From Methylovulum sp. (GTDB taxonomy: Bacteria; Pseudomonadota; Gammaproteobacteria; Methylococcales; Methylomonadaceae), in contig JAURZI010000153.1 in assembly GCA_030653435.1 (NCBI GenBank), forward strand, positions 1-63,922: a stretch of 63,922 nt of DNA. The letters run 5' to 3'. Position numbers and translations under genes: made by a program. Under the pieces are notes generated by a model that saw only the letters and a program-made list of their open reading frames with translations, ran no database searches and had not been told where the DNA came from. Below, in pieces: positions 1 through 63,922 of the stretch; positions within the stretch are counted from its first letter, which is position 1; the number at the start of each line of letters is the position of its first letter.

Positions 1-1
1 T

Positions 2-214
2 CTGAATAAAGTCCGGCATTTGGGAATTCACCGCACGTCGCTAGGTTCATTGAGCGAAGCGCAGCAAGTGTTTGATGCGGCCTTGCTGGAAAAGGTCATT
101 GCCGAGCTGGCCCGTCGTCTGCCGACGCCCGCTCTCCCTGCTTGGGCGACCGAGGAAGAATTGATCAGCTATTTGGCGCGATCGGAGCAAAAAGAGGCTT
201 TACGCAAAAAATGA
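2..214 (+). pseudogene. IS4-family-like transposase fragment (5' cut by window edge)
   Basis: The reading frame is already open at the window edge and runs to a TGA at 212-214, so only the last ~70 codons of this frame are visible. The segment HRTSLGSLSEAQQVFDAALL resembles the N-terminal part of IS4-type transposases (pattern 'SLgSlSEA..vFD..lL'). In such proteins this lies far ahead of the DDE core, yet here the frame closes soon after it, so it reads as a truncated transposase. A 31-codon frame (211-306) overlaps its stop as ATGA and may be a frameshifted continuation. No terminal inverted repeats can be judged because the left side is missing. The call rests on one motif-like stretch. Confidence 0.35.
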
Positions 215-442
215 GCCGAACGTTATTGGCTCTGGAGCTGAAACTGGAGCGCTCGTCTACCTTAAACTGGTGGGATATAACCATTCACTCTGATCCGGTA
301 TTTTAATAAATCCTGTCTCTCTTAAGCCGGCTCAATCATCCCTTTGCCCTTTGCCGCTTGTTTGGGTGGCGTCAATGACAAACAGTGTCCTACAATCATT
401 CCCAACCAAAATTGAATATTAACTTTAGTTGCACCATGTAAA

Positions 443-1222
443 ATGAAACCATCTCCCAAAAAAACCTTATCGATATTAGAGATGCTTGAACGGTTAGGAT
501 TCAATGACCATCATTTTCAATTCATTCACCATTGGGGTAATTTGCCTGGCAAAGATTCCAGCCTTGAATCTCATAAGCGATATTTATCTCAAGAAATCCA
601 AAATTATAAGCCCAATAGCAATAACTGGAATGTAGCTCTAAGACTGCAAGAATGCCTTGACCTTGCAAGTCATTCCAAAAAACCAATAGATTTTATTGAA
701 ATAGGCGAGCAACTAAATGGCTTGCAGCAGAAAACGGTTGGCAAAGTGCGTGTAAATTTTAACAGCGGCTTGTATGTTGTCACGTTGAATAATAGCCAGC
801 CGATTTCTGCTAATGCCGATGATAAGCGCATTGCCCATAAAGCTATCAAGGTCAATAAGGAAAATTGTAAATTTGGGAAAGCGGTGAATCTGGAAAACAG
901 GAAATACAATTACTACAAAACCTTTGGGCAAGGAAATGTAAACTTTATACCTATTGCTTCTTTGTCGGAGATAGCGATTGCTGAGCAAGAAATTTTAAAA
1001 CTTCTATTGGAGTACCGGTTAATAAGCCCTTCGGGTAATCTAACGGAATGGATGCACGGCATTGATGCCAGTAAAATTATTGACTTAGCCATAGAATTAT
1101 TGGATAACCTAAAAATCCCCTACGAAACCTTATACACCAACATAAGCGACATCACGTCTATGGTAAATTTTAGTCAGCTTTCCAAGCAAATTAACGAAGA
1201 GGCTATCCAGACCAAACAGTAG
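443..1222 (+). pseudogene. N-terminal segment of a PIF1-like helicase protein, ended by an in-frame TAG
   Basis: The 259-codon segment starts at ATG 443 without a clear ribosome binding site and is AT-rich. I do not recognise its domain; it is hydrophilic, Asn/Lys-rich and has no membrane segment. Its TAG stop at 1220-1222 is followed, in the same frame and with no further stop for about 90 codons, by a linker (residues LPDNYQLDEYTQKAYHAL) that runs straight into the helicase Walker A at about 1350. The stop therefore looks like a nonsense change (for example CAG to TAG) inside one longer gene made of an unknown N-terminal domain plus a PIF1-type helicase. Alternatively two genes exist and the second starts at GTG 1334, but that would put Walker A within six residues of the start, which is unusual. 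Confidence 0.55.
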
Positions 1223-1965
1223 TCTACTCAAGAAGCTAAGCCGAGTGGATTTAAGCACGCGCTTCCTGATAATTATCAGCTTGATGAATATACGCAAAAA
1301 GCCTACCACGCACTGACGGTTGACAAGAAGCCTGTGATTTTTCTTACAGGCCGAGCAGGGACAGGTAAATCAACATTTATTCAATATGTTAAGCAAAACT
1401 ACACAGGCAATTCAGTCATTCTGACCCCAACGGGTATGACGGCATTGAACATTGGCGGACAAACCATCCATTCTTTTTTCGTTTCCCTCCCAGAGCATTT
1501 GAAGACGACCAAATCGCTTGGACTCATAATCCGGCTATCGAACATCTTGATTTGATTATTATTGATGAAATCTCAATGGTGCAATCTGACATGCTGGATC
1601 ATATCGACTTTGCACTTAGAAAATGGCGAAAATCCACCGCCCCGTTTGCTGGCATCCAATTGTTGCTGGTTGGCGATGGTTTCCAGCTTTCACCTTGGAT
1701 TAAAAATGAAGCGGAAAAGAAACTGTTTCAAGAAAGGTATCGCAGCCAGTGGTTTTTCGATGCCCATGTTTTTGAACGGGTTGATGTAGTGCCTATCAAT
1801 CTTGAAAAAATCTATAGACAACGCGACCTGTATTTTACGAATCTCCTTAATCGAATCAGGATTAAGTATGATCACGAACGCTGTGTTGAAGAGTTAAATC
1901 AACGTTGTTACTTTGAAAAGCAAGTGGTACAGCACATCAATCGATACGGTCGTGGGCCAGCATAG
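1223..1965 (+). pseudogene. PIF1/RecD-like DNA helicase core, frameshifted and truncated
   Basis: Two frames together encode the first half of a superfamily 1B helicase. Frame one has Walker A (GRAGTGKST) and the motif TPTGMTALNIGGQTIHSFF. At the run of six T near 1473-1478 the frame is lost; adding one T restores HSFFRFPP, the usual PIF1 wording, and continues into LDLIIIDEISMV (Walker B) and LLVGDGFQLSP (motif III). The frame ends at 1965 after NLEKIYRQ and LNQRCY. The C-terminal motifs of these ATP-driven 5'-3' helicases (motifs V and VI) are absent, so the 3' half has been deleted. The combination of nonsense codon, frameshift and deletion makes this a pseudogene; the frameshift alone could be a sequencing error in a homopolymer. 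Confidence 0.7.
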
Positions 1966-2188
1966 TCATAATGACCCACTATTTATCAAAGAAGAAGATA
2001 AAGTGTTTAAATTAAACCCGGATACCAAAAGACAGGGAGTTAAGGAATATCTTGATTTGTTGGCTAAAAATCAAGGTAATTTACCATGGGTAATTGTTGC
2101 GAATGCAAACGGGAGGATGAATAAAGTAGCTTTTGGATATGACAAAGTTGTTATTCCGGGTTTTTATTTATATTTTGTCGATAAGTAA
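1913..2188 (+). pseudogene. Remnant of another gene's C-terminus at the helicase deletion junction
   Basis: From about 1940 a second frame, overlapping the helicase tail by one nucleotide shift, reads VVGQHSHNDPLFIKEEDKVF and continues about 80 residues to a TAA at 2186-2188. The pattern 'SHNDPLFIK...KVFKLN' looks like the wing of a small winged-helix (HARE-HTH-like) domain found near restriction enzymes, but this is a weak resemblance. It is not a helicase sequence. The simplest reading is that a deletion fused the broken helicase to the 3' end of a different gene. There is no convincing start codon or ribosome binding site, so it is probably not expressed on its own. Confidence 0.4.
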
Positions 2189-2217
2189 GAGCCTTGGTTA
2201 TATGCCACAGACTCATT

Positions 2218-3390
2218 TTATCGTTGTTCCAATAAACCCGCCAACGCGCAGGCGTTGTGGAAGTCAATGACTTGGGCTAAAGGCAGGCCGGTTGCTTCGG
2301 CTATTTCGGCAAGCTTGGCGGTCTTGCCGGTCATGTAGGCGGCGAGCGGAAAAATATACCGTTCAGTTTTGATCGAAGCTGATTCTTTCAGCAATTTCTT
2401 GTCCGGCCAGCTATGCAAATGCACGGTTGCATTCATGTCGTAACCAGCCAGCAAACGTCCTTGCGAGGCATACAAGGCGGCGCGGAAACGCAACTCAGAT
2501 AGCGGGTGTTCAGCCATTTTAGGCAAGGCCGCTGCTTTTTTACGGCGTACCCTGGTCCGTCCTATCTGCACAATTTCCTCTTCATCACTGTTATTTTCGA
2601 CGGCACTGACTTGCAGTTCGGACAACGGTGCGGTACACAGCTTAGCCATCGCTGTGGGGTCGGCATCGCTGTAGTATTTGCCTTCGGCCGGGGAAATAAT
2701 CAATAGGGCCTGCCCTGCGAGTTCGCAACGCCACATTTGCGGGTCATTTGCGGATTTTTGAATCAGTCCTGGCAAATATTTTTCCGGTTCGAAAACATGG
2801 CTTTCTTCAACCACAATCAAGCCGAGTATGGCGCAGGCATTGTGGAAATCAATAACCTGCGCTAACGGGATACCGGTGGTTTCTGCCACTTGGGTTAAAG
2901 TTGCACTGTTTTCGAGCAAGGCTGTCGCCAGTAAGGGATGCTGTGCTTTGTGATATAGCCGTGAAAAATCAGGGCAGGACAGCAGCCGTACTGTTGTTTC
3001 GGCATAATGGCCTTGCAGCAATTGCCCGTTCGAGGCACACAGGGTTGCATACCAGAGCAATTCATCCAAAGGGCGCTTTAACAGTTCCGTGTTTGTGGAC
3101 GGTTGTTTGCGATGTATCAGCATTCGCCCGGCGCGCAGGTCTTGGTCGCTATTCGGATGCCAATCCGGGACTGATTCTACGTCCAAATCAAACGGCGCGG
3201 CAAGGCAGAGGGCGTGCAACGCTTCTATGTCCGGGTGTGCGGAGTAATAGGCGTGTTCTGCCGGAACAAGATAGACATCAGGACAACCGGGATGAACGCA
3301 ATGGCGGGTAATGCCGTCGGCGATAGTTTTTTGGAGCAATCCCAGAAAATGGACCGCAGGGTTGAAATGGCCTTCTAGTGCTTGGGTCAT
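2218..3390 (-). CDS. Internally duplicated protein of unknown function with winged-helix-like modules
   Basis: About 390 residues, taken from ATG 3390 (MTQALEGHF) because the upstream extension to 3534 has no family-like sequence. The protein is a tandem duplication of roughly 190 residues. Segments 41-74 and 229-263 match each other (PAEHAYYSAHPDIEALHALC versus PAEGKYYSDADPTAMAKLC), and segments 107-192 and 297-388 match more strongly, both ending in P-LAQVIDFHNACA--GLL. The repeated C-terminal block, with 'TVrL.sWPD...' followed by two helices and a recognition-like helix, resembles the small helix-turn-helix module attached to roadblock/PatA-type regulators. There is no signal peptide or membrane segment, so it is cytosolic. 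It stands alone, between the decayed helicase and amtB. The function is not known; a regulatory or adaptor role is inference. Confidence 0.6.
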   Translation of the reverse strand: MTQALEGHFNPAVHFLGLLQKTIADGITRHCVHPGCPDVYLVPAEHAYYSAHPDIEALHALCLAAPFDLDVESVPDWHPNSDQDLRAGRMLIHRKQPSTNTELLKRPLDELLWYATLCASNGQLLQGHYAETTVRLLSCPDFSRLYHKAQHPLLATALLENSATLTQVAETTGIPLAQVIDFHNACAILGLIVVEESHVFEPEKYLPGLIQKSANDPQMWRCELAGQALLIISPAEGKYYSDADPTAMAKLCTAPLSELQVSAVENNSDEEEIVQIGRTRVRRKKAAALPKMAEHPLSELRFRAALYASQGRLLAGYDMNATVHLHSWPDKKLLKESASIKTERYIFPLAAYMTGKTAKLAEIAEATGLPLAQVIDFHNACALAGLLEQR

Positions 3391-3560
3391 GATAGGCTCG
3401 GTTATACAGAGTCGGATTAAGGGCTTAATATCATATGATAAGCATTGATTGTGCCAAATTAATGATGGGCAGCCGTAGCTTTTGCTGATGCGGCCTAACC
3501 GGTAATTCATGCGGGTATGCCGCAGTAACGGCAAAAATCGTTGCCGGCAATTGAAAAAAG

Positions 3561-3577
3561 GGCACTAAGACTGTGCA
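3561..3577 (+). promoter_or_regulatory. NtrC-like enhancer site upstream of amtB
   Basis: GGCACTAAGACTGTGCA contains the inverted half-sites GCAC and GTGC with seven bases between them, as in the NtrC consensus TGCACYA-N3-TRGTGCA. It lies about 110-130 bp ahead of the transcription start predicted from the sigma-54 element at 3663, the usual enhancer distance. A lone half-site TGGTGCA follows at 3602-3608. Not tested. Confidence 0.5.
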
Positions 3578-3662
3578 TGGACTAGACTTTTTGTGTGGGA
3601 TTGGTGCAAGCCTGGCCGGCCTTATGGCGCTACCGCTTGCTTGTCCCAGATTAAATTCATGC

Positions 3663-3677
3663 TGGCATGACTCCTGC
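3663..3677 (+). promoter_or_regulatory. Sigma-54 (-24/-12) promoter for amtB
   Basis: TGGCATGACTCCTGC matches the sigma-54 consensus TGGCAC-N5-TTGC, with the invariant GG and GC at the correct spacing and two deviations at less conserved positions. Transcription would start near 3689, about 90 bases before the amtB start codon. Together with the NtrC-like site upstream this implies induction under nitrogen limitation. Confidence 0.6.
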
Positions 3678-3780
3678 TGATACTTTTCAGGGAGTAGGGT
3701 TTTATCGCAGCCGCCTTTGTTTCGGCCCGGTTCCGACCGCCCTAGTCGAATGACAGATAACTAAAGCATGGAGAAACTAC

Positions 3781-5175
3781 ATGATAAAACTAATTAAGCC
3801 GTTAGCGGTATTGCCTCTGTTACTTTATTCGGGCATGCCGTTTGCAGAGCAGGCCGCGGCCTTGCCGGTTCCGAACAAGGGTGACACCAGCTGGATGATT
3901 GTCGCAACGGTGCTGGTTATTTTGATGACTGTGCCGGGTCTGGCCTTGTTTTATGCGGGCATGGTGCGGGCAAAAAATATGCTCTCCATTTTGATGCAGG
4001 TTTTCATTATTTTTTGCCTGGTTGCGGTGTTGTGGGCTTTCTACGGTTACAGCATCGCCTTTACCGAAGGCAATTTGTTTTTCGGCGGTTTCGGCAAGGC
4101 GTTTCTTAGCGGTATAACCCCCGATTCGGTAGTGGCAACCTTTAGCAAAGGCGTGTACATACCCGAATACATTTATGTGATGTTCCAATTGACGTTTGCG
4201 GCGATTACCCCCGCCCTGATCGTCGGGGCGTTTGCAGAAAGGATCAAATTCGGCGCCGTGCTGCTGTTTATCGTGTTGTGGTTTACTTTTTCGTATCTGC
4301 CTATCGCGCACATGGTTTGGTATTGGGCTGGGCCGGATGCTTATGCCGACGCCGGCACGGCTAAAGTGGCGACGGATACTGCGGGGCTCATTTTCCAAAA
4401 AGGTGCGCTGGATTTTGCCGGTGGTACTGTCGTGCATATTAACGCGGGCATTTCCGGCTTGATCGGTTGTTTGTTGATAGGCAAACGGGTTGGGTTTGGT
4501 CAGGAGTCTATGGCTCCGCATAATGTGCCGATGACGATGATGGGTGCCGCGCTGCTGTGGGTCGGTTGGTTCGGCTTTAATGTCGGTTCCAATCTCGAGG
4601 CAAACGGCGCCGCGACATTGGTGTTTGCCAATACGCTGCTGGCGACGGCTGCTGCGACATTGGCCTGGATGTCTGCGGAATGGTATATGCGCGGTACGCC
4701 GAGCATGTTGGGTGCGGCTTCCGGTGCGGTTGCAGGATTGGTCGCCATTACCCCGGCCTGCGGTTGGTCCGGGCCTATGGGTGCTATCGGTTTGGGCTTG
4801 TTGGCCGGTGGCTTGTGTTTTTGGGCGGTAACGGAATTGAAAAACAAGTTAGGCTACGATGATGCACTGGATGTGTTCGGCGTGCACGGCATCAGCGGCA
4901 TGCTGGGTTCGCTGGGCACTGCGGTTGTCGCCTCGCCCGCTCTTGGCGGTACTGGGGTTTATGATTATGTGGCGAACGGTTTTGGTGAATACAGCATCTT
5001 TACCCAGTTGCAAAGCCAGCTCTGGGGCATCATCGTGACGTTGATCTGGTCGGGCGCGGTGTCTTTTGCGGCATTCAAGATTGTTGATAAAGTGATAGGC
5101 TTACGCGTAACCGAAGAGGTCGAGCGTGAAGGTCTGGATATTTGCGAGCATGGCGAAAGTGCCTATAACAATTGA
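3781..5175 (+). CDS. amtB: Ammonium channel AmtB
   Basis: The 464-residue inner-membrane protein conducts ammonium/ammonia into the cell. It begins with a cleavable-looking signal peptide (to about FAEQA, residue 24) and then has eleven hydrophobic segments as expected for Amt proteins. The twin-histidine pore pair is present: H in GGTVVHINAG and H in DVFGVHGISG. Length and motifs are complete. It is preceded by a sigma-54/NtrC-type promoter, consistent with nitrogen control, but no glnK (PII) gene is adjacent, unlike the common glnK-amtB operon. The downstream gene is convergent, so amtB is monocistronic. Confidence 0.95.
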   Translation: MIKLIKPLAVLPLLLYSGMPFAEQAAALPVPNKGDTSWMIVATVLVILMTVPGLALFYAGMVRAKNMLSILMQVFIIFCLVAVLWAFYGYSIAFTEGNLFFGGFGKAFLSGITPDSVVATFSKGVYIPEYIYVMFQLTFAAITPALIVGAFAERIKFGAVLLFIVLWFTFSYLPIAHMVWYWAGPDAYADAGTAKVATDTAGLIFQKGALDFAGGTVVHINAGISGLIGCLLIGKRVGFGQESMAPHNVPMTMMGAALLWVGWFGFNVGSNLEANGAATLVFANTLLATAAATLAWMSAEWYMRGTPSMLGAASGAVAGLVAITPACGWSGPMGAIGLGLLAGGLCFWAVTELKNKLGYDDALDVFGVHGISGMLGSLGTAVVASPALGGTGVYDYVANGFGEYSIFTQLQSQLWGIIVTLIWSGAVSFAAFKIVDKVIGLRVTEEVEREGLDICEHGESAYNN

Positions 5176-5228
5176 ATACGTTATCGGGCAGTCGCTTAAT
5201 AAAAAATCAAGTTGTTATGGCTGTTCGC

Positions 5229-5277
5229 CCTAAGGCCTGGGAGCATTGGATGGCAGGGATGCCAGCCTGGCCTTAGG
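5229..5277. terminator. Nested hairpin between amtB and the flippase gene
   Basis: An outer 9-bp repeat CCTAAGGCC (5229-5237) / GGCCTTAGG (5269-5277) encloses an inner hairpin TGGCA-GGGA-TGCCA (5251-5264). It sits between convergent genes and overlaps the last codons of the flippase gene, so it may terminate both transcripts. There is no strong T-run. The inner loop shares CAGGGATG with the repeat inside rlmKL. Confidence 0.4.
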
Positions 5278-6766
5278 CCTTATCACAAAAGACTACGGTC
5301 GGCCTAATCCATAGCCGCCTTTCCCAAAGCGCCGTCGTCAAAAAATAAATCAGCATCAGTGCGGCAGACAGCAGCCAAGGTTGCAGGCTGCTGTAAACCG
5401 CCGCATAGTCCCTGGCAAAATACAGTGCCAGGCCTAAGGCGATATAACCGCCCACGCGTTTGACATCGTAAGCCACCGGGTAATATTTTTGTCCTAGCCC
5501 ATAAGAGACGATTGCCATGCTGGCGTAACAGGCCAGCGTCGCCCATGCCGAACCGGCATAGCCCAGCAATGGAATCCACCAGATATTGAGCGCAATGGTC
5601 AGCAAAGCGCCGCCGACGGAAACGTATGCCCCCATCAGCGTTCTGTCCGTGAGTTTGTACCAGATAGACAGGTTGATATATACGCCCAGGCACAGATTGG
5701 CCAGCAATAGGATAGGCACGACGCCCAAGCCTGAGCGGAAGGGCTCACCAACAAAATATTTAAAGAAATCAATAAACAGTGTGACCAATAAAAAGATGGA
5801 CACGCAGAAAATGACAAAAAATTTAAGCACCTCGGCGTAAATCTTGCGTGCATCGGTTTTATCGGAATAGGCAAAGAAAAACGGTTCGGCGGCATAGCGG
5901 AAGGCTTGGATGAACAAGGACATCAGTATCGACAGCTTATAACAGGCGCTGTAAATACCGAGCATTTTCATATTGGTTGCCATGTCGTAAGGCAGCAGGT
6001 ATTTGAGGAGCGCGCGATCCAGCATTTCGTTGATAATGCCGGCAAACCCGACGACCGCCATAGGCAATGAGTAACGGAGTAATCGGGCGAAGACGATGCG
6101 GTCAAAGCCCCAGGCCAAGCCGGTCAACTGCGGTGCCAACACCAGGAACTTTAGGGCGCTGGCCAGCAAATTGGCAATAAAAACATAGCCCAGCCCTATG
6201 GTTGGCTGATAAAAATACAATAGCCCGGCGTCTGGGTGTTCTGCATGCAGCTTCGGGCAATAGACGATGAAAAACAAGCTTAAGGATACCGTGACGAGTA
6301 TTTCCAGCAACTTGATGCCGGCAAACCGGAAGGCCCGGTTTTCCGCCCGTAAACGGGCAAAAGGTATCGCCGCAACGGCATCCAGCGTCAAGATCACGCT
6401 AAACCACAATACATATTCTGGGTGGTCGGCATAATTCAGCGCTGCCGATAGCGGGGTGTTGAACAGCGCGATGCCGAGGATAAAACCGCTATTGACCAAT
6501 AAGACGAAGATTAATGCGGTTGAATACGTGACGTCCCGTCCAAGCTGCTGCTTGTCGCGGAAGCGGAAATAACCGGTCTCGAACCCGCACAGCAGCAGCA
6601 CGGAGAAAAAACCCGCATAAGCATAAAATTCCGAGACCACACCGTACTCTGCTGGCGAGAAATGGTAGGTGTACAGTGGAACCAGCAGATAATTGAGAAA
6701 ACGGCCGAAAATACTGCTGAGGCCGTAGATGGCCGTTTGCGAGGCCAGTTTTTTTAGAATACCCAT
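5273..6766 (-). CDS. Wzx-like polysaccharide flippase (MATE/MOP superfamily)
   Basis: The 497-residue protein is almost entirely membrane-spanning, with about 12-14 hydrophobic helices. Its N-terminus (KKLASQTAIYGLSSIFGRF) is the typical opening of O-antigen/exopolysaccharide flippases, which move undecaprenyl-linked oligosaccharides across the inner membrane. No glycosyltransferase or polymerase genes are adjacent, so it is a single gene rather than part of an O-antigen cluster; uppP, which recycles the lipid carrier, is 28 kb away. The substrate cannot be inferred. The start at 6766 begins the conserved N-terminus. Confidence 0.8.
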   Translation of the reverse strand: MGILKKLASQTAIYGLSSIFGRFLNYLLVPLYTYHFSPAEYGVVSEFYAYAGFFSVLLLCGFETGYFRFRDKQQLGRDVTYSTALIFVLLVNSGFILGIALFNTPLSAALNYADHPEYVLWFSVILTLDAVAAIPFARLRAENRAFRFAGIKLLEILVTVSLSLFFIVYCPKLHAEHPDAGLLYFYQPTIGLGYVFIANLLASALKFLVLAPQLTGLAWGFDRIVFARLLRYSLPMAVVGFAGIINEMLDRALLKYLLPYDMATNMKMLGIYSACYKLSILMSLFIQAFRYAAEPFFFAYSDKTDARKIYAEVLKFFVIFCVSIFLLVTLFIDFFKYFVGEPFRSGLGVVPILLLANLCLGVYINLSIWYKLTDRTLMGAYVSVGGALLTIALNIWWIPLLGYAGSAWATLACYASMAIVSYGLGQKYYPVAYDVKRVGGYIALGLALYFARDYAAVYSSLQPWLLSAALMLIYFLTTALWERRLWIRPTVVFCDKA

Positions 6767-6943
6767 CGGGTGTGTAGCCTGTATCCATGTGTAAAGTATC
6801 AGCGTGGTGCGGAATTATACATGAGCCGGTTCATAGGGCGTTGTTTCCGACAGCGCCCCGCACAGGCGTGTGTTTACCGGGCATCCTGCGTAGATGAGCC
6901 TGTGATGCGCGGGTGTAAGGCGTGCCCAGCGGGCTTGATCCAA

Positions 6944-8617
6944 TCAGAACAGCCCTGAAATCTTGCCATCATCGTCAATATCAATGCGTTCTGCGGCAGG
7001 CGCTTTAGGCAAACCGGGCATCGTCATCATATCGCCGGCGATGGCGACTATGAAACCGGCGCCGTTAGCCAGTCTGACATCGCTGATTTCCACGGTATGG
7101 CCGGAAGGCGCGCCCTTAGTGTTGGGGTTGGTCGAAAAAGACATCTGCGTTTTTGCCATGCAAATCGGGAAGCGTCCGTAATCGGCTTCCCAGGCCGTCA
7201 GCTGCGCCTTGACCTTGGTGCTGGCCGTGACGGCACCGGCGCCGTATAGCTTGGTGGCTATCGCGGTGATTTTGTCCCACAGGCTTAAACCCTCATCGTA
7301 AACATAGCTGAATGCCGGTGTGCGCTGGTCAACAAGTTCAGCAACCGTCAGCGCCAAACCTTCGGCTCCGGCTCCGCCTTGCGCCCAATGTTTGGAGACT
7401 ACGCAGGTTGCGCCCAGTACCGCGCATTTTGCTTGCAACAGGCTGATTTCCGCCTCGCTGTCATGCGTGAAATGGTTGATGCAGACGACGCAAGGCAAGC
7501 CGTAATGCTGGGTGATATTGTGGTAATGGCGTTCGAGGTTGGCAAAACCTTGCTCCAGTGCGGCAAGGTTCTCCTGGTTTAAGGCTTCTTTGGCAATGCC
7601 GCCGTGGAATTTTAACGCCCGAACGGTGGCGACGAGTACGACGGCAGACGGTGTCAGGCCGGACATGCGGCACTTGATGTCTATAAACTTTTCCGCGCCC
7701 AGATCTGCGCCGAAACCGGCTTCGGTGACGACATAATCGGCCAGTTTCAACGCTGTTTTGGTCGCCGTCACGGTATTGCAGCCATGAGCGATATTGGCAA
7801 ACGGGCCGCCGTGGATAATTGCGATATTGTTTTCCAGGGTTTGCACCAGATTGGGCTTGATCGCATCTTTCAGCAATGCGGCCATCGCGCCCTGTGCTTT
7901 CAGATCCCGCGCATAAACCGGTGTCACTTTGTCCGATTTATAGCCGATGACAATGCGACCCAAACGGTCTTTAAGGTCGGCGCGGCTGGTTGCCAAGCAT
8001 AAAATCGCCATGACTTCGGAGGCCACGACGATGTCATAACCGTCTTCACGCAAATAACCGTTGGCGATTCCGCCCATGCCGACGACGATATGGCGCAAGG
8101 CGCGGTCGTTCATATCCACGACGCGCTTCCACTGGATACGCCGGGGGTCTATATCCAGTTCGTTGCCGTGGTTGATGTGATTGTCGATCAAGGCGGACAG
8201 CAGGTTATGCGCCACGCCGATGGCGTGGAAATCGCCGGTAAAATGCAGGTTGATGTCTTCCATAGGTACAACTTGCGCGTAACCGCCGCCTGCGGCACCG
8301 CCTTTAACGCCGAAACACGGGCCTAATGAAGGTTCACGCAAGCACATGATGGTTTTTTTGCCGATACGGTTCAGTGCGTCGCCTAGGCCTACGGTGGTCG
8401 TGGTCTTGCCTTCACCGGCAGGTGTAGGGCTGATGGCTGTCACCAGTATCAGCTTGCCGTCGGCCTGATCTGCCAGGCTGTTGACATATTCCAACGACAA
8501 TTTGGCCTTGTAATGGCCGATAGGATCGAGGTGTTCGGCGGCTATGCCGAAGTGCTCATAAGCTAAGCCGATGATGGGTTTCATCGTGGCTTGTTGGGCA
8601 ATTTCTATGTCTGACAT
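6944..8617 (-). CDS. ftfL: Formate-tetrahydrofolate ligase
   Basis: The 557-residue enzyme (also called fhs) uses ATP to join formate to tetrahydrofolate, giving 10-formyl-tetrahydrofolate; in methylotrophs it feeds formate into the serine cycle. The ATP-binding loop [18 protein letters not shown] lies near residue 65, and the family signatures [14 protein letters not shown] and the C-terminal [15 protein letters not shown] are present. Length is normal. It lies on the same strand as glyA, gck and mtdA but is separated from them by a methyltransferase gene and by gaps of about 190 and 230 bp, so it probably has its own promoter. Confidence 0.97.
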
Positions 8618-8809
8618 GGATTTTCCTGGGTAAAGGGTTTTAATTCTGCAAAAAGGGCTATAGCCGTTGTGTCAGGCTTATGCTGCCATGAATAGGTCAC
8701 ATGTAGTGGTTAAGCGGCTACGCATAACGGCAATGGCGCAGCCGGGCTATGCGCGGATCCCGCTGGTATGGGCAGATTAGTGTTACGCCATGCAATAATG
8801 CTGCGGCAC

Positions 8810-9571
8810 TTAAACAATACGCCGCGCCGTTATCCAGTCCTGGAGGTGGGGGGCTTGGTCCCCGTTCCATGAACCGTGCGCTATCTCGATGCTGAAGCCG
8901 GCGGCCTCAAACAGTTGCCGCGCCTTGTCCTCTTGATAGGCGATAGCCTGGAGCGGGTTATCCGCCCTTTCACATCGGCAATTTTTGTCTATGACTTGGG
9001 CAAATCTAAATTTGGCGTTGCGGTCAAGACTGGCCAGTCTGGCGTCCGTGTATAGGAACATTGTGATAATCACGCGTGTTTCCGGTCCCGTGACCCGAAA
9101 AAGTTGATGTAAATAAGCCGTCAGTTCGGGCTCATACATGTGCGTGAAAACGCTCAGCAAAATAATGCTGTCTAGGGGTTGTTCACCGACGAACCCGGTA
9201 AATTCAATATCGGTGCTGTTAAGCCGGCCTTTGGGGTTGTAGTGCTCGTTGACAACATCGATATGATGGAACGCATAATTGCCGCAATCAGGTGTGAAGT
9301 GCTCCCGTAGCCAGTCGATACGGGTATTGATGATGTCGACACCGGTATAGTTTCCTGAGTAGCCGCGCTCCAGAAGGCCGTATGCGATACGTCCATAGCC
9401 GCAGCCAATATCGAGGATGTTCCCGTCCTGGATGTTCACGCCAAATTCGTCCAACCGCTTGGCGAGGCTTCGTGCGGAGGCCAATGCGGCGTCCGCCGTG
9501 GTTTCCATGAAAAGAACAGGCCTGGAGGGCAGGGGTACGCCCTTGACGCTAAGTATCTGGTCGGTGTTCAT
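8810..9571 (-). CDS. Class I SAM-dependent methyltransferase
   Basis: The 253-residue soluble protein carries the Rossmann-fold SAM motif I ILDIGCGYGRIAYGLLERG (about residues 53-71), an acidic loop at the end of strand 2 (YTGVDI), and a post-motif II region IILLSVFTHMYE typical of small-molecule methyltransferases. The substrate cannot be predicted. It sits between ftfL and glyA with gaps on both sides and is not a known serine-cycle gene, so its place in the cluster may be accidental. The start at 9571 gives the usual length. Confidence 0.8.
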   Translation of the reverse strand: MNTDQILSVKGVPLPSRPVLFMETTADAALASARSLAKRLDEFGVNIQDGNILDIGCGYGRIAYGLLERGYSGNYTGVDIINTRIDWLREHFTPDCGNYAFHHIDVVNEHYNPKGRLNSTDIEFTGFVGEQPLDSIILLSVFTHMYEPELTAYLHQLFRVTGPETRVIITMFLYTDARLASLDRNAKFRFAQVIDKNCRCERADNPLQAIAYQEDKARQLFEAAGFSIEIAHGSWNGDQAPHLQDWITARRIV

Positions 9572-9799
9572 CAGTCATTATTCCTAAATATTGTTTTCAG
9601 AAGCGAGTGTGTTTTCATCCCTGAAATGTCTATTGTCCTTGCGCCGATAAGCTAGGGTATGGCTGGATACGTTCATGTCCAACAAGCCGGCCTTGGGGCT
9701 ATATGTTTGGGTTTGCCCCTAGAACATAATGACATCGACCAACTCAAGTCGGGCTATACCCTTTGGGGCACAGACGTTAGGTTAATCCGCCGCCGACCA

Positions 9800-11053
9800 T
9801 CAACCATAAACCGGAAATCTGGCGCACAGGTTACCCACTCGCTCACGTATGGCGGAAATGACGCTGTCATTGTCGATGTTTTCCATCACATCGCACATCA
9901 TGTGTGCGATTTCGGTCATTTCCGCTTCCTTGAAGCCGCGTGTGGTGGGGGCAGGTGTGCCGACACGGATGCCGCTGGTAACGAACGGCGATTGCGGGTC
10001 GTTGGGTACGGCGTTCTTGTTGACGGTGATGTGGGCGCGGCCCAAGGCGGCGTCGGCGGCCTTGCCCGTGATGCCTTTGGCAATCAATGAAACCAGCATC
10101 AGATGGTCGTCGGTGCCGCCGGAAACGACATCGAAGCCGCGTGACATAAACACTGCCGCCATCGCTTGGGCATTTTTAATCACTTGTTGCTGGTAAATTT
10201 TAAATTCTGGTTCCATCGCTTCCTTGAATGCCACGGCCTTGGCGGCTATGACGTGCATGGACGGCCCGCCCTGGATGCCCGGAAAAATGTTCGAGTCGAT
10301 TTTTTTCTCAAGTTCCGGGTTGCTGCGGCAGACTATCAGACCGCCGCGCGGGCCGCGTAACGATTTGTGCGTGGTGCTGGTGACGGCATCGGCAAACGGC
10401 ACCGGGTTTGGATATAAGCCGGCGGCGATTAAGCCGGCAACATGCGCCATGTCAACGACCAAATACGCGCCGACTTGATCGGCAATGCCGCGGAAACGTT
10501 GCCAGTCCCAGATGCGTGAATACGCAGAAAATCCTGCAACAATCACTTTGGGTTGGTGTTCCAGCGCCAGGGCCTCGACTTGCCCATAATTTATTTCACT
10601 GGTTTCAGGATCCAAACCATATTGCACGGCGTGGTACAGCTTGCCGGAAAAATTCGGCTTGGCGCCATGCGTCAAATGCCCGCCATCGGCAAGACTCAAG
10701 CCCAGTAAAGTGTCGCCGGGTTGCATCATTGCCATGAACACCGCCATATTGGCCTGCGATCCGGAATGCGGCTGGACGTTGGCGTAATCGGCGCCAAACA
10801 GCGCCTTGGCGCGGTTGATAGCCAGTTGTTCGGCTTTATCGACAAATTCACAACCGCCATAATAACGTTTGCCGGGGTAGCCTTCGGCATATTTGTTGGT
10901 CAATTGCGAACCCAAAGCTTCCATGACGCGCGGGCTGGTGTAGTTTTCAGAGGCGATCAATTCGATGTGGTCTTCCTGGCGATGACGCTCTTCTTCCATA
11001 GCGTTAAACAATTCATCGTCGAAGCCTTGAATGGACATGGATTTATTAAACAT
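9800..11053 (-). CDS. glyA: Serine hydroxymethyltransferase
   Basis: The 417-residue PLP enzyme interconverts glycine plus methylene-tetrahydrofolate with serine, the C1-entry step of the serine cycle. The PLP-lysine motif ([15 protein letters not shown]), the N-terminal [10 protein letters not shown] and the folate-site [14 protein letters not shown] are intact. It lies 57 bp downstream of gck on the same strand and is probably the last gene of an mtdA-gck-glyA operon, although the gap allows a separate promoter. Confidence 0.98.
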
Positions 11054-11110
11054 GGTATCTCCTGATTAGTGGGTTTGTTCGTTTTTTGCCAGCCCGGCCA
11101 AGTTTAAGGC

Positions 11111-12457
11111 CTAGCCTGTTAATGGTGGGATGTTCAGCAGCACTTGCAGGTCGGCAACATTCGTGCCTGTTGCACCTGTCGTCAGTAAATCGTTTGAGCT
11201 TTGCAAGGCATGATAGGAATCATTATTGGCGAGTAGCCTGACCGGGTCGCAGCCCGCTTTCAGCATGCGGGCCAGGGAGTCCTTGTCAACTATTCCGCCT
11301 GCCGCGTCAGTAGGCCCGTCGCGGCCATCGGTGCCGCCGCTTAAAAATACCCATTGCCCGGCTAAACCCTGTTCTTGCGCGGCCAGCGCAAACGCCAGCG
11401 CCATTTCCTGGTTACGCCCGCCCAAGCCGTTGCCTGTCAATGTCACCGTCGTTTCACCGCCGGCCAACAAAGCCATTGGCTTATCGATGCGCTGGGCGTA
11501 AAGGGCCAATTTTGCTGCTTCCTCACGGGCTTCACCGCATAAACAGCCGCTGTATAGCAGGGCGTCATAACCCATGTTTTGGGCGGCATGTAGCATCGCC
11601 GCTACGCTGATGGCATTGCTGCCGACCAGGGTATGGGCTGCGTTGGTAAATGCCGGGTCATTGGCTTTCGGCGTTTCCGGGATGTTGCCTGATTGTCCTT
11701 GTTGCAAATGGGACTGCACGCTTGCGGGCACTTTATCCCAGATGCCTTTTGCCTTAAGCAGCATGACGGCGTCGCTATAGCGGGTATTATCGGGGACTGT
11801 TGGGCCGCTGGCAATGGCGCTTAAGTCATCGCCCAGTACGTCGGACAAGATTAGCGCGTGCAGGTCGGCAGGCCATGCGAGCCGCGCCAGACCGCCACCT
11901 TTTAACTGGGACAGGTGCTTGCGTACGCAATTGATCTGGTTAATGGTTGCGCCGCAGGATAACAATAACGCGGTGGCCGCGCTCTTGTCCTGCAAGCTGA
12001 CGGCATGCACCGGATAAGGCAGCAATGCCGAGCCGCCGCCGCTGACCAGGACTAACACCAAATCACCTTGTTGCGCGCGACTTGCACATTCAGCTATCCG
12101 TTTTGCCGCAGCTAAGCCGGCGTCATCTGGCAAAGGATGTGCTGCGCCTATGACCTCAAGCCCCGCCAACGCACTGACATTTTCATAATTGGTCACGACT
12201 ATGCTCGAGTCTGCCAGCCGTGCTGCGGGGATAACGTCCAAAGCGGCTTGCGCCATCGCACAGGCCGCTTTACCAAAGGCGATCAGGTGAATTTTCGGCC
12301 AACTGCCAACGCGAGTACTACCGTCATCCAATAAGATTTGCAGTTGGCCGCGGTCTGCTTTCAGGCAGTGTTTGACGGCGCTATAGGGGTCGGCCGCGGC
12401 GACGCCAGCCTCAAAAATGTCTAGCGCCTGCTGCCTTAATTCGGGTTGTCTGGGCAT
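11111..12457 (-). CDS. gck: Glycerate 2-kinase (MOFRL family)
   Basis: The kinase phosphorylates D-glycerate to 2-phosphoglycerate, the serine-cycle step before enolase. About 448 residues from ATG 12457 (MPRQPELRQQ), chosen over an upstream start because TGAGG, overlapping the mtdA stop, gives a ribosome binding site at good spacing. The N-terminal kinase domain has LVLVLVSGGGSALLPYP, and the C-terminal MOFRL motif region has LAGGETTVTLTGNGLGGRNQ and FLSGGTDGRDGPTDAAGG. The start lies 7 bp beyond the mtdA stop, indicating translational coupling. This is the type II kinase used by methylotrophs. Confidence 0.93.
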   Translation of the reverse strand: MPRQPELRQQALDIFEAGVAAADPYSAVKHCLKADRGQLQILLDDGSTRVGSWPKIHLIAFGKAACAMAQAALDVIPAARLADSSIVVTNYENVSALAGLEVIGAAHPLPDDAGLAAAKRIAECASRAQQGDLVLVLVSGGGSALLPYPVHAVSLQDKSAATALLLSCGATINQINCVRKHLSQLKGGGLARLAWPADLHALILSDVLGDDLSAIASGPTVPDNTRYSDAVMLLKAKGIWDKVPASVQSHLQQGQSGNIPETPKANDPAFTNAAHTLVGSNAISVAAMLHAAQNMGYDALLYSGCLCGEAREEAAKLALYAQRIDKPMALLAGGETTVTLTGNGLGGRNQEMALAFALAAQEQGLAGQWVFLSGGTDGRDGPTDAAGGIVDKDSLARMLKAGCDPVRLLANNDSYHALQSSNDLLTTGATGTNVADLQVLLNIPPLTG

Positions 12458-12464
12458 GGATGCC

Positions 12465-13322
12465 TCACGCCATTGCTTTAGCAAGGGCGAAGATGTTTTC
12501 GGCATCAAAAACCTGTTTGTTGTCTTCAAAGAGTTTGGCGATACAGGCGCGGTGCAGCGCCAGTTTTAAGGCGCCAAAACCTATGGCCCCCCAAATTATT
12601 TTGCCGTGCCGTACCACACCTTTGTCCATCATATCCGTGCCGCCTATACCGAGGGGAGGGGTAGCATTGGCATCCGCTATCATTTCGATGTGTATATTGT
12701 GCCGCCATTGCTCAAGGTTTAGCAGTTCCACGCCAGCTGCGCCTGTGGCAATGACAATGTTGGCGTTTTCAATAGCGGCTGCCCTGGCTTCGTTATCAAA
12801 GGCTTCAACCGGGGTCAGGTCAACATTGAAACGAGCTTTCATATTGTGGCACGCTTCCACTGCGCGTTCCATTTTACGTGCCGTCAACGAAACCTTTGCG
12901 CCTTCCTGCGCCAGCATAACCGCTGCGCGTTGGCCTACGGGGCCGGTGCCGGCCAGCACCACGGCATTTTTACCCGTCAATACGCCGCTAGTGGCCAGCT
13001 TTGCGACAGCGGCTGCGGCTGTCGTATTGCTGCCGTTGCTGTCAAGCATGACCGAGACTTGAAAGCCCGGAAAAAAATGGCTCTGGACAGCGTTAAACAA
13101 CGCTTGGCCGGCAACCATATCGCTGCCGCCGACGAAGATGGCGGTATTTTTTTTATCTTTAGGGGCGCGGGTGAATATAGCACCTTCCACTAGGCCTCTA
13201 ATGTTGTCGGGCGTTAGGCCACCGTGGCCGATGACATGATCGGCGCCGCCGTCATAGCCAACCACCGTATCAAAAACGGAAGGGTGCTGGTCGGTGTCGA
13301 ATTGAAACAGTAACTTTTTCAT
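12465..13322 (-). CDS. mtdA: NADP-dependent methylene-tetrahydrofolate dehydrogenase MtdA
   Basis: The 285-residue enzyme oxidises methylene-tetrahydrofolate (or methylene-tetrahydromethanopterin) with NADP. It matches the methylotroph MtdA closely: start KKLLFQFDTD, substrate region VVGYDGGADHV, SVMLDSNGSNTTAAAAVAK, and the NADP loop VLAGTGPVGQRAAVMLA. The C-terminus (LHRACIAKLFEDNKQVFDAE) is also the MtdA ending rather than the MtdB one. It is first in the mtdA-gck(-glyA) transcription unit and divergent from mdh, with a shared 190-bp control region containing a 9-bp inverted repeat. Confidence 0.96.
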   Translation of the reverse strand: MKKLLFQFDTDQHPSVFDTVVGYDGGADHVIGHGGLTPDNIRGLVEGAIFTRAPKDKKNTAIFVGGSDMVAGQALFNAVQSHFFPGFQVSVMLDSNGSNTTAAAAVAKLATSGVLTGKNAVVLAGTGPVGQRAAVMLAQEGAKVSLTARKMERAVEACHNMKARFNVDLTPVEAFDNEARAAAIENANIVIATGAAGVELLNLEQWRHNIHIEMIADANATPPLGIGGTDMMDKGVVRHGKIIWGAIGFGALKLALHRACIAKLFEDNKQVFDAENIFALAKAMA

Positions 13323-13395
13323 GGCGTAGCGGATGGTTTATTAATGTAAGAAGCATGTCAATGTTTGTGCGGTATTATACGCGATAAACACCAGC

Positions 13396-13427
13396 ATGCC
13401 GCCAATAAGCTTGTAGAATGGCGGCAT
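13396..13427. promoter_or_regulatory. Inverted repeat between mtdA and mdh
   Basis: ATGCCGCCA (13396-13404) and TGGCGGCAT (13419-13427) form a perfect 9-bp inverted repeat with 14 bases between. It lies between divergent serine-cycle genes, where a terminator is not expected, and no T-run follows. An operator for a dimeric regulator (serine-cycle genes are often under LysR-type control) is the best guess, though no regulator gene is nearby. Confidence 0.35.
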
Positions 13428-13536
13428 TAATTAGGGTGATTTTAGCTGGGCAAGAGTGATACGATTAGGGTTATGGGCCTTATTGGGATGCTCTAAAGCG
13501 TAGCTGTCAAACATGATAAAAATAATAGGAAAACAG

Positions 13537-14514
13537 ATGAAAACACCAATTCACATTGCGGTTACCGGTGCGGCAGGGCAGATTAGTTATTCTTTACTTT
13601 TTCGTTTGGCCGCCGGTTTGTTACTGGGGCCTGATCAACCTATCGTGCTGCACTTGCTTGAGGTCAGTCCGGCTATGGGTGCGCTGGAAGGCGTGGTGAT
13701 GGAGCTTAACGATTGTGCCGCGCCGTTACTGCATCGCGTGATTATTACCGACGATCCCAAAGTCGCGTTTAAGCATGTAGATTACGCGTTTCTGGTGGGC
13801 GCCCGGCCAAGAGGCCCCGGTATGGAGCGTAAGGATTTGCTGGAAGTGAATGCCGAGATTTTCGCTGTGCAGGGCAAGGCCTTGAATGAGGTCGCCAGCA
13901 GGGCCGTCAAAGTGCTGGTCACCGGCAATCCTGCCAATACCAATGCCTTGATCGCGCTAAAAAACGCCCCGGATTTAAAGCCGGAAAATTTTTCGTCTAT
14001 GAGCCGCTTGGACCATAACCGCGCCCTCAGTTATTTGGCCGAGAAATGCGGCGTGCAATCGACGGATGTAAAAAACATGATAGTCTGGGGCAACCATTCA
14101 AGCACCCAATACCCGGACTTGCACCATGCCAAAGTAAAAGGTCAGGATGCGTTGTCGCTGGTTGACGAGGAGTGGTTTGTGCAGGATTTTATTCCGAGAA
14201 TCCAGCAGCGCGGTGCTGAGGTGATTAAAGCCAGAGGGCTGTCCAGCGCGGCTTCCGCTGCGAATGCCGCAATAGACCAGATGAAAAGCTGGGCCTTGGG
14301 TACTGAAGCGGGTGATTGGGTCAGCATGGGCATATTGTCTGACGGCAGTTACGGTATCGAAGCCGATTTGGTCTATTCTTATCCGGTTACCGTGGTCAAT
14401 GGCGAGGTTAATATTGTTAAGGGACTGGATATTAATGATTTTAGCCTGCAAAGAATGCGGCTTTCCGAAGCCGAGCTTAAAGAAGAAAGAAATGCAGTCC
14501 GGCATTTGTTTTAA
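13537..14514 (+). CDS. mdh: Malate dehydrogenase (NAD-dependent)
   Basis: The enzyme interconverts malate and oxaloacetate in the TCA and serine cycles. About 325 residues from ATG 13537, preferred over ATG 13513 because AGGA sits six bases ahead and the family start ([20 protein letters not shown]) follows directly. The NAD loop GAAGQISY, the mobile-loop arginines ([15 protein letters not shown]), NPANTNAL and the catalytic [13 protein letters not shown] are present, placing it with the cytosolic/Thermus-type MDHs. It is divergent from mtdA, matching a serine-cycle role. Confidence 0.96.
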
Positions 14515-14552
14515 TCCGTCGTAGAGGCGCACAACAAAATCAGAGGGGATCC

Positions 14553-15155
14553 ATGATGTTTAGATGGCTAATGATATTATGTATGACGGTGGGCTTGTCC
14601 GCTTGCGGCTATAACACCTTGCAATCCAGCGATGAAAATATTACTGCCGCTTGGGCGGAGGTGTTAAACCAATACCAGCGCCGTGCCGATTTGGTGCCGA
14701 ATCTGGTTAATGTCGTCAAAGGTTATGCGGCGCATGAGAAAGAGGTGTTGCTGGGCGTCACCGAAGCGCGGGCTAAGGTCGGCGCTATACAGGCGACGCC
14801 GGAACTGGTCAACGATGAACAGGCTTTCAAAAAATTTATCGCCGTGCAGGGGCAAATGACCAGCGCGATTGCGCGCCTGTTGGTGGTCGCCGAAAAATAC
14901 CCGGAACTGAAAGCCGATGGTGTTTTTCGTGATTTGCAGGCGCAATTGGAAGGTACTGAAAATCGCATTACTGTGGCGCGCAACCGCTATATCGAAGCGG
15001 TCAAGGAATACAATATTACCGTGCGCTCTTTTCCTTCTAATTTGACTGCGATGATGTTTGGTCACAAAACCAAACCCAGCTTTACGGTAGAAAATGAACA
15101 GGCGATTTCACAGCCGCCTAAAGTGGATTTCGGTGCGCCGTCTGCAGGCCATTAA
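14553..15155 (+). CDS. LemA family lipoprotein
   Basis: The 200-residue protein begins with a lipoprotein signal (lipobox LSAC, Cys about residue 18) and continues with the helical LemA fold: AWAEVLNQYQRRADLVPNLV is the family signature. The role of LemA proteins is unclear; they are envelope proteins often encoded beside TPM-domain (YgcG) proteins, exactly as here. GAGGGGATCC provides a ribosome binding site ahead of ATG 14553. It heads a three-gene unit with the two following TPM genes. Confidence 0.92.
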   Translation: MMFRWLMILCMTVGLSACGYNTLQSSDENITAAWAEVLNQYQRRADLVPNLVNVVKGYAAHEKEVLLGVTEARAKVGAIQATPELVNDEQAFKKFIAVQGQMTSAIARLLVVAEKYPELKADGVFRDLQAQLEGTENRITVARNRYIEAVKEYNITVRSFPSNLTAMMFGHKTKPSFTVENEQAISQPPKVDFGAPSAGH

Positions 15156-15171
15156 GTTTAGGTTGGTCAGC

Positions 15172-15996
15172 ATGCGCCGGATCGGTTGCGGGTTGGGCTT
15201 GCTGTTGCTATGGCTGTGCGGCGCTGTCTGGGCCCAGGTTGATGTCCCTGAATTGTCGCGCCGGGTCACGGATCTGACAATGACGCTTAACGATAATCAA
15301 ATCAATAGGCTGGAACGCGCATTGGCGGCATTCGAAGCCAAAAAAGGCAGTCAGATTGCCGTGCTGGTCGTCCCTACGACCCAGCCAGAAGACATTGCCC
15401 AATTCGGCATACGTGTGGCGGATACATGGAAGATTGGGCGTGAAAAAGCTGACGATGGGGTTATCCTGATTATTGCCAAAGATGACCATAAAATGCGCCT
15501 GGAAGTCGGTTACGGTTTGGAAGGTGCTATTCCCGATGCGGTTGCCAAACGCGTGCTGGACGATATTATGGCGCCGTATTTCAAAAAACAGGATTTCGCC
15601 GGAGGCATAAACGCCGGAGTTAGGACTATCATGGGCTTAATTGAAGGAGAAGCCTTGCCTGCCCCGCAAATACCGCAGGCGTCCGGGCAGGTGGGCAACA
15701 GTTTTATGGTGTTGCTGTTTGCTGGCGCGATATTGGGCTATGTGCTGAGCGCCGTGCTGGGACGAGTGCTGGGGGGCTTGCTGGCCGGCCTGGGTAGTGC
15801 GGCTGCGGCTATCATTTTGCTGGGTTTATCATTCGGCATTGCTGTATTTATTGCCGTGATCGTTTTTTTTATAGTCGGCGTACGCCAAAGTCACCGGTCG
15901 GGCTGGTTGGGCGGAGGCGGTTTTGGCGGAGGCGGCGGGTCATGGGGCGGTGGTGGTGGCGGTTTTGGCGGCGGAGGCGCATCAGGGTCATGGTGA
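15172..15996 (+). CDS. TPM-domain membrane protein (YgcG-like)
   Basis: About 274 residues from ATG 15172, the start that gives a proper signal peptide (cleavage after AVWA); an upstream ATG in this frame lies inside lemA. The TPM domain (residues about 25-165, with KKGSQIAVLVVPTTQPEDI and GVILIIAKDDHKMRLEVGYGL) is followed by two or three membrane helices and a tail almost wholly of Gly, Ser, Trp and Phe ending GGGASGSW. Such tails are typical of YgcG proteins. TPM proteins occur with LemA and are thought to work in the envelope, but the biochemical role is unsettled. Confidence 0.88.
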   Translation: MRRIGCGLGLLLLWLCGAVWAQVDVPELSRRVTDLTMTLNDNQINRLERALAAFEAKKGSQIAVLVVPTTQPEDIAQFGIRVADTWKIGREKADDGVILIIAKDDHKMRLEVGYGLEGAIPDAVAKRVLDDIMAPYFKKQDFAGGINAGVRTIMGLIEGEALPAPQIPQASGQVGNSFMVLLFAGAILGYVLSAVLGRVLGGLLAGLGSAAAAIILLGLSFGIAVFIAVIVFFIVGVRQSHRSGWLGGGGFGGGGGSWGGGGGGFGGGGASGSW

Positions 15997-16496
15997 ATAT
16001 CAAACGCTGTTTTATCCATACCTTCATGCCGCCCTGGCGCTGGCGTTTGGCTTTTTCTCCGGCGACGCTTAAAGCCATTGAACAGGCGGTCAAAAGTTCT
16101 GAAACCCGGCATAGCGGCGAATTGCGTTTTGCCATTGAAAATGCGCTGGCACCGGCTAGCGTCTGGCAAGGTCTTACGGGACGCCAGCGTGCGACCGAGG
16201 TTTTTTCCAATCTGCATGTTTGGGATACTGAGGAAAATAGCGGTGTCTTGATTTACGTGCTGTTGGCCGACAGGGAAGTGCATATTGTTGCTGATCGCGG
16301 CATCAACCGGCGTGTCGCAGCATCCGAATGGGAGGCGATTGCCGGATCTATGCAGCAGGCGTTTAAGTCCGGTGAGTTTTTACGCGGGTCTTTAGCCGGT
16401 ATCGAAGCCATCACGTCGCTGTTGGCGGCTTATTTTCCGGCTACCGCGATTAATCCTAACGAGTTGGCCGATACGCCGGTCATAGTCAACACCTGA
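15990..16496 (+). CDS. Second TPM-domain protein, soluble type
   Basis: About 168 residues from ATG 15990, which overlaps the stop of the preceding gene by seven bases (ATGGTGA) and suggests translational coupling; the longer frame upstream is only the Gly-rich coding region read out of phase. The TPM domain has SGELRFAIENALAPA, NSGVLIYVLLADREVHIVAD and a final helix with GIEAITSLLAAYFP. It lacks an export signal and membrane anchor, so it may be a cytoplasmic partner of the upstream protein. The LemA-TPM-TPM trio recurs in proteobacteria. Confidence 0.85.
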   Translation: MVNIKRCFIHTFMPPWRWRLAFSPATLKAIEQAVKSSETRHSGELRFAIENALAPASVWQGLTGRQRATEVFSNLHVWDTEENSGVLIYVLLADREVHIVADRGINRRVAASEWEAIAGSMQQAFKSGEFLRGSLAGIEAITSLLAAYFPATAINPNELADTPVIVNT

Positions 16497-16514
16497 CCGC
16501 TTGCTGTCAAGCGG
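16497..16514. terminator. Terminator hairpin between convergent genes
   Basis: CCGCTTG (16497-16503) and CAAGCGG (16508-16514) form a 7-bp stem with a 4-base loop in the 24 bp between the TPM gene and the convergent sulfotransferase-like gene. GGGCGGGTTT follows on the plus strand, giving only a weak T-run. Confidence 0.5.
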
Positions 16515-16520
16515 GCGGGT

Positions 16521-17741
16521 TTACTTGGCATCAGGTTTTTTTTTCAATCTAGCCAACCTTGTTTGGTAATTCGCCAGTTTCCGTTGCACAAATTCCGCTT
16601 CGGGACGCAGCTTGGCAGACTGTTGCATTAAACGGTTAGCGAGCTCCAGATCTGAGTTTTCGACATGTAGCGCCAAATCCCGCCAGATAAGAAAGTGATC
16701 AAATACCGGACTGGCATGGGCCTTAGCTTTTAGTTGTTGGGTGTCCAACTTTATTACGGCATCAATGGCGGCCAGGGCTATGTCTTCAAGTTCGTCATAA
16801 CTGGGTTTTATGGCTGCCGACGGCTTGGCCTGCATACCGTCAAACGCCGACACCTCCCAATACTGCGGGTCGGCAATAAATTTATCCTTGCAGTCTTCAT
16901 CGATAAAATTCAGCAACAGCAGGTTGCTGTCCCGGGTTTCATCAATAATTTTTTTGATTTGTATCGCATCGAGCACCCAATCCGGTTTGCCGTCAAGCTT
17001 CAAGTGGTTACGAACGATGAAGTCAACAGCTGGGGCATGCGGGTCCGGCCGTAACCGACGGTGTGTCTGGAGCAGCCGTAACATGCCGTTAGGCAAGCTT
17101 TTGTTGGCGACCGATTGATGCTGTTGATACTTGCTGGGTTCCAGCCCCACCAGCCCGGAAAAATCATCCAGCAAATCGTGTTCAAGTAAACGGACATGGA
17201 CACGGCTAGCCCAAGGGAGGCGGTTGAACGCCCTTATCCGTTCGCCGTATTTTACCGCATTGAGCATCTGGCCGATCCAGGCGTCTAGGTTGGCAGGGGA
17301 CCACGCGCCCCATTGCCACCATGAGCTATTGATCCAGGTGACAGGCGGGCGGATATAGAAAATAAAGGTGACATCGATGTTATGTCGGCTGAAAAAAGAA
17401 ATTTGCGCCCAGGCGTCAACTTCGTTGCTCCAGGATTCTTGCGACAAGACGACATGGCTTTGCTCTAGCAAGCCAAGCAGTTGGCCACCTACGGCATTAA
17501 AATACTCATCGGGTGTGGCAGTTTTGACTGCCGAGAAGGGCAATGATTCGCTGTAGCCTTGCGGGCGTTGGTCCGCCATTTTTAGCAGTTCATCGCCAAA
17601 AAAAAGACGGTTGCCCAAGCGTGCGGCATAGACCAAATGGTCGCCGTTCGTGCAGCTGAATTGCTTGTGGCGCGACAGGAAGGTCTGTATCGAGCTGCTG
17701 CCACATTTACCAAACCCAGCATGTATGTACAGTTTTTTCAT
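16521..17741 (-). CDS. Sulfotransferase-like protein
   Basis: The 406-residue protein opens with KLYIHAGFGKCGSSSIQTFL, which matches the 5'-phosphosulfate-binding loop of PAPS-dependent sulfotransferases (strand, then GxGKxGSSSI). A later Arg in FIFYIRPPVTWINSS fits the 3'-phosphate-binding strand-loop of that fold. The C-terminal 80 residues are helical and Lys/Arg-rich. The acceptor is unknown. The start codon overlaps the ftsB stop by four bases (ATGA), so it is cotranscribed with ftsB, where ispD or ispF is usually found. A sulfotransferase acting on cell-surface polysaccharide is possible but not shown. Confidence 0.6.
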   Translation of the reverse strand: MKKLYIHAGFGKCGSSSIQTFLSRHKQFSCTNGDHLVYAARLGNRLFFGDELLKMADQRPQGYSESLPFSAVKTATPDEYFNAVGGQLLGLLEQSHVVLSQESWSNEVDAWAQISFFSRHNIDVTFIFYIRPPVTWINSSWWQWGAWSPANLDAWIGQMLNAVKYGERIRAFNRLPWASRVHVRLLEHDLLDDFSGLVGLEPSKYQQHQSVANKSLPNGMLRLLQTHRRLRPDPHAPAVDFIVRNHLKLDGKPDWVLDAIQIKKIIDETRDSNLLLLNFIDEDCKDKFIADPQYWEVSAFDGMQAKPSAAIKPSYDELEDIALAAIDAVIKLDTQQLKAKAHASPVFDHFLIWRDLALHVENSDLELANRLMQQSAKLRPEAEFVQRKLANYQTRLARLKKKPDAK

Positions 17742-18007
17742 TCGAGGACCTGAAAAAATGTTTCGTTTTCCTTAATCATGCCCAATTCATCCCGAGCGCG
17801 TTCTTCCAATGCTTCCTGGCCTTTTCTTAAATCTTCCACTTCGGCATAAAGTGCATCATTGCGTTGCTTTTTTTCGTCAACCTGTTTTTTTAAGTTGGCC
17901 AGACGCAGTTCCGCAGCTTCTATCTGTGCGATGCTGTCAGTGCCCAGCCATAAACGGTATTGCAGATGGGCGATCAAGACTAGGATGATGACGATGAGAG
18001 TTTTCAT
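17738..18007 (-). CDS. ftsB: Cell division protein FtsB
   Basis: The 89-residue protein has one N-terminal membrane helix (LIVIILVLIAHLQYRLWLG) followed by a coiled coil (about residues 28-70) and the end RARDELGMIKENETFFQVLE, which is the FtsB signature. FtsB joins FtsL and FtsQ at the division septum. It lies downstream of eno, as in other gammaproteobacteria, and overlaps the next gene by four bases. Confidence 0.93.
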   Translation of the reverse strand: MKTLIVIILVLIAHLQYRLWLGTDSIAQIEAAELRLANLKKQVDEKKQRNDALYAEVEDLRKGQEALEERARDELGMIKENETFFQVLE

Positions 18008-18099
18008 GGCATTCAGATTTAGGCATGGGCGCCGGGATAGTTTGGCGCGCTATATGAGTTAGCTAAACATGACGGGCGGGGTTAGGCAAGCAAGCTTGT

Positions 18100-18131
18100 C
18101 GGGTTATCGGCGCAACAGCGTCGATAACCCG
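18100..18131. terminator. Hairpin downstream of eno
   Basis: CGGGTTATCG (18100-18109) and CGATAACCCG (18122-18131) form a perfect 10-bp stem with a 12-base loop just past the eno stop. There is no T-run, so it may act as a processing or attenuation element between eno and ftsB rather than as a full terminator. Confidence 0.45.
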
Positions 18132-18138
18132 CTGTCGG

Positions 18139-20132
<1,994 letters not shown>

Positions 20133-20142
20133 CTCTAAAAAG

Positions 20143-23044
<2,902 letters not shown>

Positions 23045-23392
23045 TTACTTGTTTTTAACGAATGGCGATGCGGCGGCATCCGCCTTGATTTTTTCGATAG
23101 CCTCCTTAAATTTAGCCTTTTGTTCATTGGCGGCTTTGGCGATGGCTTCATTGTCGGTATTGGCTTCAATGACCACACAAGCCATATAAGTCTGGACGAG
23201 TTGTTGCCATTCGTTCACTTTATTGACGCTTTGATTATATTGATCAAGTGTACCGGACGTGTCGAGCACGGGTTGTTCCGGTATGTCTCCGCAACCGGTT
23301 GACGACCATTGGCCGTTGCTGAGGGTGCCGGCTTGGGCCGTAGCAGCGGCGGCTAACAGGGCGGTTAAGATAAACAAGCGGTGGTGTGGCAT
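23045..23392 (-). CDS. Small exported protein of unknown function
   Basis: The 115-residue protein has a clear signal peptide (LFILTALLAAAATAQAG, cleavage near residue 21). The mature part has two cysteines (STGCGDIPEQP and YMACVVIEAN) that could form a disulfide and a Lys/Glu/Ala-rich helical C-terminus. I do not recognise the family. Separate transcription seems likely, since it is about 260 bp from the efflux genes and 390 bp from pyrG. Confidence 0.7.
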   Translation of the reverse strand: MPHHRLFILTALLAAAATAQAGTLSNGQWSSTGCGDIPEQPVLDTSGTLDQYNQSVNKVNEWQQLVQTYMACVVIEANTDNEAIAKAANEQKAKFKEAIEKIKADAAASPFVKNK

Positions 23393-23655
23393 GGTGGGAA
23401 CCTCTATCGGTCAGTGGTTTTGTAAAATGTGCACGCAACGGCGTTGCTCTCTGCAAAACAACGCTTGCAAGAGTATAGCCGTCAAGCAAGATTTTGTCGC
23501 ATCGGCCGGTGTTTGTTCATGCCATGCGGGCAGCCACGCCGCCGGCGCCGGATTTTAGCGCCTAAGCCTTCCATGGATGCCCGGTTTTGTTCAAAATGGC
23601 AAAGCCATACGATCCTGCAAAGGCTTGCCAAGTCCGACCCTTTGCGTCAACACCA

Positions 23656-24849
23656 TCACGGCGTTTGCCCACCAGCTGTTGTTGGCGTCATGTCGTCGTC
23701 TATCCTGACTTGCATGTTTTCAACGGGTACTTGAATGCCGCTTAGGATGACTTTATCGCCTGCATTTAAACCGTTTTTTATCAAAATGCGATCAGGTTCG
23801 TTGCGGATAATATCCAGCTTTTTGATGTGCAGGCGCAGATCATCGTCCACCAGCAACACTTCCTGTGCAGCATTCAATGCGTTTGGCGGCAGCGCGTATA
23901 GCTGGTGCTGCGTTTTGCCCTGTACGCTGGCCTTGACAAATAAGCCTACCAGCAGCGGCGTTTGCTGGGCTTTGGGTGAGTAGGGGTTAAGCACTTCGGC
24001 GACCACGTAGATTTGCCCGTTAGTTTCGTCCACGGCACCTTCCGTGCGGACGATGCGGCCTGTCCAGGATTGCGGGGTACCTGCAAAATCCGCCGTCAGC
24101 GTTACCCGGGTATTTTTAGCCGCATTGCCATCGCTTATGCCTAGCGGCAGATCGACAAAACCCAGTTGGTCGGTCGATAAAGGCAGACGGATCTCAGCGG
24201 CATCGGAAGAATAGATGCGCGCGAGTTTTTCGCCTGCTTGGACATATTGACCTAGCCCCACGGAGGTGTTACGCAAGCGTCCGGCAAAAGGGGCGCGTAA
24301 CTCGCAACGGCTGCGTTTGAGCCTGGCCTTGGCCAGATCCGCTTCGGCGGCTTTAAGTTTGGCGCGGGCTTCCGCCAGTTGCGGTTCGCGCATTGCCAGG
24401 GCGGTCGGTTTGCCGTTACCCAGGGCTTGCCATTCACTACGGGCCTGGTCGGCCTGCGCTTCTTCGGAAATGAGTAGGCGCCGGGCTTCGGCAATGCGTG
24501 CTTCGGCTTCAGCGACGGCATAATCGTAATCTCTGGGGTCTATGGCCAGTAATAGCTCATTCAGCGCAAAAAAACCGCCTGCGAAAAAATCGGGGTGCCG
24601 GTAAATGATCTTGCCGGCGACTTCCGGTACCAAATCAATTTCAGTGCGCGGCATAACTATGCCCTGGGTATCGATATTCAAACTCAGGGTTTGTGGTTCT
24701 ACCCGGATGATAGTCACTAGCGGGGGGGCGTTTGGCGCGGTTTGCTGTTTCATGGGCGGCTGATACGCAATGATGCTCCATGCGGCCGCAAGGCCGGAGA
24801 GCAGAACGATGCTGGGTATTATGATTTTTAGCCGCTTATCTGGTTTCAT
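23656..24849 (-). CDS. RND efflux pump adaptor (membrane fusion protein)
   Basis: The 397-residue protein has an N-terminal membrane anchor (IIIPSIVLLSGLAAAWSI), a lipoyl half-domain (TQGIVMPRTEIDLVPEVAGK), a helical hairpin rich in Ala, Glu and Arg (about residues 100-175), the second lipoyl half (RAPFAGRLRNTSVGLGQYV) and beta-barrel regions. It bridges an RND pump to an outer-membrane channel. It overlaps the outer-membrane factor gene by 14 bp. No RND pump gene follows; the nearest one is at 51465-54587. Confidence 0.92.
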   Translation of the reverse strand: MKPDKRLKIIIPSIVLLSGLAAAWSIIAYQPPMKQQTAPNAPPLVTIIRVEPQTLSLNIDTQGIVMPRTEIDLVPEVAGKIIYRHPDFFAGGFFALNELLLAIDPRDYDYAVAEAEARIAEARRLLISEEAQADQARSEWQALGNGKPTALAMREPQLAEARAKLKAAEADLAKARLKRSRCELRAPFAGRLRNTSVGLGQYVQAGEKLARIYSSDAAEIRLPLSTDQLGFVDLPLGISDGNAAKNTRVTLTADFAGTPQSWTGRIVRTEGAVDETNGQIYVVAEVLNPYSPKAQQTPLLVGLFVKASVQGKTQHQLYALPPNALNAAQEVLLVDDDLRLHIKKLDIIRNEPDRILIKNGLNAGDKVILSGIQVPVENMQVRIDDDMTPTTAGGQTP

Positions 24850-26212
24850 CTAGCCCGCCTCCCAAAGCCAGGTACAGATTGATACGGGTGTTGAGCAATT
24901 GTCTTCTGACCGCCAAGTGTGCGCTTTGTGCATTTAGCGTACTGCGGTAACTGTCCAATAAGGTGAGGATTTCAATTAGACCCTGGCGATACGAATAGAC
25001 AGCAAGTTCTCGGCTGGCGTGCGTTTGTACGACGGCTTCCTGAAGTGCCTGTTCCTGTGATCTCAGCCAGGTTTCCGCAGCCAGCGCCTGTTCCACTTCA
25101 CGAAACGCATTCAACGCCACGCTTCGGTATTGGTTTAATGCTTCGTCGGTGCGGGCTTCGTTTAGCCGGATTTCGGCCTTGAGGCGGCCGCCTGCCAGTA
25201 GCGGCTGCACAAGCCCTAGGCCCAGATTCCAGGCAGCGGAGCGGGGATCGGTGATAGCTGCCAATGCCGGGCTACTGGTGCCGCCATCGGCTGTCAGGGT
25301 AAGGCGCGGCAATAAGGCCAGTTGTGCGCTTTTTACGCGGGCATCAGCCGCCTGTAATCGGCTAAACGCGGCGATCAGATCGGGCCTTCGCGTTAGTAGT
25401 TCTGAAGGCAAGCCTGCCCGTAGCGTAGCAGGAGGCGGAGGTAACGCCGATGTTGCTGTTAAGCGCCCTTGAGGATAGCGGCCTGACAGGACTTCCAGTT
25501 GACGGCTGATGGCTTGTACTTGATTGTTGGCGTTTGCGAGTTGTGACTTGGCATTCGCCAAGTCAGTGAGCACCAGCCGCAAATCCAGTCCCTTGGTCAA
25601 GCCCCGCGCAAAGCGCCCGTGCACCAGTTCGACGATAGTCTGGCGGTCGTTAACCGATTGCTGGACCACATCGACTTGCTGCCGTGCTTCGGCCAGGTCG
25701 AAATAGCCTTGGGCGATATGTGCAGCCAGCGATAGGCGGGCGCCATAAAAATCGGCTTGCGCGGCGTCGGCGTCTTGCTGGGTGGCTTGCTGGGCGGCGC
25801 GGATGCGTCCCCAAAGATCAATTTCCCAGCTCAAATTGAATAAGGCGCTGAATGCACCGGATGCGGGTGTTGCAAAATCCTTCATACGGCTTAGGCTGGG
25901 CGTCAATGCCAATTGTGGCCAGCGCGCCGAGTCTTGTATGAGGGCTTGCTCCTGTGCGGCATGGACGCGCGCTGCGGCGGCTTTTAAATCATAATTGCCG
26001 GACAGCGCTTCCTGTACCAGTGCCGATAAGGCAGGGTCGGCAAAAGCAAGCAGCCATTGCGCCAGGGGCGGTTGGCCGGTGTTTTCGGTAAGCCAGCGCG
26101 ATGGCGCCGGTATGCCGACATCGTCGATAGCGTGTCCAGGTGTCGCGGTGCATCCCGGCAACAGCACCGCCAGGAGTATATAGGGCGCAACATGGTACGG
26201 CGGCAATCTCAT
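24836..26212 (-). CDS. Outer membrane efflux lipoprotein (NodT family)
   Basis: About 458 residues from ATG 26212 (MRLPPYHVAPY), chosen because the lipobox LLPGC follows at residue 22; the longer frame begins with non-family sequence. The two outer-membrane-efflux repeats are visible (ALSGNYDLKAAAARVHAAQE in the first, LTRRPDLIAAFSRLQAADAR in the second), both helical with beta-strand insertions. It forms the trimeric channel-tunnel of a tripartite pump together with the overlapping adaptor gene. Confidence 0.92.
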   Translation of the reverse strand: MRLPPYHVAPYILLAVLLPGCTATPGHAIDDVGIPAPSRWLTENTGQPPLAQWLLAFADPALSALVQEALSGNYDLKAAAARVHAAQEQALIQDSARWPQLALTPSLSRMKDFATPASGAFSALFNLSWEIDLWGRIRAAQQATQQDADAAQADFYGARLSLAAHIAQGYFDLAEARQQVDVVQQSVNDRQTIVELVHGRFARGLTKGLDLRLVLTDLANAKSQLANANNQVQAISRQLEVLSGRYPQGRLTATSALPPPPATLRAGLPSELLTRRPDLIAAFSRLQAADARVKSAQLALLPRLTLTADGGTSSPALAAITDPRSAAWNLGLGLVQPLLAGGRLKAEIRLNEARTDEALNQYRSVALNAFREVEQALAAETWLRSQEQALQEAVVQTHASRELAVYSYRQGLIEILTLLDSYRSTLNAQSAHLAVRRQLLNTRINLYLALGGGLDETR

Positions 26213-26461
26213 TATCAGCGGACGTTGGGTTTTAGAGGGATGGCACAATAACACCCCCCGGCGGCCTGAATGCTTTTGGCGGGTGGCTAGTGTTGGCAAA
26301 TACTTGCGGTTTGAGTAAACGCTTGCTGCTAGTAAGACGAATGAACCCGGATAATCCCTCAGCTGTTTTGATGTTTTTTTATGGGCGACAGGTTTTTTGC
26401 TGATGTCCGCATCCGCTATGGTTATCGACCAAGCGTTGATAGCAAGCGATTATCCATGGTG

Positions 26462-26467
26462 TATAAT
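26462..26467 (+). promoter_or_regulatory. Likely -10 element for the aminotransferase gene
   Basis: A perfect TATAAT lies 33 bp ahead of the start codon. The best -35 candidate, TTGATA (26436-26441), is 20 bp upstream, longer than optimal, so only the -10 call is fairly firm. Confidence 0.45.
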
Positions 26468-26499
26468 CATCAAATTTCATTGATTTTACAGGGCGGAAT

Positions 26500-27681
26500 A
26501 TGAGTATTACACTTTCTAACAGGGTTCAGGCTGTCAAACCATCACCTACTTTGGCTATCACCGCGAGGGCGGCTGCGATGCGCGCGGCAGGCAAAGACAT
26601 CATCGGGCTAGGCGCAGGTGAACCGGATTTTGATACTCCAGACCACATCAAAGCAGCGGCTATCAAAGCCATCGAAAACGGCTTTACCAAATATACCGCA
26701 GTTGATGGTATTCCTAGCCTGAAAAAGGCCATTATTGCCAAATTTAAAAATGATAACGGGCTCGATTACCAGCCCAAGCAGGTGTTGGTATCCTGCGGCG
26801 GCAAGCAAAGTTCTTTTAATTTGACCCAGGCTTTGTTGAATGCCGGTGATGAAGTCATTATTCCGGCACCATTTTGGGTGTCTTATCCTGATATGGTGCT
26901 ATTGGCGGATGGCGTGCCGGTGATTATCGAGACTACGCAAGCGCAACAGTTTAAAATCACGCCTGAATCCCTGCGTGCTGCGATCACCGATAAAACCCGT
27001 TTGATGTTTATCAACAGTCCGTCCAATCCATCCGGTGTGGCCTATACGCTGGAAGAGCTTAAGGCTCTTGGTGATGTGCTTAAAGATTTCCCCGACATCA
27101 TCATTGCCACCGATGATATGTATGAACATATACTGTGGAAAAAAGGCACGTTTGTGAACATCCTGAATGCCTGCCCTGAGTTTTATGACCGTACAGTCGT
27201 TATGAACGGCGTGTCTAAGGCCTATTCAATGACCGGATGGCGCATTGGTTATGCCGCAGGCCCGGCAGATTTGATTGAAGCGATGTGCACCATCCAGTCG
27301 CAAAGCACCTCTAACCCAACCTCAATTTCACAGGTTGCTGCTGAGGCCGCGTTAACGGGCGAGCAAAGCTTTATCGACCGCATGTGTGTTGAATTTAAGC
27401 AACGCCATGATTTTGTCGTATCGGAACTCAATAAAATCGATGGTATTGAATGTCTGGAGACAGATGGCACGTTTTATGTCTTCCCCAATATCGAAAAGCT
27501 CATTGCCCGCATGGATAATATCCAAGACGATCTTGCCTTTTCTGAATACCTGATAGAAAGCGCAGGCGTTGCGCTGGTGCCGGGTTCTGCGTTTGGCTGC
27601 CCTGGGCATATCAGGATTTCGATAGCGACCAGTATGGCGAATCTTGAAAATGCCTTAGCGAGAATTAATCAGGCGATTTAA
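26500..27681 (+). CDS. aspC: Aspartate aminotransferase (class I PLP enzyme)
   Basis: The 393-residue enzyme transfers amino groups between aspartate and 2-oxoglutarate; the subgroup is the prokaryotic type often named aspC/aatA. The PLP-lysine is in NGVSKAYSMTGWRIGYAAGP, with IGLGAGEPDFDTPDHIK at the N-terminus, FINSPSNPSG, and the C-terminal arginine region GHIRISIATS. Substrate specificity cannot be fixed from the sequence alone. GGCGGAATATG gives a reasonable ribosome binding site. Confidence 0.9.
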   Translation: MSITLSNRVQAVKPSPTLAITARAAAMRAAGKDIIGLGAGEPDFDTPDHIKAAAIKAIENGFTKYTAVDGIPSLKKAIIAKFKNDNGLDYQPKQVLVSCGGKQSSFNLTQALLNAGDEVIIPAPFWVSYPDMVLLADGVPVIIETTQAQQFKITPESLRAAITDKTRLMFINSPSNPSGVAYTLEELKALGDVLKDFPDIIIATDDMYEHILWKKGTFVNILNACPEFYDRTVVMNGVSKAYSMTGWRIGYAAGPADLIEAMCTIQSQSTSNPTSISQVAAEAALTGEQSFIDRMCVEFKQRHDFVVSELNKIDGIECLETDGTFYVFPNIEKLIARMDNIQDDLAFSEYLIESAGVALVPGSAFGCPGHIRISIATSMANLENALARINQAI

Positions 27682-27741
27682 CATCCATGTGCGGACAATC
27701 TGTAAGCGGCTTGCGACAGACTTATAGGACATAAGCAAAAC

Positions 27742-27777
27742 GATAGCCCGGATGCGCTAAGTTTCATCCGGGTTATC
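27742..27777. repeat. REP-like palindrome after aspC
   Basis: GATAGCCCGGATG (27742-27754) pairs with CATCCGGGTTATC (27765-27777): a 13-bp stem with one G-T pair and a 10-base loop (CGCTAAGTTT). The wording is typical of bacterial extragenic palindromes. It lies between aspC and the small membrane protein gene and could stabilise or end the aspC transcript. Confidence 0.5.
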
Positions 27778-27799
27778 GGCACACCACAGGAACATATCA

Positions 27800-28036
27800 T
27801 TGGCAAAGGCAAAAAAAGGGACTGTCAAAATAAAAACCCCAGGCCCCATGCGTATATTGTGCGGCAGCGCACTCGCGTATTGGCTGTCGGACATCGTTAA
27901 TCCGGCGTTTGTTGCCGTTGCCGTGATGATTTTATTGTTTTTCCCGGTTTTTTTTGCGGATTTTCTGTTCCCTGAGTCACCGCTAGGTAAAACTGAAGAC
28001 GGCAAAAAAGAAGAACAAAAAGAGGATGGCGATTAA
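27800..28036 (+). CDS. Small membrane protein of unknown function
   Basis: The 78-residue protein starts at TTG 27800, supported by AGGAA eight bases upstream. A basic N-terminus (AKAKKGTVKIK) precedes one long or two short hydrophobic segments (about residues 18-56, with NPAFVAVAVMILLFFPVFFA) and an acidic/basic tail (EDGKKEEQKEDGD). I do not recognise a family. It lies 118 bp after aspC with a hairpin between and ends at a strong terminator. Confidence 0.6.
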   Translation: MAKAKKGTVKIKTPGPMRILCGSALAYWLSDIVNPAFVAVAVMILLFFPVFFADFLFPESPLGKTEDGKKEEQKEDGD

Positions 28037-28075
28037 TGCCGAGCGCCATAAATTTTTTTACGTGGTTTCGTTGGG

Positions 28076-28102
28076 GCGGGTAAACCTGTCAGGTTTACCC
28101 GC
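28076..28102. terminator. Bidirectional terminator hairpin
   Basis: GCGGGTAAACCTG (28076-28088) and CAGGTTTACCCGC (28090-28102) are a perfect 13-bp inverted repeat between the small membrane protein gene and the convergent phosphofructokinase gene. The loop must open a few pairs. No T-run follows on the plus strand. Confidence 0.6.
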
Positions 28103-28111
28103 GGGACTGAC

Positions 28112-29341
28112 TTAGTGGCTTACGTCGACTTTTGCACCTTTAGCCTGGCCAATTTCGGCCAAGGTTTGGTTAAACCATGGCGTATCCAGGTCGAAAGGTT
28201 TGCCGCCCTTGATGCGCGGGAATTCAATAGCGCGCAAAACCCCGTTTTTATCTTCATCGTGGCCTATGACGCCGGATTCGCGGCGCATCGCGCACTCAAC
28301 GGCAAGATCCGCGCAGGATTTGATAAGACGGATGTCCTCGCTATTGGCGGCAGACGCCCGGGCGAAATAACCTGATTTTTGCACTAGGGTCTTTTCCGCA
28401 CCGATCATTGCGGCAAACTGTTCGCCGAACCATTTGCCCGGATTGATGGCATCCAGCTTAATATGGCCGAAAGCATCGCGTGGCACTTCTTCGCCCTTTG
28501 CCTGCATTTCTGCGACTATCGCTTCTACGCCTGCACCTTCGGAAACAAAGATGTTGACGCAGTCGACGGTATCCATAACCGTACGCAGGCGTGCCGCTTC
28601 GGCGGCAAGATCTATAGCCATTTCCGGCACAAAAACCGCATGGACTTCAAAGGCCCTGCGATCCAGGCCCAGTCCAGGCAACCATTCGGCGCGGTCGAGC
28701 AGTTTGCGGTAATCCAACGCTGTCGCGGCAGTCAACCAGCCGCAGTTGCGCCCCATCACTTCGTGGACGATCAACATGCGCGGGTTGGCGTTGTTTTCTG
28801 CCACCACATTCCAGAAATAGCGTGCGCCCTGTTCAGCGGCAGTCCAGGCGCCTAATGATTGCTTGATAGGGTAGACGTCATTATCAACAGTTTTAGGCAG
28901 GCCGATCACGGTCAGGCCATAATTGTTGCTGGCAAGGAATGCGGCAAGATCGGCTGCGGCAGTATTGGTGTCATCGCCGCCTATCGTGTGCAGGATGTCC
29001 ACGCCGTCTTTAATTAGTTGGTCGGCGGCAACTTTTTGCGGGTCTTGGCCTTCTACGACGAGACCGCGCTTGATGCAGTCCTTGATATTAGTCAGTTTGA
29101 CGCGGCTATTGCCGATAGGGGAGCCGCCGAAGCGGTGCAAACGTCCGGCTTGTTCACGGATTTCTGGAGTTACGGCATAAGAGTCACCTAACAAAAGGCC
29201 TTTATAACCGCTACGGTAACAAATGATTTCAATGCTGGGGTCAATTTCGGTATAACGTTCGATAAGGCTGCCGATAGCTGAGCTGAGGCAAGGGGCTAGC
29301 CCGCCTGCGGTAAGGAGCGCGACTTTTTTGGGTGTGTTCAT
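28112..29341 (-). CDS. pfp: Pyrophosphate-dependent 6-phosphofructokinase
   Basis: About 409 residues from ATG 29341 (MNTPKKVALLTAGGL), where the family begins; the longer frame is not family-like. The PPi-type signature GGDDTN (in LHTIGGDDTNTAAADLAA) replaces the ATP-type GGDGT, and PKTVDNDV and the EVMGRNCGWLTAATAL stretch complete the active site. The enzyme phosphorylates fructose 6-phosphate (and in methanotrophs also sedoheptulose 7-phosphate) reversibly with pyrophosphate. It is the usual phosphofructokinase of Methylococcales and serves the ribulose monophosphate pathway. It is monocistronic. Confidence 0.95.
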   Translation of the reverse strand: MNTPKKVALLTAGGLAPCLSSAIGSLIERYTEIDPSIEIICYRSGYKGLLLGDSYAVTPEIREQAGRLHRFGGSPIGNSRVKLTNIKDCIKRGLVVEGQDPQKVAADQLIKDGVDILHTIGGDDTNTAAADLAAFLASNNYGLTVIGLPKTVDNDVYPIKQSLGAWTAAEQGARYFWNVVAENNANPRMLIVHEVMGRNCGWLTAATALDYRKLLDRAEWLPGLGLDRRAFEVHAVFVPEMAIDLAAEAARLRTVMDTVDCVNIFVSEGAGVEAIVAEMQAKGEEVPRDAFGHIKLDAINPGKWFGEQFAAMIGAEKTLVQKSGYFARASAANSEDIRLIKSCADLAVECAMRRESGVIGHDEDKNGVLRAIEFPRIKGGKPFDLDTPWFNQTLAEIGQAKGAKVDVSH

Positions 29342-29591
29342 AAGCGTTTTTAAAGTGAGGTTGTTGCTATCAATTTTCGGCACGTAGGCGGAAAGATGTA
29401 TCGTCACATGCGGCGCCAACAAGGCCGTTTCCCGTACTTCAGGCTACGGGATGGGGGTTGGGGCCAGGGTATCCGACGGGCGGAAATTTTATCATATTGC
29501 TGATAAATAGCTCCATGTGCTTGGCGTATTTACATCGGGCAAATCAGCTACGGCTGATAATAAATCCAAGCAGGTTTAGCCCTGGACGTGT

Positions 29592-30212
29592 TTACTTATG
29601 AAAGCGAGGTATGCCTTTAAGCTCATTGTTTTGCAGTTTTACATATTGTAAACCGATGAAAGTCCCGATATCGGCAAGCGTGTCCGCCCAAATGATTTTG
29701 ATGTTGCCGGCTAGCCCTAGCGGCTTGAATTCAAATTGCGTAATGCTCCCCGGTTTAACGGCCACCGTTTCTGCAATACGAATCATTAAGCCCCCCATCG
29801 AGACATTGACGGACGTAAAGTTATAGCCTGCGCCATTGAGTACAATGCGTCCGATATCAGAGACGTTTTTTCTATAGGCTGTTCTTTGGTGCTGCCATTG
29901 ATCGGCATAATAAGCGACATTCTTGAATTCCAGCGCCAACGTAATATGATGATCCTCTACGGTGTCAACCCTGACCACTTCAGCTTCGCCTGCCAGCCGT
30001 AATTCGGGCAGGTACAAGTCGATGCTGGTCGATGCCGATAAGATGCTAAAAATATCTTTGATATGTTGGCTGTGCCAATCATTATTTAATTTGGCCAGCG
30101 CCCCGCTTATCGAAAGATTTTGCACGGTGACCTCATGCTCTTGTTCCGCCATGTAAATTAGGCCTTGCGATGTCAGGCTTTTGCGATAAGGCCGATTTGG
30201 TTGTGGATTCAT
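29592..30212 (-). CDS. PilZ-domain protein
   Basis: About 206 residues from ATG 30212 (MNPQPNRPYRKSL); the GAGGAAACAAAG ribosome binding site settles the start. There are two PilZ-like halves: an N-terminal YRKSLTSQGLIYMAE...VQNLSISGALA and a C-terminal YRKNVSDIGRIVLNG...SVNVSMGGLMIRI. The usual c-di-GMP contacts RxxxR and (D/N)xSxxG are only partly kept (N-L-S-x-S-G and N-V-S-M-G-G are present; RxxxR is not clear), so c-di-GMP binding is uncertain. No membrane segment. Confidence 0.75.
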   Translation of the reverse strand: MNPQPNRPYRKSLTSQGLIYMAEQEHEVTVQNLSISGALAKLNNDWHSQHIKDIFSILSASTSIDLYLPELRLAGEAEVVRVDTVEDHHITLALEFKNVAYYADQWQHQRTAYRKNVSDIGRIVLNGAGYNFTSVNVSMGGLMIRIAETVAVKPGSITQFEFKPLGLAGNIKIIWADTLADIGTFIGLQYVKLQNNELKGIPRFHK

Positions 30213-30314
30213 CTTTGTTTCCTCGCTGATAACCCTAATATACTGGCGCAATGTGTGTGCGGTTATAATTCTTTGTTAATATTGGTTTTTTATTTACATC
30301 TTGCATTCAATGAC

Positions 30315-30893
30315 ATGATAAAGCTAGTGATGTTTTTCCTTCTGCTGGTGTTAAGCGCTTGTGCGGTCATGCCGCCCAAAAATAGCGACGATTTGTGCGC
30401 CACATTTACAGAGGAAGACGGATGGCGCAATGATGCCCAAAAAGCTTATCAAAAATGGGGGGTGCCTATACCCGTGCTGATGGCAATTATGCACCAGGAA
30501 TCGCATTTTGTCGCCGACGCAAAGCCACCGCGGCCCTGGCTTTTGGGCATTATCCCCTGGTTCAGGGATAGCAGCGCATATGGTTATGCCCAGGCTAAAG
30601 ATGAAGCTTGGGATGATTATCTTGATAGTGCAGGCGACTGGTGGGCCGATCGGGATGAGTTTGCCGATTCGGCGGACTTTATCGGTTGGTACTGCCATAC
30701 CAGTTTTACCAAGCTGCATATTGCCAAAAACGATGCAAAAAATTTATATCTGGCTTACCACGAAGGGCACAGCGGTTATCAACGTAAAACCTATTTAAGG
30801 AAAGCCTGGCTGCGGCGGACTGCGGATAAGGTGGCCGGAAAGGCAGTGCAATTTCAAAAGCAATTGAAGCAATGCAAAATGAGGACCGATTAA
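30315..30893 (+). CDS. Lytic transglycosylase-like lipoprotein
   Basis: About 192 residues from ATG 30315 (MIKLVMFFLLLVLSACAV); the lipobox LSAC with Cys near residue 16 supports this start over the long upstream frame. A single-domain lysozyme-like fold is indicated by the catalytic region PVLMAIMHQESHF, where the glutamate is the expected acid, followed by SSAYGYAQAKDEAWDDY and YLAYHEGHSGY. It probably cleaves peptidoglycan from the outer-membrane side. It is followed 52 bp downstream by the FKBP gene. Confidence 0.85.
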   Translation: MIKLVMFFLLLVLSACAVMPPKNSDDLCATFTEEDGWRNDAQKAYQKWGVPIPVLMAIMHQESHFVADAKPPRPWLLGIIPWFRDSSAYGYAQAKDEAWDDYLDSAGDWWADRDEFADSADFIGWYCHTSFTKLHIAKNDAKNLYLAYHEGHSGYQRKTYLRKAWLRRTADKVAGKAVQFQKQLKQCKMRTD

Positions 30894-30945
30894 TGCCGAT
30901 TTTTGATAAACTATCTTTTTTTACATTACACAAAAAGGGGAAATC

Positions 30946-31428
30946 GTGAGAAAAATTCAAACTCAAGTTCTTTCAATTGTCGCTGTTGCTCTTATAGGGA
31001 TCACCATGTTTTCAATGGCCAATGCCACCACACCTGAAGAAAATAAAGCCGCAGGCTTCGCTTTCCTGACTGCAAATGCTAAAAAAAGCAATATTGTAAC
31101 GACTGCAAGCGGTTTGCAATATGAAATATTAACTCCGGGCACGGGTAATAAATCACCTTCTGCAACGGATAATGTGACGGTGCATTACAAAGGCACAACG
31201 CTTGATGGCAAAGAGTTTGATAGTTCTTACAACAGAGGCGAACCTGCTACATTCCCGTTAAACCAAGTCATCCCTGGTTGGACCGAGGGTGTCCAGCTCA
31301 TGAAAGAAGGCAGCAAATTCCGTTTTTATATCCCCTCTGAGCTCGCTTATGGCGAGAATGGCGCGGGGCGTTTGATCGGGCCGAATGCGGCGTTGATTTT
31401 TGATGTTGAGCTGATCAAAATCCAGTAA
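30946..31428 (+). CDS. Periplasmic FKBP-type peptidyl-prolyl isomerase
   Basis: The 160-residue protein has a signal peptide (cleavage near MANA, about residue 27) and a single FKBP domain: VTVHYKGTTLDGKEFDSSY, VIPGWTEGVQLMKEGSKFRF and IPSELAYG are all standard active-site stretches. It lacks the long dimerisation helix of Mip/FkpA. It assists folding in the periplasm. A GTG start at 30946 behind AAAGGGG is used. A strong rho-independent terminator follows. Confidence 0.93.
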   Translation: MRKIQTQVLSIVAVALIGITMFSMANATTPEENKAAGFAFLTANAKKSNIVTTASGLQYEILTPGTGNKSPSATDNVTVHYKGTTLDGKEFDSSYNRGEPATFPLNQVIPGWTEGVQLMKEGSKFRFYIPSELAYGENGAGRLIGPNAALIFDVELIKIQ

Positions 31429-31483
31429 GCCATCGCTAACCCCACACTGACGTGTGACTTCGGTTTCTTGTAGATCGTTACCT

Positions 31484-31514
31484 AAAGCCTTGTTATAGCA
31501 AGGCTTTTTATTTT
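31484..31514 (+). terminator. Rho-independent terminator of the FKBP gene
   Basis: AAAGCCTTG (31484-31492) and CAAGGCTTT (31499-31507) form a 9-bp stem with a 6-base loop followed by TTATTTTA. It ends only a few bases before the rlmKL start codon. Confidence 0.85.
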
Positions 31515-31519
31515 ATATT

Positions 31520-33853
31520 ATGCCCAGTAGTTATCCCTTATTTGCCAGCACGCCCAAGGCGATGGAAAACCTTCTTGCCGAAGAGCTCCAAACCTTAGGT
31601 ATCCACCCGGTTAAAGCGACCATGGCCGGCGTCGCTTTTCAGGGTGACCTGGAAACAGCTTACCGCGCTTGTTTGTGGTCCAGGACGGCTAACCGCATTT
31701 TATTGGTTTTGAGTTCATTTGATGTACGCAGCCAGGACGACCTGTATAAGGGCGTACAAAACATCAATTGGTTTGAACACCTCAATCCTGAAGACAGTTT
31801 TGCCGTGACGTTTAGCGCAAAAAATTCGGCGGCGATCAATAATACCCATTTTGGCGCATTAAAAGTTAAAGATGCGATAGTCGATCAGATGCGCGAGCGC
31901 TTTAAAATCCGCCCCAATATTGATACCGAACAGCCTAATATCCGTGTCAATGTCTATCTTTCCGGTGACAGTGCCCGGCTTAGCCTCGATTTGTCGGGTA
32001 CTAGCTTGCACAGGCGGGGTTATCGCGACATCAATATTAAAGCGCCCATCAAGGAAAATCTGGCGGCAGCGATGTTATTGCGTAGCGGTTGGCCGCAAAT
32101 CGCAGCCTTGGGCGGGACATTATTCGACCCAATGTGCGGGTCAGGAACGCTGTTGCTGGAAGCTGCGATGATAGCCGCCGATTATGCGCCCGGCTTGTTG
32201 CGTGATTATTTCGGGTTCACCGGCTGGAAACAGCACGATGCCGGTTGCTGGCAAAAATTACGTGCCGAAGCCGAGCAACGCAAAAAAATCGGTTTGGCCA
32301 AACTGCCGGTTATCGTCGGTTTCGACCAAGACCGGTTAACCGTCAACGCGGCGCTGACCCATATCGCCAATGCCGGATTACAGAACAAGATTCATGTCGA
32401 ACGCCGTGATATTGAAGATGCCGCGCCAGCTGAAAGTTGGAAGCCCGGTTTGTTGATCTGCAACCCGCCTTATGGCGAACGCTTAGGCGAAAGGGCTGAC
32501 ACCGCCGATTTATATAAAAAATTTGGCGATACTTTAAAGGCGCATTTCGTCGGGTGGCAAGCGGCGCTGATAATCAGCGACCCTGAGCTGGGCTTTCGTC
32601 TAGGGATACGCTCACAAAAACCGGTTACGCTTTATAACGGTGCGTTGGAATGCAAGCTATTGCGTTTGGACATAAGCGAAAGCGCTTTTTTTATCCCAAA
32701 GGCGAAAACTACCGAAGAACGGTTGCTCAAAGTTACACAAGCCAGCAGGGAGGTACAGCCGGATGCCGGAGCTTTAAACATTGGGCAGGGATCGGCAGAT
32801 GTCGCCGATAATGATACAGTCAAGGAGCGTGAGCAGGGAGCGGTAAGCTTTGCCTACAGGGATGTAGGCAAGGAGCGTGAGCAGGGAGCGGTAAGCTTTG
32901 CAAACCGCCTCAAAAAGAATTTGAAAAAACTGGCGGTCTGGACAAGACAAAACCGGATCACTTGCTACCGCGTCTATGATGCCGATTTACCGGAATATTC
33001 CGTTGCTGTGGATATTTATCAGACGACAGGTGAGGGCGGGCAAACCTGGGTCAATCTGCAGGAATACGAACCGCCCAAGACCATAGATCCGCACAAAGCC
33101 GACCAGCGATTGGCGGCGTTGTTGGCTGAGATACCCAAGGTGCTGGGTATTAGCCGCGAGCAGGTGGTGTTAAAAATACGCCGTAAGCAACACCATACCG
33201 ACCAATATGAAAAGCACGGCGAAACGGGGCGCTACCACTGCATTGAAGAAGGCGGTTGCCGGTTATGGGTTAATTTTGAAGATTATCTCGATACCGGATT
33301 ATTTCTGGATCATCGGCCGATACGCCTGCTGATCCAGCAACAAGCCCACGGCAAGCGGTTTTTAAATCTGTTTGCCTATACCGGCAGCGCGACGGTGCAT
33401 GCGGCCGTCGGCGGCGCCAGTTCGACCACCACGGTCGATATGTCCAACACTTACATCAACTGGGCGAAAAAGAATCTGGCGCTGAACCCGGTTTCGGGGC
33501 AACATGAGTTTATACAAGCCGATTGCCTGGAATGGCTCGCCAGGGAAGCCGAAAATCCGCATAGTCGACACTATGAACTGATATTCCTCGATCCGCCGAC
33601 TTTTTCCAATTCCAAGCGTATGGATGATGTGTTTGATATACAAAACGATCACGTGCGGCTCATCCAGCAAGCCGTTAAGTTGCTGGCTCCGGGTGGTGTG
33701 CTCTATTTTTCGACTAATTTCAGGCGCTTTAAACTCGACACCCAGGCCTTGGCAGGCTTAAACATAGCAGATATTAGCGCGGCGACTATCCCGGAGGATT
33801 TTGCCCGCAACCCCAAAATTCATTATTGCTGGAGAATCTTAAGCGATGCGTAG
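31520..33853 (+). CDS. rlmL: 23S rRNA m2G2445/m7G2069 methyltransferase RlmKL
   Basis: The 777-residue fusion enzyme carries an N-terminal THUMP domain and RlmL module (m2G2445; NPPYGERLGERADT catalytic motif near residue 316) and a C-terminal RlmK module (m7G2069; motif LFAYTGSATVHAAVGGASST and LDPPTFSNSKRMDD). Between them, around residues 434-461, lies a 16-residue repeat (KEREQGAVSFA occurs twice) that is not part of the family and comes from an inserted repeat element. The ATG begins six bases after the preceding terminator, so the 5' leader must be short or the promoter overlaps it. The acylphosphatase gene overlaps its 3' end. Confidence 0.95.
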   Translation: MPSSYPLFASTPKAMENLLAEELQTLGIHPVKATMAGVAFQGDLETAYRACLWSRTANRILLVLSSFDVRSQDDLYKGVQNINWFEHLNPEDSFAVTFSAKNSAAINNTHFGALKVKDAIVDQMRERFKIRPNIDTEQPNIRVNVYLSGDSARLSLDLSGTSLHRRGYRDINIKAPIKENLAAAMLLRSGWPQIAALGGTLFDPMCGSGTLLLEAAMIAADYAPGLLRDYFGFTGWKQHDAGCWQKLRAEAEQRKKIGLAKLPVIVGFDQDRLTVNAALTHIANAGLQNKIHVERRDIEDAAPAESWKPGLLICNPPYGERLGERADTADLYKKFGDTLKAHFVGWQAALIISDPELGFRLGIRSQKPVTLYNGALECKLLRLDISESAFFIPKAKTTEERLLKVTQASREVQPDAGALNIGQGSADVADNDTVKEREQGAVSFAYRDVGKEREQGAVSFANRLKKNLKKLAVWTRQNRITCYRVYDADLPEYSVAVDIYQTTGEGGQTWVNLQEYEPPKTIDPHKADQRLAALLAEIPKVLGISREQVVLKIRRKQHHTDQYEKHGETGRYHCIEEGGCRLWVNFEDYLDTGLFLDHRPIRLLIQQQAHGKRFLNLFAYTGSATVHAAVGGASSTTTVDMSNTYINWAKKNLALNPVSGQHEFIQADCLEWLAREAENPHSRHYELIFLDPPTFSNSKRMDDVFDIQNDHVRLIQQAVKLLAPGGVLYFSTNFRRFKLDTQALAGLNIADISAATIPEDFARNPKIHYCWRILSDA
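32821..32901 (+). repeat. REP-like tandem repeat inserted in frame in rlmKL
   Basis: A 33-bp unit beginning CAAGGAGCGTGAGCAGGGAG occurs at 32821-32853 and, unchanged, at 32869-32901 (48-bp period). Between the copies lies a perfect hairpin GCCTACA-GGGA-TGTAGGC (32852-32869). The 48-bp period keeps the frame and adds 16 residues per unit to the linker between the two RlmKL methyltransferase domains. Confidence 0.85.
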
Positions 33854-34118
33854 AGTTAAAATTTTGGTTTCCGGGCGTGTGCAGGGGGTTTACTTCCGCC
33901 TGTTTACGCAAAACAAGGCCAAGCATTTTGCGATCAAAGGCAGTGTCAGAAACCTGCCTGATGGCCGCGTTGAAATTATTGCCGAGGCTGAACATGTCAC
34001 GATGGAAAAATTCATCAAATGGTGTCACAAAGGCCCGGTCACGGCCAGGGTCGACGATGTCGAAATCATAGAGTTGCAGGCTGATGAGCCGCCGCTTACG
34101 GCTTTTGAAATCCACTAA
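33846..34118 (+). CDS. acyP: Acylphosphatase
   Basis: The 90-residue enzyme hydrolyses acyl phosphates. The catalytic arginine (GRVQGVYFR) and asparagine (GSVRNLPDGRVEI) are both present. The start overlaps the rlmKL stop by eight bases. The physiological substrate of acylphosphatases is not settled. Confidence 0.93.
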   Translation: MRRVKILVSGRVQGVYFRLFTQNKAKHFAIKGSVRNLPDGRVEIIAEAEHVTMEKFIKWCHKGPVTARVDDVEIIELQADEPPLTAFEIH

Positions 34119-34164
34119 CCTGCATTCAGTGCAAGCCAGCTCCTAACGTCATACGGATAACACT

Positions 34165-34992
34165 ATGGATCTTATCTTATTCATTAAAGCCTTTATTTTA
34201 GGCGTTGTTGAAGGCTTGACCGAATTCCTGCCGGTGTCGAGCACCGGGCATTTAATCCTGGTCGGCGATTTGCTGCATTTCAATGATGATAAGGGCAAGG
34301 TGTTTGAAATCGTTATCCAGATGGGGGCCATCTTCGCGGTCTGCTGGGAATATCGCGCGAAAATTGCCGCCGTCATCACCGGCTTGCCCAAGCAAAGGTC
34401 GGCGCAGCGGTTCGTATTGAATCTGGCGATTGCCTTTATGCCGCTGGCCTGTTTGGGCTTATTGTTCGGCGATTACATCACCCAGGTATTGTTCAAGCCG
34501 GTTCCGGTCGCGCTGGCGTTTATTGCCGGTGCGTTCGTCATTATCTGGGCGGAAAAGCGCGAGCACACAATACGTGTCCAAGAGGTTGACGACTTGACGC
34601 CGCTGGATGCGTTCAAACTGGGCCTAGCCCAAGCCTGTGCACTTATTCCGGGCACCTCGCGTTCTGGGGCAACGATAATCGGCGGTTTGTTATTCGGTTT
34701 GTCGCGTAAAGCGGCGACCGAGTTTTCGTTTTTTCTGGCGATCCCAACGTTAATCATCGCCAGTCTTTATAAATTATATAAACACCGCGAGTTGCTGGAT
34801 CTGGTGGGCGATGCGCCTTATTTTGCCGTGGGCCTGGTCGCCGCATTTATTAGCGCAGTATTGGCAATCAAAGGCTTGCTACGCTATATCAGCCACCACG
34901 ACTTTATTATTTTTGCCTGGTACCGCATCGTTTTCGGCTTGATAGTCCTTGCCACCGCCTATAGCGGTTTGGTGCAATGGACGGTTGATTAA
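34165..34992 (+). CDS. uppP: Undecaprenyl-diphosphatase UppP (BacA)
   Basis: The 275-residue inner-membrane phosphatase recycles undecaprenyl pyrophosphate for cell-wall and polysaccharide synthesis. The two catalytic motifs [17 protein letters not shown] and [13 protein letters not shown] are intact, amid about eight membrane helices. It is followed by tilS with a gap of two bases between stop and start, so the two are cotranscribed. Confidence 0.97.
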
Positions 34993-34994
34993 CA

Positions 34995-36332
34995 GTGCCC
35001 GTGGCGCTGTCGGCACAGCTCATAGTCTCCGCATTAACCGGACATCATCCGCCGCATATTTATATCGGCTATAGCGGCGGCATAGATTCCCATGTACTGC
35101 TGCATTTGTCTGCTTCCATCCCCGCGCTTCGGCATAAAATCACCGCAGTTTATGTGCATCACGGCCTGCAGCCTGAAGCGGATGCCTGGGCCGCACATTG
35201 TGCAAACACCGCGCAGGCTTTGGCGGTAGGATTTAAGCTGTTACGCGTCGAAGCCGCAGCGAAATCGGGCGAAAGTCCTGAGGAAGCCGCCAGGAACGCC
35301 CGTTATGCCGCATTGAAGTCGTTGATGGGGAACGGTGATGCGCTGCTGGTTGCCCAACATCGGGAAGACCAGTTGGAAACCGTGTTATTGCAGCTGTTCC
35401 GGGGCAGCGGTTTGCGCGGATTATCCGGCATGCCGCCGGGTATGGAGTTTGGATCGGGCGTTTTGTTGAGGCCGTTACTGGAGGTTGCGAAACAGGCTAT
35501 CGGCGATTATGCGGCAGCCCACGCCTTAAGCTGGATTGAGGATCCCAGCAACCAATGCAGCGATTATGACCGCAACTTCTTGCGTAATGACATCGTGCCG
35601 TTATTGAAACAGCGTTGGCCGGCACTGGATAAAACCGTCGCCCGCTCGGCGGCGCATTGTGCCGAGGCGCAACAGGCCATTGCTGAAGCTGCTGATGATT
35701 GGCTAGGCGCTACGCTTAACCCTGCCGACAATACGCTGGATATTACCAAGTTAAAAGACTATCCGCCGTTGCGGCAAAAACTGCTGATCCGGCAGTGGCT
35801 GCAACGCCTGGGCGTAAAAATGCCGTCACAGGGACTGCTGGGGCGCATCCTGACTGAGGTATTGGCAGCCAGGGAAGATGGCGGCCCGGTGTTGTCCGGG
35901 CCGGGCTATTGTATCCGCCGTTATCGGCATAAAGTGTATTGTCTGCCGCCGGTTGAGCAGGAGCATCCGTTAAAGCTGAGCGATCCCCAAGGGCAAACAT
36001 CATGGCCTTTTGCAGACCAGAACATCTTGGTTTGCCTGCCTGCATCGGCCGGCATATTGCGTGATTACTGGGAAAATGCGCGTGTCGAATTGAGATTACG
36101 CGGCGGCGGCGAAAAAATACGCCTGCCTGGACGGCAAGGCCATCATGCCTTGAAAAAGCTGTTCCAGGAAGCGGGCATCCCGCCTTGGGAACGCGAGCGA
36201 ATACCATTGGTTTACCTGGATGGCAGGCTCGCCGCAGTCGGTGAGCGCTGGATCAGCGCCGAGTTTTATCAGGAACGTCCAGGGGCCTGCATCGTACTGG
36301 CTATGCAAAAGTTATCACCCGGCATCACCTAA
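34995..36332 (+). CDS. tilS: tRNA(Ile)-lysidine synthetase TilS
   Basis: The 445-residue enzyme changes the wobble C34 of tRNA-Ile(CAU) to lysidine. The N-type ATP pyrophosphatase loop YSGGIDSHVLLHL is near residue 30, with the family stretch VYVHHGLQPEADAWAAHC and HREDQLETVLLQLFRGSGLRGLSGM. The substrate-binding and C-terminal domains follow. It starts at GTG 34995, directly after the uppP stop. Confidence 0.95.
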   Translation: MPVALSAQLIVSALTGHHPPHIYIGYSGGIDSHVLLHLSASIPALRHKITAVYVHHGLQPEADAWAAHCANTAQALAVGFKLLRVEAAAKSGESPEEAARNARYAALKSLMGNGDALLVAQHREDQLETVLLQLFRGSGLRGLSGMPPGMEFGSGVLLRPLLEVAKQAIGDYAAAHALSWIEDPSNQCSDYDRNFLRNDIVPLLKQRWPALDKTVARSAAHCAEAQQAIAEAADDWLGATLNPADNTLDITKLKDYPPLRQKLLIRQWLQRLGVKMPSQGLLGRILTEVLAAREDGGPVLSGPGYCIRRYRHKVYCLPPVEQEHPLKLSDPQGQTSWPFADQNILVCLPASAGILRDYWENARVELRLRGGGEKIRLPGRQGHHALKKLFQEAGIPPWERERIPLVYLDGRLAAVGERWISAEFYQERPGACIVLAMQKLSPGIT

Positions 36333-36517
36333 CGCAGATCCTGTCATCCAGCCAAACACAACTGCTACGTTTTGCTTACCGAATAAATCTTCGGAGAGGG
36401 TTGTTGCCGGAACTGTGATAAGCGGCTTAGTCCATAAATAACAGAAAACGCCATCAGCTGCCCCGTCGCTCGATTTCCACCCCAGCAATAATCACTTGCT
36501 TAATGGACGTGGAATGA

Positions 36518-38845
36518 CTAAATCACCACAACATCCACATGGGTCATCAGCAAATTCACGCCTAAAGTGGCGATTTGCACGGCTGCACCGGCGCCATTAG
36601 CATCCGCATCATAAAACAATGCGCCCGTGGCGTTGTTGTAGATGACATAATCGTTAGCATCGTGCGCTGATGAAGCAGTAACAAGGAAGCCGGCATATAA
36701 CACCCCCGTTGCCGTCAGTTGGGTGAAAAATTTATTTTCCAGCTTGATGGTATCCTCAGCTACAACAAAATCGGTAATTGTGCTATGGGAAGCGGAGGCG
36801 AAGTGAAAACTATCCATACCATCGCCGCCCGTCAACACATTATAAGCTTTGCCTGCAATCAGATCGTCATTGCCCATACCACCGACTAAAGTGTCGTTGC
36901 CTAAGATTCCCCTCAGCACATCATTACCTCCTTCGCCGTTTTCCAGATCATTGCCGACCGTGCCCGCTAAAACATCATGGCCTGCACCGCCATTTAACGT
37001 GTCATCACCAGTGCCGCCAATCAGCTTGTCGTTGCCCAAACCACCATTTAACGTGTCGTTGCCGACGATGCCGTTTAAGGTATCATTGCCTCCGCCGCCG
37101 TTTAACACATCATTCCCTGCCGTACCATTCAAAATGAGCTTAACGTATGTGACCTTGCTGGTGTTGTCACTACTGACACTTTCAACCACACCTAAGCCAT
37201 CAGTGTAGCTGGCAGTAACACTCAATTTTTTACCGACATCAGCGGTTGTAACGGTGTAACTTTTGCCTGTGCCAACGGGTTGGTCATTGGCTAACCATGA
37301 GTAAGTGATGTTGCCTAAGCCATCGGTATCTTGAAGCGTGTTGGTAACGCTTAGGGTTTGTTCTGTTTCAGGAGTCGTGTCGTTTATGGTTACACTACCT
37401 GTCGGTGTGTGATTGGGGACATCAACGATAGTTAATGCGGAATAGGAAGCCGGGTTGCTGGTATTTAGCAGCACTGAAACCGTATCATTACCGTAGTTGG
37501 CTACGGCTAAATCAGATCTGCCATCGTTATTGAAATCACCGATGCTAACCGAAACAGGGCCGGTGTTTCTGGCAAAATGGATATTTATTGGAATATGAAA
37601 GCCGGTATTGGTGACATTACGCAGAAATATCGTTACTTTTTCATTGCCCCAGTTAGCTACGGCAACATCGTCTTTGCCATCGTTATTGAAATCGCCGGTC
37701 TTAATTGATATAGGGAATAAAACGGTTCCACCAATATTCACATTGTCTTCAAAGCCGGTATTATCGGAATTACGCAAAAGCACTGAAACTGTTCGAGGAT
37801 CACTCAAACTGCCCACTACTAAATCGGTTTTGCCATCATTGTTGAAATCGCCCGAACTAACACTAAAGGCTTCTTGGACTATCGGATAATCGATTTTAGG
37901 GTCAAAACCGGTATTTGTGGTATTACGCAACAACACTGAAACCGAGTGAGCTTCTAAATTAGCGGTGGCTAAATCGGTTTTACCATCATTATTGAAATCA
38001 CCGACAGTTACCGAGTTTGGATGTGTGCCTGTGGCATAATCGACTCTAGCATTAAAGCCAGTATTAGAGGAATTACGCAAAAACACTGAAACGTTGTTGC
38101 TCAAATAATTAGCTGTGGCTAAATCGGTTTTGCCATCGTTATTAAAATCACCGGCGATAGCTGAGTAAGGGCTTTTACCGGTGGCATAATCCACTTTAGC
38201 TTCAAAGCCGGTATTACTGGCATTACGCAACAATACAGAAACAGAGTTTCCCATTCCACCTATGACTAAATCGTCTTTGCCATCGCTATTAAAATCACCG
38301 GCGATAACTGATTCAGGCCTAGTGTTTGTAGAATAATCCACCTTGGTGTCAAAGCCGGTATTCGCGGCATTATGCAACAACACGGAAACCGTGTCACCAT
38401 ACAGATTGGCCACGGCTAAATCGTCTTTGCCATCATTATTGAAATCACCAACGCAAACCGAGTAAGGGGATGAGCCTGTTGGATAATCCAATTTTTCAGC
38501 AAACAAGCTAGCGCTAGTCCCTAATAAATAATCTGTCCCTGGTTTTAAATTCACAAATACTGTTTCATTAGGATCAACAACCGTATCCGCCAAAGCGGCA
38601 AGCTTGAGTTCGGCGGTGGTTACACCGGCGGCTATCGTAAAGGTATTGGCGGTAACCTGGGTGATATGGGTTCCCGCCAGTAAGGTGTAATCTGCGCTGT
38701 TAGTGGCAGTGCTGCTGACGGTGTCGAAACTGACAGTCAATCCACCCTCAGGGGCGGGTTGATCCAGCGTGATAGTAAAATAACCATCGGAGCCGCCTTC
38801 GACGGGATTAACGCCGGCTAGTAAAGTGAGTGTTGGGAGAGTCAT
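36518..38845 (-). CDS. RTX protein with Calx-beta, seven FG-GAP/VCBS repeats and Ig-like domain
   Basis: The 775-residue protein has no N-terminal signal peptide. In order: a Calx-beta domain (about 1-110), seven repeats of about 54 residues each centred on GDFNNDGK-DLA-AN (VCBS/FG-GAP calcium-binding beta-propeller units, about 117-480), an Ig-like domain (SYTVTTADVGKKLSVTASYTDG), then GGxGxDxL RTX nonapeptides (NGTAGNDVLNGGGGNDTLNG onward) and a serralysin-like C-terminus. This makes it a type I secretion substrate, a large surface or extracellular protein that may bind calcium and sugars or proteins. No ABC transporter or membrane fusion gene of a type I system is adjacent. GAGGAAAACGCG provides the ribosome binding site. 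Confidence 0.88.
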   Translation of the reverse strand: MTLPTLTLLAGVNPVEGGSDGYFTITLDQPAPEGGLTVSFDTVSSTATNSADYTLLAGTHITQVTANTFTIAAGVTTAELKLAALADTVVDPNETVFVNLKPGTDYLLGTSASLFAEKLDYPTGSSPYSVCVGDFNNDGKDDLAVANLYGDTVSVLLHNAANTGFDTKVDYSTNTRPESVIAGDFNSDGKDDLVIGGMGNSVSVLLRNASNTGFEAKVDYATGKSPYSAIAGDFNNDGKTDLATANYLSNNVSVFLRNSSNTGFNARVDYATGTHPNSVTVGDFNNDGKTDLATANLEAHSVSVLLRNTTNTGFDPKIDYPIVQEAFSVSSGDFNNDGKTDLVVGSLSDPRTVSVLLRNSDNTGFEDNVNIGGTVLFPISIKTGDFNNDGKDDVAVANWGNEKVTIFLRNVTNTGFHIPINIHFARNTGPVSVSIGDFNNDGRSDLAVANYGNDTVSVLLNTSNPASYSALTIVDVPNHTPTGSVTINDTTPETEQTLSVTNTLQDTDGLGNITYSWLANDQPVGTGKSYTVTTADVGKKLSVTASYTDGLGVVESVSSDNTSKVTYVKLILNGTAGNDVLNGGGGNDTLNGIVGNDTLNGGLGNDKLIGGTGDDTLNGGAGHDVLAGTVGNDLENGEGGNDVLRGILGNDTLVGGMGNDDLIAGKAYNVLTGGDGMDSFHFASASHSTITDFVVAEDTIKLENKFFTQLTATGVLYAGFLVTASSAHDANDYVIYNNATGALFYDADANGAGAAVQIATLGVNLLMTHVDVVVI

Positions 38846-38855
38846 CGCGTTTTCC

Positions 38856-39008
38856 TCAATACAATTGTAATGAAACCATCAAGCCAACGGCGGGTACTGG
38901 AACGTCAAGTATGATGGTAAAAAGGCCTTCTTTTCTGCCTTCGATGACGGCTTGTGGGGCGATTAAAGCAAGTGCTGGCAGCGCCCTGATTTTATCCTCT
39001 TTAAGCAT
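38856..39008 (-). pseudogene. Truncated duplicate of the RTX protein's Calx-beta N-terminus
   Basis: A 50-codon frame (MLKEDKIRALPALALIAPQA onward, ending TGA at 38856-38858) lies 10 bp upstream of the RTX gene on the same strand. Its second half, EGRKEGLFTIILDVPVPAVG, aligns with the RTX N-terminus (EGGSDGYFTITLDQPAPEGG), both preceded by LP-L-L. It is a short, diverged copy of the first strands of the Calx-beta domain, left from a tandem duplication or a broken paralogue. It may be translated as a leader peptide, but nothing shows that. Confidence 0.6.
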
Positions 39009-39131
39009 AATGGTGACATCTGCATACATACCATTGAAAGCCCTGCTCTCGGCTATCGGACATTATCCGGTTAGCATGCTGACGACTGTGATTATTCTCA
39101 TCGATAAAAACAGTAATTTGCAATAACCGTG

Positions 39132-39324
39132 AATGGAGTATTAATAGGTATAAAATGGATATGAAACTACCCATTCGGAAGGCAGCGTAAAAACCGACAA
39201 CTTAAGCGTTTAACGTATATCAATGCCTTGGTGATGGCGTAGCAACGATAAGAAGTTATGCAGATGTCTACGTCCTTAAAATGGATAGTTTATGTATCCA
39301 TTTTATACCTATTAATACTCCATT
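39132..39324. repeat. 30-bp perfect inverted repeats flanking a 133-bp segment
   Basis: The left arm 39132-39161 (begins AATGGAGTATTAATAGG, ends AAAATGGATA) is the exact reverse complement of the right arm 39295-39324. A third, 10-bp partial copy (AAAATGGATA, 39278-39287) forms a local hairpin with the right arm. The whole could be a MITE-like element or an invertible segment. No target-site duplication is obvious at the outer edges and no recombinase is near. Confidence 0.75.
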
Positions 39325-39573
39325 TTAGGCGCTTGCCCGACGCTGATTTCCTGATAGATAATTACGCTGTTGCGTTAAATCACGCAGTCGGCGCGGGTCG
39401 CATTGGGAGCTAGCGGTTTCGGGAATCTATACCGCGTGAGTTGCTTTTACGTTGTATGTCGGAGCAATTACTTTGCGTCGATTAGCGCTTAAATAACATG
39501 TGCAGCAATGACATGTGCTGCAAATGGTAATAAAAAAATGTGCAACGCACATATAACCACTCAGGAGACTATC

Positions 39574-42255
39574 ATGGCTAACCAACCTACAGAGAATAAC
39601 GATACCCTCACCGCCGGACTTGGCATCAAAACCATTGATGGACTGGGTGGTGTGGACACTTTAATTATTGATTACAGCTCATTGACGCGCAATATCAATG
39701 AGTATTACCACCGCTTTTCTGACGACCGTTTCAACAGCGTTACGTGGTGGAATATCGAAAAATGGAACATCAGCGGCGGTTTTGGAGACGACACCTTCTC
39801 TGGCGGTACGTTGAACGACACGCTGTCGGGTGGTGCCGGGTGGGATGTCTTAACCGGTAATGGCGGTGTTGACCGTATTGATGGCGGTGCCGACATTGAC
39901 ACGTGGACGGATGATTTTTCCGCATTGACCAGCGCCGCGTCGGTTATTTTGACTGCCACTACCGGGGGAAATACAACGGCGGCCATTACTTTGGGCAGTT
40001 TGCCTGTGCCGACGGTGACCAATGTCGAAGCGCTGGTGTTGCGTACCGGTAGCGGTAACGACACGGTTTCTGTCGGCACACAGGCCTATAACGATGATAT
40101 TCGCACCGGTAGCGGCAACGACACGGTTAATGTAGGCAAAGGCGGTTCAGACTATGTTGACGGGGGTGCCGGTGTCGATTTGGGGGTGTTTGACTGGTCT
40201 GCCTCGATTGGCAATATTACTTTCGATCCTTACCGGGATGATTATTCGGATGGGCAGGGCCGCGCTGTTAATTTTGATAACATCGAACGATTCAATCTCA
40301 CTGGGGGCTTCGGCAACGATATTTTAGCCGGGGATGTTTACAGCGACACCTTGTTGGGCGGAGCTGGCCGGGATACCTTGTACGGCTATCGTGGCGCGGA
40401 CAGTATCAATGGCGGCGATGGTGTTGATGTGTGGAATGCGGATTACAGCTCTTCAACCGGCGCCATTAAAATTACGCTTACGGCAACGCTGGACATTAAT
40501 GAAGTCGTGAGCGGGATTAGCGGCGCATCGGTCAAGAATGTCGAGCGTCTGGCATTTACCTCCGGTTCCGGCAGCGATGTCATTTCGGCAGGAACGCTGG
40601 CCTATAACGACCGTATTTATAGCAACGGCGGCAACGATACCATTAATGTGGGCACCGGCGGTTCGGATTATGCTAACGGTGGTGACGGCACCGACACGGG
40701 TATTTTCGATTGGTCGGCGGCAGTTAATGATATTACCGTTGACCCGTATTGGGATGATTACTCTGACGGCGAAGGCCGCTATGTTGATTTTGATAATATA
40801 GAGCGCTTCAATTTAACCGGTGGCGGCGGCTATGACCATCTGGCCGGCGACGTTTATAGCGATACGCTGCTGGGCGGCGACGGGCGCGATACGCTACAAG
40901 GCGTTGCCGGTAGTGATTTCATTAACGGCGGTGCCGGTCTTGATGTCTGGCAAGCGGATTATCGTGCCAGCACGGGCGCCATTAAAGTCCAGTTGAGCGC
41001 GGCGGCGAATGTCAATGAAGTGCTGGGCGGCATTAAAAACGCCCAAGTGTATAGTATCGAGCGCCTGGATTTTTATTCAGGTTCCGGCAATGACCTGTTG
41101 TCTGCGGGCACATTCGCTTTTAACGACTGGATTTCCAGCGGTAGCGGCGACGATACCGTTAATGTCGGTACCGGAGGTGTGGATTACGTTAACGGTGGCG
41201 ATGGTTTGGATCTCGGACTGTTTAACTGGTCGAAGTCGGTTACTGACATCAGCGTTGACCCGTATTGGGATGATTATGCCGATAGCGAAGGCCGATCCGT
41301 CAATTTTGACAATATAGAGCGCTTCAATATCACCGGCGGTAGCGGTAATGACCATCTGGCCGGTGATTCGTGGAACGACACGCTGACGGGTGGCGATGGC
41401 AATGATTATTTAGATAGCGGCAGTTTCCGTGCCGACATCGAGTCGGCTAATGCGGATGTGGTTGACGGCGGGAAAGGCGTGGATTTTTGGTATGCAAATT
41501 TTTCCGCCAGCACAGAGTCAATCAATATTCTGCTTACCAACGCACCGAATGCAAATGCGGTACTGGGAGGCATTAGCGATGGTGTGACCAACGCAGTGGT
41601 CAAGAATGTAGAGCGCATGGAATTTATTGCCGGTTCCGGCAATGACGTCATCTCCAGCGGGTTATTCGCTTATGATGACCATATTCACGGCGGCGACGGC
41701 GATGATGCTATTGATGTTGGCGCTGGCGGCAGCGATTATGCCGATGGTGGCGCCGGTCTTGATGTGGGCAGCTTCGATTGGTCGGCTTCTACGACCAGCA
41801 TTAATGTTGATCCTTACTGGGATGAATATGCTGATTTGCAAGGACGTTATGCCAATTTCGACAATATCGAACGTTTCGATTTGACCGGTGGTGCAGGTAA
41901 CGACTATTTGGCTGGCGATGCGTATGCAGACACCTTGATAGGCGGCGCCGGTGACGATGAGCTGGATGCTTTTGGCGGCAACGATCAGTTAACGGGCGGC
42001 ATCGGTTCTGATATATTCGATATCAGGGCCAGCAGCGGCATTGATACCATCACCGATTTTACCGCAGGTTCAGGTGTCGGGGATGTCGTTCATTTTGTCA
42101 ACAACCCGTTCGACGCAATGAGTTTTGCCGTTATTCAGCAGCATATGAGCCAAGATGGCGCCGATACCCTGTTGACACTATCCGATACCGATACCATCCG
42201 TTTCGTCGGTGTTAGTGAGGGTGCTTTTGTTGCTGACGATTTTTGGTGGGCATAA
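39574..42255 (+). CDS. Large RTX-type repeat protein
   Basis: About 893 residues from ATG 39574 (MANQPTENND), supported by AGGAGACT six bases upstream. There is no signal peptide. The body consists of four clear copies, plus a diverged first copy, of a module of about 172-184 residues, each containing FDWS/FNWS, DPYWDDY, the block NFDNIERFN-TGG-GND and RTX-like repeats such as GGAGRDTLYGYRGADSINGG. The C-terminus ends in an RTX secretion-like region (IDTITDFTAGSGVGDVVHFV). A type I secreted calcium-binding surface or extracellular protein is expected. The product is highly acidic. No secretion genes are adjacent. Confidence 0.85.
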   Translation: MANQPTENNDTLTAGLGIKTIDGLGGVDTLIIDYSSLTRNINEYYHRFSDDRFNSVTWWNIEKWNISGGFGDDTFSGGTLNDTLSGGAGWDVLTGNGGVDRIDGGADIDTWTDDFSALTSAASVILTATTGGNTTAAITLGSLPVPTVTNVEALVLRTGSGNDTVSVGTQAYNDDIRTGSGNDTVNVGKGGSDYVDGGAGVDLGVFDWSASIGNITFDPYRDDYSDGQGRAVNFDNIERFNLTGGFGNDILAGDVYSDTLLGGAGRDTLYGYRGADSINGGDGVDVWNADYSSSTGAIKITLTATLDINEVVSGISGASVKNVERLAFTSGSGSDVISAGTLAYNDRIYSNGGNDTINVGTGGSDYANGGDGTDTGIFDWSAAVNDITVDPYWDDYSDGEGRYVDFDNIERFNLTGGGGYDHLAGDVYSDTLLGGDGRDTLQGVAGSDFINGGAGLDVWQADYRASTGAIKVQLSAAANVNEVLGGIKNAQVYSIERLDFYSGSGNDLLSAGTFAFNDWISSGSGDDTVNVGTGGVDYVNGGDGLDLGLFNWSKSVTDISVDPYWDDYADSEGRSVNFDNIERFNITGGSGNDHLAGDSWNDTLTGGDGNDYLDSGSFRADIESANADVVDGGKGVDFWYANFSASTESINILLTNAPNANAVLGGISDGVTNAVVKNVERMEFIAGSGNDVISSGLFAYDDHIHGGDGDDAIDVGAGGSDYADGGAGLDVGSFDWSASTTSINVDPYWDEYADLQGRYANFDNIERFDLTGGAGNDYLAGDAYADTLIGGAGDDELDAFGGNDQLTGGIGSDIFDIRASSGIDTITDFTAGSGVGDVVHFVNNPFDAMSFAVIQQHMSQDGADTLLTLSDTDTIRFVGVSEGAFVADDFWWA

Positions 42256-42294
42256 ACTCAGGTCTTATGGCTTGATAGCTGGGATATAAACAGG

Positions 42295-42332
42295 GGCCAT
42301 GCCGCCGTGCCGGAAAACACGGCGGCATGGCC
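42295..42332. terminator. Strong hairpin between RTX and cupin genes
   Basis: GGCCATGCCGCCGTG (42295-42309) and its reverse complement (42318-42332) form a perfect 15-bp, GC-rich stem with an 8-base loop (CCGGAAAA). It lies between convergent genes and should stop both transcripts, though there is no T-run. Confidence 0.7.
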
Positions 42333-42746
42333 TCAATCAGGCTGTTCAAAGGTCAGTTTTCTACCGACTGCGCCGGCATAAAATACCAAAATCTTCAAAG
42401 GTGTGGTGCCGACATTTCGACCATTGTGCGGTGTATTGACGACTTCAACCAAAGGGTCACCGGCTTGCAGATGTTTTATCCGGCCGTCTTTCAGCATGAC
42501 TTCCAAGGTCCCTTCCAAAATATAAGCAAATGATGGCAGGGGATGCAGATGCCAACCGGTTTCTTTGCCGGGTGCAATTTCCACCACCAGCCCGGTTATT
42601 TCGGGCTGTCCGACCGGATAGACGATCTGCTTGCCATCCCAGCTGCTGGTGGTTTTGACCAGTTGCGTAACTTTGGGCTTATCCTGGTTTTGGGCCGAAA
42701 CGCCCAACGGTGTCAACAAACATAAAACCATCAATATAAAACGCAT
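42333..42746 (-). CDS. Exported cupin-domain protein
   Basis: The 137-residue protein has a signal peptide (cleavage after VSAQ, about residue 18) and one cupin fold with metal-ligand-like histidines: GWHLHPLPSFAYILEG is the first motif and PLVEVVNTPHNGRNVG the second. Its substrate is unknown. It is the third gene of the ANTAR-GAF-cupin unit, 10 bp after the GAF gene, so it probably shares their transcript. Confidence 0.8.
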   Translation of the reverse strand: MRFILMVLCLLTPLGVSAQNQDKPKVTQLVKTTSSWDGKQIVYPVGQPEITGLVVEIAPGKETGWHLHPLPSFAYILEGTLEVMLKDGRIKHLQAGDPLVEVVNTPHNGRNVGTTPLKILVFYAGAVGRKLTFEQPD

Positions 42747-42756
42747 CTTACCTACT

Positions 42757-43680
42757 CTAAAATAAAAAAGTGACTATGGCTTTTAAATGACCGCAGGTTA
42801 TCACGGGAATGGCCAGCATGGTGCTTAAATTATCCAGTTCGGGGCGGTAACCGGACTTATGCCCGCCGGTAATCACCGGCATGCCGGTCAGCCAGACCCG
42901 GCCTAGTGCGCCTTCGCCTTTGTTGACGCTAATGGTTTCAAAGAGTTGTGCCAGTTCATTGCTGTTTTTGCTGTAACCCTGCTGGCATATCAGTCGTTCG
43001 CCCTGAGGATCGGGTATCCAGATTTGTATGCGTTTGGCGATAGGCGTGGCTTTTGCCGATAGAAACGTCATGATGTAAGTGAGCCCGGCGTGGTCGGAAA
43101 TCGGGATGCCCAGGCAGGTGGTGATGCCAGCCCGTTGGGCTTCTATACCCCGGACAAACACGTCCGGCTGTCCTATGTCTTCCATCAGTGCGGGCATGCC
43201 GGATTCCCAGACCATTCCGGGTATGCCTTGGCCTCTGGGCATATTGATTTGTCTGGATAGCTGTTCAAAATGGTGCAAAGTGCCATAATAGCCATCAACC
43301 ACATGCAACAGGTCCGGGTTTGCCGTATCGTTGCCCCATACTTCGATGGCGCCGGCGTGCTCCTCGTCATCGCCGCATAAAAACATGACCACAGCCAGCA
43401 GAAAATCGCCGGAAAATATCGGGATGGCAATGCCGCAGGTTAAACCGGCTTTTTTTGCTGCGGCGGTCCGCTTAAAGTAGGAATGTTCAAATTCCGTCAG
43501 CATGATAGGGTGGCCTTGCGCCCAGGCTTTGCCGGGCAAGCCTTCATTGTAGGCAAACCGCTGCTGTTCGCTGGCAGTTTTAAATTCGGTGAAGGCGCCA
43601 TATAAACCGGAGCCGAATTCCAACTGGGTGCGCTCTTTGTCTGGAATCCATATTTCAGTAACCTTGATAAACGTTTTCAT
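42757..43680 (-). CDS. Triple-GAF sensor protein
   Basis: The 307-residue soluble protein consists of three consecutive GAF-like repeats of about 100 residues each and nothing else: repeat one has EIWIPD, GLPGKAWAQGHPIML and CGIAIPIF; repeat two has AIEVWG, GIPGMVWESGMPALM and CLGIPIS; repeat three has QIWIPD, GALGRVWLTGMPVIT and LAIPVITC. No kinase, cyclase, HTH or membrane part is present. Such stand-alone GAF proteins bind small ligands and usually pass the signal to a partner. The partner is probably the ANTAR protein encoded 20 bp upstream on the same strand, as NasS partners NasT. Ligand unknown. Confidence 0.75.
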   Translation of the reverse strand: MKTFIKVTEIWIPDKERTQLEFGSGLYGAFTEFKTASEQQRFAYNEGLPGKAWAQGHPIMLTEFEHSYFKRTAAAKKAGLTCGIAIPIFSGDFLLAVVMFLCGDDEEHAGAIEVWGNDTANPDLLHVVDGYYGTLHHFEQLSRQINMPRGQGIPGMVWESGMPALMEDIGQPDVFVRGIEAQRAGITTCLGIPISDHAGLTYIMTFLSAKATPIAKRIQIWIPDPQGERLICQQGYSKNSNELAQLFETISVNKGEGALGRVWLTGMPVITGGHKSGYRPELDNLSTMLAIPVITCGHLKAIVTFLF

Positions 43681-43700
43681 GGGTGCGGTGATTGGGTAAC

Positions 43701-44267
43701 TTATTTGAGTAATTCGGCCATTGCGATGACATTTTTGGCCATTTCTCCCAGCGTGATATTTCTGTCCATCGCCAGTTTTCTTAACGTGTGATAGGCCTCG
43801 TTTTCGGTGAAATTGCGGGTCTGGATTAAGATGGCTTTGGCGCGGTCGATTTGCTTACGGTCTTCCAGTTGCACACGGGCTGCTTCGAGCGCAGTTTTAA
43901 GGGATTGTTGTTGCTTGAAACGGGCGATAGCGACGTGAATAATGCTGGCGAGCCGCTTATAGGCCAAGGCATCGACGATGAACGCGCTGACTTCGGCTTT
44001 AATGGCCTGATTGATGGTGTCTATCGTGCTGTCAGCGGCAAACATCACCACCGGCAATGGCGATTGCTGGTTGAGGCTGTGCAAATCGGACAGTATTTTT
44101 TCAGTGGGCGAGTCCAGGTTGAATATAAGGACATCGGGTTTGTTTTCTTTAACCTGTTCAAATAAGGCGCTGTACGGTGTTTTCAGGCAACTGAAACCAT
44201 AGCCGTTAAGGCTGTTTTCCAGTAAGGTATTATCAACATTGCTTTCAATCAGTAAGACATTAAGCAT
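43701..44267 (-). CDS. ANTAR-domain RNA-binding response regulator (NasT/AmiR-like)
   Basis: The 188-residue protein has an N-terminal receiver-like domain (about 1-118) with a candidate phospho-acceptor D52 in IFNLDSP, but the acidic pocket is reduced to LLIESN and the usual C-terminal lysine is not evident, so it is a degenerate or ligand-controlled receiver. A short coiled coil (about 118-135) leads to the ANTAR domain (about 136-185; DRAKAILIQTRNFTENEAYH, MDRNITLGEMA), which in NasT and AmiR binds paired hairpins in leader RNAs and prevents termination. It is first in the ANTAR-GAF-cupin unit and divergent from the membrane cytochrome gene. Confidence 0.88.
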   Translation of the reverse strand: MLNVLLIESNVDNTLLENSLNGYGFSCLKTPYSALFEQVKENKPDVLIFNLDSPTEKILSDLHSLNQQSPLPVVMFAADSTIDTINQAIKAEVSAFIVDALAYKRLASIIHVAIARFKQQQSLKTALEAARVQLEDRKQIDRAKAILIQTRNFTENEAYHTLRKLAMDRNITLGEMAKNVIAMAELLK

Positions 44268-44327
44268 ATTTGTGTCGGCATCAGTAAAAATCTCAACAGT
44301 TAGGCCTGTCTGTGCTAAAGGCGTTGG

Positions 44328-44345
44328 TGCACCAACGGTGGGGCA
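44328..44345. promoter_or_regulatory. NtrC-like site upstream of the ANTAR gene
   Basis: TGCACCA-ACGG-TGGGGCA resembles the NtrC consensus TGCACCA-N3-TGGTGCA with one extra spacer base and one substitution. It overlaps the palindrome CGTTGGTGCACCAACG. It lies 60-80 bp from the ANTAR start codon and about 150-170 bp ahead of the predicted start site of the cytochrome transcript. Confidence 0.4.
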
Positions 44346-44460
44346 TGGGGATGATCATTCAAAATTAAATAAGCAATTGCGATGCCATTATGTTTTTGGC
44401 GGGCGTATTCAGGTTTGTCGCTAAAAATTAAAGGTTATATCCTGGGAACCGGGCATATGC

Positions 44461-44485
44461 TGCACCAGTTTGGCGCATATTCTGC
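44461..44485 (+). promoter_or_regulatory. NtrC-like site overlapping a sigma-54-like promoter
   Basis: TGCACCAGTTTGGCGCA (44461-44477) differs from the 17-bp NtrC consensus by one base. Overlapping its right half, TGGCGCATATTCTGC (44471-44485) has the sigma-54 GG/GC pair at exact spacing. The overlap would let bound NtrC block the promoter, while the upstream site could activate it. The transcript would start near 44497 and run toward the monoheme cytochrome gene. Confidence 0.45.
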
Positions 44486-44537
44486 TCATTCCACAGATTA
44501 ACGGGGTGCTGACAGGCATGTTATCAGCGATCAGGCA

Positions 44538-44670
44538 TGGGCATAAAAAATGCTTCGATTCAGGTATATGTGGGGCTGAACAGCTAATATGCTGCGCGAC
44601 GGCAATTCGGCAATGATGATGACACCTGCAAGGGTTATACTTATCCGATAACATTAGCGGTTTATGCCCA
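44538..44670 (+). other. Long-range inverted repeat in the cytochrome leader
   Basis: TGGGCATAAA (44538-44547) and TTTATGCCCA (44661-44670) are exact reverse complements 113 bases apart in the untranslated leader. They could close a large RNA domain. The ribosome binding site (AGGTGAG, about 44704) lies outside it, so direct masking is not implied. Confidence 0.35.
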
Positions 44671-44713
44671 GAATTCATAGTATTTTTAACGCTTCATTCC
44701 CACAGGTGAGATT

Positions 44714-45619
44714 ATGACAGTCAAGTACACGCCCTTAAAAGACCACGATACCCCGATTAAAGTATTATTTACGGGTTATCTTTGTACCGTAGGGATAGGT
44801 TATTTCTTTGCACTCATGCAGATATTGTTCACACACGGCATGGCGGACGGTAAATTCGGCTTGTCGGTCGATGATATTGTTTACAGTTATTACGGCAACC
44901 GCTCCGGTACGGTAATGGAAAACCAGCTCAATGGCGCGATGAAGGCCAATGCCTCGGCGCAAGAACGTTTTGACATTATCGAATGGGTCCGTAACGGGGC
45001 CGATGAAGACGACTATAAGGACGATGGCATTGAGAAAATCATTGAAGAGCGATGCGTGATGTGCCATAACGAAGCCGCTTCCGGCCTACCTAATTTTAAG
45101 GATTTTAAGCAGTTAAAGGCATTGACGGCAGAAGATAAGGGCGCGACGTTTGCGTCATTGACGCGGGTCTCGCACATCCATTTATTTGGCATCAGTTTTA
45201 TCTTTATGTTTGTCGGCCTCATCTTTAGCTTCGCAGAGACCACGACTACCCAATACAAGTGCATTGCCATCGGCATGCCTTATGCCTTCCTGATTGCCGA
45301 TATCTTGTCCTGGTGGCTGACCAAAATTCACCCGATGTTTGCGTGGCTGGTGATTTTTGCCGGTATGGGCATGGGTATTTCGTTCATGTTTATGTGGGTG
45401 ACATCCATTTTGGAAATGTGGTTATACAAACCTGTCTTCGTCAACGGCATCGGGACGCGGTATTTGCAATGGCGGGATAGCGAGGATGCGTCGTCGGTGG
45501 ATAAATTGTGGCTATTTGCCAAAAGCTTAGCCGCCCAGGCTAAACCCGCCGCCGCTTATTTAAGTGATTTGTGGTTGGCCCATGCCTGGCCGCTTGTTAA
45601 AGGTTTGTTTAAAAAGTAG
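44714..45619 (+). CDS. Monoheme membrane cytochrome c protein
   Basis: The 301-residue protein has one N-terminal membrane helix (about 17-40), a periplasmic domain of about 110 residues with a single haem c motif CVMCH (114-118), then three membrane helices (about 156-175, 185-204, 207-237) and an amphipathic tail. Histidines 154 and 156 at the start of helix two (RVSHIHLFG) could ligate haem. I do not know a characterised homologue; electron transfer between the quinone pool or membrane and a periplasmic acceptor is inference. It is monocistronic, has AGGTGAG as ribosome binding site, and sits behind a sigma-54/NtrC-like promoter and a long leader. Confidence 0.75.
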   Translation: MTVKYTPLKDHDTPIKVLFTGYLCTVGIGYFFALMQILFTHGMADGKFGLSVDDIVYSYYGNRSGTVMENQLNGAMKANASAQERFDIIEWVRNGADEDDYKDDGIEKIIEERCVMCHNEAASGLPNFKDFKQLKALTAEDKGATFASLTRVSHIHLFGISFIFMFVGLIFSFAETTTTQYKCIAIGMPYAFLIADILSWWLTKIHPMFAWLVIFAGMGMGISFMFMWVTSILEMWLYKPVFVNGIGTRYLQWRDSEDASSVDKLWLFAKSLAAQAKPAAAYLSDLWLAHAWPLVKGLFKK

Positions 45620-45632
45620 TCGGTTTGCCACG

Positions 45633-45661
45633 CTGCGGGGAGGCTATAGACCTTCCCGCAG
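45633..45661. terminator. Bidirectional terminator hairpin
   Basis: CTGCGGGGAGG (45633-45643) pairs with CCTTCCCGCAG (45651-45661) with one G-T pair and a 7-base loop, in the 53 bp between the cytochrome gene and the convergent ABC-F gene. Confidence 0.65.
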
Positions 45662-45672
45662 TAAGCTGTGCA

Positions 45673-47259
45673 TCAAGCCTGGCTATTCAAATAGTCTTCA
45701 TAATTGCCATTGAAATCAACAATGCCGGTAGGCGTCAGTTCGATGATACGCGTCGCCAGCGAAGAGACAAATTCCCGGTCATGGCTGACGAATAATAAAG
45801 TGCCGGGATAATTTTCCAGCGCGGCATTCAGCGATTCTATGGATTCCATATCCAAGTGGTTAGTGGGCTCATCCATGACCATGATATTGTTTTTTTGCAA
45901 GATCAACTTGCCAAATAGCATCCTGCCTTTTTCACCGCCCGACAATACCTTGACGGATTTGTTAATCTCATCCTGCGAAAATAATAAACGCCCCAATGTG
46001 CCGCGTATCGCCTGGTCGTCATCCGATTCCTTACGCCATTGCCCCATCCAGTTAAGCAAAGTCAGGTCTTCGGCAAAATCTTCGGCGTTATCTTGTGGAA
46101 AATAGCCGAGTTCAGAGTTTTCCGACCATTTAACGGTGCCGGTATCGGGTGTTAAAGCCCCGACTAAGGTCTTCAGTAAAGTCGATTTGCCGATGCCGTT
46201 AGGGCCGATTATCGCGACACGTTCACCAACAGCAACCATTAGCGTCAGGTTTTCAAACAACGGTTTTTCGGTATAGCCTTTGCTTAAGCCTTCGACTTCC
46301 AATGCCAAGCGGTGCAGTTTTTTGGTCTGGTCGAAACGGATAAACGGATTGACGCGGCTCGATGGCTTGACTTCATCCAGCTTGATTTTTTCCAGTTGCT
46401 TGGCGCGCGAGGTTGCCTGCTTGGCTTTGGATGCGTTGGCAGAAAAACGGCTGACGAAGGTTTGCAGTTCGGCAATCTGGGCTTTTTTCTTGGCGTTGCC
46501 GGACAGCAAACGTTCCCGGACTTCTGTGACGGCAATCATGTACTCATCATAATTGCCCGGATAAACGCGCAATTCGCCGTAATCGAGGTCGGCCATGTGT
46601 GTGCAAACGCTGTTTAAAAAATGCCGGTCGTGCGAGATGATGATCATCGTGCAGTTGCGCTCGTTGAGTATGTCTTCCAGCCAACGTATCGTATTGATGT
46701 CGAGGTTGTTGGTCGGTTCATCCAATAACATGATATCGGGATTGGCAAACAGCGCCTGTGCCAGCAATACGCGCAGTTTCCAGCCCGGTGCGACGGCGCT
46801 CATCAGACCGTAATGCTGTTCCAGCGGAATGTCCAGACCTAACAGGATTTCACCCGCGCGCGATTCGGCGGTATAGCCGTCCAGTTCGGCGAACTCGACT
46901 TCCAGTTCGGCAACCTGCATGCCTTCTTCTTCAGACATATCCGGCAGCGAATAGATGCGGTCACGTTCCTGTTTGATAGCCCAAAGTTCTTTATGGCCCA
47001 TGATGACCGTGTCTATCACGCTGAAATCTTCAAAAGCGAACTGGTTCTGGCTGAGTGTGCCCAGGCGTTCGTTAGGGCTGATGCTGACATTGCCGGCCGA
47101 GGGCTCCAGTTCGCCGCTCATTATTTTCATTAAGGTTGATTTACCGCAGCCGTTAGCGCCGATCAGGCCGTAACGGTTGCCGTCGCCGAATTTGACGGAG
47201 ATGTTTTCAAACAAGGGCTTGGCCCCAAACTGCATGGTGATGTTTGCTGTAGAAATCAA
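45673..47259 (-). CDS. ybiT: ABC-F family ATPase (YbiT-like)
   Basis: About 528 residues from TTG 47259, where YbiT-type proteins begin ([19 protein letters not shown]); an ATG at 47292 would add eleven residues not found in the family. Two ABC domains are present: Walker [10 protein letters not shown] and GPNGIGKST, with [14 protein letters not shown] and MDEPTNHLD in the second, and no membrane domain. ABC-F proteins act on the ribosome at the E site; the YbiT subgroup's exact duty is not firmly settled. The gene is alone on its transcript. Confidence 0.93.
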
Positions 47260-47346
47260 GGTAATGTTCCAGTAGGTTTTGTAACGTAGCAAGGGATTTG
47301 TCCGCTAAGCCTGTCTAAAAAGGTTTAGCAGTGCGGGGGATGTTTT

Positions 47347-47375
47347 CGGCGTCCCGCGCCGTAATCGGGACGCCG
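47347..47375. terminator. Hairpin downstream of the NYN gene
   Basis: CGGCGTCCCG (47347-47356) and CGGGACGCCG (47366-47375) form a perfect 10-bp stem with a 9-base loop between the NYN gene and the ABC-F gene, both on the minus strand. No T-run follows. Confidence 0.5.
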
Positions 47376-47427
47376 CAAGCTTTTCGCTTTGTAGCGGAGT
47401 ATTTTATCAGGTTTTAGGCTATGCGTT

Positions 47428-47901
47428 TTACAACAACAGTTTCCCGTCTATCGGGATAAAACGGGTGCTGGCATGGATCAGTGACGGCGCAGTCAATGTG
47501 CTGACGCCATAGACTTCTGTGGTCACGGCGTAGGTGTGGCGGATTTTATGGAGCAGCACATCAAAATCACCATCGCCCGACAGCAGAATAATAACATCCG
47601 CCCTGGGCGCGTAGTCGATCACATCCAGGGTGATGCCGACATCCCAGTCACCTTTTGCCGAACCATCGCGGCGCTGGATGAACGGCTTTAATTTAACCTC
47701 AAAGCCAATTGTCCTGAGCGTCTGCTGAAAGCTTTGCTGCTTGCTGTCGCCTTTGTCTATCGCATAGGCATAAGCGGCGACGACATCCCGTCCTGCCGTT
47801 GCCGTTGACCAGAACTCGCCATAGTTAAAATGCCGCTGATAATTTTGCCGGGTGGTGTAATAAATATTCTGTACGTCGGCAAAAATGGCGACTTTTTCCA
47901 T
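47428..47901 (-). CDS. NYN-domain (LabA/DUF88) ribonuclease-like protein
   Basis: The 157-residue protein has the PIN-like NYN fold: KVAIFADVQNIYY supplies the first Asp/Asn, GSAKGDWDVGITLDVIDYA the middle acidic residues, and VIILLSGDGDFDVLLHKIR the last. Such proteins are expected to be metal-dependent RNases; the target is unknown. It begins four bases after the ppnP stop, so the two are cotranscribed, which hints at a link with nucleotide metabolism. Confidence 0.88.
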   Translation of the reverse strand: MEKVAIFADVQNIYYTTRQNYQRHFNYGEFWSTATAGRDVVAAYAYAIDKGDSKQQSFQQTLRTIGFEVKLKPFIQRRDGSAKGDWDVGITLDVIDYAPRADVIILLSGDGDFDVLLHKIRHTYAVTTEVYGVSTLTAPSLIHASTRFIPIDGKLLL

Positions 47902-47905
47902 GGCA

Positions 47906-48220
47906 TTATTTAATGAAAGAACAGCAGTAATCGGTAGCTGTGTTGATTTTTACCGTAAATCGGGCATTAGCGGGGACAGCAAACGATTCGCCGCTTTTAA
48001 TCGCTTGCCATTGTTCGCTGCCGGGCAATAAGACCTCAAGATCGCCGTCGATAATTTCCATCAGCTCTTCGTCCGCCGTGTTAAAGGTATACTCGCCCGG
48101 CAACATAAAGCCCAGGGTTTTTAACGAGCCGTCGGCAAAACGAATAGTACGGCTGCTGACATTGCCGCCGAAATAGACATTGGCTTTTTTGACGACGGAT
48201 ACGTTATTGAATTCTGGCAT
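47906..48220 (-). CDS. ppnP: Pyrimidine/purine nucleoside phosphorylase PpnP
   Basis: About 104 residues from ATG 48220 (MPEFNNVSVVKKANVYF), with AGGACAAATC as ribosome binding site; the upstream extension is not family-like. It is a small cupin-fold enzyme that splits nucleosides with phosphate; conserved stretches include TLGFMLPGEYTFNTADEELM, LPGSEQWQAIKSGESF and the C-terminal VPANARFTVKI...DYCCSF. Length matches the E. coli protein. Confidence 0.93.
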   Translation of the reverse strand: MPEFNNVSVVKKANVYFGGNVSSRTIRFADGSLKTLGFMLPGEYTFNTADEELMEIIDGDLEVLLPGSEQWQAIKSGESFAVPANARFTVKINTATDYCCSFIK

Positions 48221-48406
48221 GATTTGTCCTGTTATAAGGGGATAAAAAGGGAGCGCAATGATAGCAGATTGTTTGGCGCTTGTTGTGTTTAGAGTGGCAT
48301 GGGGCCAGATAGATATTGACATTCATAGGGCATTAAACGATAATCATTCCTATTAGCAAATATATCTATATGTTTTAATTAGCTTAAATACTAAAGGATG
48401 TCAGCC

Positions 48407-49687
48407 ATGATCGCAAAGCCAGCCCTTTCCATCGCCTTATTGTGTTTTAGTTTTACCGCTCAGGCTCAAACTAAGCTGACCCAAGAACAGCAATTGGGCA
48501 GGCTTTTATATCAGGATAAAAACCTGTCAACCAACAGGAACCAGTCTTGTGAAACTTGTCACGCCCTAACCGGTATCAGTCATGATGCTACCAGCCAATC
48601 AACCCCCGCCTTTGTCGATCCGCAAAACAGCAAAAACGGTACGCCGGTTTCTTTAGGTTCAATCCCTTACGCAACCGGTACATTAAATGCGCCTAGCGCC
48701 GGTTATGCGGCATTCAGCCCGATCTTCCACTGGGATGAAACAGAGGGGCTTTATGTTGGCGGCCAATTCTGGAATGGCAGGGCCGCAGACTTGGTCGCGC
48801 AAGCACAAAAGCCTTTTTTAAATCCTGTGGAAATGGCCATGCCTAATGAATGGGCGGTTGTTAGCCGGTTAAAGGAAAATGCAAGATATGCCCGTTTGTT
48901 TTTGAACCTTTACCAGCTTGATTTGAATGCCGTGCCGCATATCAAGGACGCACTTTTCCAGCAACAAGCGCCCGAAGTGGTCAGCGACATTTTTCAGCAT
49001 GCAGCGCAAGCAATAGCTGCATTTGAAAAAAGCGCGGAGTTCAATAAATTCAATTCGAAATTTGATTATGTGATGGCGGGCGTGACCCGTTTTACGGCAC
49101 TTGAGCGGCAGGGCTTGGCGCTGTTTAATGATGAGCAAAAGGGCAATTGCGCCGCGTGCCACCCTAGCAATATAAGCACCGACGATACCGGTAAGAAAAT
49201 CCCGCCCTTATTTACTGATTTTACCTACGATAATATCGGCTTGCCGCGTAACTTAAACATTCCGGGAACTCCAGAGCCTGATCTGGGTTTGGGTGGTCGG
49301 GCGGACATCCGCAAGATCGATCCTGACCGGGCCGAACTAGGCAAACACAAAGTCATGTCGTTACGCAATATCGCCATTACCCCGCCTTACGGCCACAATG
49401 GCGTTTTTGCGACGCTGGAACAAATCACCCATTTTTATAATACCCGCGACACCTTAGCTGCAGTGCCCGATAATCGAAGCCCAGGCTTCGGCATTTCCGG
49501 CTGGCCGAAACCTGAGGTCGGCAAGAATGTTAATCATGACGAACTGGGAGATTTGGGGCTGACCGCTGCCGAAGAAAAAGCCATAGTCGCGTTCATGAAA
49601 ACCTTGACGGATGATTATCCTGAATGGGGTAACGATCCCTCTGTGCCGCCTGGAACACAGTCCCCTTTTACAGTCGATATTCAGTAA
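48407..49687 (+). CDS. Dihaem cytochrome c peroxidase / MauG-like protein
   Basis: About 426 residues from ATG 48407 (MIAKPALSIALL), the start with AAGG at proper spacing; an ATG nine bases upstream lacks one. A signal peptide ends near QAQT (residue 20). Two haem c motifs are present, CETCH (48-52) and CAACH (248-252), with the conserved Trp/Pro region SLRNIAITPPYGHNGVFATLEQ. The family includes bacterial cytochrome c peroxidases and MauG cofactor-building oxidases; the sequence does not decide between them. No mau or other partner genes are nearby. Confidence 0.88.
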   Translation: MIAKPALSIALLCFSFTAQAQTKLTQEQQLGRLLYQDKNLSTNRNQSCETCHALTGISHDATSQSTPAFVDPQNSKNGTPVSLGSIPYATGTLNAPSAGYAAFSPIFHWDETEGLYVGGQFWNGRAADLVAQAQKPFLNPVEMAMPNEWAVVSRLKENARYARLFLNLYQLDLNAVPHIKDALFQQQAPEVVSDIFQHAAQAIAAFEKSAEFNKFNSKFDYVMAGVTRFTALERQGLALFNDEQKGNCAACHPSNISTDDTGKKIPPLFTDFTYDNIGLPRNLNIPGTPEPDLGLGGRADIRKIDPDRAELGKHKVMSLRNIAITPPYGHNGVFATLEQITHFYNTRDTLAAVPDNRSPGFGISGWPKPEVGKNVNHDELGDLGLTAAEEKAIVAFMKTLTDDYPEWGNDPSVPPGTQSPFTVDIQ

Positions 49688-49709
49688 AAGCGCTGCCGGA
49701 CGGGATACG

Positions 49710-50285
49710 CTATATCGCCCCGCCGATTTTGCAAATCACAAATAATTTCGGTGCCGCCGCATTGCTTGCATCGCTGTGGATGATTGTTAACGTGTATTGT
49801 CCGGTGTCGAGCTGTGAGCACCAGTGCTTTACCTGCTCTGTTTCTCTGTAGCCGCCTGGATGGCCGGGATAAGCTATAACGGTGATGATGCCGCCCGTCG
49901 CCAGGAGTCGGCTGGCATCCGTTAACGCCGCCAAGCTGGTATCGGCTGTGGTGATAATGTGTTTATCACCCCCAGGCAAATAGCCGAGATTGAACATGCA
50001 GGCGCGGATTTTGCCGTGTAGCTGCACCGGAATTTTTGCCGACATCTCGGCATGGCTGGCATGTAGCAAGGTGATGCCAGCCTGCGGATCTAATTTTGCC
50101 GCTGTTGCTGTGATTGCTGCCAGTTGCCTGTCGAAACCGTAAACGTGGCCTGACGCGCCGACTTGGCCTAGCAGGAACACCGTGTCATGACCGTTACCGA
50201 CGGTCGCGTCAATAGCAATATCGCCGGGGCGCAGCCTATTACCGATGAATTCGTGTGCGAGCTTAACCAGCGAAATGCGAGGCAT
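49710..50285 (-). CDS. mnmM: MnmM-like (YtqB family) tRNA methyltransferase
   Basis: About 192 residues from ATG 50285 (MPRISLVKLAHEFI), the family start, rather than 50321. It carries the YtqB/MnmM signatures DATVGNGHDTVFLL (SAM loop), FNLGYLPGGDKHI and GGIITVIAYPGHPGG, plus the ending QLDTGQYTLTII. In Bacillus, MnmM methylates 5-aminomethyl-2-thiouridine at the tRNA wobble base to give the 5-methylaminomethyl form, the step done in E. coli by the methyltransferase half of MnmC. It overlaps the preceding FAD-oxidoreductase gene by 23 bp, so the two are translationally coupled. Confidence 0.85.
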   Translation of the reverse strand: MPRISLVKLAHEFIGNRLRPGDIAIDATVGNGHDTVFLLGQVGASGHVYGFDRQLAAITATAAKLDPQAGITLLHASHAEMSAKIPVQLHGKIRACMFNLGYLPGGDKHIITTADTSLAALTDASRLLATGGIITVIAYPGHPGGYRETEQVKHWCSQLDTGQYTLTIIHSDASNAAAPKLFVICKIGGAI

Positions 50286-51321
50286 AATAACGTTGGATGT
50301 CGGCAGGCATGGCCGTACCATTCAGCAGTGCATCTGCGAATTGTCGGCTGTACCAGGGTATCTGCAAGCTGCCTTTGGCACCAAAACCATTAAAAACGGC
50401 AAGTGCTTTATGGCGGGGATGGATGCCGATGAACGGTTGTTTGTCTAGCGTGCAAGGGCGGATATTGGCGTGATGATGGATGCAACGGGCCTGCGCCAAT
50501 TCCGCACTGACCGGTACCAGCGCGTTTAGCAACGTAGTTTTGGCCGGTCCGGTAGTTTGGGTGTCCATTTGTTCATGGTCGAAAGTTGCGCCGATACGGA
50601 ACTGTCGGCTAGTGATCGGAACCAGCCAGTTGCCGTAATTTAGCATCGTATCGGGCACGGCGGCCCCATGTTCCAGCGTTAAAATCTCGCCTTTTGCCAG
50701 TTGAAACGGCAGCCACGAAAACCACGGGTTTTGTACGGCGCGGTAGCCTTCACAGAAAATAATTCGGGTGGGTGTCAGGTCTTGCCAACTCAATACGGGC
50801 GAAAACCGGATGTCGGTGGCATTAAAATCGGTTTGCCTGTAACAGGCTTTCCTGATAAAAAAATCTTTCAAGCTATTTAGTAAGGGTCGGGTTAACAAAT
50901 AACCGGTTTGTTTTTGCGCTATAGAACCAAAGGGCGCGGCAAAGGGCCTTGCTTGGCTTTCCGGCTTATCGGGCGGGTCTAAATAATCATGGTAAGCGAG
51001 TTCCAACAGCCGCTTTTGCGCCTGCTTATATTCATCCTCACTGCGTAACAACCGCAGCATCGGTTTTTCCAGATAAAAATCCTGCCGGAAAAACTTGGCT
51101 AATCGTGTATAGCCGTGTTTTGCTGCGGGCAGCAAATAGTCGATATCGGCTGCTTTTACCAAACGCATGCCGGTAACGGGATTAATCAGTCCGGCGGCAA
51201 TCTGTGAAGCGTTTTCGGTACCGTTGTCAACAATGACGACGGTACATCCCCGCCCCAGCAGTTCCCATGCCAGCAAACTCCCGGCTAGCCCCTGGCCTAC
51301 GATTAAAAAGTCAATGGTCAT
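50263..51321 (-). CDS. FAD-dependent oxidoreductase, MnmC-oxidase-like
   Basis: The 352-residue protein has the N-terminal FAD loop DFLIVGQGLAGSLLAWELLG and the GLINPVTGMRLVKA stretch typical of the C-terminal oxidase domain of MnmC, and more distantly of glycine/D-amino-acid oxidases. The second FAD region is RPCTLDKQPFIGIHP near the end. In E. coli the MnmC oxidase removes the carboxymethyl group from cmnm5(s2)U34. The 23-bp overlap with an MnmM-like methyltransferase suggests the pair replaces the two-domain MnmC. An amino-acid oxidase role cannot be ruled out. Confidence 0.75.
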   Translation of the reverse strand: MTIDFLIVGQGLAGSLLAWELLGRGCTVVIVDNGTENASQIAAGLINPVTGMRLVKAADIDYLLPAAKHGYTRLAKFFRQDFYLEKPMLRLLRSEDEYKQAQKRLLELAYHDYLDPPDKPESQARPFAAPFGSIAQKQTGYLLTRPLLNSLKDFFIRKACYRQTDFNATDIRFSPVLSWQDLTPTRIIFCEGYRAVQNPWFSWLPFQLAKGEILTLEHGAAVPDTMLNYGNWLVPITSRQFRIGATFDHEQMDTQTTGPAKTTLLNALVPVSAELAQARCIHHHANIRPCTLDKQPFIGIHPRHKALAVFNGFGAKGSLQIPWYSRQFADALLNGTAMPADIQRYYASHFAG

Positions 51322-51464
51322 TGCGGATGTGTTTTTTGCCTGTTAGGTCTGCGCTTAATGTTATGGCTGTTGTTCATTTTACCTGAAGGCTTTGCCATTC
51401 GTCCGCCAGTCTCGGTAATGGCAAGACCTTTGCGCGGCATGGACGACCCTTTTTGCAAGCGATT

Positions 51465-54400
51465 TTACGACTTGCCGATCATCGCATAACAAATCGGCGT
51501 CAAGATCAGGCTTGCCGCCATGCCCAGCAACAGGCCCGCTGACAACGACAGCGTCATCGGAATAAGAAATTGTGCCTGCGGGCTAGTTTCCAGCAGGGTG
51601 GGCAGAAATCCGGCGAAGTTGGTCAGAAAGGCCAGCAAAATAGGCCGAAAGCGGGAGGTGCAGGCGGCAATAACCAGTTTGTCTACCGCTAAATCGACAT
51701 CACGGCGTTCCCTGATACTGTCCAGCAATACCAGGCTGTCATTGACCACGACCCCGCTGGCGGCAATCATGCCGACCAGCGACTCCATGGACAACGGTAA
51801 GCCCAGCAGGCTATGTGCCAGCACTGCACCGCTCCAGGCCACAGGGGCGGCCAGCAGGAAAATTAAAGGTTTTATATAGGACTGAAAGGGCACGGCGATC
51901 AAGGCATAAATGACGAGTAGCGCAATCAAGGTGTTACGCCCCAGTGTAGCGGTGGTCGCTTCCTGTTCCTGGCGGGTCTGGCCCAGTTCCACGGTAAGGC
52001 CAGGAAAGCGCTGGCGCAAGTGGGTCAGGGCATGCGTTTTCAGGTCGCTATAAATGGCATTGACATCCGCCAGTTTAGGGTCAACCCGCGCCTGCACTTT
52101 CAGGACGCGGTGACGATCCTGACGTATCAATTTGGAATAACCCGGAATCTGTTTAACTTCGGCTAACGAGCCCAATGGCGCAAAAACATCGCCGTCCAGT
52201 CTTACCGGCAGTGCCTTTAAGCTGTCCAGCGAGCGCCGTTCCGCCGTGGGCAGGCGCACCATCACTTTCACTTCGCTACGTCCCCGTTGCAGACGGTGGA
52301 CTTCTTCGCCGTAATAACCATAGCGGACTTGTTCCGCCAGGTCTTCCAGACTAAGGCCTAAATGTACCGCTTCCGGTTTTAGGCTCAGCCGGATTTCCGG
52401 TTTGCCGGGTTCGGTGGAATCTATGACATCGTAAACACCGGGGTAAGCGGCAATTTTTTGTTTGAACTGCTCAGCCGCAACGCCTAAGGTTTCAGGATCC
52501 GATGCGCCCAGGTCAAATTCCAAGTCATAAGGTACGTCACCTTCTTTATATAAAAAGTCAATTTTGCCACGACCAATGTCGCCGATACGTTTACGCCACT
52601 CGCGGACAAAATCATCAACGACGATATGTTGGCGTCCTGCTGCCGAAAATTCAGTCCAAAAACCCGCTCCGTGTTCCCAAACCATTGTTTCCAAACCGAC
52701 GACGACACTATTTTTTTCGCTTTGCTGCCCAAACATCTGAAGCTTGCTTGCCGCTTGCTGGGCATCCAGCTCATCGCGCAGTTCAAAAAAAGCGCGTTCC
52801 ACTTTTTGGGCGAGCGCGCTGTTTTCGCTGTAGGGTGCGCTTTCGGGCATGCTCAGGTTGACCCAGAAACTGTCTTTGGTGACATCCGGTTCCAGCGACA
52901 GTCGCACGCGGCCACTGATGACCAGCGCGGCGCTGATACAGAGCAGCAACATAAAACAGGCGACGGTCAGATAACGCCAGGCTAGCGCCGCCTCCAGAAA
53001 AGGCCGGTAGTAACGGTTGACGAAACCGTCCAGGCCTTGATTCAGGCGATCCCGTAACCGGTCTAGCCGGGACGGCCTGGATGGCGTTGTTGATGCGGTA
53101 GCCAGATGTGCAGGCAAGATCAGCATCGCTTCAACCAGGGAAAACACCAAGGTCAACATCATGACCAGACAAATGGGACGCATCATTTGCCCCACCCAGC
53201 CCGACAGGAACAGACCGGGCAGAAAAGCCACCAGCGCCACCAGCACGGCGAGCGTCACCGGCACGGCCACTTCCTGCACCCCGCGGGTGGCGGCGTTAAG
53301 GCTGGTGGCATCGCCCTTGGCCTGATGGCTGTGTATGCTTTCGCCGATGATAATGGCATCGTCCACCAAGATGCCCATAGCCAGCAAGAAACCGAACAGC
53401 GAAAGCATATTTAGCGAGACATCCAGCAGCGGCATCAGCCACAGCGCCCCGAACAGCGACGTTAAAATGCCCGCTCCGGCCCAGATGGCGATCTTAAGGC
53501 GCAAAAACAGGGTCAGTACCAGGCAAACCAGCACAAAGCCGCCTAGGCCGTCTTCGATCAAGGTCCGCACGCGTTCCTGGTAGGCTTGCGAATCGTCCCA
53601 CCAGGTTTTAAGCGTCAAACCTTCCGGTATGTGCTGCTGCATATCCCGGACATAATCGTTGACGCGTTGTGCGGCATCGACGGCATTATGGTCGGCGTGA
53701 ATTTCCCAGCCTTGCGCGGTCTCGCCATTGTGATGCCATTCAGACAGGCGCTCTTCGATGCCGTCTGTGATGGTGGCAACATCGCCTAGCAGAACCCGTG
53801 TGCCATCGGTTCCGGTGCGTAAGGTTAATGCGCCTATCGCAGCGGCGTCGCTTGCTTTGCCGTTGATGGTTAGCAACAGTTCGCCGGTCGGACTTTTTAC
53901 CAATCCGGCCGGCAAATCTATGGATGCACGACGCATAGCCAACACGACATCATGCAAGGACAAGCGGTATTGGCGCAATTTAGTGGCAGACACTTCAATA
54001 GCGATTTCATAAGGGATATCGCCGTAATTAATCGCCTTAGTGATTCCTGGAATGGCGGCCAGCTGTTGCTGAATGTGCTCACCGAACCGTTTTAGCGTCA
54101 AGGGATCCGTCCGTCCATGCAGGGCGACCCAGATAACGCCGTCATCGCCATCGCGCATGGCCGGTTGCACGTCAATTTTTTCCAATCCTTTAGGTAACCG
54201 TGGTATCGCCTGAATCCGGCCGTGGATAGTGTTCATGACCAATTCCCGGTCATAATCAGCTAGCACGGCGGCATTGACCTGGCATTTGCCCTGGGAAATT
54301 TCGGTGTTCAGGCGTTTGATGCCGGGCACATCGAAAATGGCCTCTTCTATGCGTACGCATACCGACGCTTCGATTTCCAGCGGCCCGGCTCCGGGATAAA

Positions 54401-54587
54401 AGGCGCTGACTTCGATGATATGGGGGCTAAAGCGGGGGAAGACTTCAGTGTCTATCAAGGTATAACTGGACCATCCACCGGCCAGGATTAACAGCATGAG
54501 CAGATTTGCGGCGACGGGGTTGCCGGCGAACCAGGCCAGCAAACCCTCATGGGCGTAGGTTGCCGGAGGTGATTTAGGCGCGGTCAT
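51465..54587 (-). CDS. RND-family efflux transporter
   Basis: The 1040-residue inner-membrane pump has the standard RND layout: TM1 near the N-terminus (AANLLMLLILAGGWSSYTLI), a large periplasmic domain, helices 2-6 with the proton-relay motif LAMGILVDDAIIIGE, a second periplasmic domain and helices 8-12. The relay Asp-Asp pair marks a proton-driven hydrophobe/amphiphile exporter. It has no adaptor or outer-membrane gene beside it; an adaptor/outer-membrane pair without a pump lies at 23.7-26.2 kb. Upstream is a 390-bp gap. Confidence 0.93.
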   Translation of the reverse strand: MTAPKSPPATYAHEGLLAWFAGNPVAANLLMLLILAGGWSSYTLIDTEVFPRFSPHIIEVSAFYPGAGPLEIEASVCVRIEEAIFDVPGIKRLNTEISQGKCQVNAAVLADYDRELVMNTIHGRIQAIPRLPKGLEKIDVQPAMRDGDDGVIWVALHGRTDPLTLKRFGEHIQQQLAAIPGITKAINYGDIPYEIAIEVSATKLRQYRLSLHDVVLAMRRASIDLPAGLVKSPTGELLLTINGKASDAAAIGALTLRTGTDGTRVLLGDVATITDGIEERLSEWHHNGETAQGWEIHADHNAVDAAQRVNDYVRDMQQHIPEGLTLKTWWDDSQAYQERVRTLIEDGLGGFVLVCLVLTLFLRLKIAIWAGAGILTSLFGALWLMPLLDVSLNMLSLFGFLLAMGILVDDAIIIGESIHSHQAKGDATSLNAATRGVQEVAVPVTLAVLVALVAFLPGLFLSGWVGQMMRPICLVMMLTLVFSLVEAMLILPAHLATASTTPSRPSRLDRLRDRLNQGLDGFVNRYYRPFLEAALAWRYLTVACFMLLLCISAALVISGRVRLSLEPDVTKDSFWVNLSMPESAPYSENSALAQKVERAFFELRDELDAQQAASKLQMFGQQSEKNSVVVGLETMVWEHGAGFWTEFSAAGRQHIVVDDFVREWRKRIGDIGRGKIDFLYKEGDVPYDLEFDLGASDPETLGVAAEQFKQKIAAYPGVYDVIDSTEPGKPEIRLSLKPEAVHLGLSLEDLAEQVRYGYYGEEVHRLQRGRSEVKVMVRLPTAERRSLDSLKALPVRLDGDVFAPLGSLAEVKQIPGYSKLIRQDRHRVLKVQARVDPKLADVNAIYSDLKTHALTHLRQRFPGLTVELGQTRQEQEATTATLGRNTLIALLVIYALIAVPFQSYIKPLIFLLAAPVAWSGAVLAHSLLGLPLSMESLVGMIAASGVVVNDSLVLLDSIRERRDVDLAVDKLVIAACTSRFRPILLAFLTNFAGFLPTLLETSPQAQFLIPMTLSLSAGLLLGMAASLILTPICYAMIGKS

Positions 54588-54977
54588 CGACTATAGTCCG
54601 ACAGCTTGCTGGGTATCGTCGCGCTTCCTTAGGGTTTGTTGCCCATGGGTTGCAGCAGTCAATCGGGTGTCCAGCATCTCAGATGTAGCCTCGCTTCGGT
54701 AAATCGGGGTATTAATACCATAAGACGATTCAGATGCCGTTATCCCTCAGTTACTCTGTTATTTATTATCCCAACGGGAACAGGCAACAACTGTAAAGCT
54801 GTTTGCTGCGCTGATGGTCAGCCGCGATGTGCGCCAACATTAACCGTTGATGAATGTATTGTGTCATTATTAGTAAACAATAAATCAATTATTAGCATCA
54901 TTGTCAATAATTAAAACCTCAAGTATAGTGGATTTGTAGTTTAGAAAACCTTCCATTAGTTATATGAGGATTTATCC
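54588..54977. other. AT-rich intergenic region upstream of the RND gene
   Basis: No convincing gene. It should hold the RND promoter on the minus strand, and it contains a strong sigma-70 promoter (54901-54929) for the small gene that follows on the plus strand. The right half is much richer in A and T than the surroundings. Confidence 0.5.
54901..54929 (+). promoter_or_regulatory. Sigma-70 promoter of the small membrane peptide gene
   Basis: TTGTCA and TATAGT are separated by exactly 17 bases, close to the ideal TTGACA-N17-TATAAT. Transcription would start near 54936, about 40 bases ahead of the start codon. Confidence 0.65.
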
Positions 54978-55151
54978 ATGAGTGATTTTTACAAAGATGT
55001 TTTAACCGGTGTTGTGTTCCTGATTGGCCTATTAGGCTTTGTCTCAGGCGAGTACATTATTTCATCCACCTTATTTGCAACCGCCGCTATTGCCAGCAAT
55101 GTCAATACTAACCGTAAACGGGACAATGACGGTCAGCTCGCATGCAAATAG
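54978..55151 (+). CDS. 57-residue single-span membrane protein
   Basis: The product, MSDFYKDVLTGVVFLIGLLG and onward to NRKRDNDGQLACK, has one hydrophobic stretch of about 35 residues (10-44) and a basic cytosolic-looking end. It is supported by a near-ideal promoter, the ribosome binding site GAGGA eight bases before ATG 54978, and a strong terminator 40 bp after its stop, so it is a complete small transcription unit. I do not recognise a family. Confidence 0.7.
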   Translation: MSDFYKDVLTGVVFLIGLLGFVSGEYIISSTLFATAAIASNVNTNRKRDNDGQLACK

Positions 55152-55190
55152 CTTTTTTAACCGGATTGCTGGTTATAAAGCAATTACTTG

Positions 55191-55226
55191 AAAACGTCCA
55201 AGGCGACCAGACTTGGACGTTTTTTT
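55191..55226 (+). terminator. Strong rho-independent terminator
   Basis: AAAACGTCCAAG (55191-55202) and CTTGGACGTTTT (55212-55223) form a 12-bp stem with a 9-base loop followed by TTT. It ends the transcript of the 57-residue protein gene. Confidence 0.9.
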
Positions 55227-55692
55227 AGGGTCACCCCGCCCGGACAAGATGCTTGGCTAGCAGTCCCATCGATGTTAATGGCTATAAGCACGGTATTATG
55301 GTCATCTGTATTTTGCCCCGTAAAACCGGAGCAGTATCTTCAAATCAACTCCCTCGCATCAATAAGTGCATCATCAGGATGTTTTTATATCATCCGACTA
55401 GGCATGAGTGTGTCCATGCTATCTTGGAGCAAACGTGTTTGGCGTTTTTACATATCAATATCAAAGAAAGCAGTGCCAAAGCGCTCAGTTCCGATGGGTA
55501 TAGCCACTTAATCGCCTGACATTTAATCAAAATCAAGCCAATCTGAGGCATCAAATTGGCCCAGTATCGGCACAGCTTGGCCGCTTGAAAGCATATGCTT
55601 TAATATTACTCAAGCACAATATGTGTTATAAAATGCCCTCGCAACTCAAAAAAACACACAATTTCAATGAGATAATAAAGAGGAAGCATTTT
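55227..55692. other. Intergenic region ahead of the cupredoxin-cytochrome gene
   Basis: Two overlapping frames of 88-107 codons cross this stretch on the plus strand, but they have no ribosome binding site and no recognisable sequence, and I do not call them genes. The ribosome binding site AAGAGGAAG of the next gene lies at 55678-55686. Confidence 0.45.
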
Positions 55693-56496
55693 ATGGCACG
55701 TTATACCCCTTCGTTGTTTGTTTTATTGTTTTTGATGCTGGCGACCAGCCCAATTCATGCAAGACAAATTAATATCAGCATAAATGACTATCAATTTTTG
55801 CCTAACACCCAAACTGTCGACCTTGGCGATAGTGTCAAATGGACGAATAATCACACCCAAAGCCACGATGTCACCGAGAAAAATTTCTTATGGGCCAGCA
55901 TCGCATTAATAAAAGGCGACTCTTTCACCCAAGCGTTTAATACCGCTGGCAGTTATAGCTTTTATTGCAGTTTTCACCCAGGCATGACCGGAAAAATCAT
56001 CGTCCGCACCCCAAAAGAAACCCAAATCAACATCGGTAAAGAAATCATCACGCAAAAGCCAAAACGCTTGCCTATCGCCTTAAATCTGGATGGCAAAAAC
56101 ACCGATCAGGTGTATCTGGGCAGTTACATAGTCAATGCCCAAGGAGGCTGTGCCGATTGCCACAGTTGTCCAAGCTACGCCGCCGGACATGACCCTTTCA
56201 AGGGCGAAACCAAACAATTCAACGCCAGCAGCTATTTAGCAGGCGGCAAAGCCTTTGGCCCTTTTGTCTCAGCCAATTTGACACCTGACAGCAATGGCAA
56301 ACCTGATGGCATGACGCTCAACCAATTCAAATACTTAATGCGTTCAGGCAAAAAACCGCATATTACCGGAGACATTCTGCAAGTCATGCCCTGGCCTGTT
56401 TACGGCAATATGAGCGACGTCGACTTGGAAGCCATGTACGCCTACTTGAGCAGTATCCCTAAGTTGGCACAACCTTCGCGATCCGCTTGCCAATAA
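55693..56496 (+). CDS. Cupredoxin-cytochrome c fusion protein
   Basis: About 267 residues from ATG 55693 (MARYTPSLFVLLFL), set by the ribosome binding site and by a signal peptide ending near HARQ (residue 24). Residues 25-107 are a plastocyanin-like type 1 copper domain with ligands H58 (SHDV), C92, H95 and M98 (YCSFHPGM). A Lys-rich linker follows, then a class I cytochrome c domain with haem motif CADCH (153-157) and probable axial methionine in QVMPWPVYG (232). It is a periplasmic two-cofactor electron carrier, partner unknown. It stands alone between AT-rich spacers. Confidence 0.85.
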   Translation: MARYTPSLFVLLFLMLATSPIHARQINISINDYQFLPNTQTVDLGDSVKWTNNHTQSHDVTEKNFLWASIALIKGDSFTQAFNTAGSYSFYCSFHPGMTGKIIVRTPKETQINIGKEIITQKPKRLPIALNLDGKNTDQVYLGSYIVNAQGGCADCHSCPSYAAGHDPFKGETKQFNASSYLAGGKAFGPFVSANLTPDSNGKPDGMTLNQFKYLMRSGKKPHITGDILQVMPWPVYGNMSDVDLEAMYAYLSSIPKLAQPSRSACQ

Positions 56497-57008
56497 AATG
56501 TAGTAAGGCGCATTCAGTAGAGGGCGTAATAGCGTAGCTTATTGCGCCATATTAACTAAGGGGGGTATCAAAAGCCCTGCCATAGAGAAAATTCTGGCGG
56601 GCATTCAAACTTGGGAAATGCGATCCAAATCCACGCAGATACGTGGACTGATGGCCTTGATAAAAAATAGCATGCCCTGCCGTTAGTAACGCCGGTCAAT
56701 TATCAACATCCTAATGGCCCGGTAACGTGGGTTAATCTGGATCGGCAGACACAAGAAAATCTGGCCATTGCGATCCAATAACGCCATAAAAGAAAGCCAT
56801 AGATTATAAACCTGCAAAGGCACAGAGCGCCCGAAACGCGGCGGCGTAGCGCCTTGATTTTTTACATTAACCGGCCATTCTAGGTGTATACTTCGCCCAT
56901 CGTGGATAGGCCTGCTATGGTTATATAACCTAGCCCGGCCTGTCTGGCGTCAGCTGAGCAACCGGCGCGCGCAATACCTATAAAAATTATAAACACGGGG
57001 TTAAACTG
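56497..57008. other. Intergenic region with a decayed gene remnant
   Basis: After a hairpin at 56523-56548, a stretch reads as coding-like in pieces: HALPLVTPVNYQHPNGPVTW continuing to VNLDRQTQENLAIAIQ and a TAA at about 56781, cut off upstream by a stop. It looks like the C-terminus of a broken gene of unknown identity. The rest should hold the promoter of the GTPase gene at 57009. Confidence 0.4.
56523..56548. repeat. REP-like hairpin after the cupredoxin-cytochrome gene
   Basis: GGCGTAATA (56523-56531) pairs with TATTGCGCC (56540-56548) with one G-T pair and an 8-base loop (GCGTAGCT). The wording resembles widespread extragenic palindromes of the GGCGCAATA...TATTGCGCC type. It may end the upstream transcript. 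Confidence 0.5.
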
Positions 57009-58409
57009 ATGACTGATAAGACAGCAAGCAAGTATTTGCTCAATCTTGAAAAACAATTTGCCAATGACAATCCTGTCTTGCTGAAAGCCTCAAAAATATT
57101 CCAGGAGCTAGACCAGGTTGAATACGATCTGGGGCTTATTGACCTCGATGAAACGACGGCCTGCAAATATTCGTGGTGGCCTATTGTCAGTTTGGTCGGC
57201 GGCAATTCTACGGCCAAATCCAGGTTTATCAACAGTTATCTGGGGTCTGAACAACTGCTGTCCGGCATCCAGGCTTCCAGCCACAAGTTTACCGTGCTGC
57301 TGCACAGCCATCAGCCCAATTCCGCGACGCTGCTGGGTTCGGCGCTCGATGTCGATCCCCGTTATCCGTTTTATCAAATCAGCAGCAAAATTGAACAGCA
57401 ACAGGAAGGCGAAGGTAGTCGCATCAATGCTTATCTGGAATTAAAAACCATCCAGAGCGAGCGTCTGAAAGGCAAGTTGTTTATTGATGCGCCCAATATC
57501 ATCACGTCGCTGACAACGCCGGTCATTTCGTTGTTAACCAAACACACGTTGGAAAACTCCGATCTGGTGCTGGTTTTTACCGACGCATTCGAACAGGAAT
57601 CGCCGTTGGTGCATGAATTGATACAGCATATTATTAAGCTTCAAGACACTAACAAATTTGTTTATCTGATTGACGAAGCCACCGCGAACCTGAGTGTCAG
57701 TAACAATAATGCGATCATCGCGTTGTGGCAAAGAAAGCTGTCCGAGTTGGGCATCAATACCGGGCAGTTCATCGTGTTGGCCAATCCGCAAAACACCATT
57801 AACTTGCCTGCGGCGGGCTATTTTGCCGAGATAGACCTGCGTCTGGCTAATGTCGAGCATGATCGTTCATACCGCGTGCTGGAATCCTTGGAAAAAAGCA
57901 TACATGACATTGAAAATATTGTGATGCCGGAAGTAAAAAAAGGCATTGCTTCTTGGAAGGAGCGGGCCAATATTTCCACGCTGGTTATTCTCAGTTTTAT
58001 TGCCACGCTGGCCATTTTTGCAGAAATACAGATGGGCATAATGGAGTTTTTAATCGATCCGGTTATCGGCCCGATAGTGCTGGCTGCATTGGTTGCGGTT
58101 ATGGTTCCAGTGCATCTTATCATTAGCCGGATACAGGCGAAGTTGACCGTGCACAAGCTTAATGCCCGGCAAAAAGAACTGCATCTGATGGAGAATCTGG
58201 CCAATTTGTTTGAAAAAAACCTGACATTTTCGCGCATGATATTGCCGACGACCGAACCGGTGGGCTGGAATAAAAAAACCAGGGCCCGTTTGTTGCAATT
58301 GACGGAAAAGGCCAAAGAGTTGGTCCAGGCCTTGAACGACCATTTCAGCGATTACAAGGAACCTGCGCTAAATTCCCCACAAACGCCCATTTTTAAAGAC
58401 TTTCCCTAG
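57009..58409 (+). CDS. Dynamin/EHD-like GTPase with C-terminal membrane segments
   Basis: The 466-residue protein has a dynamin-superfamily GTPase domain: G1-like loop LVGGNSTAKSRFINSYLG (about 62-79), switch threonine in SSHKFTVLLHSH (T95), and switch II LFIDAPN (157-163; usually DTPG). The usual Gly before Lys-Ser in G1 is Ala here, and the N/TKxD motif is unclear (VYLIDEATAN at about 218-227), so nucleotide binding may be altered. Two hydrophobic segments follow (about 325-375, NISTLVILSFIATLAIFAEI and later), then a coiled-coil tail. A membrane-remodelling or membrane-tethered role is inference. A small membrane protein gene lies 79 bp downstream. Confidence 0.65.
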   Translation: MTDKTASKYLLNLEKQFANDNPVLLKASKIFQELDQVEYDLGLIDLDETTACKYSWWPIVSLVGGNSTAKSRFINSYLGSEQLLSGIQASSHKFTVLLHSHQPNSATLLGSALDVDPRYPFYQISSKIEQQQEGEGSRINAYLELKTIQSERLKGKLFIDAPNIITSLTTPVISLLTKHTLENSDLVLVFTDAFEQESPLVHELIQHIIKLQDTNKFVYLIDEATANLSVSNNNAIIALWQRKLSELGINTGQFIVLANPQNTINLPAAGYFAEIDLRLANVEHDRSYRVLESLEKSIHDIENIVMPEVKKGIASWKERANISTLVILSFIATLAIFAEIQMGIMEFLIDPVIGPIVLAALVAVMVPVHLIISRIQAKLTVHKLNARQKELHLMENLANLFEKNLTFSRMILPTTEPVGWNKKTRARLLQLTEKAKELVQALNDHFSDYKEPALNSPQTPIFKDFP

Positions 58410-58488
58410 GATTTTTGCGTATAGGCAGCCGTAAAGGACATCATTATCGCCGTTGTTGATTCAGCATAAATGCTTCTAAAGATTAACT

Positions 58489-58986
58489 ATGGACACTTTA
58501 AAAAAATACTTGCCGCTGTGCTGGTTTATAGCAAATCCCCTTGAGTTGGTAAGGTCTGTTGATTTCCTGAAACAAAACGTCATCGTCTATTTTCTTGTTG
58601 AATTCTTCGTGCAGGCGAATATGACCGATGACCCGTTAGAATCGTTGTTTGAGGTGGGTCTGGAAACCTTATTAACCTGTTTGTTCATAGCGGCTATGCT
58701 GTATTTTAATAAAACGCTATATGCCTATGTGCAAGTGTTGTCTGCGTTTTTATTCTGCTCCAATGCCGTGTCGTTTATTATCATACCGGTACTCGTTTGG
58801 CTCACTATCAGTGAAAATACCTTAAGCTATTATCTGGTCGGATTGTTGTTGTTATGGGATTATGCGCTGGTGACCTATATCATCAAACGGGTTATGGAGC
58901 TTAATATATTTGCCAGTATCGCCGTGTCGTTATTTTATACGGCGTTTACTTATGCCGGCGCTATTGGGCTGGGGCAGTTGATGTGA
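58489..58986 (+). CDS. Yip1-like membrane protein of unknown function
   Basis: The 165-residue protein has about five membrane helices (from residue ~50 on: TLLTCLFIAAMLYF, VLSAFLFCSNAVSFIIIPVL, YYLVGLLLLWDYALVTYII and IAVSLFYTAFTYAGAIGL). The opening 'ANPLELVRSVDF' followed by a helix bundle recalls Yip1/DUF-type small membrane proteins, but I cannot name the family. It lies 79 bp after the dynamin-like gene on the same strand and likely shares its transcript. Its 3' end overlaps the convergent DUF2064 gene by 37 bp. Confidence 0.65.
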   Translation: MDTLKKYLPLCWFIANPLELVRSVDFLKQNVIVYFLVEFFVQANMTDDPLESLFEVGLETLLTCLFIAAMLYFNKTLYAYVQVLSAFLFCSNAVSFIIIPVLVWLTISENTLSYYLVGLLLLWDYALVTYIIKRVMELNIFASIAVSLFYTAFTYAGAIGLGQLM

Positions 58987-59612
58987 GAGCGATATCTTGC
59001 CAGATCCTCAGGGGTGTCTATATCCCATTGCAGCGGCAATTCATGCAGCCGGAGCCGAAGCTGGCGGATGCGCTCCCGGGTTGCTGCCAGCACCAGCGGT
59101 GATCCCCAAGGCATATCGTCGAACAGCGGTTGATACAGACGGTTAGCGCCGATTAACACATAGCCCCCATCTTCCGCAGGCCCCAATACACAATCACAGC
59201 CTTGGCTTAATGCGCTTAGCGCCGATTCCAAGTCATCAGGCGTTAAGGACGGGCAATCGCAGCCTATCAGCAAGGCATAACGATAGTCCTCAAGGGCCAT
59301 GCGGAAAGCGCAAGCCATGCGTGCGCCCAAACCCTCACCTTGTTGTTGTTGCAAAACCAGGCCATAGCTTGCTGCGGCCGCCGAAAAAAACGGATGTTCC
59401 ATGGTTGGCGCACAGCACAGCCGGATTGGGCACAAGCGGCTGTCCACAGCCAGCTGTATGGTCCTTGACGCGAGTTCGCGATGCACATCGGCGGCTTGCT
59501 CAGGCGTTAGTGCCGGTGTCAAGCGGGTTTTAACCTGGCCTGGAACGGGCGCTTTACAAAAGATCAGCAAGACGGCGCCGGGATATTGATAAGATACAAT
59601 AGGCGTATGCAC
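58950..59612 (-). CDS. DUF2064/TIGR04282 family glycosyltransferase-like protein
   Basis: The 220-residue protein starts at GTG 59612. It has the nucleotide-sugar-transferase-like fold opening LLIFCKAPVPGQVKTRLTP, then LLIGCDCPSLTPDDLESAL (DxD-like CDCP) and LGPAEDGGYVLIG, all diagnostic of the family. Members are found in arsenosugar and related clusters, but the reaction here is unknown and no arsenic genes are near. The 3' end overlaps the convergent membrane protein gene by 37 bp. Confidence 0.88.
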   Translation of the reverse strand: MHTPIVSYQYPGAVLLIFCKAPVPGQVKTRLTPALTPEQAADVHRELASRTIQLAVDSRLCPIRLCCAPTMEHPFFSAAAASYGLVLQQQQGEGLGARMACAFRMALEDYRYALLIGCDCPSLTPDDLESALSALSQGCDCVLGPAEDGGYVLIGANRLYQPLFDDMPWGSPLVLAATRERIRQLRLRLHELPLQWDIDTPEDLARYRSHINCPSPIAPA

Positions 59613-59639
59613 AGATTACCCGTTAACACTAAGGACATT

Positions 59640-60236
59640 ATGGACAAGCAATTTGAAATCCTGCAAAAAGAAATTGTTTATTCGGGCTTTTTTCGCATGG
59701 AAAAATACCGTCTTAAGCACACCTTGTACGGCGGCGGCTGGAGCGCAGACATCAGTCGTGAACTTTTTGTGCGTAGCGCTTGCGTCGCGGTGCTGCTATA
59801 TGACCCGGACGCCGATAAAGTCGTGTTGATCGAGCAATTCCGAGCCGGCGCCATTTTACAGCCGGACCAGGCCTGGCTGGTAGAAATTGTCGCCGGCGGC
59901 ATAGAAGAGGGTGAATCCGCCGAGGAGGTCGCCTATCGGGAGTCGGTGGAGGAGGCTGGTTGTGAAATCGAAGCATTGCTTGAAATCAGGCGATTTTATA
60001 CTACACCGGGTTGTTCGGCAGAGTGGTTGACGCTGTATTGCGGCAAGGTCGATAGCGCGCAAGTAGGCGGTGTTCACGGTTTGGATGATGAGCATGAAGA
60101 TATTTTAGTGCGCGCCGTCGAGTTTGATGAGGCTTATCGGATGCTGGAAGACGGTGAAATTATCTCGGCGATCCCGATAATTGCCATCCAGTGGCTGGCA
60201 TTAAATAAGCAGAAACTTAGGCAGCAGTGGGCGTAA
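59640..60236 (+). CDS. nudF: ADP-ribose pyrophosphatase (Nudix hydrolase)
   Basis: About 198 residues from ATG 59640 (MDKQFEILQKEIVYSGFF), set by AAGGACATT just upstream. The Nudix box is complete: GGIEEGESAEEVAYRESVEE followed by AGCE. The N-terminal dimer-exchange strands (VYSGFFRMEKYRLKH) and the loop TTPGCSAEWLTLY match NudF. It hydrolyses ADP-ribose to AMP and ribose 5-phosphate. It converges on alr with six bases between the stops. Confidence 0.93.
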   Translation: MDKQFEILQKEIVYSGFFRMEKYRLKHTLYGGGWSADISRELFVRSACVAVLLYDPDADKVVLIEQFRAGAILQPDQAWLVEIVAGGIEEGESAEEVAYRESVEEAGCEIEALLEIRRFYTTPGCSAEWLTLYCGKVDSAQVGGVHGLDDEHEDILVRAVEFDEAYRMLEDGEIISAIPIIAIQWLALNKQKLRQQWA

Positions 60237-60242
60237 TGCCGG

Positions 60243-61331
60243 TCATTTAAGCCAGGAAGAATCGATCTGCCGTACCCGCTGGGTAATGCCGCACACCAAG
60301 GTGTACGGGATAGTCCCGGCCCAATCGGCGATTTCTTCAACGGCTAGCCCTTCGCCCCATAAAGTCACCGGGTCGCCGGGTTTTGCCTGGGGTTGGGTTT
60401 GCAGGTCAACGGTAATCATATCCATCGATACTCGGCCGATTAGCGGCACACGGCCACCGTTCAGCAGCACCGGCGTTCCCACTTTGGCGTGACGTGGATA
60501 ACCATCCCCATAACCGATGGCGACCACGCCCAGCAGGGTTGGTTTTTCGCACACCCAACTGCCGGCATAGCCCACCGTGTCGCCTGCGGTTATCGGTTTT
60601 ACGGCGATTAGCCGTGAATGTAAGCCCATGATAGGTTTTAAGCCCAGTTGCGCCCCGGTGCTGCCCGGAAAAGGCGAAATGCCGTACAGCATAATGCCTG
60701 GACGTACCCAGTCCGCCAAGGCTTCCTGCCATCCTAAGATACCTGCTGAATTGGCAATGCTGCGTTCACCCGGAATGCCTTGCAGCGTGTCATTAAATAA
60801 CGTGATCTGCTTGAGGGTCATCGGGTCTTGCGGATCATCGGCACTGGCCAGATGGGTCATTAAACTGATGGGGCGCTTGATGATAGGGCAGTCATTGAGG
60901 CGTTGATAAACGGCGTTAAAATCTTTGGCCTTAAAGCCTAAACGGTTCATGCCGGTGTCGATTTTTAACCATACCGCAATTTGCGCCCGTTCGCTGCGGC
61001 CGGCAAAAATATCCAGTTGGGTATGGGAATGCACCAAGGCGTCCAGTTGGTAAATCAGCAAGGCGTCCAATTCATCGTTGGAGGTAAACCCTTCCAAAAC
61101 GACTATGCGGTTTTTCAAGCCTGCTTTACGCAAACGTATGCCTTCATCAACCCGTGCGACGGCAAAGGCGTCTACAGCATTTAATGCCTCTGCGATCCGC
61201 AACAAGCCGTGCCCATAGCCATTGCCTTTGATGACCGCCATAATTTTGGCCTTGGGGGCGTGCCGACGGACTGTTTGCAGATTATGCTGGATAGCATCTA
61301 ACTTTAATACGGCGTAAGCGGCAGGCGTCAT
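60243..61331 (-). CDS. alr: Alanine racemase
   Basis: The 362-residue PLP enzyme interconverts L- and D-alanine for peptidoglycan. The PLP lysine is in AKIMAVIKGNGYGHGLLRIA, close to the N-terminus, and the catalytic tyrosine region is GDTVGYAGSWVCEKP; GYGDGYPRHA follows. Its start codon overlaps the dnaB stop by four bases, so the two are cotranscribed, the usual arrangement in gammaproteobacteria. Confidence 0.96.
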   Translation of the reverse strand: MTPAAYAVLKLDAIQHNLQTVRRHAPKAKIMAVIKGNGYGHGLLRIAEALNAVDAFAVARVDEGIRLRKAGLKNRIVVLEGFTSNDELDALLIYQLDALVHSHTQLDIFAGRSERAQIAVWLKIDTGMNRLGFKAKDFNAVYQRLNDCPIIKRPISLMTHLASADDPQDPMTLKQITLFNDTLQGIPGERSIANSAGILGWQEALADWVRPGIMLYGISPFPGSTGAQLGLKPIMGLHSRLIAVKPITAGDTVGYAGSWVCEKPTLLGVVAIGYGDGYPRHAKVGTPVLLNGGRVPLIGRVSMDMITVDLQTQPQAKPGDPVTLWGEGLAVEEIADWAGTIPYTLVCGITQRVRQIDSSWLK

Positions 61332-62722
61332 TCGTAATCACCGCTGCTGTAAGACGTGCCTGCAAAATTTTCAAACCGGGTATATTGGCCCAAAAAGGTC
61401 AGGCGGACGGTTCCTAGCGGCCCGTTACGTTGTTTGCCGATGATGATTTCTGCGATGCCTTTATCAGGGCTGTCTTCGTTATAGACTTCGTCCCGGTAAA
61501 CAAACACGATCAAGTCGGCATCTTGTTCGATAGCGCCGGATTCGCGCAAATCGGACATGACCGGACGCTTGTTAGGCCGTTGTTCAAGGTTGCGGTTAAG
61601 TTGCGACAACGCGACGACCGGCACATTGAGTTCTTTGGCCAGCGCTTTCAAGCCGCGGGAAATATCAGAAATCTGGTTCACCCGGTTATCGCCGCTGGAA
61701 GGCGATTGCATCAGTTGCAGGTAATCCAGCACGATCAGCCCCAGTTGACCATGTTCACGCATTAAACGCCTAGCGCGTGAGCGCACTTCGGTAGGGGTTA
61801 GCGCCGGGGTATCGTCAATGAATAACTTGGTTTCCGCCAATAAATTGATAGCGGAAGTCAAACGCGGCCATTCGTCGTCTTCCAGCTTGCCGGTTCTGAC
61901 TTTATGCTGGTCGATGCGCCCTAAAGAAGACATCATCCGCATCGCCAAGGCATCGCCCGGCATTTCCATGCTGAATACGGCAACCGGCTTATCGCCTTTG
62001 ATGGCAATGTTTTCCGCCATATTCATGGCGATGGTCGTTTTGCCCATGGAGGGTCTGCCCGCAACAATAATCAAATCGGCAGGCTGTAAACCGGAGGTGA
62101 GCGTGTCGAAATCGGTAAATCCGGTGGCGGCGCCGGTAATGGAGCCCTCTTGCTCGAACAGCGCCTCGATTTTATCCACCGCACGCGCCAGCAAGGATTT
62201 GATAGGCACAAACCCGCCTTGCCCGCGCTGCCGTTGTTCGGCAATTTTAAAGACTTCGCGCTCGGCGTTTTCAAGCAGTTCGGCGGTATCGCGGCCTTCC
62301 GTATTAAATGCAGAGTTTGATATATCCGTGCCCACATGGATTAACTGGCGTAATACGGATCGATCCCTGACAATGGTGGCGTAGGTGGCGATATTGGCGG
62401 CACTGGGCGTGTCTTTTGCCATTACCCCCAAATAAGACAAGCCCCCGGCATTTTCCAGTTCACCTATGGCTGCCAGCGCTTCGGATATGGTGATAATATC
62501 GAAAGGCATCTGTTTATCGGCTAACTGGGCGATAATCCTGAATATCAGTTGATGGCCGCGGTGATAAAAATCACTTTCCACGACTTTATCGGCTACCGAG
62601 TCCCACGCCTGGTTATCCAGCATTAACCCGCCTAGGACCGATTGCTCCGCCTGTATGGAATTAGGTGGGATTTTAAAAGCGTCAACCGAATAATCAGGCT
62701 CAAATGAATAATTTTCAGACAT
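61328..62722 (-). CDS. dnaB: Replicative DNA helicase DnaB
   Basis: About 464 residues from ATG 62722 (MSENYSFEPDYSVDAFKIPP). The N-terminal primase-interacting domain begins PNSIQAEQSVLGGLMLDNQA, and the RecA-like domain has Walker A VAGRPSMGKTTIAMNM and Walker B VLDYLQLM, with the arginine-finger region SDLRESGAIEQDADLIVFVYR. It is the hexameric fork helicase. No intein is present at the usual P-loop site. Confidence 0.97.
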   Translation of the reverse strand: MSENYSFEPDYSVDAFKIPPNSIQAEQSVLGGLMLDNQAWDSVADKVVESDFYHRGHQLIFRIIAQLADKQMPFDIITISEALAAIGELENAGGLSYLGVMAKDTPSAANIATYATIVRDRSVLRQLIHVGTDISNSAFNTEGRDTAELLENAEREVFKIAEQRQRGQGGFVPIKSLLARAVDKIEALFEQEGSITGAATGFTDFDTLTSGLQPADLIIVAGRPSMGKTTIAMNMAENIAIKGDKPVAVFSMEMPGDALAMRMMSSLGRIDQHKVRTGKLEDDEWPRLTSAINLLAETKLFIDDTPALTPTEVRSRARRLMREHGQLGLIVLDYLQLMQSPSSGDNRVNQISDISRGLKALAKELNVPVVALSQLNRNLEQRPNKRPVMSDLRESGAIEQDADLIVFVYRDEVYNEDSPDKGIAEIIIGKQRNGPLGTVRLTFLGQYTRFENFAGTSYSSGDYE

Positions 62723-63029
62723 GGCTATCAAGCATTAAAACGAACGATTTTATCATAAGCGCTGTAGTCCAGGCGGATAGTTAAACGACCCATCCTGCAA
62801 CGGCATAAGTTGCCCGGCTAAGGCGGCTCATTAAAAGCGTATCCGGGACCAGGACAAGCGTATTGTAAGCGCTTGCCGTCTCCCCCAAATGCGGGTTGGC
62901 AGTTAAACACGGCGTCATTATGGATTGGGTGTTGTTTTTTATCGTCGATTATGGCAATTTGCACCCAGACCGTCAGTTTGTTAACGGTCATTCTGTCATG
63001 GATTTTCAATTTAAAACTATAGGTCAACT

Positions 63030-63779
63030 ATGTGTTTCAGTGCAAATATGTCACTTGGGCTTGGTGTCGCCGGGTTGGTGGCGTCAGGTATTACTTTTAT
63101 CGATAAAGAAGAGGCGATGTGGGTACGGGTTGCTAGGGCATACGCCATTTTTCACTTTTCTTTAATGGAGCTCATCCAATATTTTGCTTATCCGGTTGCC
63201 GACCAATGCGGGTTCGGGACGAATTTATTCTTAAGCCAGTTATCCACTTATCATATCAGTTTGCAAGCCTTGGCCATCATGCCCGCGCTGGCAACTTACT
63301 CGTCTGATCCAACCGCGCTTAAACGCGCAACTTTAATGGGGCTGGGCTTAAGTTCATCATTCCTGATGTTCAGCTTTTTGCCGAATAGCTGGCAACTGAT
63401 AGACGCCAAACTGTTTGACTTTAAGCCCAATTTTATCGGTGACATGATTTCTTGCCTGCACATGGGCAAATATCATATTGCTTATTCCATCTCCAGCGCT
63501 TTCGGATCATTGGTGACGCATGGTTCATTATTTGCGTTGGCTATCAGCGGGTTTTTATGGCAAAACAACAAGAAAATAGCCCGCTACCATTTTGCTATGG
63601 CTATTATGACCTTGTTTGTGCCGCAATGGTTTTTTGGCGTGACAACAGGGGAAGCTGCGGCGATTTATTGTTTCTACTCGATACCGATTACCGTGAGTTT
63701 TATGCCAGTGTTTAAAAAGTTTTTTACCGCACAGGTCTATGATTACTCCTGTGATAACAATCTTGAAAGCAACGCATAA
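63030..63779 (+). CDS. Polytopic membrane protein (MCFSA.. / DUF5765-like)
   Basis: The 249-residue protein begins MCFSANMSLGLGVAGLVASG, the opening typical of a small family of bacterial membrane proteins (DUF5765-like), and has about seven hydrophobic helices with a conserved-looking LHMGKYHIAYS and VPQWFFG. The function is unknown. ATG 63030 has TAGGT as a weak ribosome binding site. It is monocistronic as far as the window shows and is followed by a hairpin. Confidence 0.7.
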   Translation: MCFSANMSLGLGVAGLVASGITFIDKEEAMWVRVARAYAIFHFSLMELIQYFAYPVADQCGFGTNLFLSQLSTYHISLQALAIMPALATYSSDPTALKRATLMGLGLSSSFLMFSFLPNSWQLIDAKLFDFKPNFIGDMISCLHMGKYHIAYSISSAFGSLVTHGSLFALAISGFLWQNNKKIARYHFAMAIMTLFVPQWFFGVTTGEAAAIYCFYSIPITVSFMPVFKKFFTAQVYDYSCDNNLESNA

Positions 63780-63799
63780 GGCTCAGCAATTCTCATTAT

Positions 63800-63834
63800 G
63801 ACCCCAAGCTACCCTATTTCCGGCTTTGGGGGTC
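63800..63834. terminator. Imperfect terminator hairpin
   Basis: GACCCCAAGC (63800-63809) and GGCTTTGGGGGTC (63822-63834) form an imperfect stem with small bulges just after the last gene, with no T-run. It may end the transcript of the preceding gene. Confidence 0.4.
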
Positions 63835-63922
63835 GAACAATTGGGCTTTTCGGGTTATAAGACCAGCCCTCCAGCATAAAATCGAGCAGATGCTCCCAGC
63901 TATCAAAGCACAAGTAAGAAGT

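Follow-up and report, generated by a model that had tools for sequence, protein, structure and literature searches.

The question raised by this locus is how an ANTAR-type antiterminator may be controlled when the gene beside it encodes a stand-alone protein of three GAF units in the place where a NasS-type nitrate sensor is known from related systems. The window, a Methylovulum contig stretch of 63,922 nucleotides, holds the genes concerned at positions 42333-45619. A preliminary description had proposed a nitrogen-linked switch in which the GAF protein controls the ANTAR regulator and a divergent cytochrome is the output.

Gene content of the locus

All four open reading frames were confirmed by an ORF check, with three on the minus strand (ANTAR, triple GAF and cupin) and the cytochrome opposite on the plus strand, as first described. 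The intergenic gaps of 20 bp (ANTAR-GAF) and 10 bp (GAF-cupin) and the single CVMCH motif were also confirmed. The minus-strand genes form a probable single transcript in which the cupin is last. A terminator scan placed an intrinsic terminator-like hairpin of 17 pairs 3' of the cupin (42295..42332, minus strand); terminator-like sites are no more frequent in the region than in shuffles (4 versus 4.6 expected), and this stem is the longest by far. No kinase gene was identified within 42333-45619 from the ORFs and Pfam.

The ANTAR gene (43701..44267, minus strand) encodes a NasT-like protein of 188 aa with a pseudo-receiver and an ANTAR domain (43725-43883; Pfam E 1.6e-17). The Pfam scan detected these two domains and no NIT domain. 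The receiver match is weak, its 25.6 bits (E 1.5e-5) falling short of the 30.2-bit cut-off. HMMER alignments to KdpE, EutV-type and Rv1626-type chains, as well as the rows of the ANTAR tree, place Asn50 (codon at 44118..44120, minus strand) at the position of the phospho-acceptor Asp, which bears out the incomplete acidic pocket noted previously. Because the receiver Asp is lost, control via a partner, not via phosphorylation, is indicated. Of the two features by which EutWV/PdtaSR-type regulators are recognized, the receiver Asp is lost and a histidine kinase gene was not identified at this locus. Also encoded in this genome is a second ANTAR regulator, which has a full receiver and an adjoining PAS histidine kinase.

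The GAF gene (42757..43680, minus strand) encodes the proposed sensor and ANTAR partner, a protein of 307 aa with Pfam GAF_2 matches in three stretches (E 1e-18). The secondary-structure pattern of an AlphaFold2 model (mean pLDDT 86.2) is that of three successive GAF-like units, which we delimit as GAF1 (43369-43680), GAF2 (43051-43368) and GAF3 (42760-43050). Cys102 is invariant in the 28 aligned GAF-protein rows and Cys82 is present in 27 of them. The best PDB matches in a fold search are generic GAFs; the nlh2 GAF (rank 22) and NitrOFF1, a nitrate sensor (rank 37), are likewise generic matches. We take nlh2 to be NifA-like, and GAF domains of NifA have 2-oxoglutarate as ligand. The score against the NreA model (NCBIfam NF038250) is 12.7 bits (E 0.082), compared with a cut-off of 175 bits.

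The cupin gene (42333..42746, minus strand; Pfam Cupin_2 E 5.1e-15) was considered as a functional member of the system and rejected. Its product looks exported, with an N-terminus that is signal-peptide-like by eye, and close relatives (53-59%) occur in five of 60 other genomes of the family, at loci where flanks of 0.1-1.5 kb contain neither GAF nor ANTAR genes. Among the loci examined, a cupin lies beside the ANTAR-GAF pair only in this window. Judged from these sequences, it is a local passenger and a bystander to the pair.

Leader RNAs and their target genes

Neither the window nor three loci that carry leaders gave an Rfam family at the gathering threshold, so the leader was derived from the nrtA intergenic regions of relatives. 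The resulting covariance model, R1, describes hexaloop hairpins and a terminator. In the window's own genome R1 has two strong matches, directly before nrtA (87 bits) and nirB (69 bits), both on other contigs; no further match at E<=1 was found among the 150 scored of 1121 first-look candidates. By the published definition an ANTAR leader has a pair of hexaloop hairpins, each with A1 and G4, and the terminator excludes one of the pair (PMC3369931, PMC8934654). Both own-genome leaders have this arrangement, the second hairpin of the nrtA leader being found by a looser stem rule after a stricter first scan had missed it.

R1 matches are present in all 20 genomes of the order that encode the GAF protein, seven of which supplied no training sequence. 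Four genomes of the same genus (G028, G032, G078 and G108) have two or three leaders each and one ANTAR-domain protein that we could find. The genes 3' of traced leaders are nitrate or nitrite genes in 49 of 57 cases. Given these counts, the strong leaders elsewhere in the genome and the chance-level scores in the window, we conclude that the ANTAR protein is probably an antiterminator of the NasT kind whose targets lie in trans. One leader match in G110 (E 3e-4) is followed by an ORF other than a nitrate gene, in a genome where no ANTAR was detected.

Changes on both sides occur in 11 of 23 leader pairs, a value reached by none of 500 shuffles, with the structure used for the count being derived from the same leader alignment. 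By another measure of covariation, further pair types, 13 of 500 shuffles reached the observed value. Among 23 GAF-class leaders that have the terminator-embedded GAC-AAAGGC-GTC hairpin, 15 carry two canonical A1/G4 hexaloop hairpins 5' of it; two such hairpins were found in 2 of 3600 shuffled upstream stretches. Part of the counts runs against a simple three-hairpin rule: the remaining 8 of 23 carry at most one canonical hairpin upstream, and the exact core is missing in 5 of 28 GAF-class leaders. NarK-class leaders have two upstream hairpins in 9 of 21 cases and none in 8, and f7 leaders have none in five of six.

The monoheme membrane cytochrome (44714..45619, plus strand) belongs to an unnamed family and passed no Pfam cut-off. 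A simple scan identified three hydrophobic segments and a single CxxCH motif, CVMCH at residues 114-118. The cytochrome was tried as a switch target and rejected, as no leader for it was found in the window, at 30 cytochrome loci or among the 57 traced leaders. In the 446 bp that separate it from the ANTAR gene (44268..44713), the stricter first tandem-hairpin scan found no A1/G4 hexaloop hairpin and the terminator scan no terminator-like site; the best R1 score there is 8.4 bits (E 6), and the best in the whole window, 9.1 bits, is at chance level. The 30 loci, including that of the window, likewise have no real R1 match 5' on the cytochrome strand; two weak signals (18.9 and 10.7 bits) are the reverse strand of strong, opposite-facing leaders. 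A recurrent neighbour, the cytochrome gene stands divergently beside the ANTAR gene in five of the 20 GAF genomes; in nine, ANTAR, GAF or nrtA is no more than about 10 kb away. These positions are what could favour the output role proposed in the preliminary description, exerted through the cytochrome's own leader. Set against them are the scans above, the absence of the gene from all 57 positions 3' of traced leaders, where nrtA and nirB are the targets in this genome, and the occurrence of the family in 95 of 121 genomes, even in G072, where no ANTAR was found. The cytochrome is thus probably not the output of the switch, a role that we regard as extremely unlikely, and is better described as an occasional neighbour lacking this RNA switch.

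Pairing of the ANTAR and GAF genes

Full-length GAF protein is encoded in 20 of 121 Methylococcales genomes, and each of the 20 also encodes an ANTAR relative. The genes are directly adjacent in 15 of them; in five of six genus-g3 genomes they are non-adjacent, being separated by 3.7-10 kb or located on separate contigs. At each of the 25 named Methylococcales loci for which sequence 5' of the GAF gene was available, the ANTAR gene comes immediately before it. ANTAR and triple-GAF are a conserved, non-chance pair in Methylovulum, Methylobacter and relatives. Co-occurrence of all four gene types in relatives, on which the preliminary description rested its own refutation, breaks down: the pair is kept, and the cupin and cytochrome are not constant members.

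NasS-type proteins, defined by at least 55% to the NasS of locus L116, occur in 28 of the 121 genomes, and none of these is among the 20 with the GAF protein. Two NasS-type matches are of poor quality (G033 has two internal stops and G111 is a fragment). Short GAF-domain matches inside frames of ~1300 residues, in six genomes, were not counted as GAF protein; all six are NasS-type genomes. In the window's own genome the sole match to a NasS search is NrtA, which has a signal-peptide-like N-terminus (by eye). NasS is missing from all 20 GAF genomes, and the sequences support the proposal that a nitrogen-linked ANTAR switch has a stand-alone triple-GAF protein where NasS would be expected.

The ANTAR tree sorts by neighbouring partner gene with strong support. 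Asn occupies the phospho-acceptor position in 34 of 37 GAF-type rows of the alignment (29 of 31 GAF and five of six genus-g3 rows), compared with Asp in all 14 NasS-type rows. Full-length identity between the window's protein and NasS-adjoining ANTARs of the order is mostly 33-36% (28% in G051).

Proposed switch, alternatives and related systems

The sequences themselves show the leaders, with covariation and placement ahead of nrtA and nirB, as well as the ANTAR-GAF pairing, the exclusion of NasS and the change of Asp to Asn. From these features we consider it quite probable that the ANTAR protein antiterminates the nrtA and nirB leaders and that the triple-GAF protein replaces NasS, freeing ANTAR on binding a ligand. 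The ANTAR protein would bind the hexaloop hairpins of two 5' leaders, those of the nrtA nitrate-transporter operon and the nirB nitrite/nitrate reductase cluster, and, once bound, would block formation of the intrinsic terminator, so that transcription reads through. The GAF protein, probably made from the transcript of the ANTAR gene, would hold ANTAR when the signal is absent; a ligand on the GAF array, most likely nitrate or nitrite, would free it. In this reading, a known nitrate switch seems to have received a three-part GAF protein in exchange for its original sensor, with ANTAR probably turning on the uptake of nitrate and the reduction of nitrite. Among the open PubMed Central papers listed by literature searches, judged by their titles and the openings of their abstracts, we recognised none that describes a GAF protein as partner of NasT or a three-hexaloop leader.

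The same ANTAR switch could respond to general nitrogen or redox state, with the GAF array sensing 2-oxoglutarate, or NO or metal via Cys82/Cys102, and not nitrate. The conservation of both cysteines fits NO or metal sensing, as does the dicysteine motif with which the PdtaS GAF senses NO and Cu and controls an ANTAR regulator (PMC8131098), and the fold search lists nlh2 and NitrOFF1, both as generic matches. However, the NasS-NasT systems whose signal is given in the papers cited here respond to nitrate or nitrite (PMC3795266, PMC6759348), and the traced leaders mainly precede genes for nitrate uptake and nitrite reduction, which makes a general signal rather unlikely. Somewhat less likely still is that ANTAR needs no GAF protein to act on the leaders of nrtA and nirB, in which case the GAF protein would be a nitrogen-related sensor that is co-transcribed but serves some other function. 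Outside the Methylococcales, in Sulfuriferula and one unclassified proteobacterial MAG, GAF homologues were found without ANTAR in the examined flanks, so that the protein is not inherently an ANTAR partner, and the genes are separated in the five g3 genomes. Arguing against such independence are the match of the GAF protein to one ANTAR clade in all 20 genomes, its exclusion from all 28 NasS-type genomes, and the direct adjacency in most of its genomes.

A canonical phosphorelay, in which a histidine kinase phosphorylates ANTAR and the GAF protein tunes that kinase as NreA does NreB, is very unlikely. NreA is indeed a GAF nitrate receptor that acts on a kinase (PMC8139620), and the second ANTAR regulator in this genome has a PAS histidine kinase alongside; yet in the window's ANTAR the phospho-acceptor is replaced by Asn, the dominant residue in its clade, and no kinase gene adjoins it.

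The favoured switch, with the GAF protein as partner of ANTAR, most resembles NasS-NasT of Paracoccus, Azotobacter and Bradyrhizobium, for which nitrate/nitrite antitermination is a known mechanism (PMC3795266), with nitrate or nitrite causing the sensor and NasT to come apart. Shared are an ANTAR protein with a response-regulator-like N-terminus, leader hairpins and a terminator before nitrate-assimilation genes (here the two own-genome leaders), and a sensor often encoded beside the ANTAR gene; other Methylococcales families keep a NasS-type neighbour. Differences are the candidate sensor (triple-GAF here, an NrtA-like cytoplasmic NasS there), the loss of the phospho-acceptor Asp, and the three hexaloop hairpins of many leaders, compared with two. 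NasR of Klebsiella also uses an ANTAR domain on a hexaloop leader for nitrate-assimilation antitermination (PMC3369931), but is a single NIT-ANTAR fusion sensor, whereas two proteins, with GAF domains and no NIT, would share the task here. In Mycobacterium, the GAF-bearing PdtaS controls the ANTAR regulator PdtaR (PMC8131098); unlike the present case, which has neither kinase nor phospho-acceptor, PdtaS is a histidine kinase that phosphorylates PdtaR. NreA of Staphylococcus likewise consists of a GAF protein on its own and informs a regulator about nitrate (PMC8139620), but it acts on the kinase NreB, and the window's GAF protein falls below the NreA model cut-off.

If the proposed switch is correct, a well-studied nitrate switch that works through RNA can have its sensing half exchanged as a module, and a GAF protein in the cytoplasm can serve as receptor for nitrate, or for some other nitrogen signal, without a kinase. 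This bears on how these methane oxidisers may decide on nitrate uptake, and the exact RNA targets are predicted and open to experiment. Tentatively, and with the balance tilted slightly against it, we suggest that ANTAR switches of the Methylococcales exchanged sensors: NasS-type in some families, triple-GAF in Methylovulum, Methylobacter and relatives, and NarK-type in genera g5 and g2, with loss of the Asp and gain of the third leader hairpin accompanying the exchange. Neither a NasS-type nor a GAF protein was found in the sister NarK lineage, so ANTAR of the same kind apparently works there without a GAF partner. In g5 and g2, which belong to the same family, the gene for a NarK-type nitrate transporter overlaps or abuts the ANTAR gene, and perhaps this membrane transporter itself holds the antiterminator.

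Conservation of the ANTAR and triple-GAF gene pair

In the window, ORF prediction and Pfam searches place genes for an ANTAR protein (43701-44267), a triple-GAF protein (42757-43680) and a cupin (42333-42746) on the minus strand, with gaps of 20 bp (ANTAR-GAF) and 10 bp (GAF-cupin). A scan for terminator-like sites identified a long hairpin of this type after the cupin gene (42332-42295, minus strand). Opposite the three-gene set, on the plus strand, is the cytochrome ORF (44714-45619), whose product is a membrane protein of 301 aa that contains a single CVMCH motif. All elements of the arrangement reported in the preliminary description were found. The gene at 39508-42255 encodes 915 aa that include RTX-type calcium-binding nonapeptide repeats (Pfam PF00353), and a member of its protein cluster is also encoded next to GAF at another Methylococcales locus (L072).

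Full-length relatives of the GAF protein occur in 20 of the 121 Methylococcales genomes (the GAF genomes), all within the family of the window; matches in six further genomes of the order are short and partial only. A relative of the window's ANTAR protein is encoded in 20/20 GAF genomes. In 15 of these, ANTAR and GAF are direct neighbours (14 co-directional, one end to end); the five in which they lie apart are all from genus g3 (six genomes). Of 28 named GAF loci, 25 are from Methylococcales and include sequence upstream of GAF; in every one of these, ANTAR is the gene immediately upstream. Of the remaining three, one ends at the gene and two are from outside Methylococcales. The GAF homologues at these two loci (Sulfuriferula; an unclassified proteobacterial MAG) show 46-50% identity, and no ANTAR was found in the flanks examined. 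Close relatives of the cupin (53-59%) were identified in 5/60 other genomes of the family, with no GAF or ANTAR in their flanks (0.1-1.5 kb).

For 14 GAF genomes out of 20, our own clustering of 20-kb neighbourhoods places the nitrate-transporter cluster (nrtA and the genes that follow it) or nirB close to the pair, and nrtA or nirB was seen at 21 of the 28 named loci. The window's own genome is one of six GAF genomes with neither the nitrate-transporter cluster nor nirB in the 20-kb neighbourhood of the pair. NCBIfam naming is above cut-off for ntrCD and NirB and below it for ntrB. NrtA matches broad families only (SsuA, NMT1_2), and its name is taken from the operon. An outer-membrane gene matches Alginate_exp; for the nasA gene, the nearest families are several of the molybdopterin reductases, every one below cut-off.

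ANTAR-domain proteins were detected in 85/121 genomes of the order. In four genomes of the window's genus (G028, G032, G078, G108) there is a single one; the genome of the window encodes two. The receiver of the second of these is complete (Pfam, 93 bits) and, by eye, keeps Asp and Lys; the gene adjoins one for a PAS histidine kinase.

Leader RNA and its predicted targets

The nrtA leaders of relatives consist of two hexaloop hairpins (the loop starting with A and having G at position 4), then GACAAAGGCGTC, then a terminator and a T run. In an alignment of 15 leaders, both partners have changed in 11 of the 23 pairs, and 93.9% of cells are paired; either value was matched by 0/500 shuffles. 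Shifting the pairing by 1-3 columns left at most 56% of cells paired, partly by construction, as the structure was derived from the same alignment.

A covariance model (R1) built from relatives' leaders, with training sequences from 13/20 GAF genomes (none from G000, G028, G032, G108, G015, G106 or G094), matched two other contigs of the window's genome, at C154:12587-12704 (87 bits; next gene nrtA) and C123:59295-59404 (69 bits; next gene nirB), in a search that scored 150 of 1121 first-look candidates. Across the order, under stricter filters, R1 identified 79 places in 56/121 genomes, including 20/20 GAF genomes. The next ORF (the longest starting within 1.2 kb) was traced for 57 of the 79, the own genome's two among them: it is nrtA in 34, nirB in 12, narK-like in two (one at 32% identity only), nasS in one, an MCP-type chemoreceptor in two, an EAL-domain gene in three and other in three. 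The EAL-domain (three loci) and MCP-type genes (two loci), both assigned by Pfam, follow the same leader in genus g3 (L070:7604-7726 and L070:10811-10931; also L071 and L073). In some g3 genomes, c-di-GMP turnover and taxis may thus be under nitrate control. In one genome (G110), a match at L205:3346-3452 (E 3e-4) precedes an ORF that is not a nitrate gene, and no ANTAR-domain protein was detected.

Proposed partner exchange and the third hairpin

A NasS-type protein, defined by at least 55% identity to the NasS of the Methylococcales genome G037, is encoded in 28/121 genomes and by this threshold is absent from 20/20 GAF genomes. The latter encode a 42-50% match to the same protein, which we consider to be NrtA because, where inspected, it is behind a nitrate leader or in a transporter operon; G074 has weak partial matches besides. 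In genera g5 and g2 (16 such genomes), ANTAR comes directly after a NarK-type transporter gene, overlapping or abutting it, at 13/13 loci inspected (L096-L106, L117 and L204). This transporter scores 294 bits against an NCBIfam NarK cut-off of 312. Searches of the 16 genomes found no NasS-type and no GAF protein, and a transporter-coupled antiterminator is possible. In family f7 (L186-L192) the order is ANTAR, leader, nrtA; the stretch examined has no match to a NasS-type or GAF protein.

In a maximum likelihood ANTAR tree of 73 rows, the GAF (31), g3 GAF (6), NarK (13), NasS (14) and f7 (7) rows are each split off by a single branch, with two rows from other families left over; the NasS rows include L202 and L203, where NasS is ~9 kb away in the same genome and not adjacent. 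GAF and g3 rows group together (support 98/90). The phospho-acceptor position is Asp in 14/14 NasS rows, Asn in 29/31 GAF, 5/6 g3 and 13/13 NarK rows, and Val in 7/7 f7 rows.

GACAAAGGCGTC, invariant in 15/15 aligned leaders, forms a hexaloop hairpin of its own (loop AAAGGC). The 3' half of this hairpin doubles as the terminator's 5' arm, an arrangement of mutually exclusive structures like that reported for EutV (PMC8934654). Two canonical hairpins are upstream of this core in 15/23 GAF-class, 9/21 NarK-class, 0/22 NasS-class and 0/6 f7 leaders, counting core-bearing leaders only (28, 21, 24 and 7 entered, respectively), and in 2/3600 shuffled upstream stretches; 16/22 NasS-class leaders have one. 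Thus, many GAF- and NarK-lineage leaders carry three hexaloops, versus two in NasS-class leaders. EutV antitermination is lost if its two hairpins are moved 20 nt further apart (PMC8934654), so a hairpin added between the outer two is no trivial change.

Proposed sensor mechanism and the cytochrome

Comparison of sequences allows us to show conserved pairing of ANTAR and GAF, leaders before nrtA and nirB, covariation in these leaders, exclusion of NasS and loss of the phosphorylation site. In the known NasS-NasT system, the two proteins come apart in the presence of nitrate or nitrite, and the nasA leader is bound by NasT (PMC3795266). By analogy, the GAF protein would hold the ANTAR protein and release it on binding a ligand. 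Given the leader targets, the best candidate ligand of the GAF array is nitrate or nitrite; 2-oxoglutarate or an NO or redox signal is less probable.

The AF2 model of the GAF protein is a three-GAF chain, mostly confident (mean pLDDT 86.2; residues 274-284 below 50), and sequence profiles give weak GAF matches only. Its PDB fold matches include cyclic-nucleotide GAFs, plant MYC/EGL3 domains, the nlh2 GAF (rank 22) and the nitrate sensor NitrOFF1 (rank 37), which descends from NreA. With domain limits of our own division, GAF1 (48/104 residues invariant in 26 Methylococcales rows) and GAF3 (43/97) are more constrained than GAF2 (28/106). In two homologues from outside the order, identity to the window's protein is higher in GAF1 (67 and 60 of 104 residues) than in GAF2 (52 and 49 of 106) or GAF3 (36 and 36 of 97). 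We infer that GAF1 may read the ligand and that GAF3 may be adapted to the ANTAR partner.

The proposal that the cytochrome is the output of the switch via its own leader was not supported: R1, scored at every position of the window, gave noise only (six matches at E 4-8, of which one, with 8.4 bits, falls in the cytochrome leader), no switch RNA was found before the gene, and the cytochrome is the next ORF of 0/57 traced leaders. The family is encoded in 95/121 genomes of the order (one to four matches each); one of them, G072, yielded no ANTAR. A copy is within ~10 kb of an ANTAR, GAF or nrtA gene in 9/20 GAF genomes, so the cytochrome may share a nitrate-related role. It is a recurrent neighbour of nitrate genes: in G015 it is divergent from nrtA, with the nrtA leader in between (L111:5004-5909 and 6506-7906). 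Elsewhere in the window (47906-49687), a gene for a Ppnp-type nucleoside phosphorylase adjoins one for a diheme cytochrome that, although below the MbnH cut-off, is related to the MauG/MbnH families.
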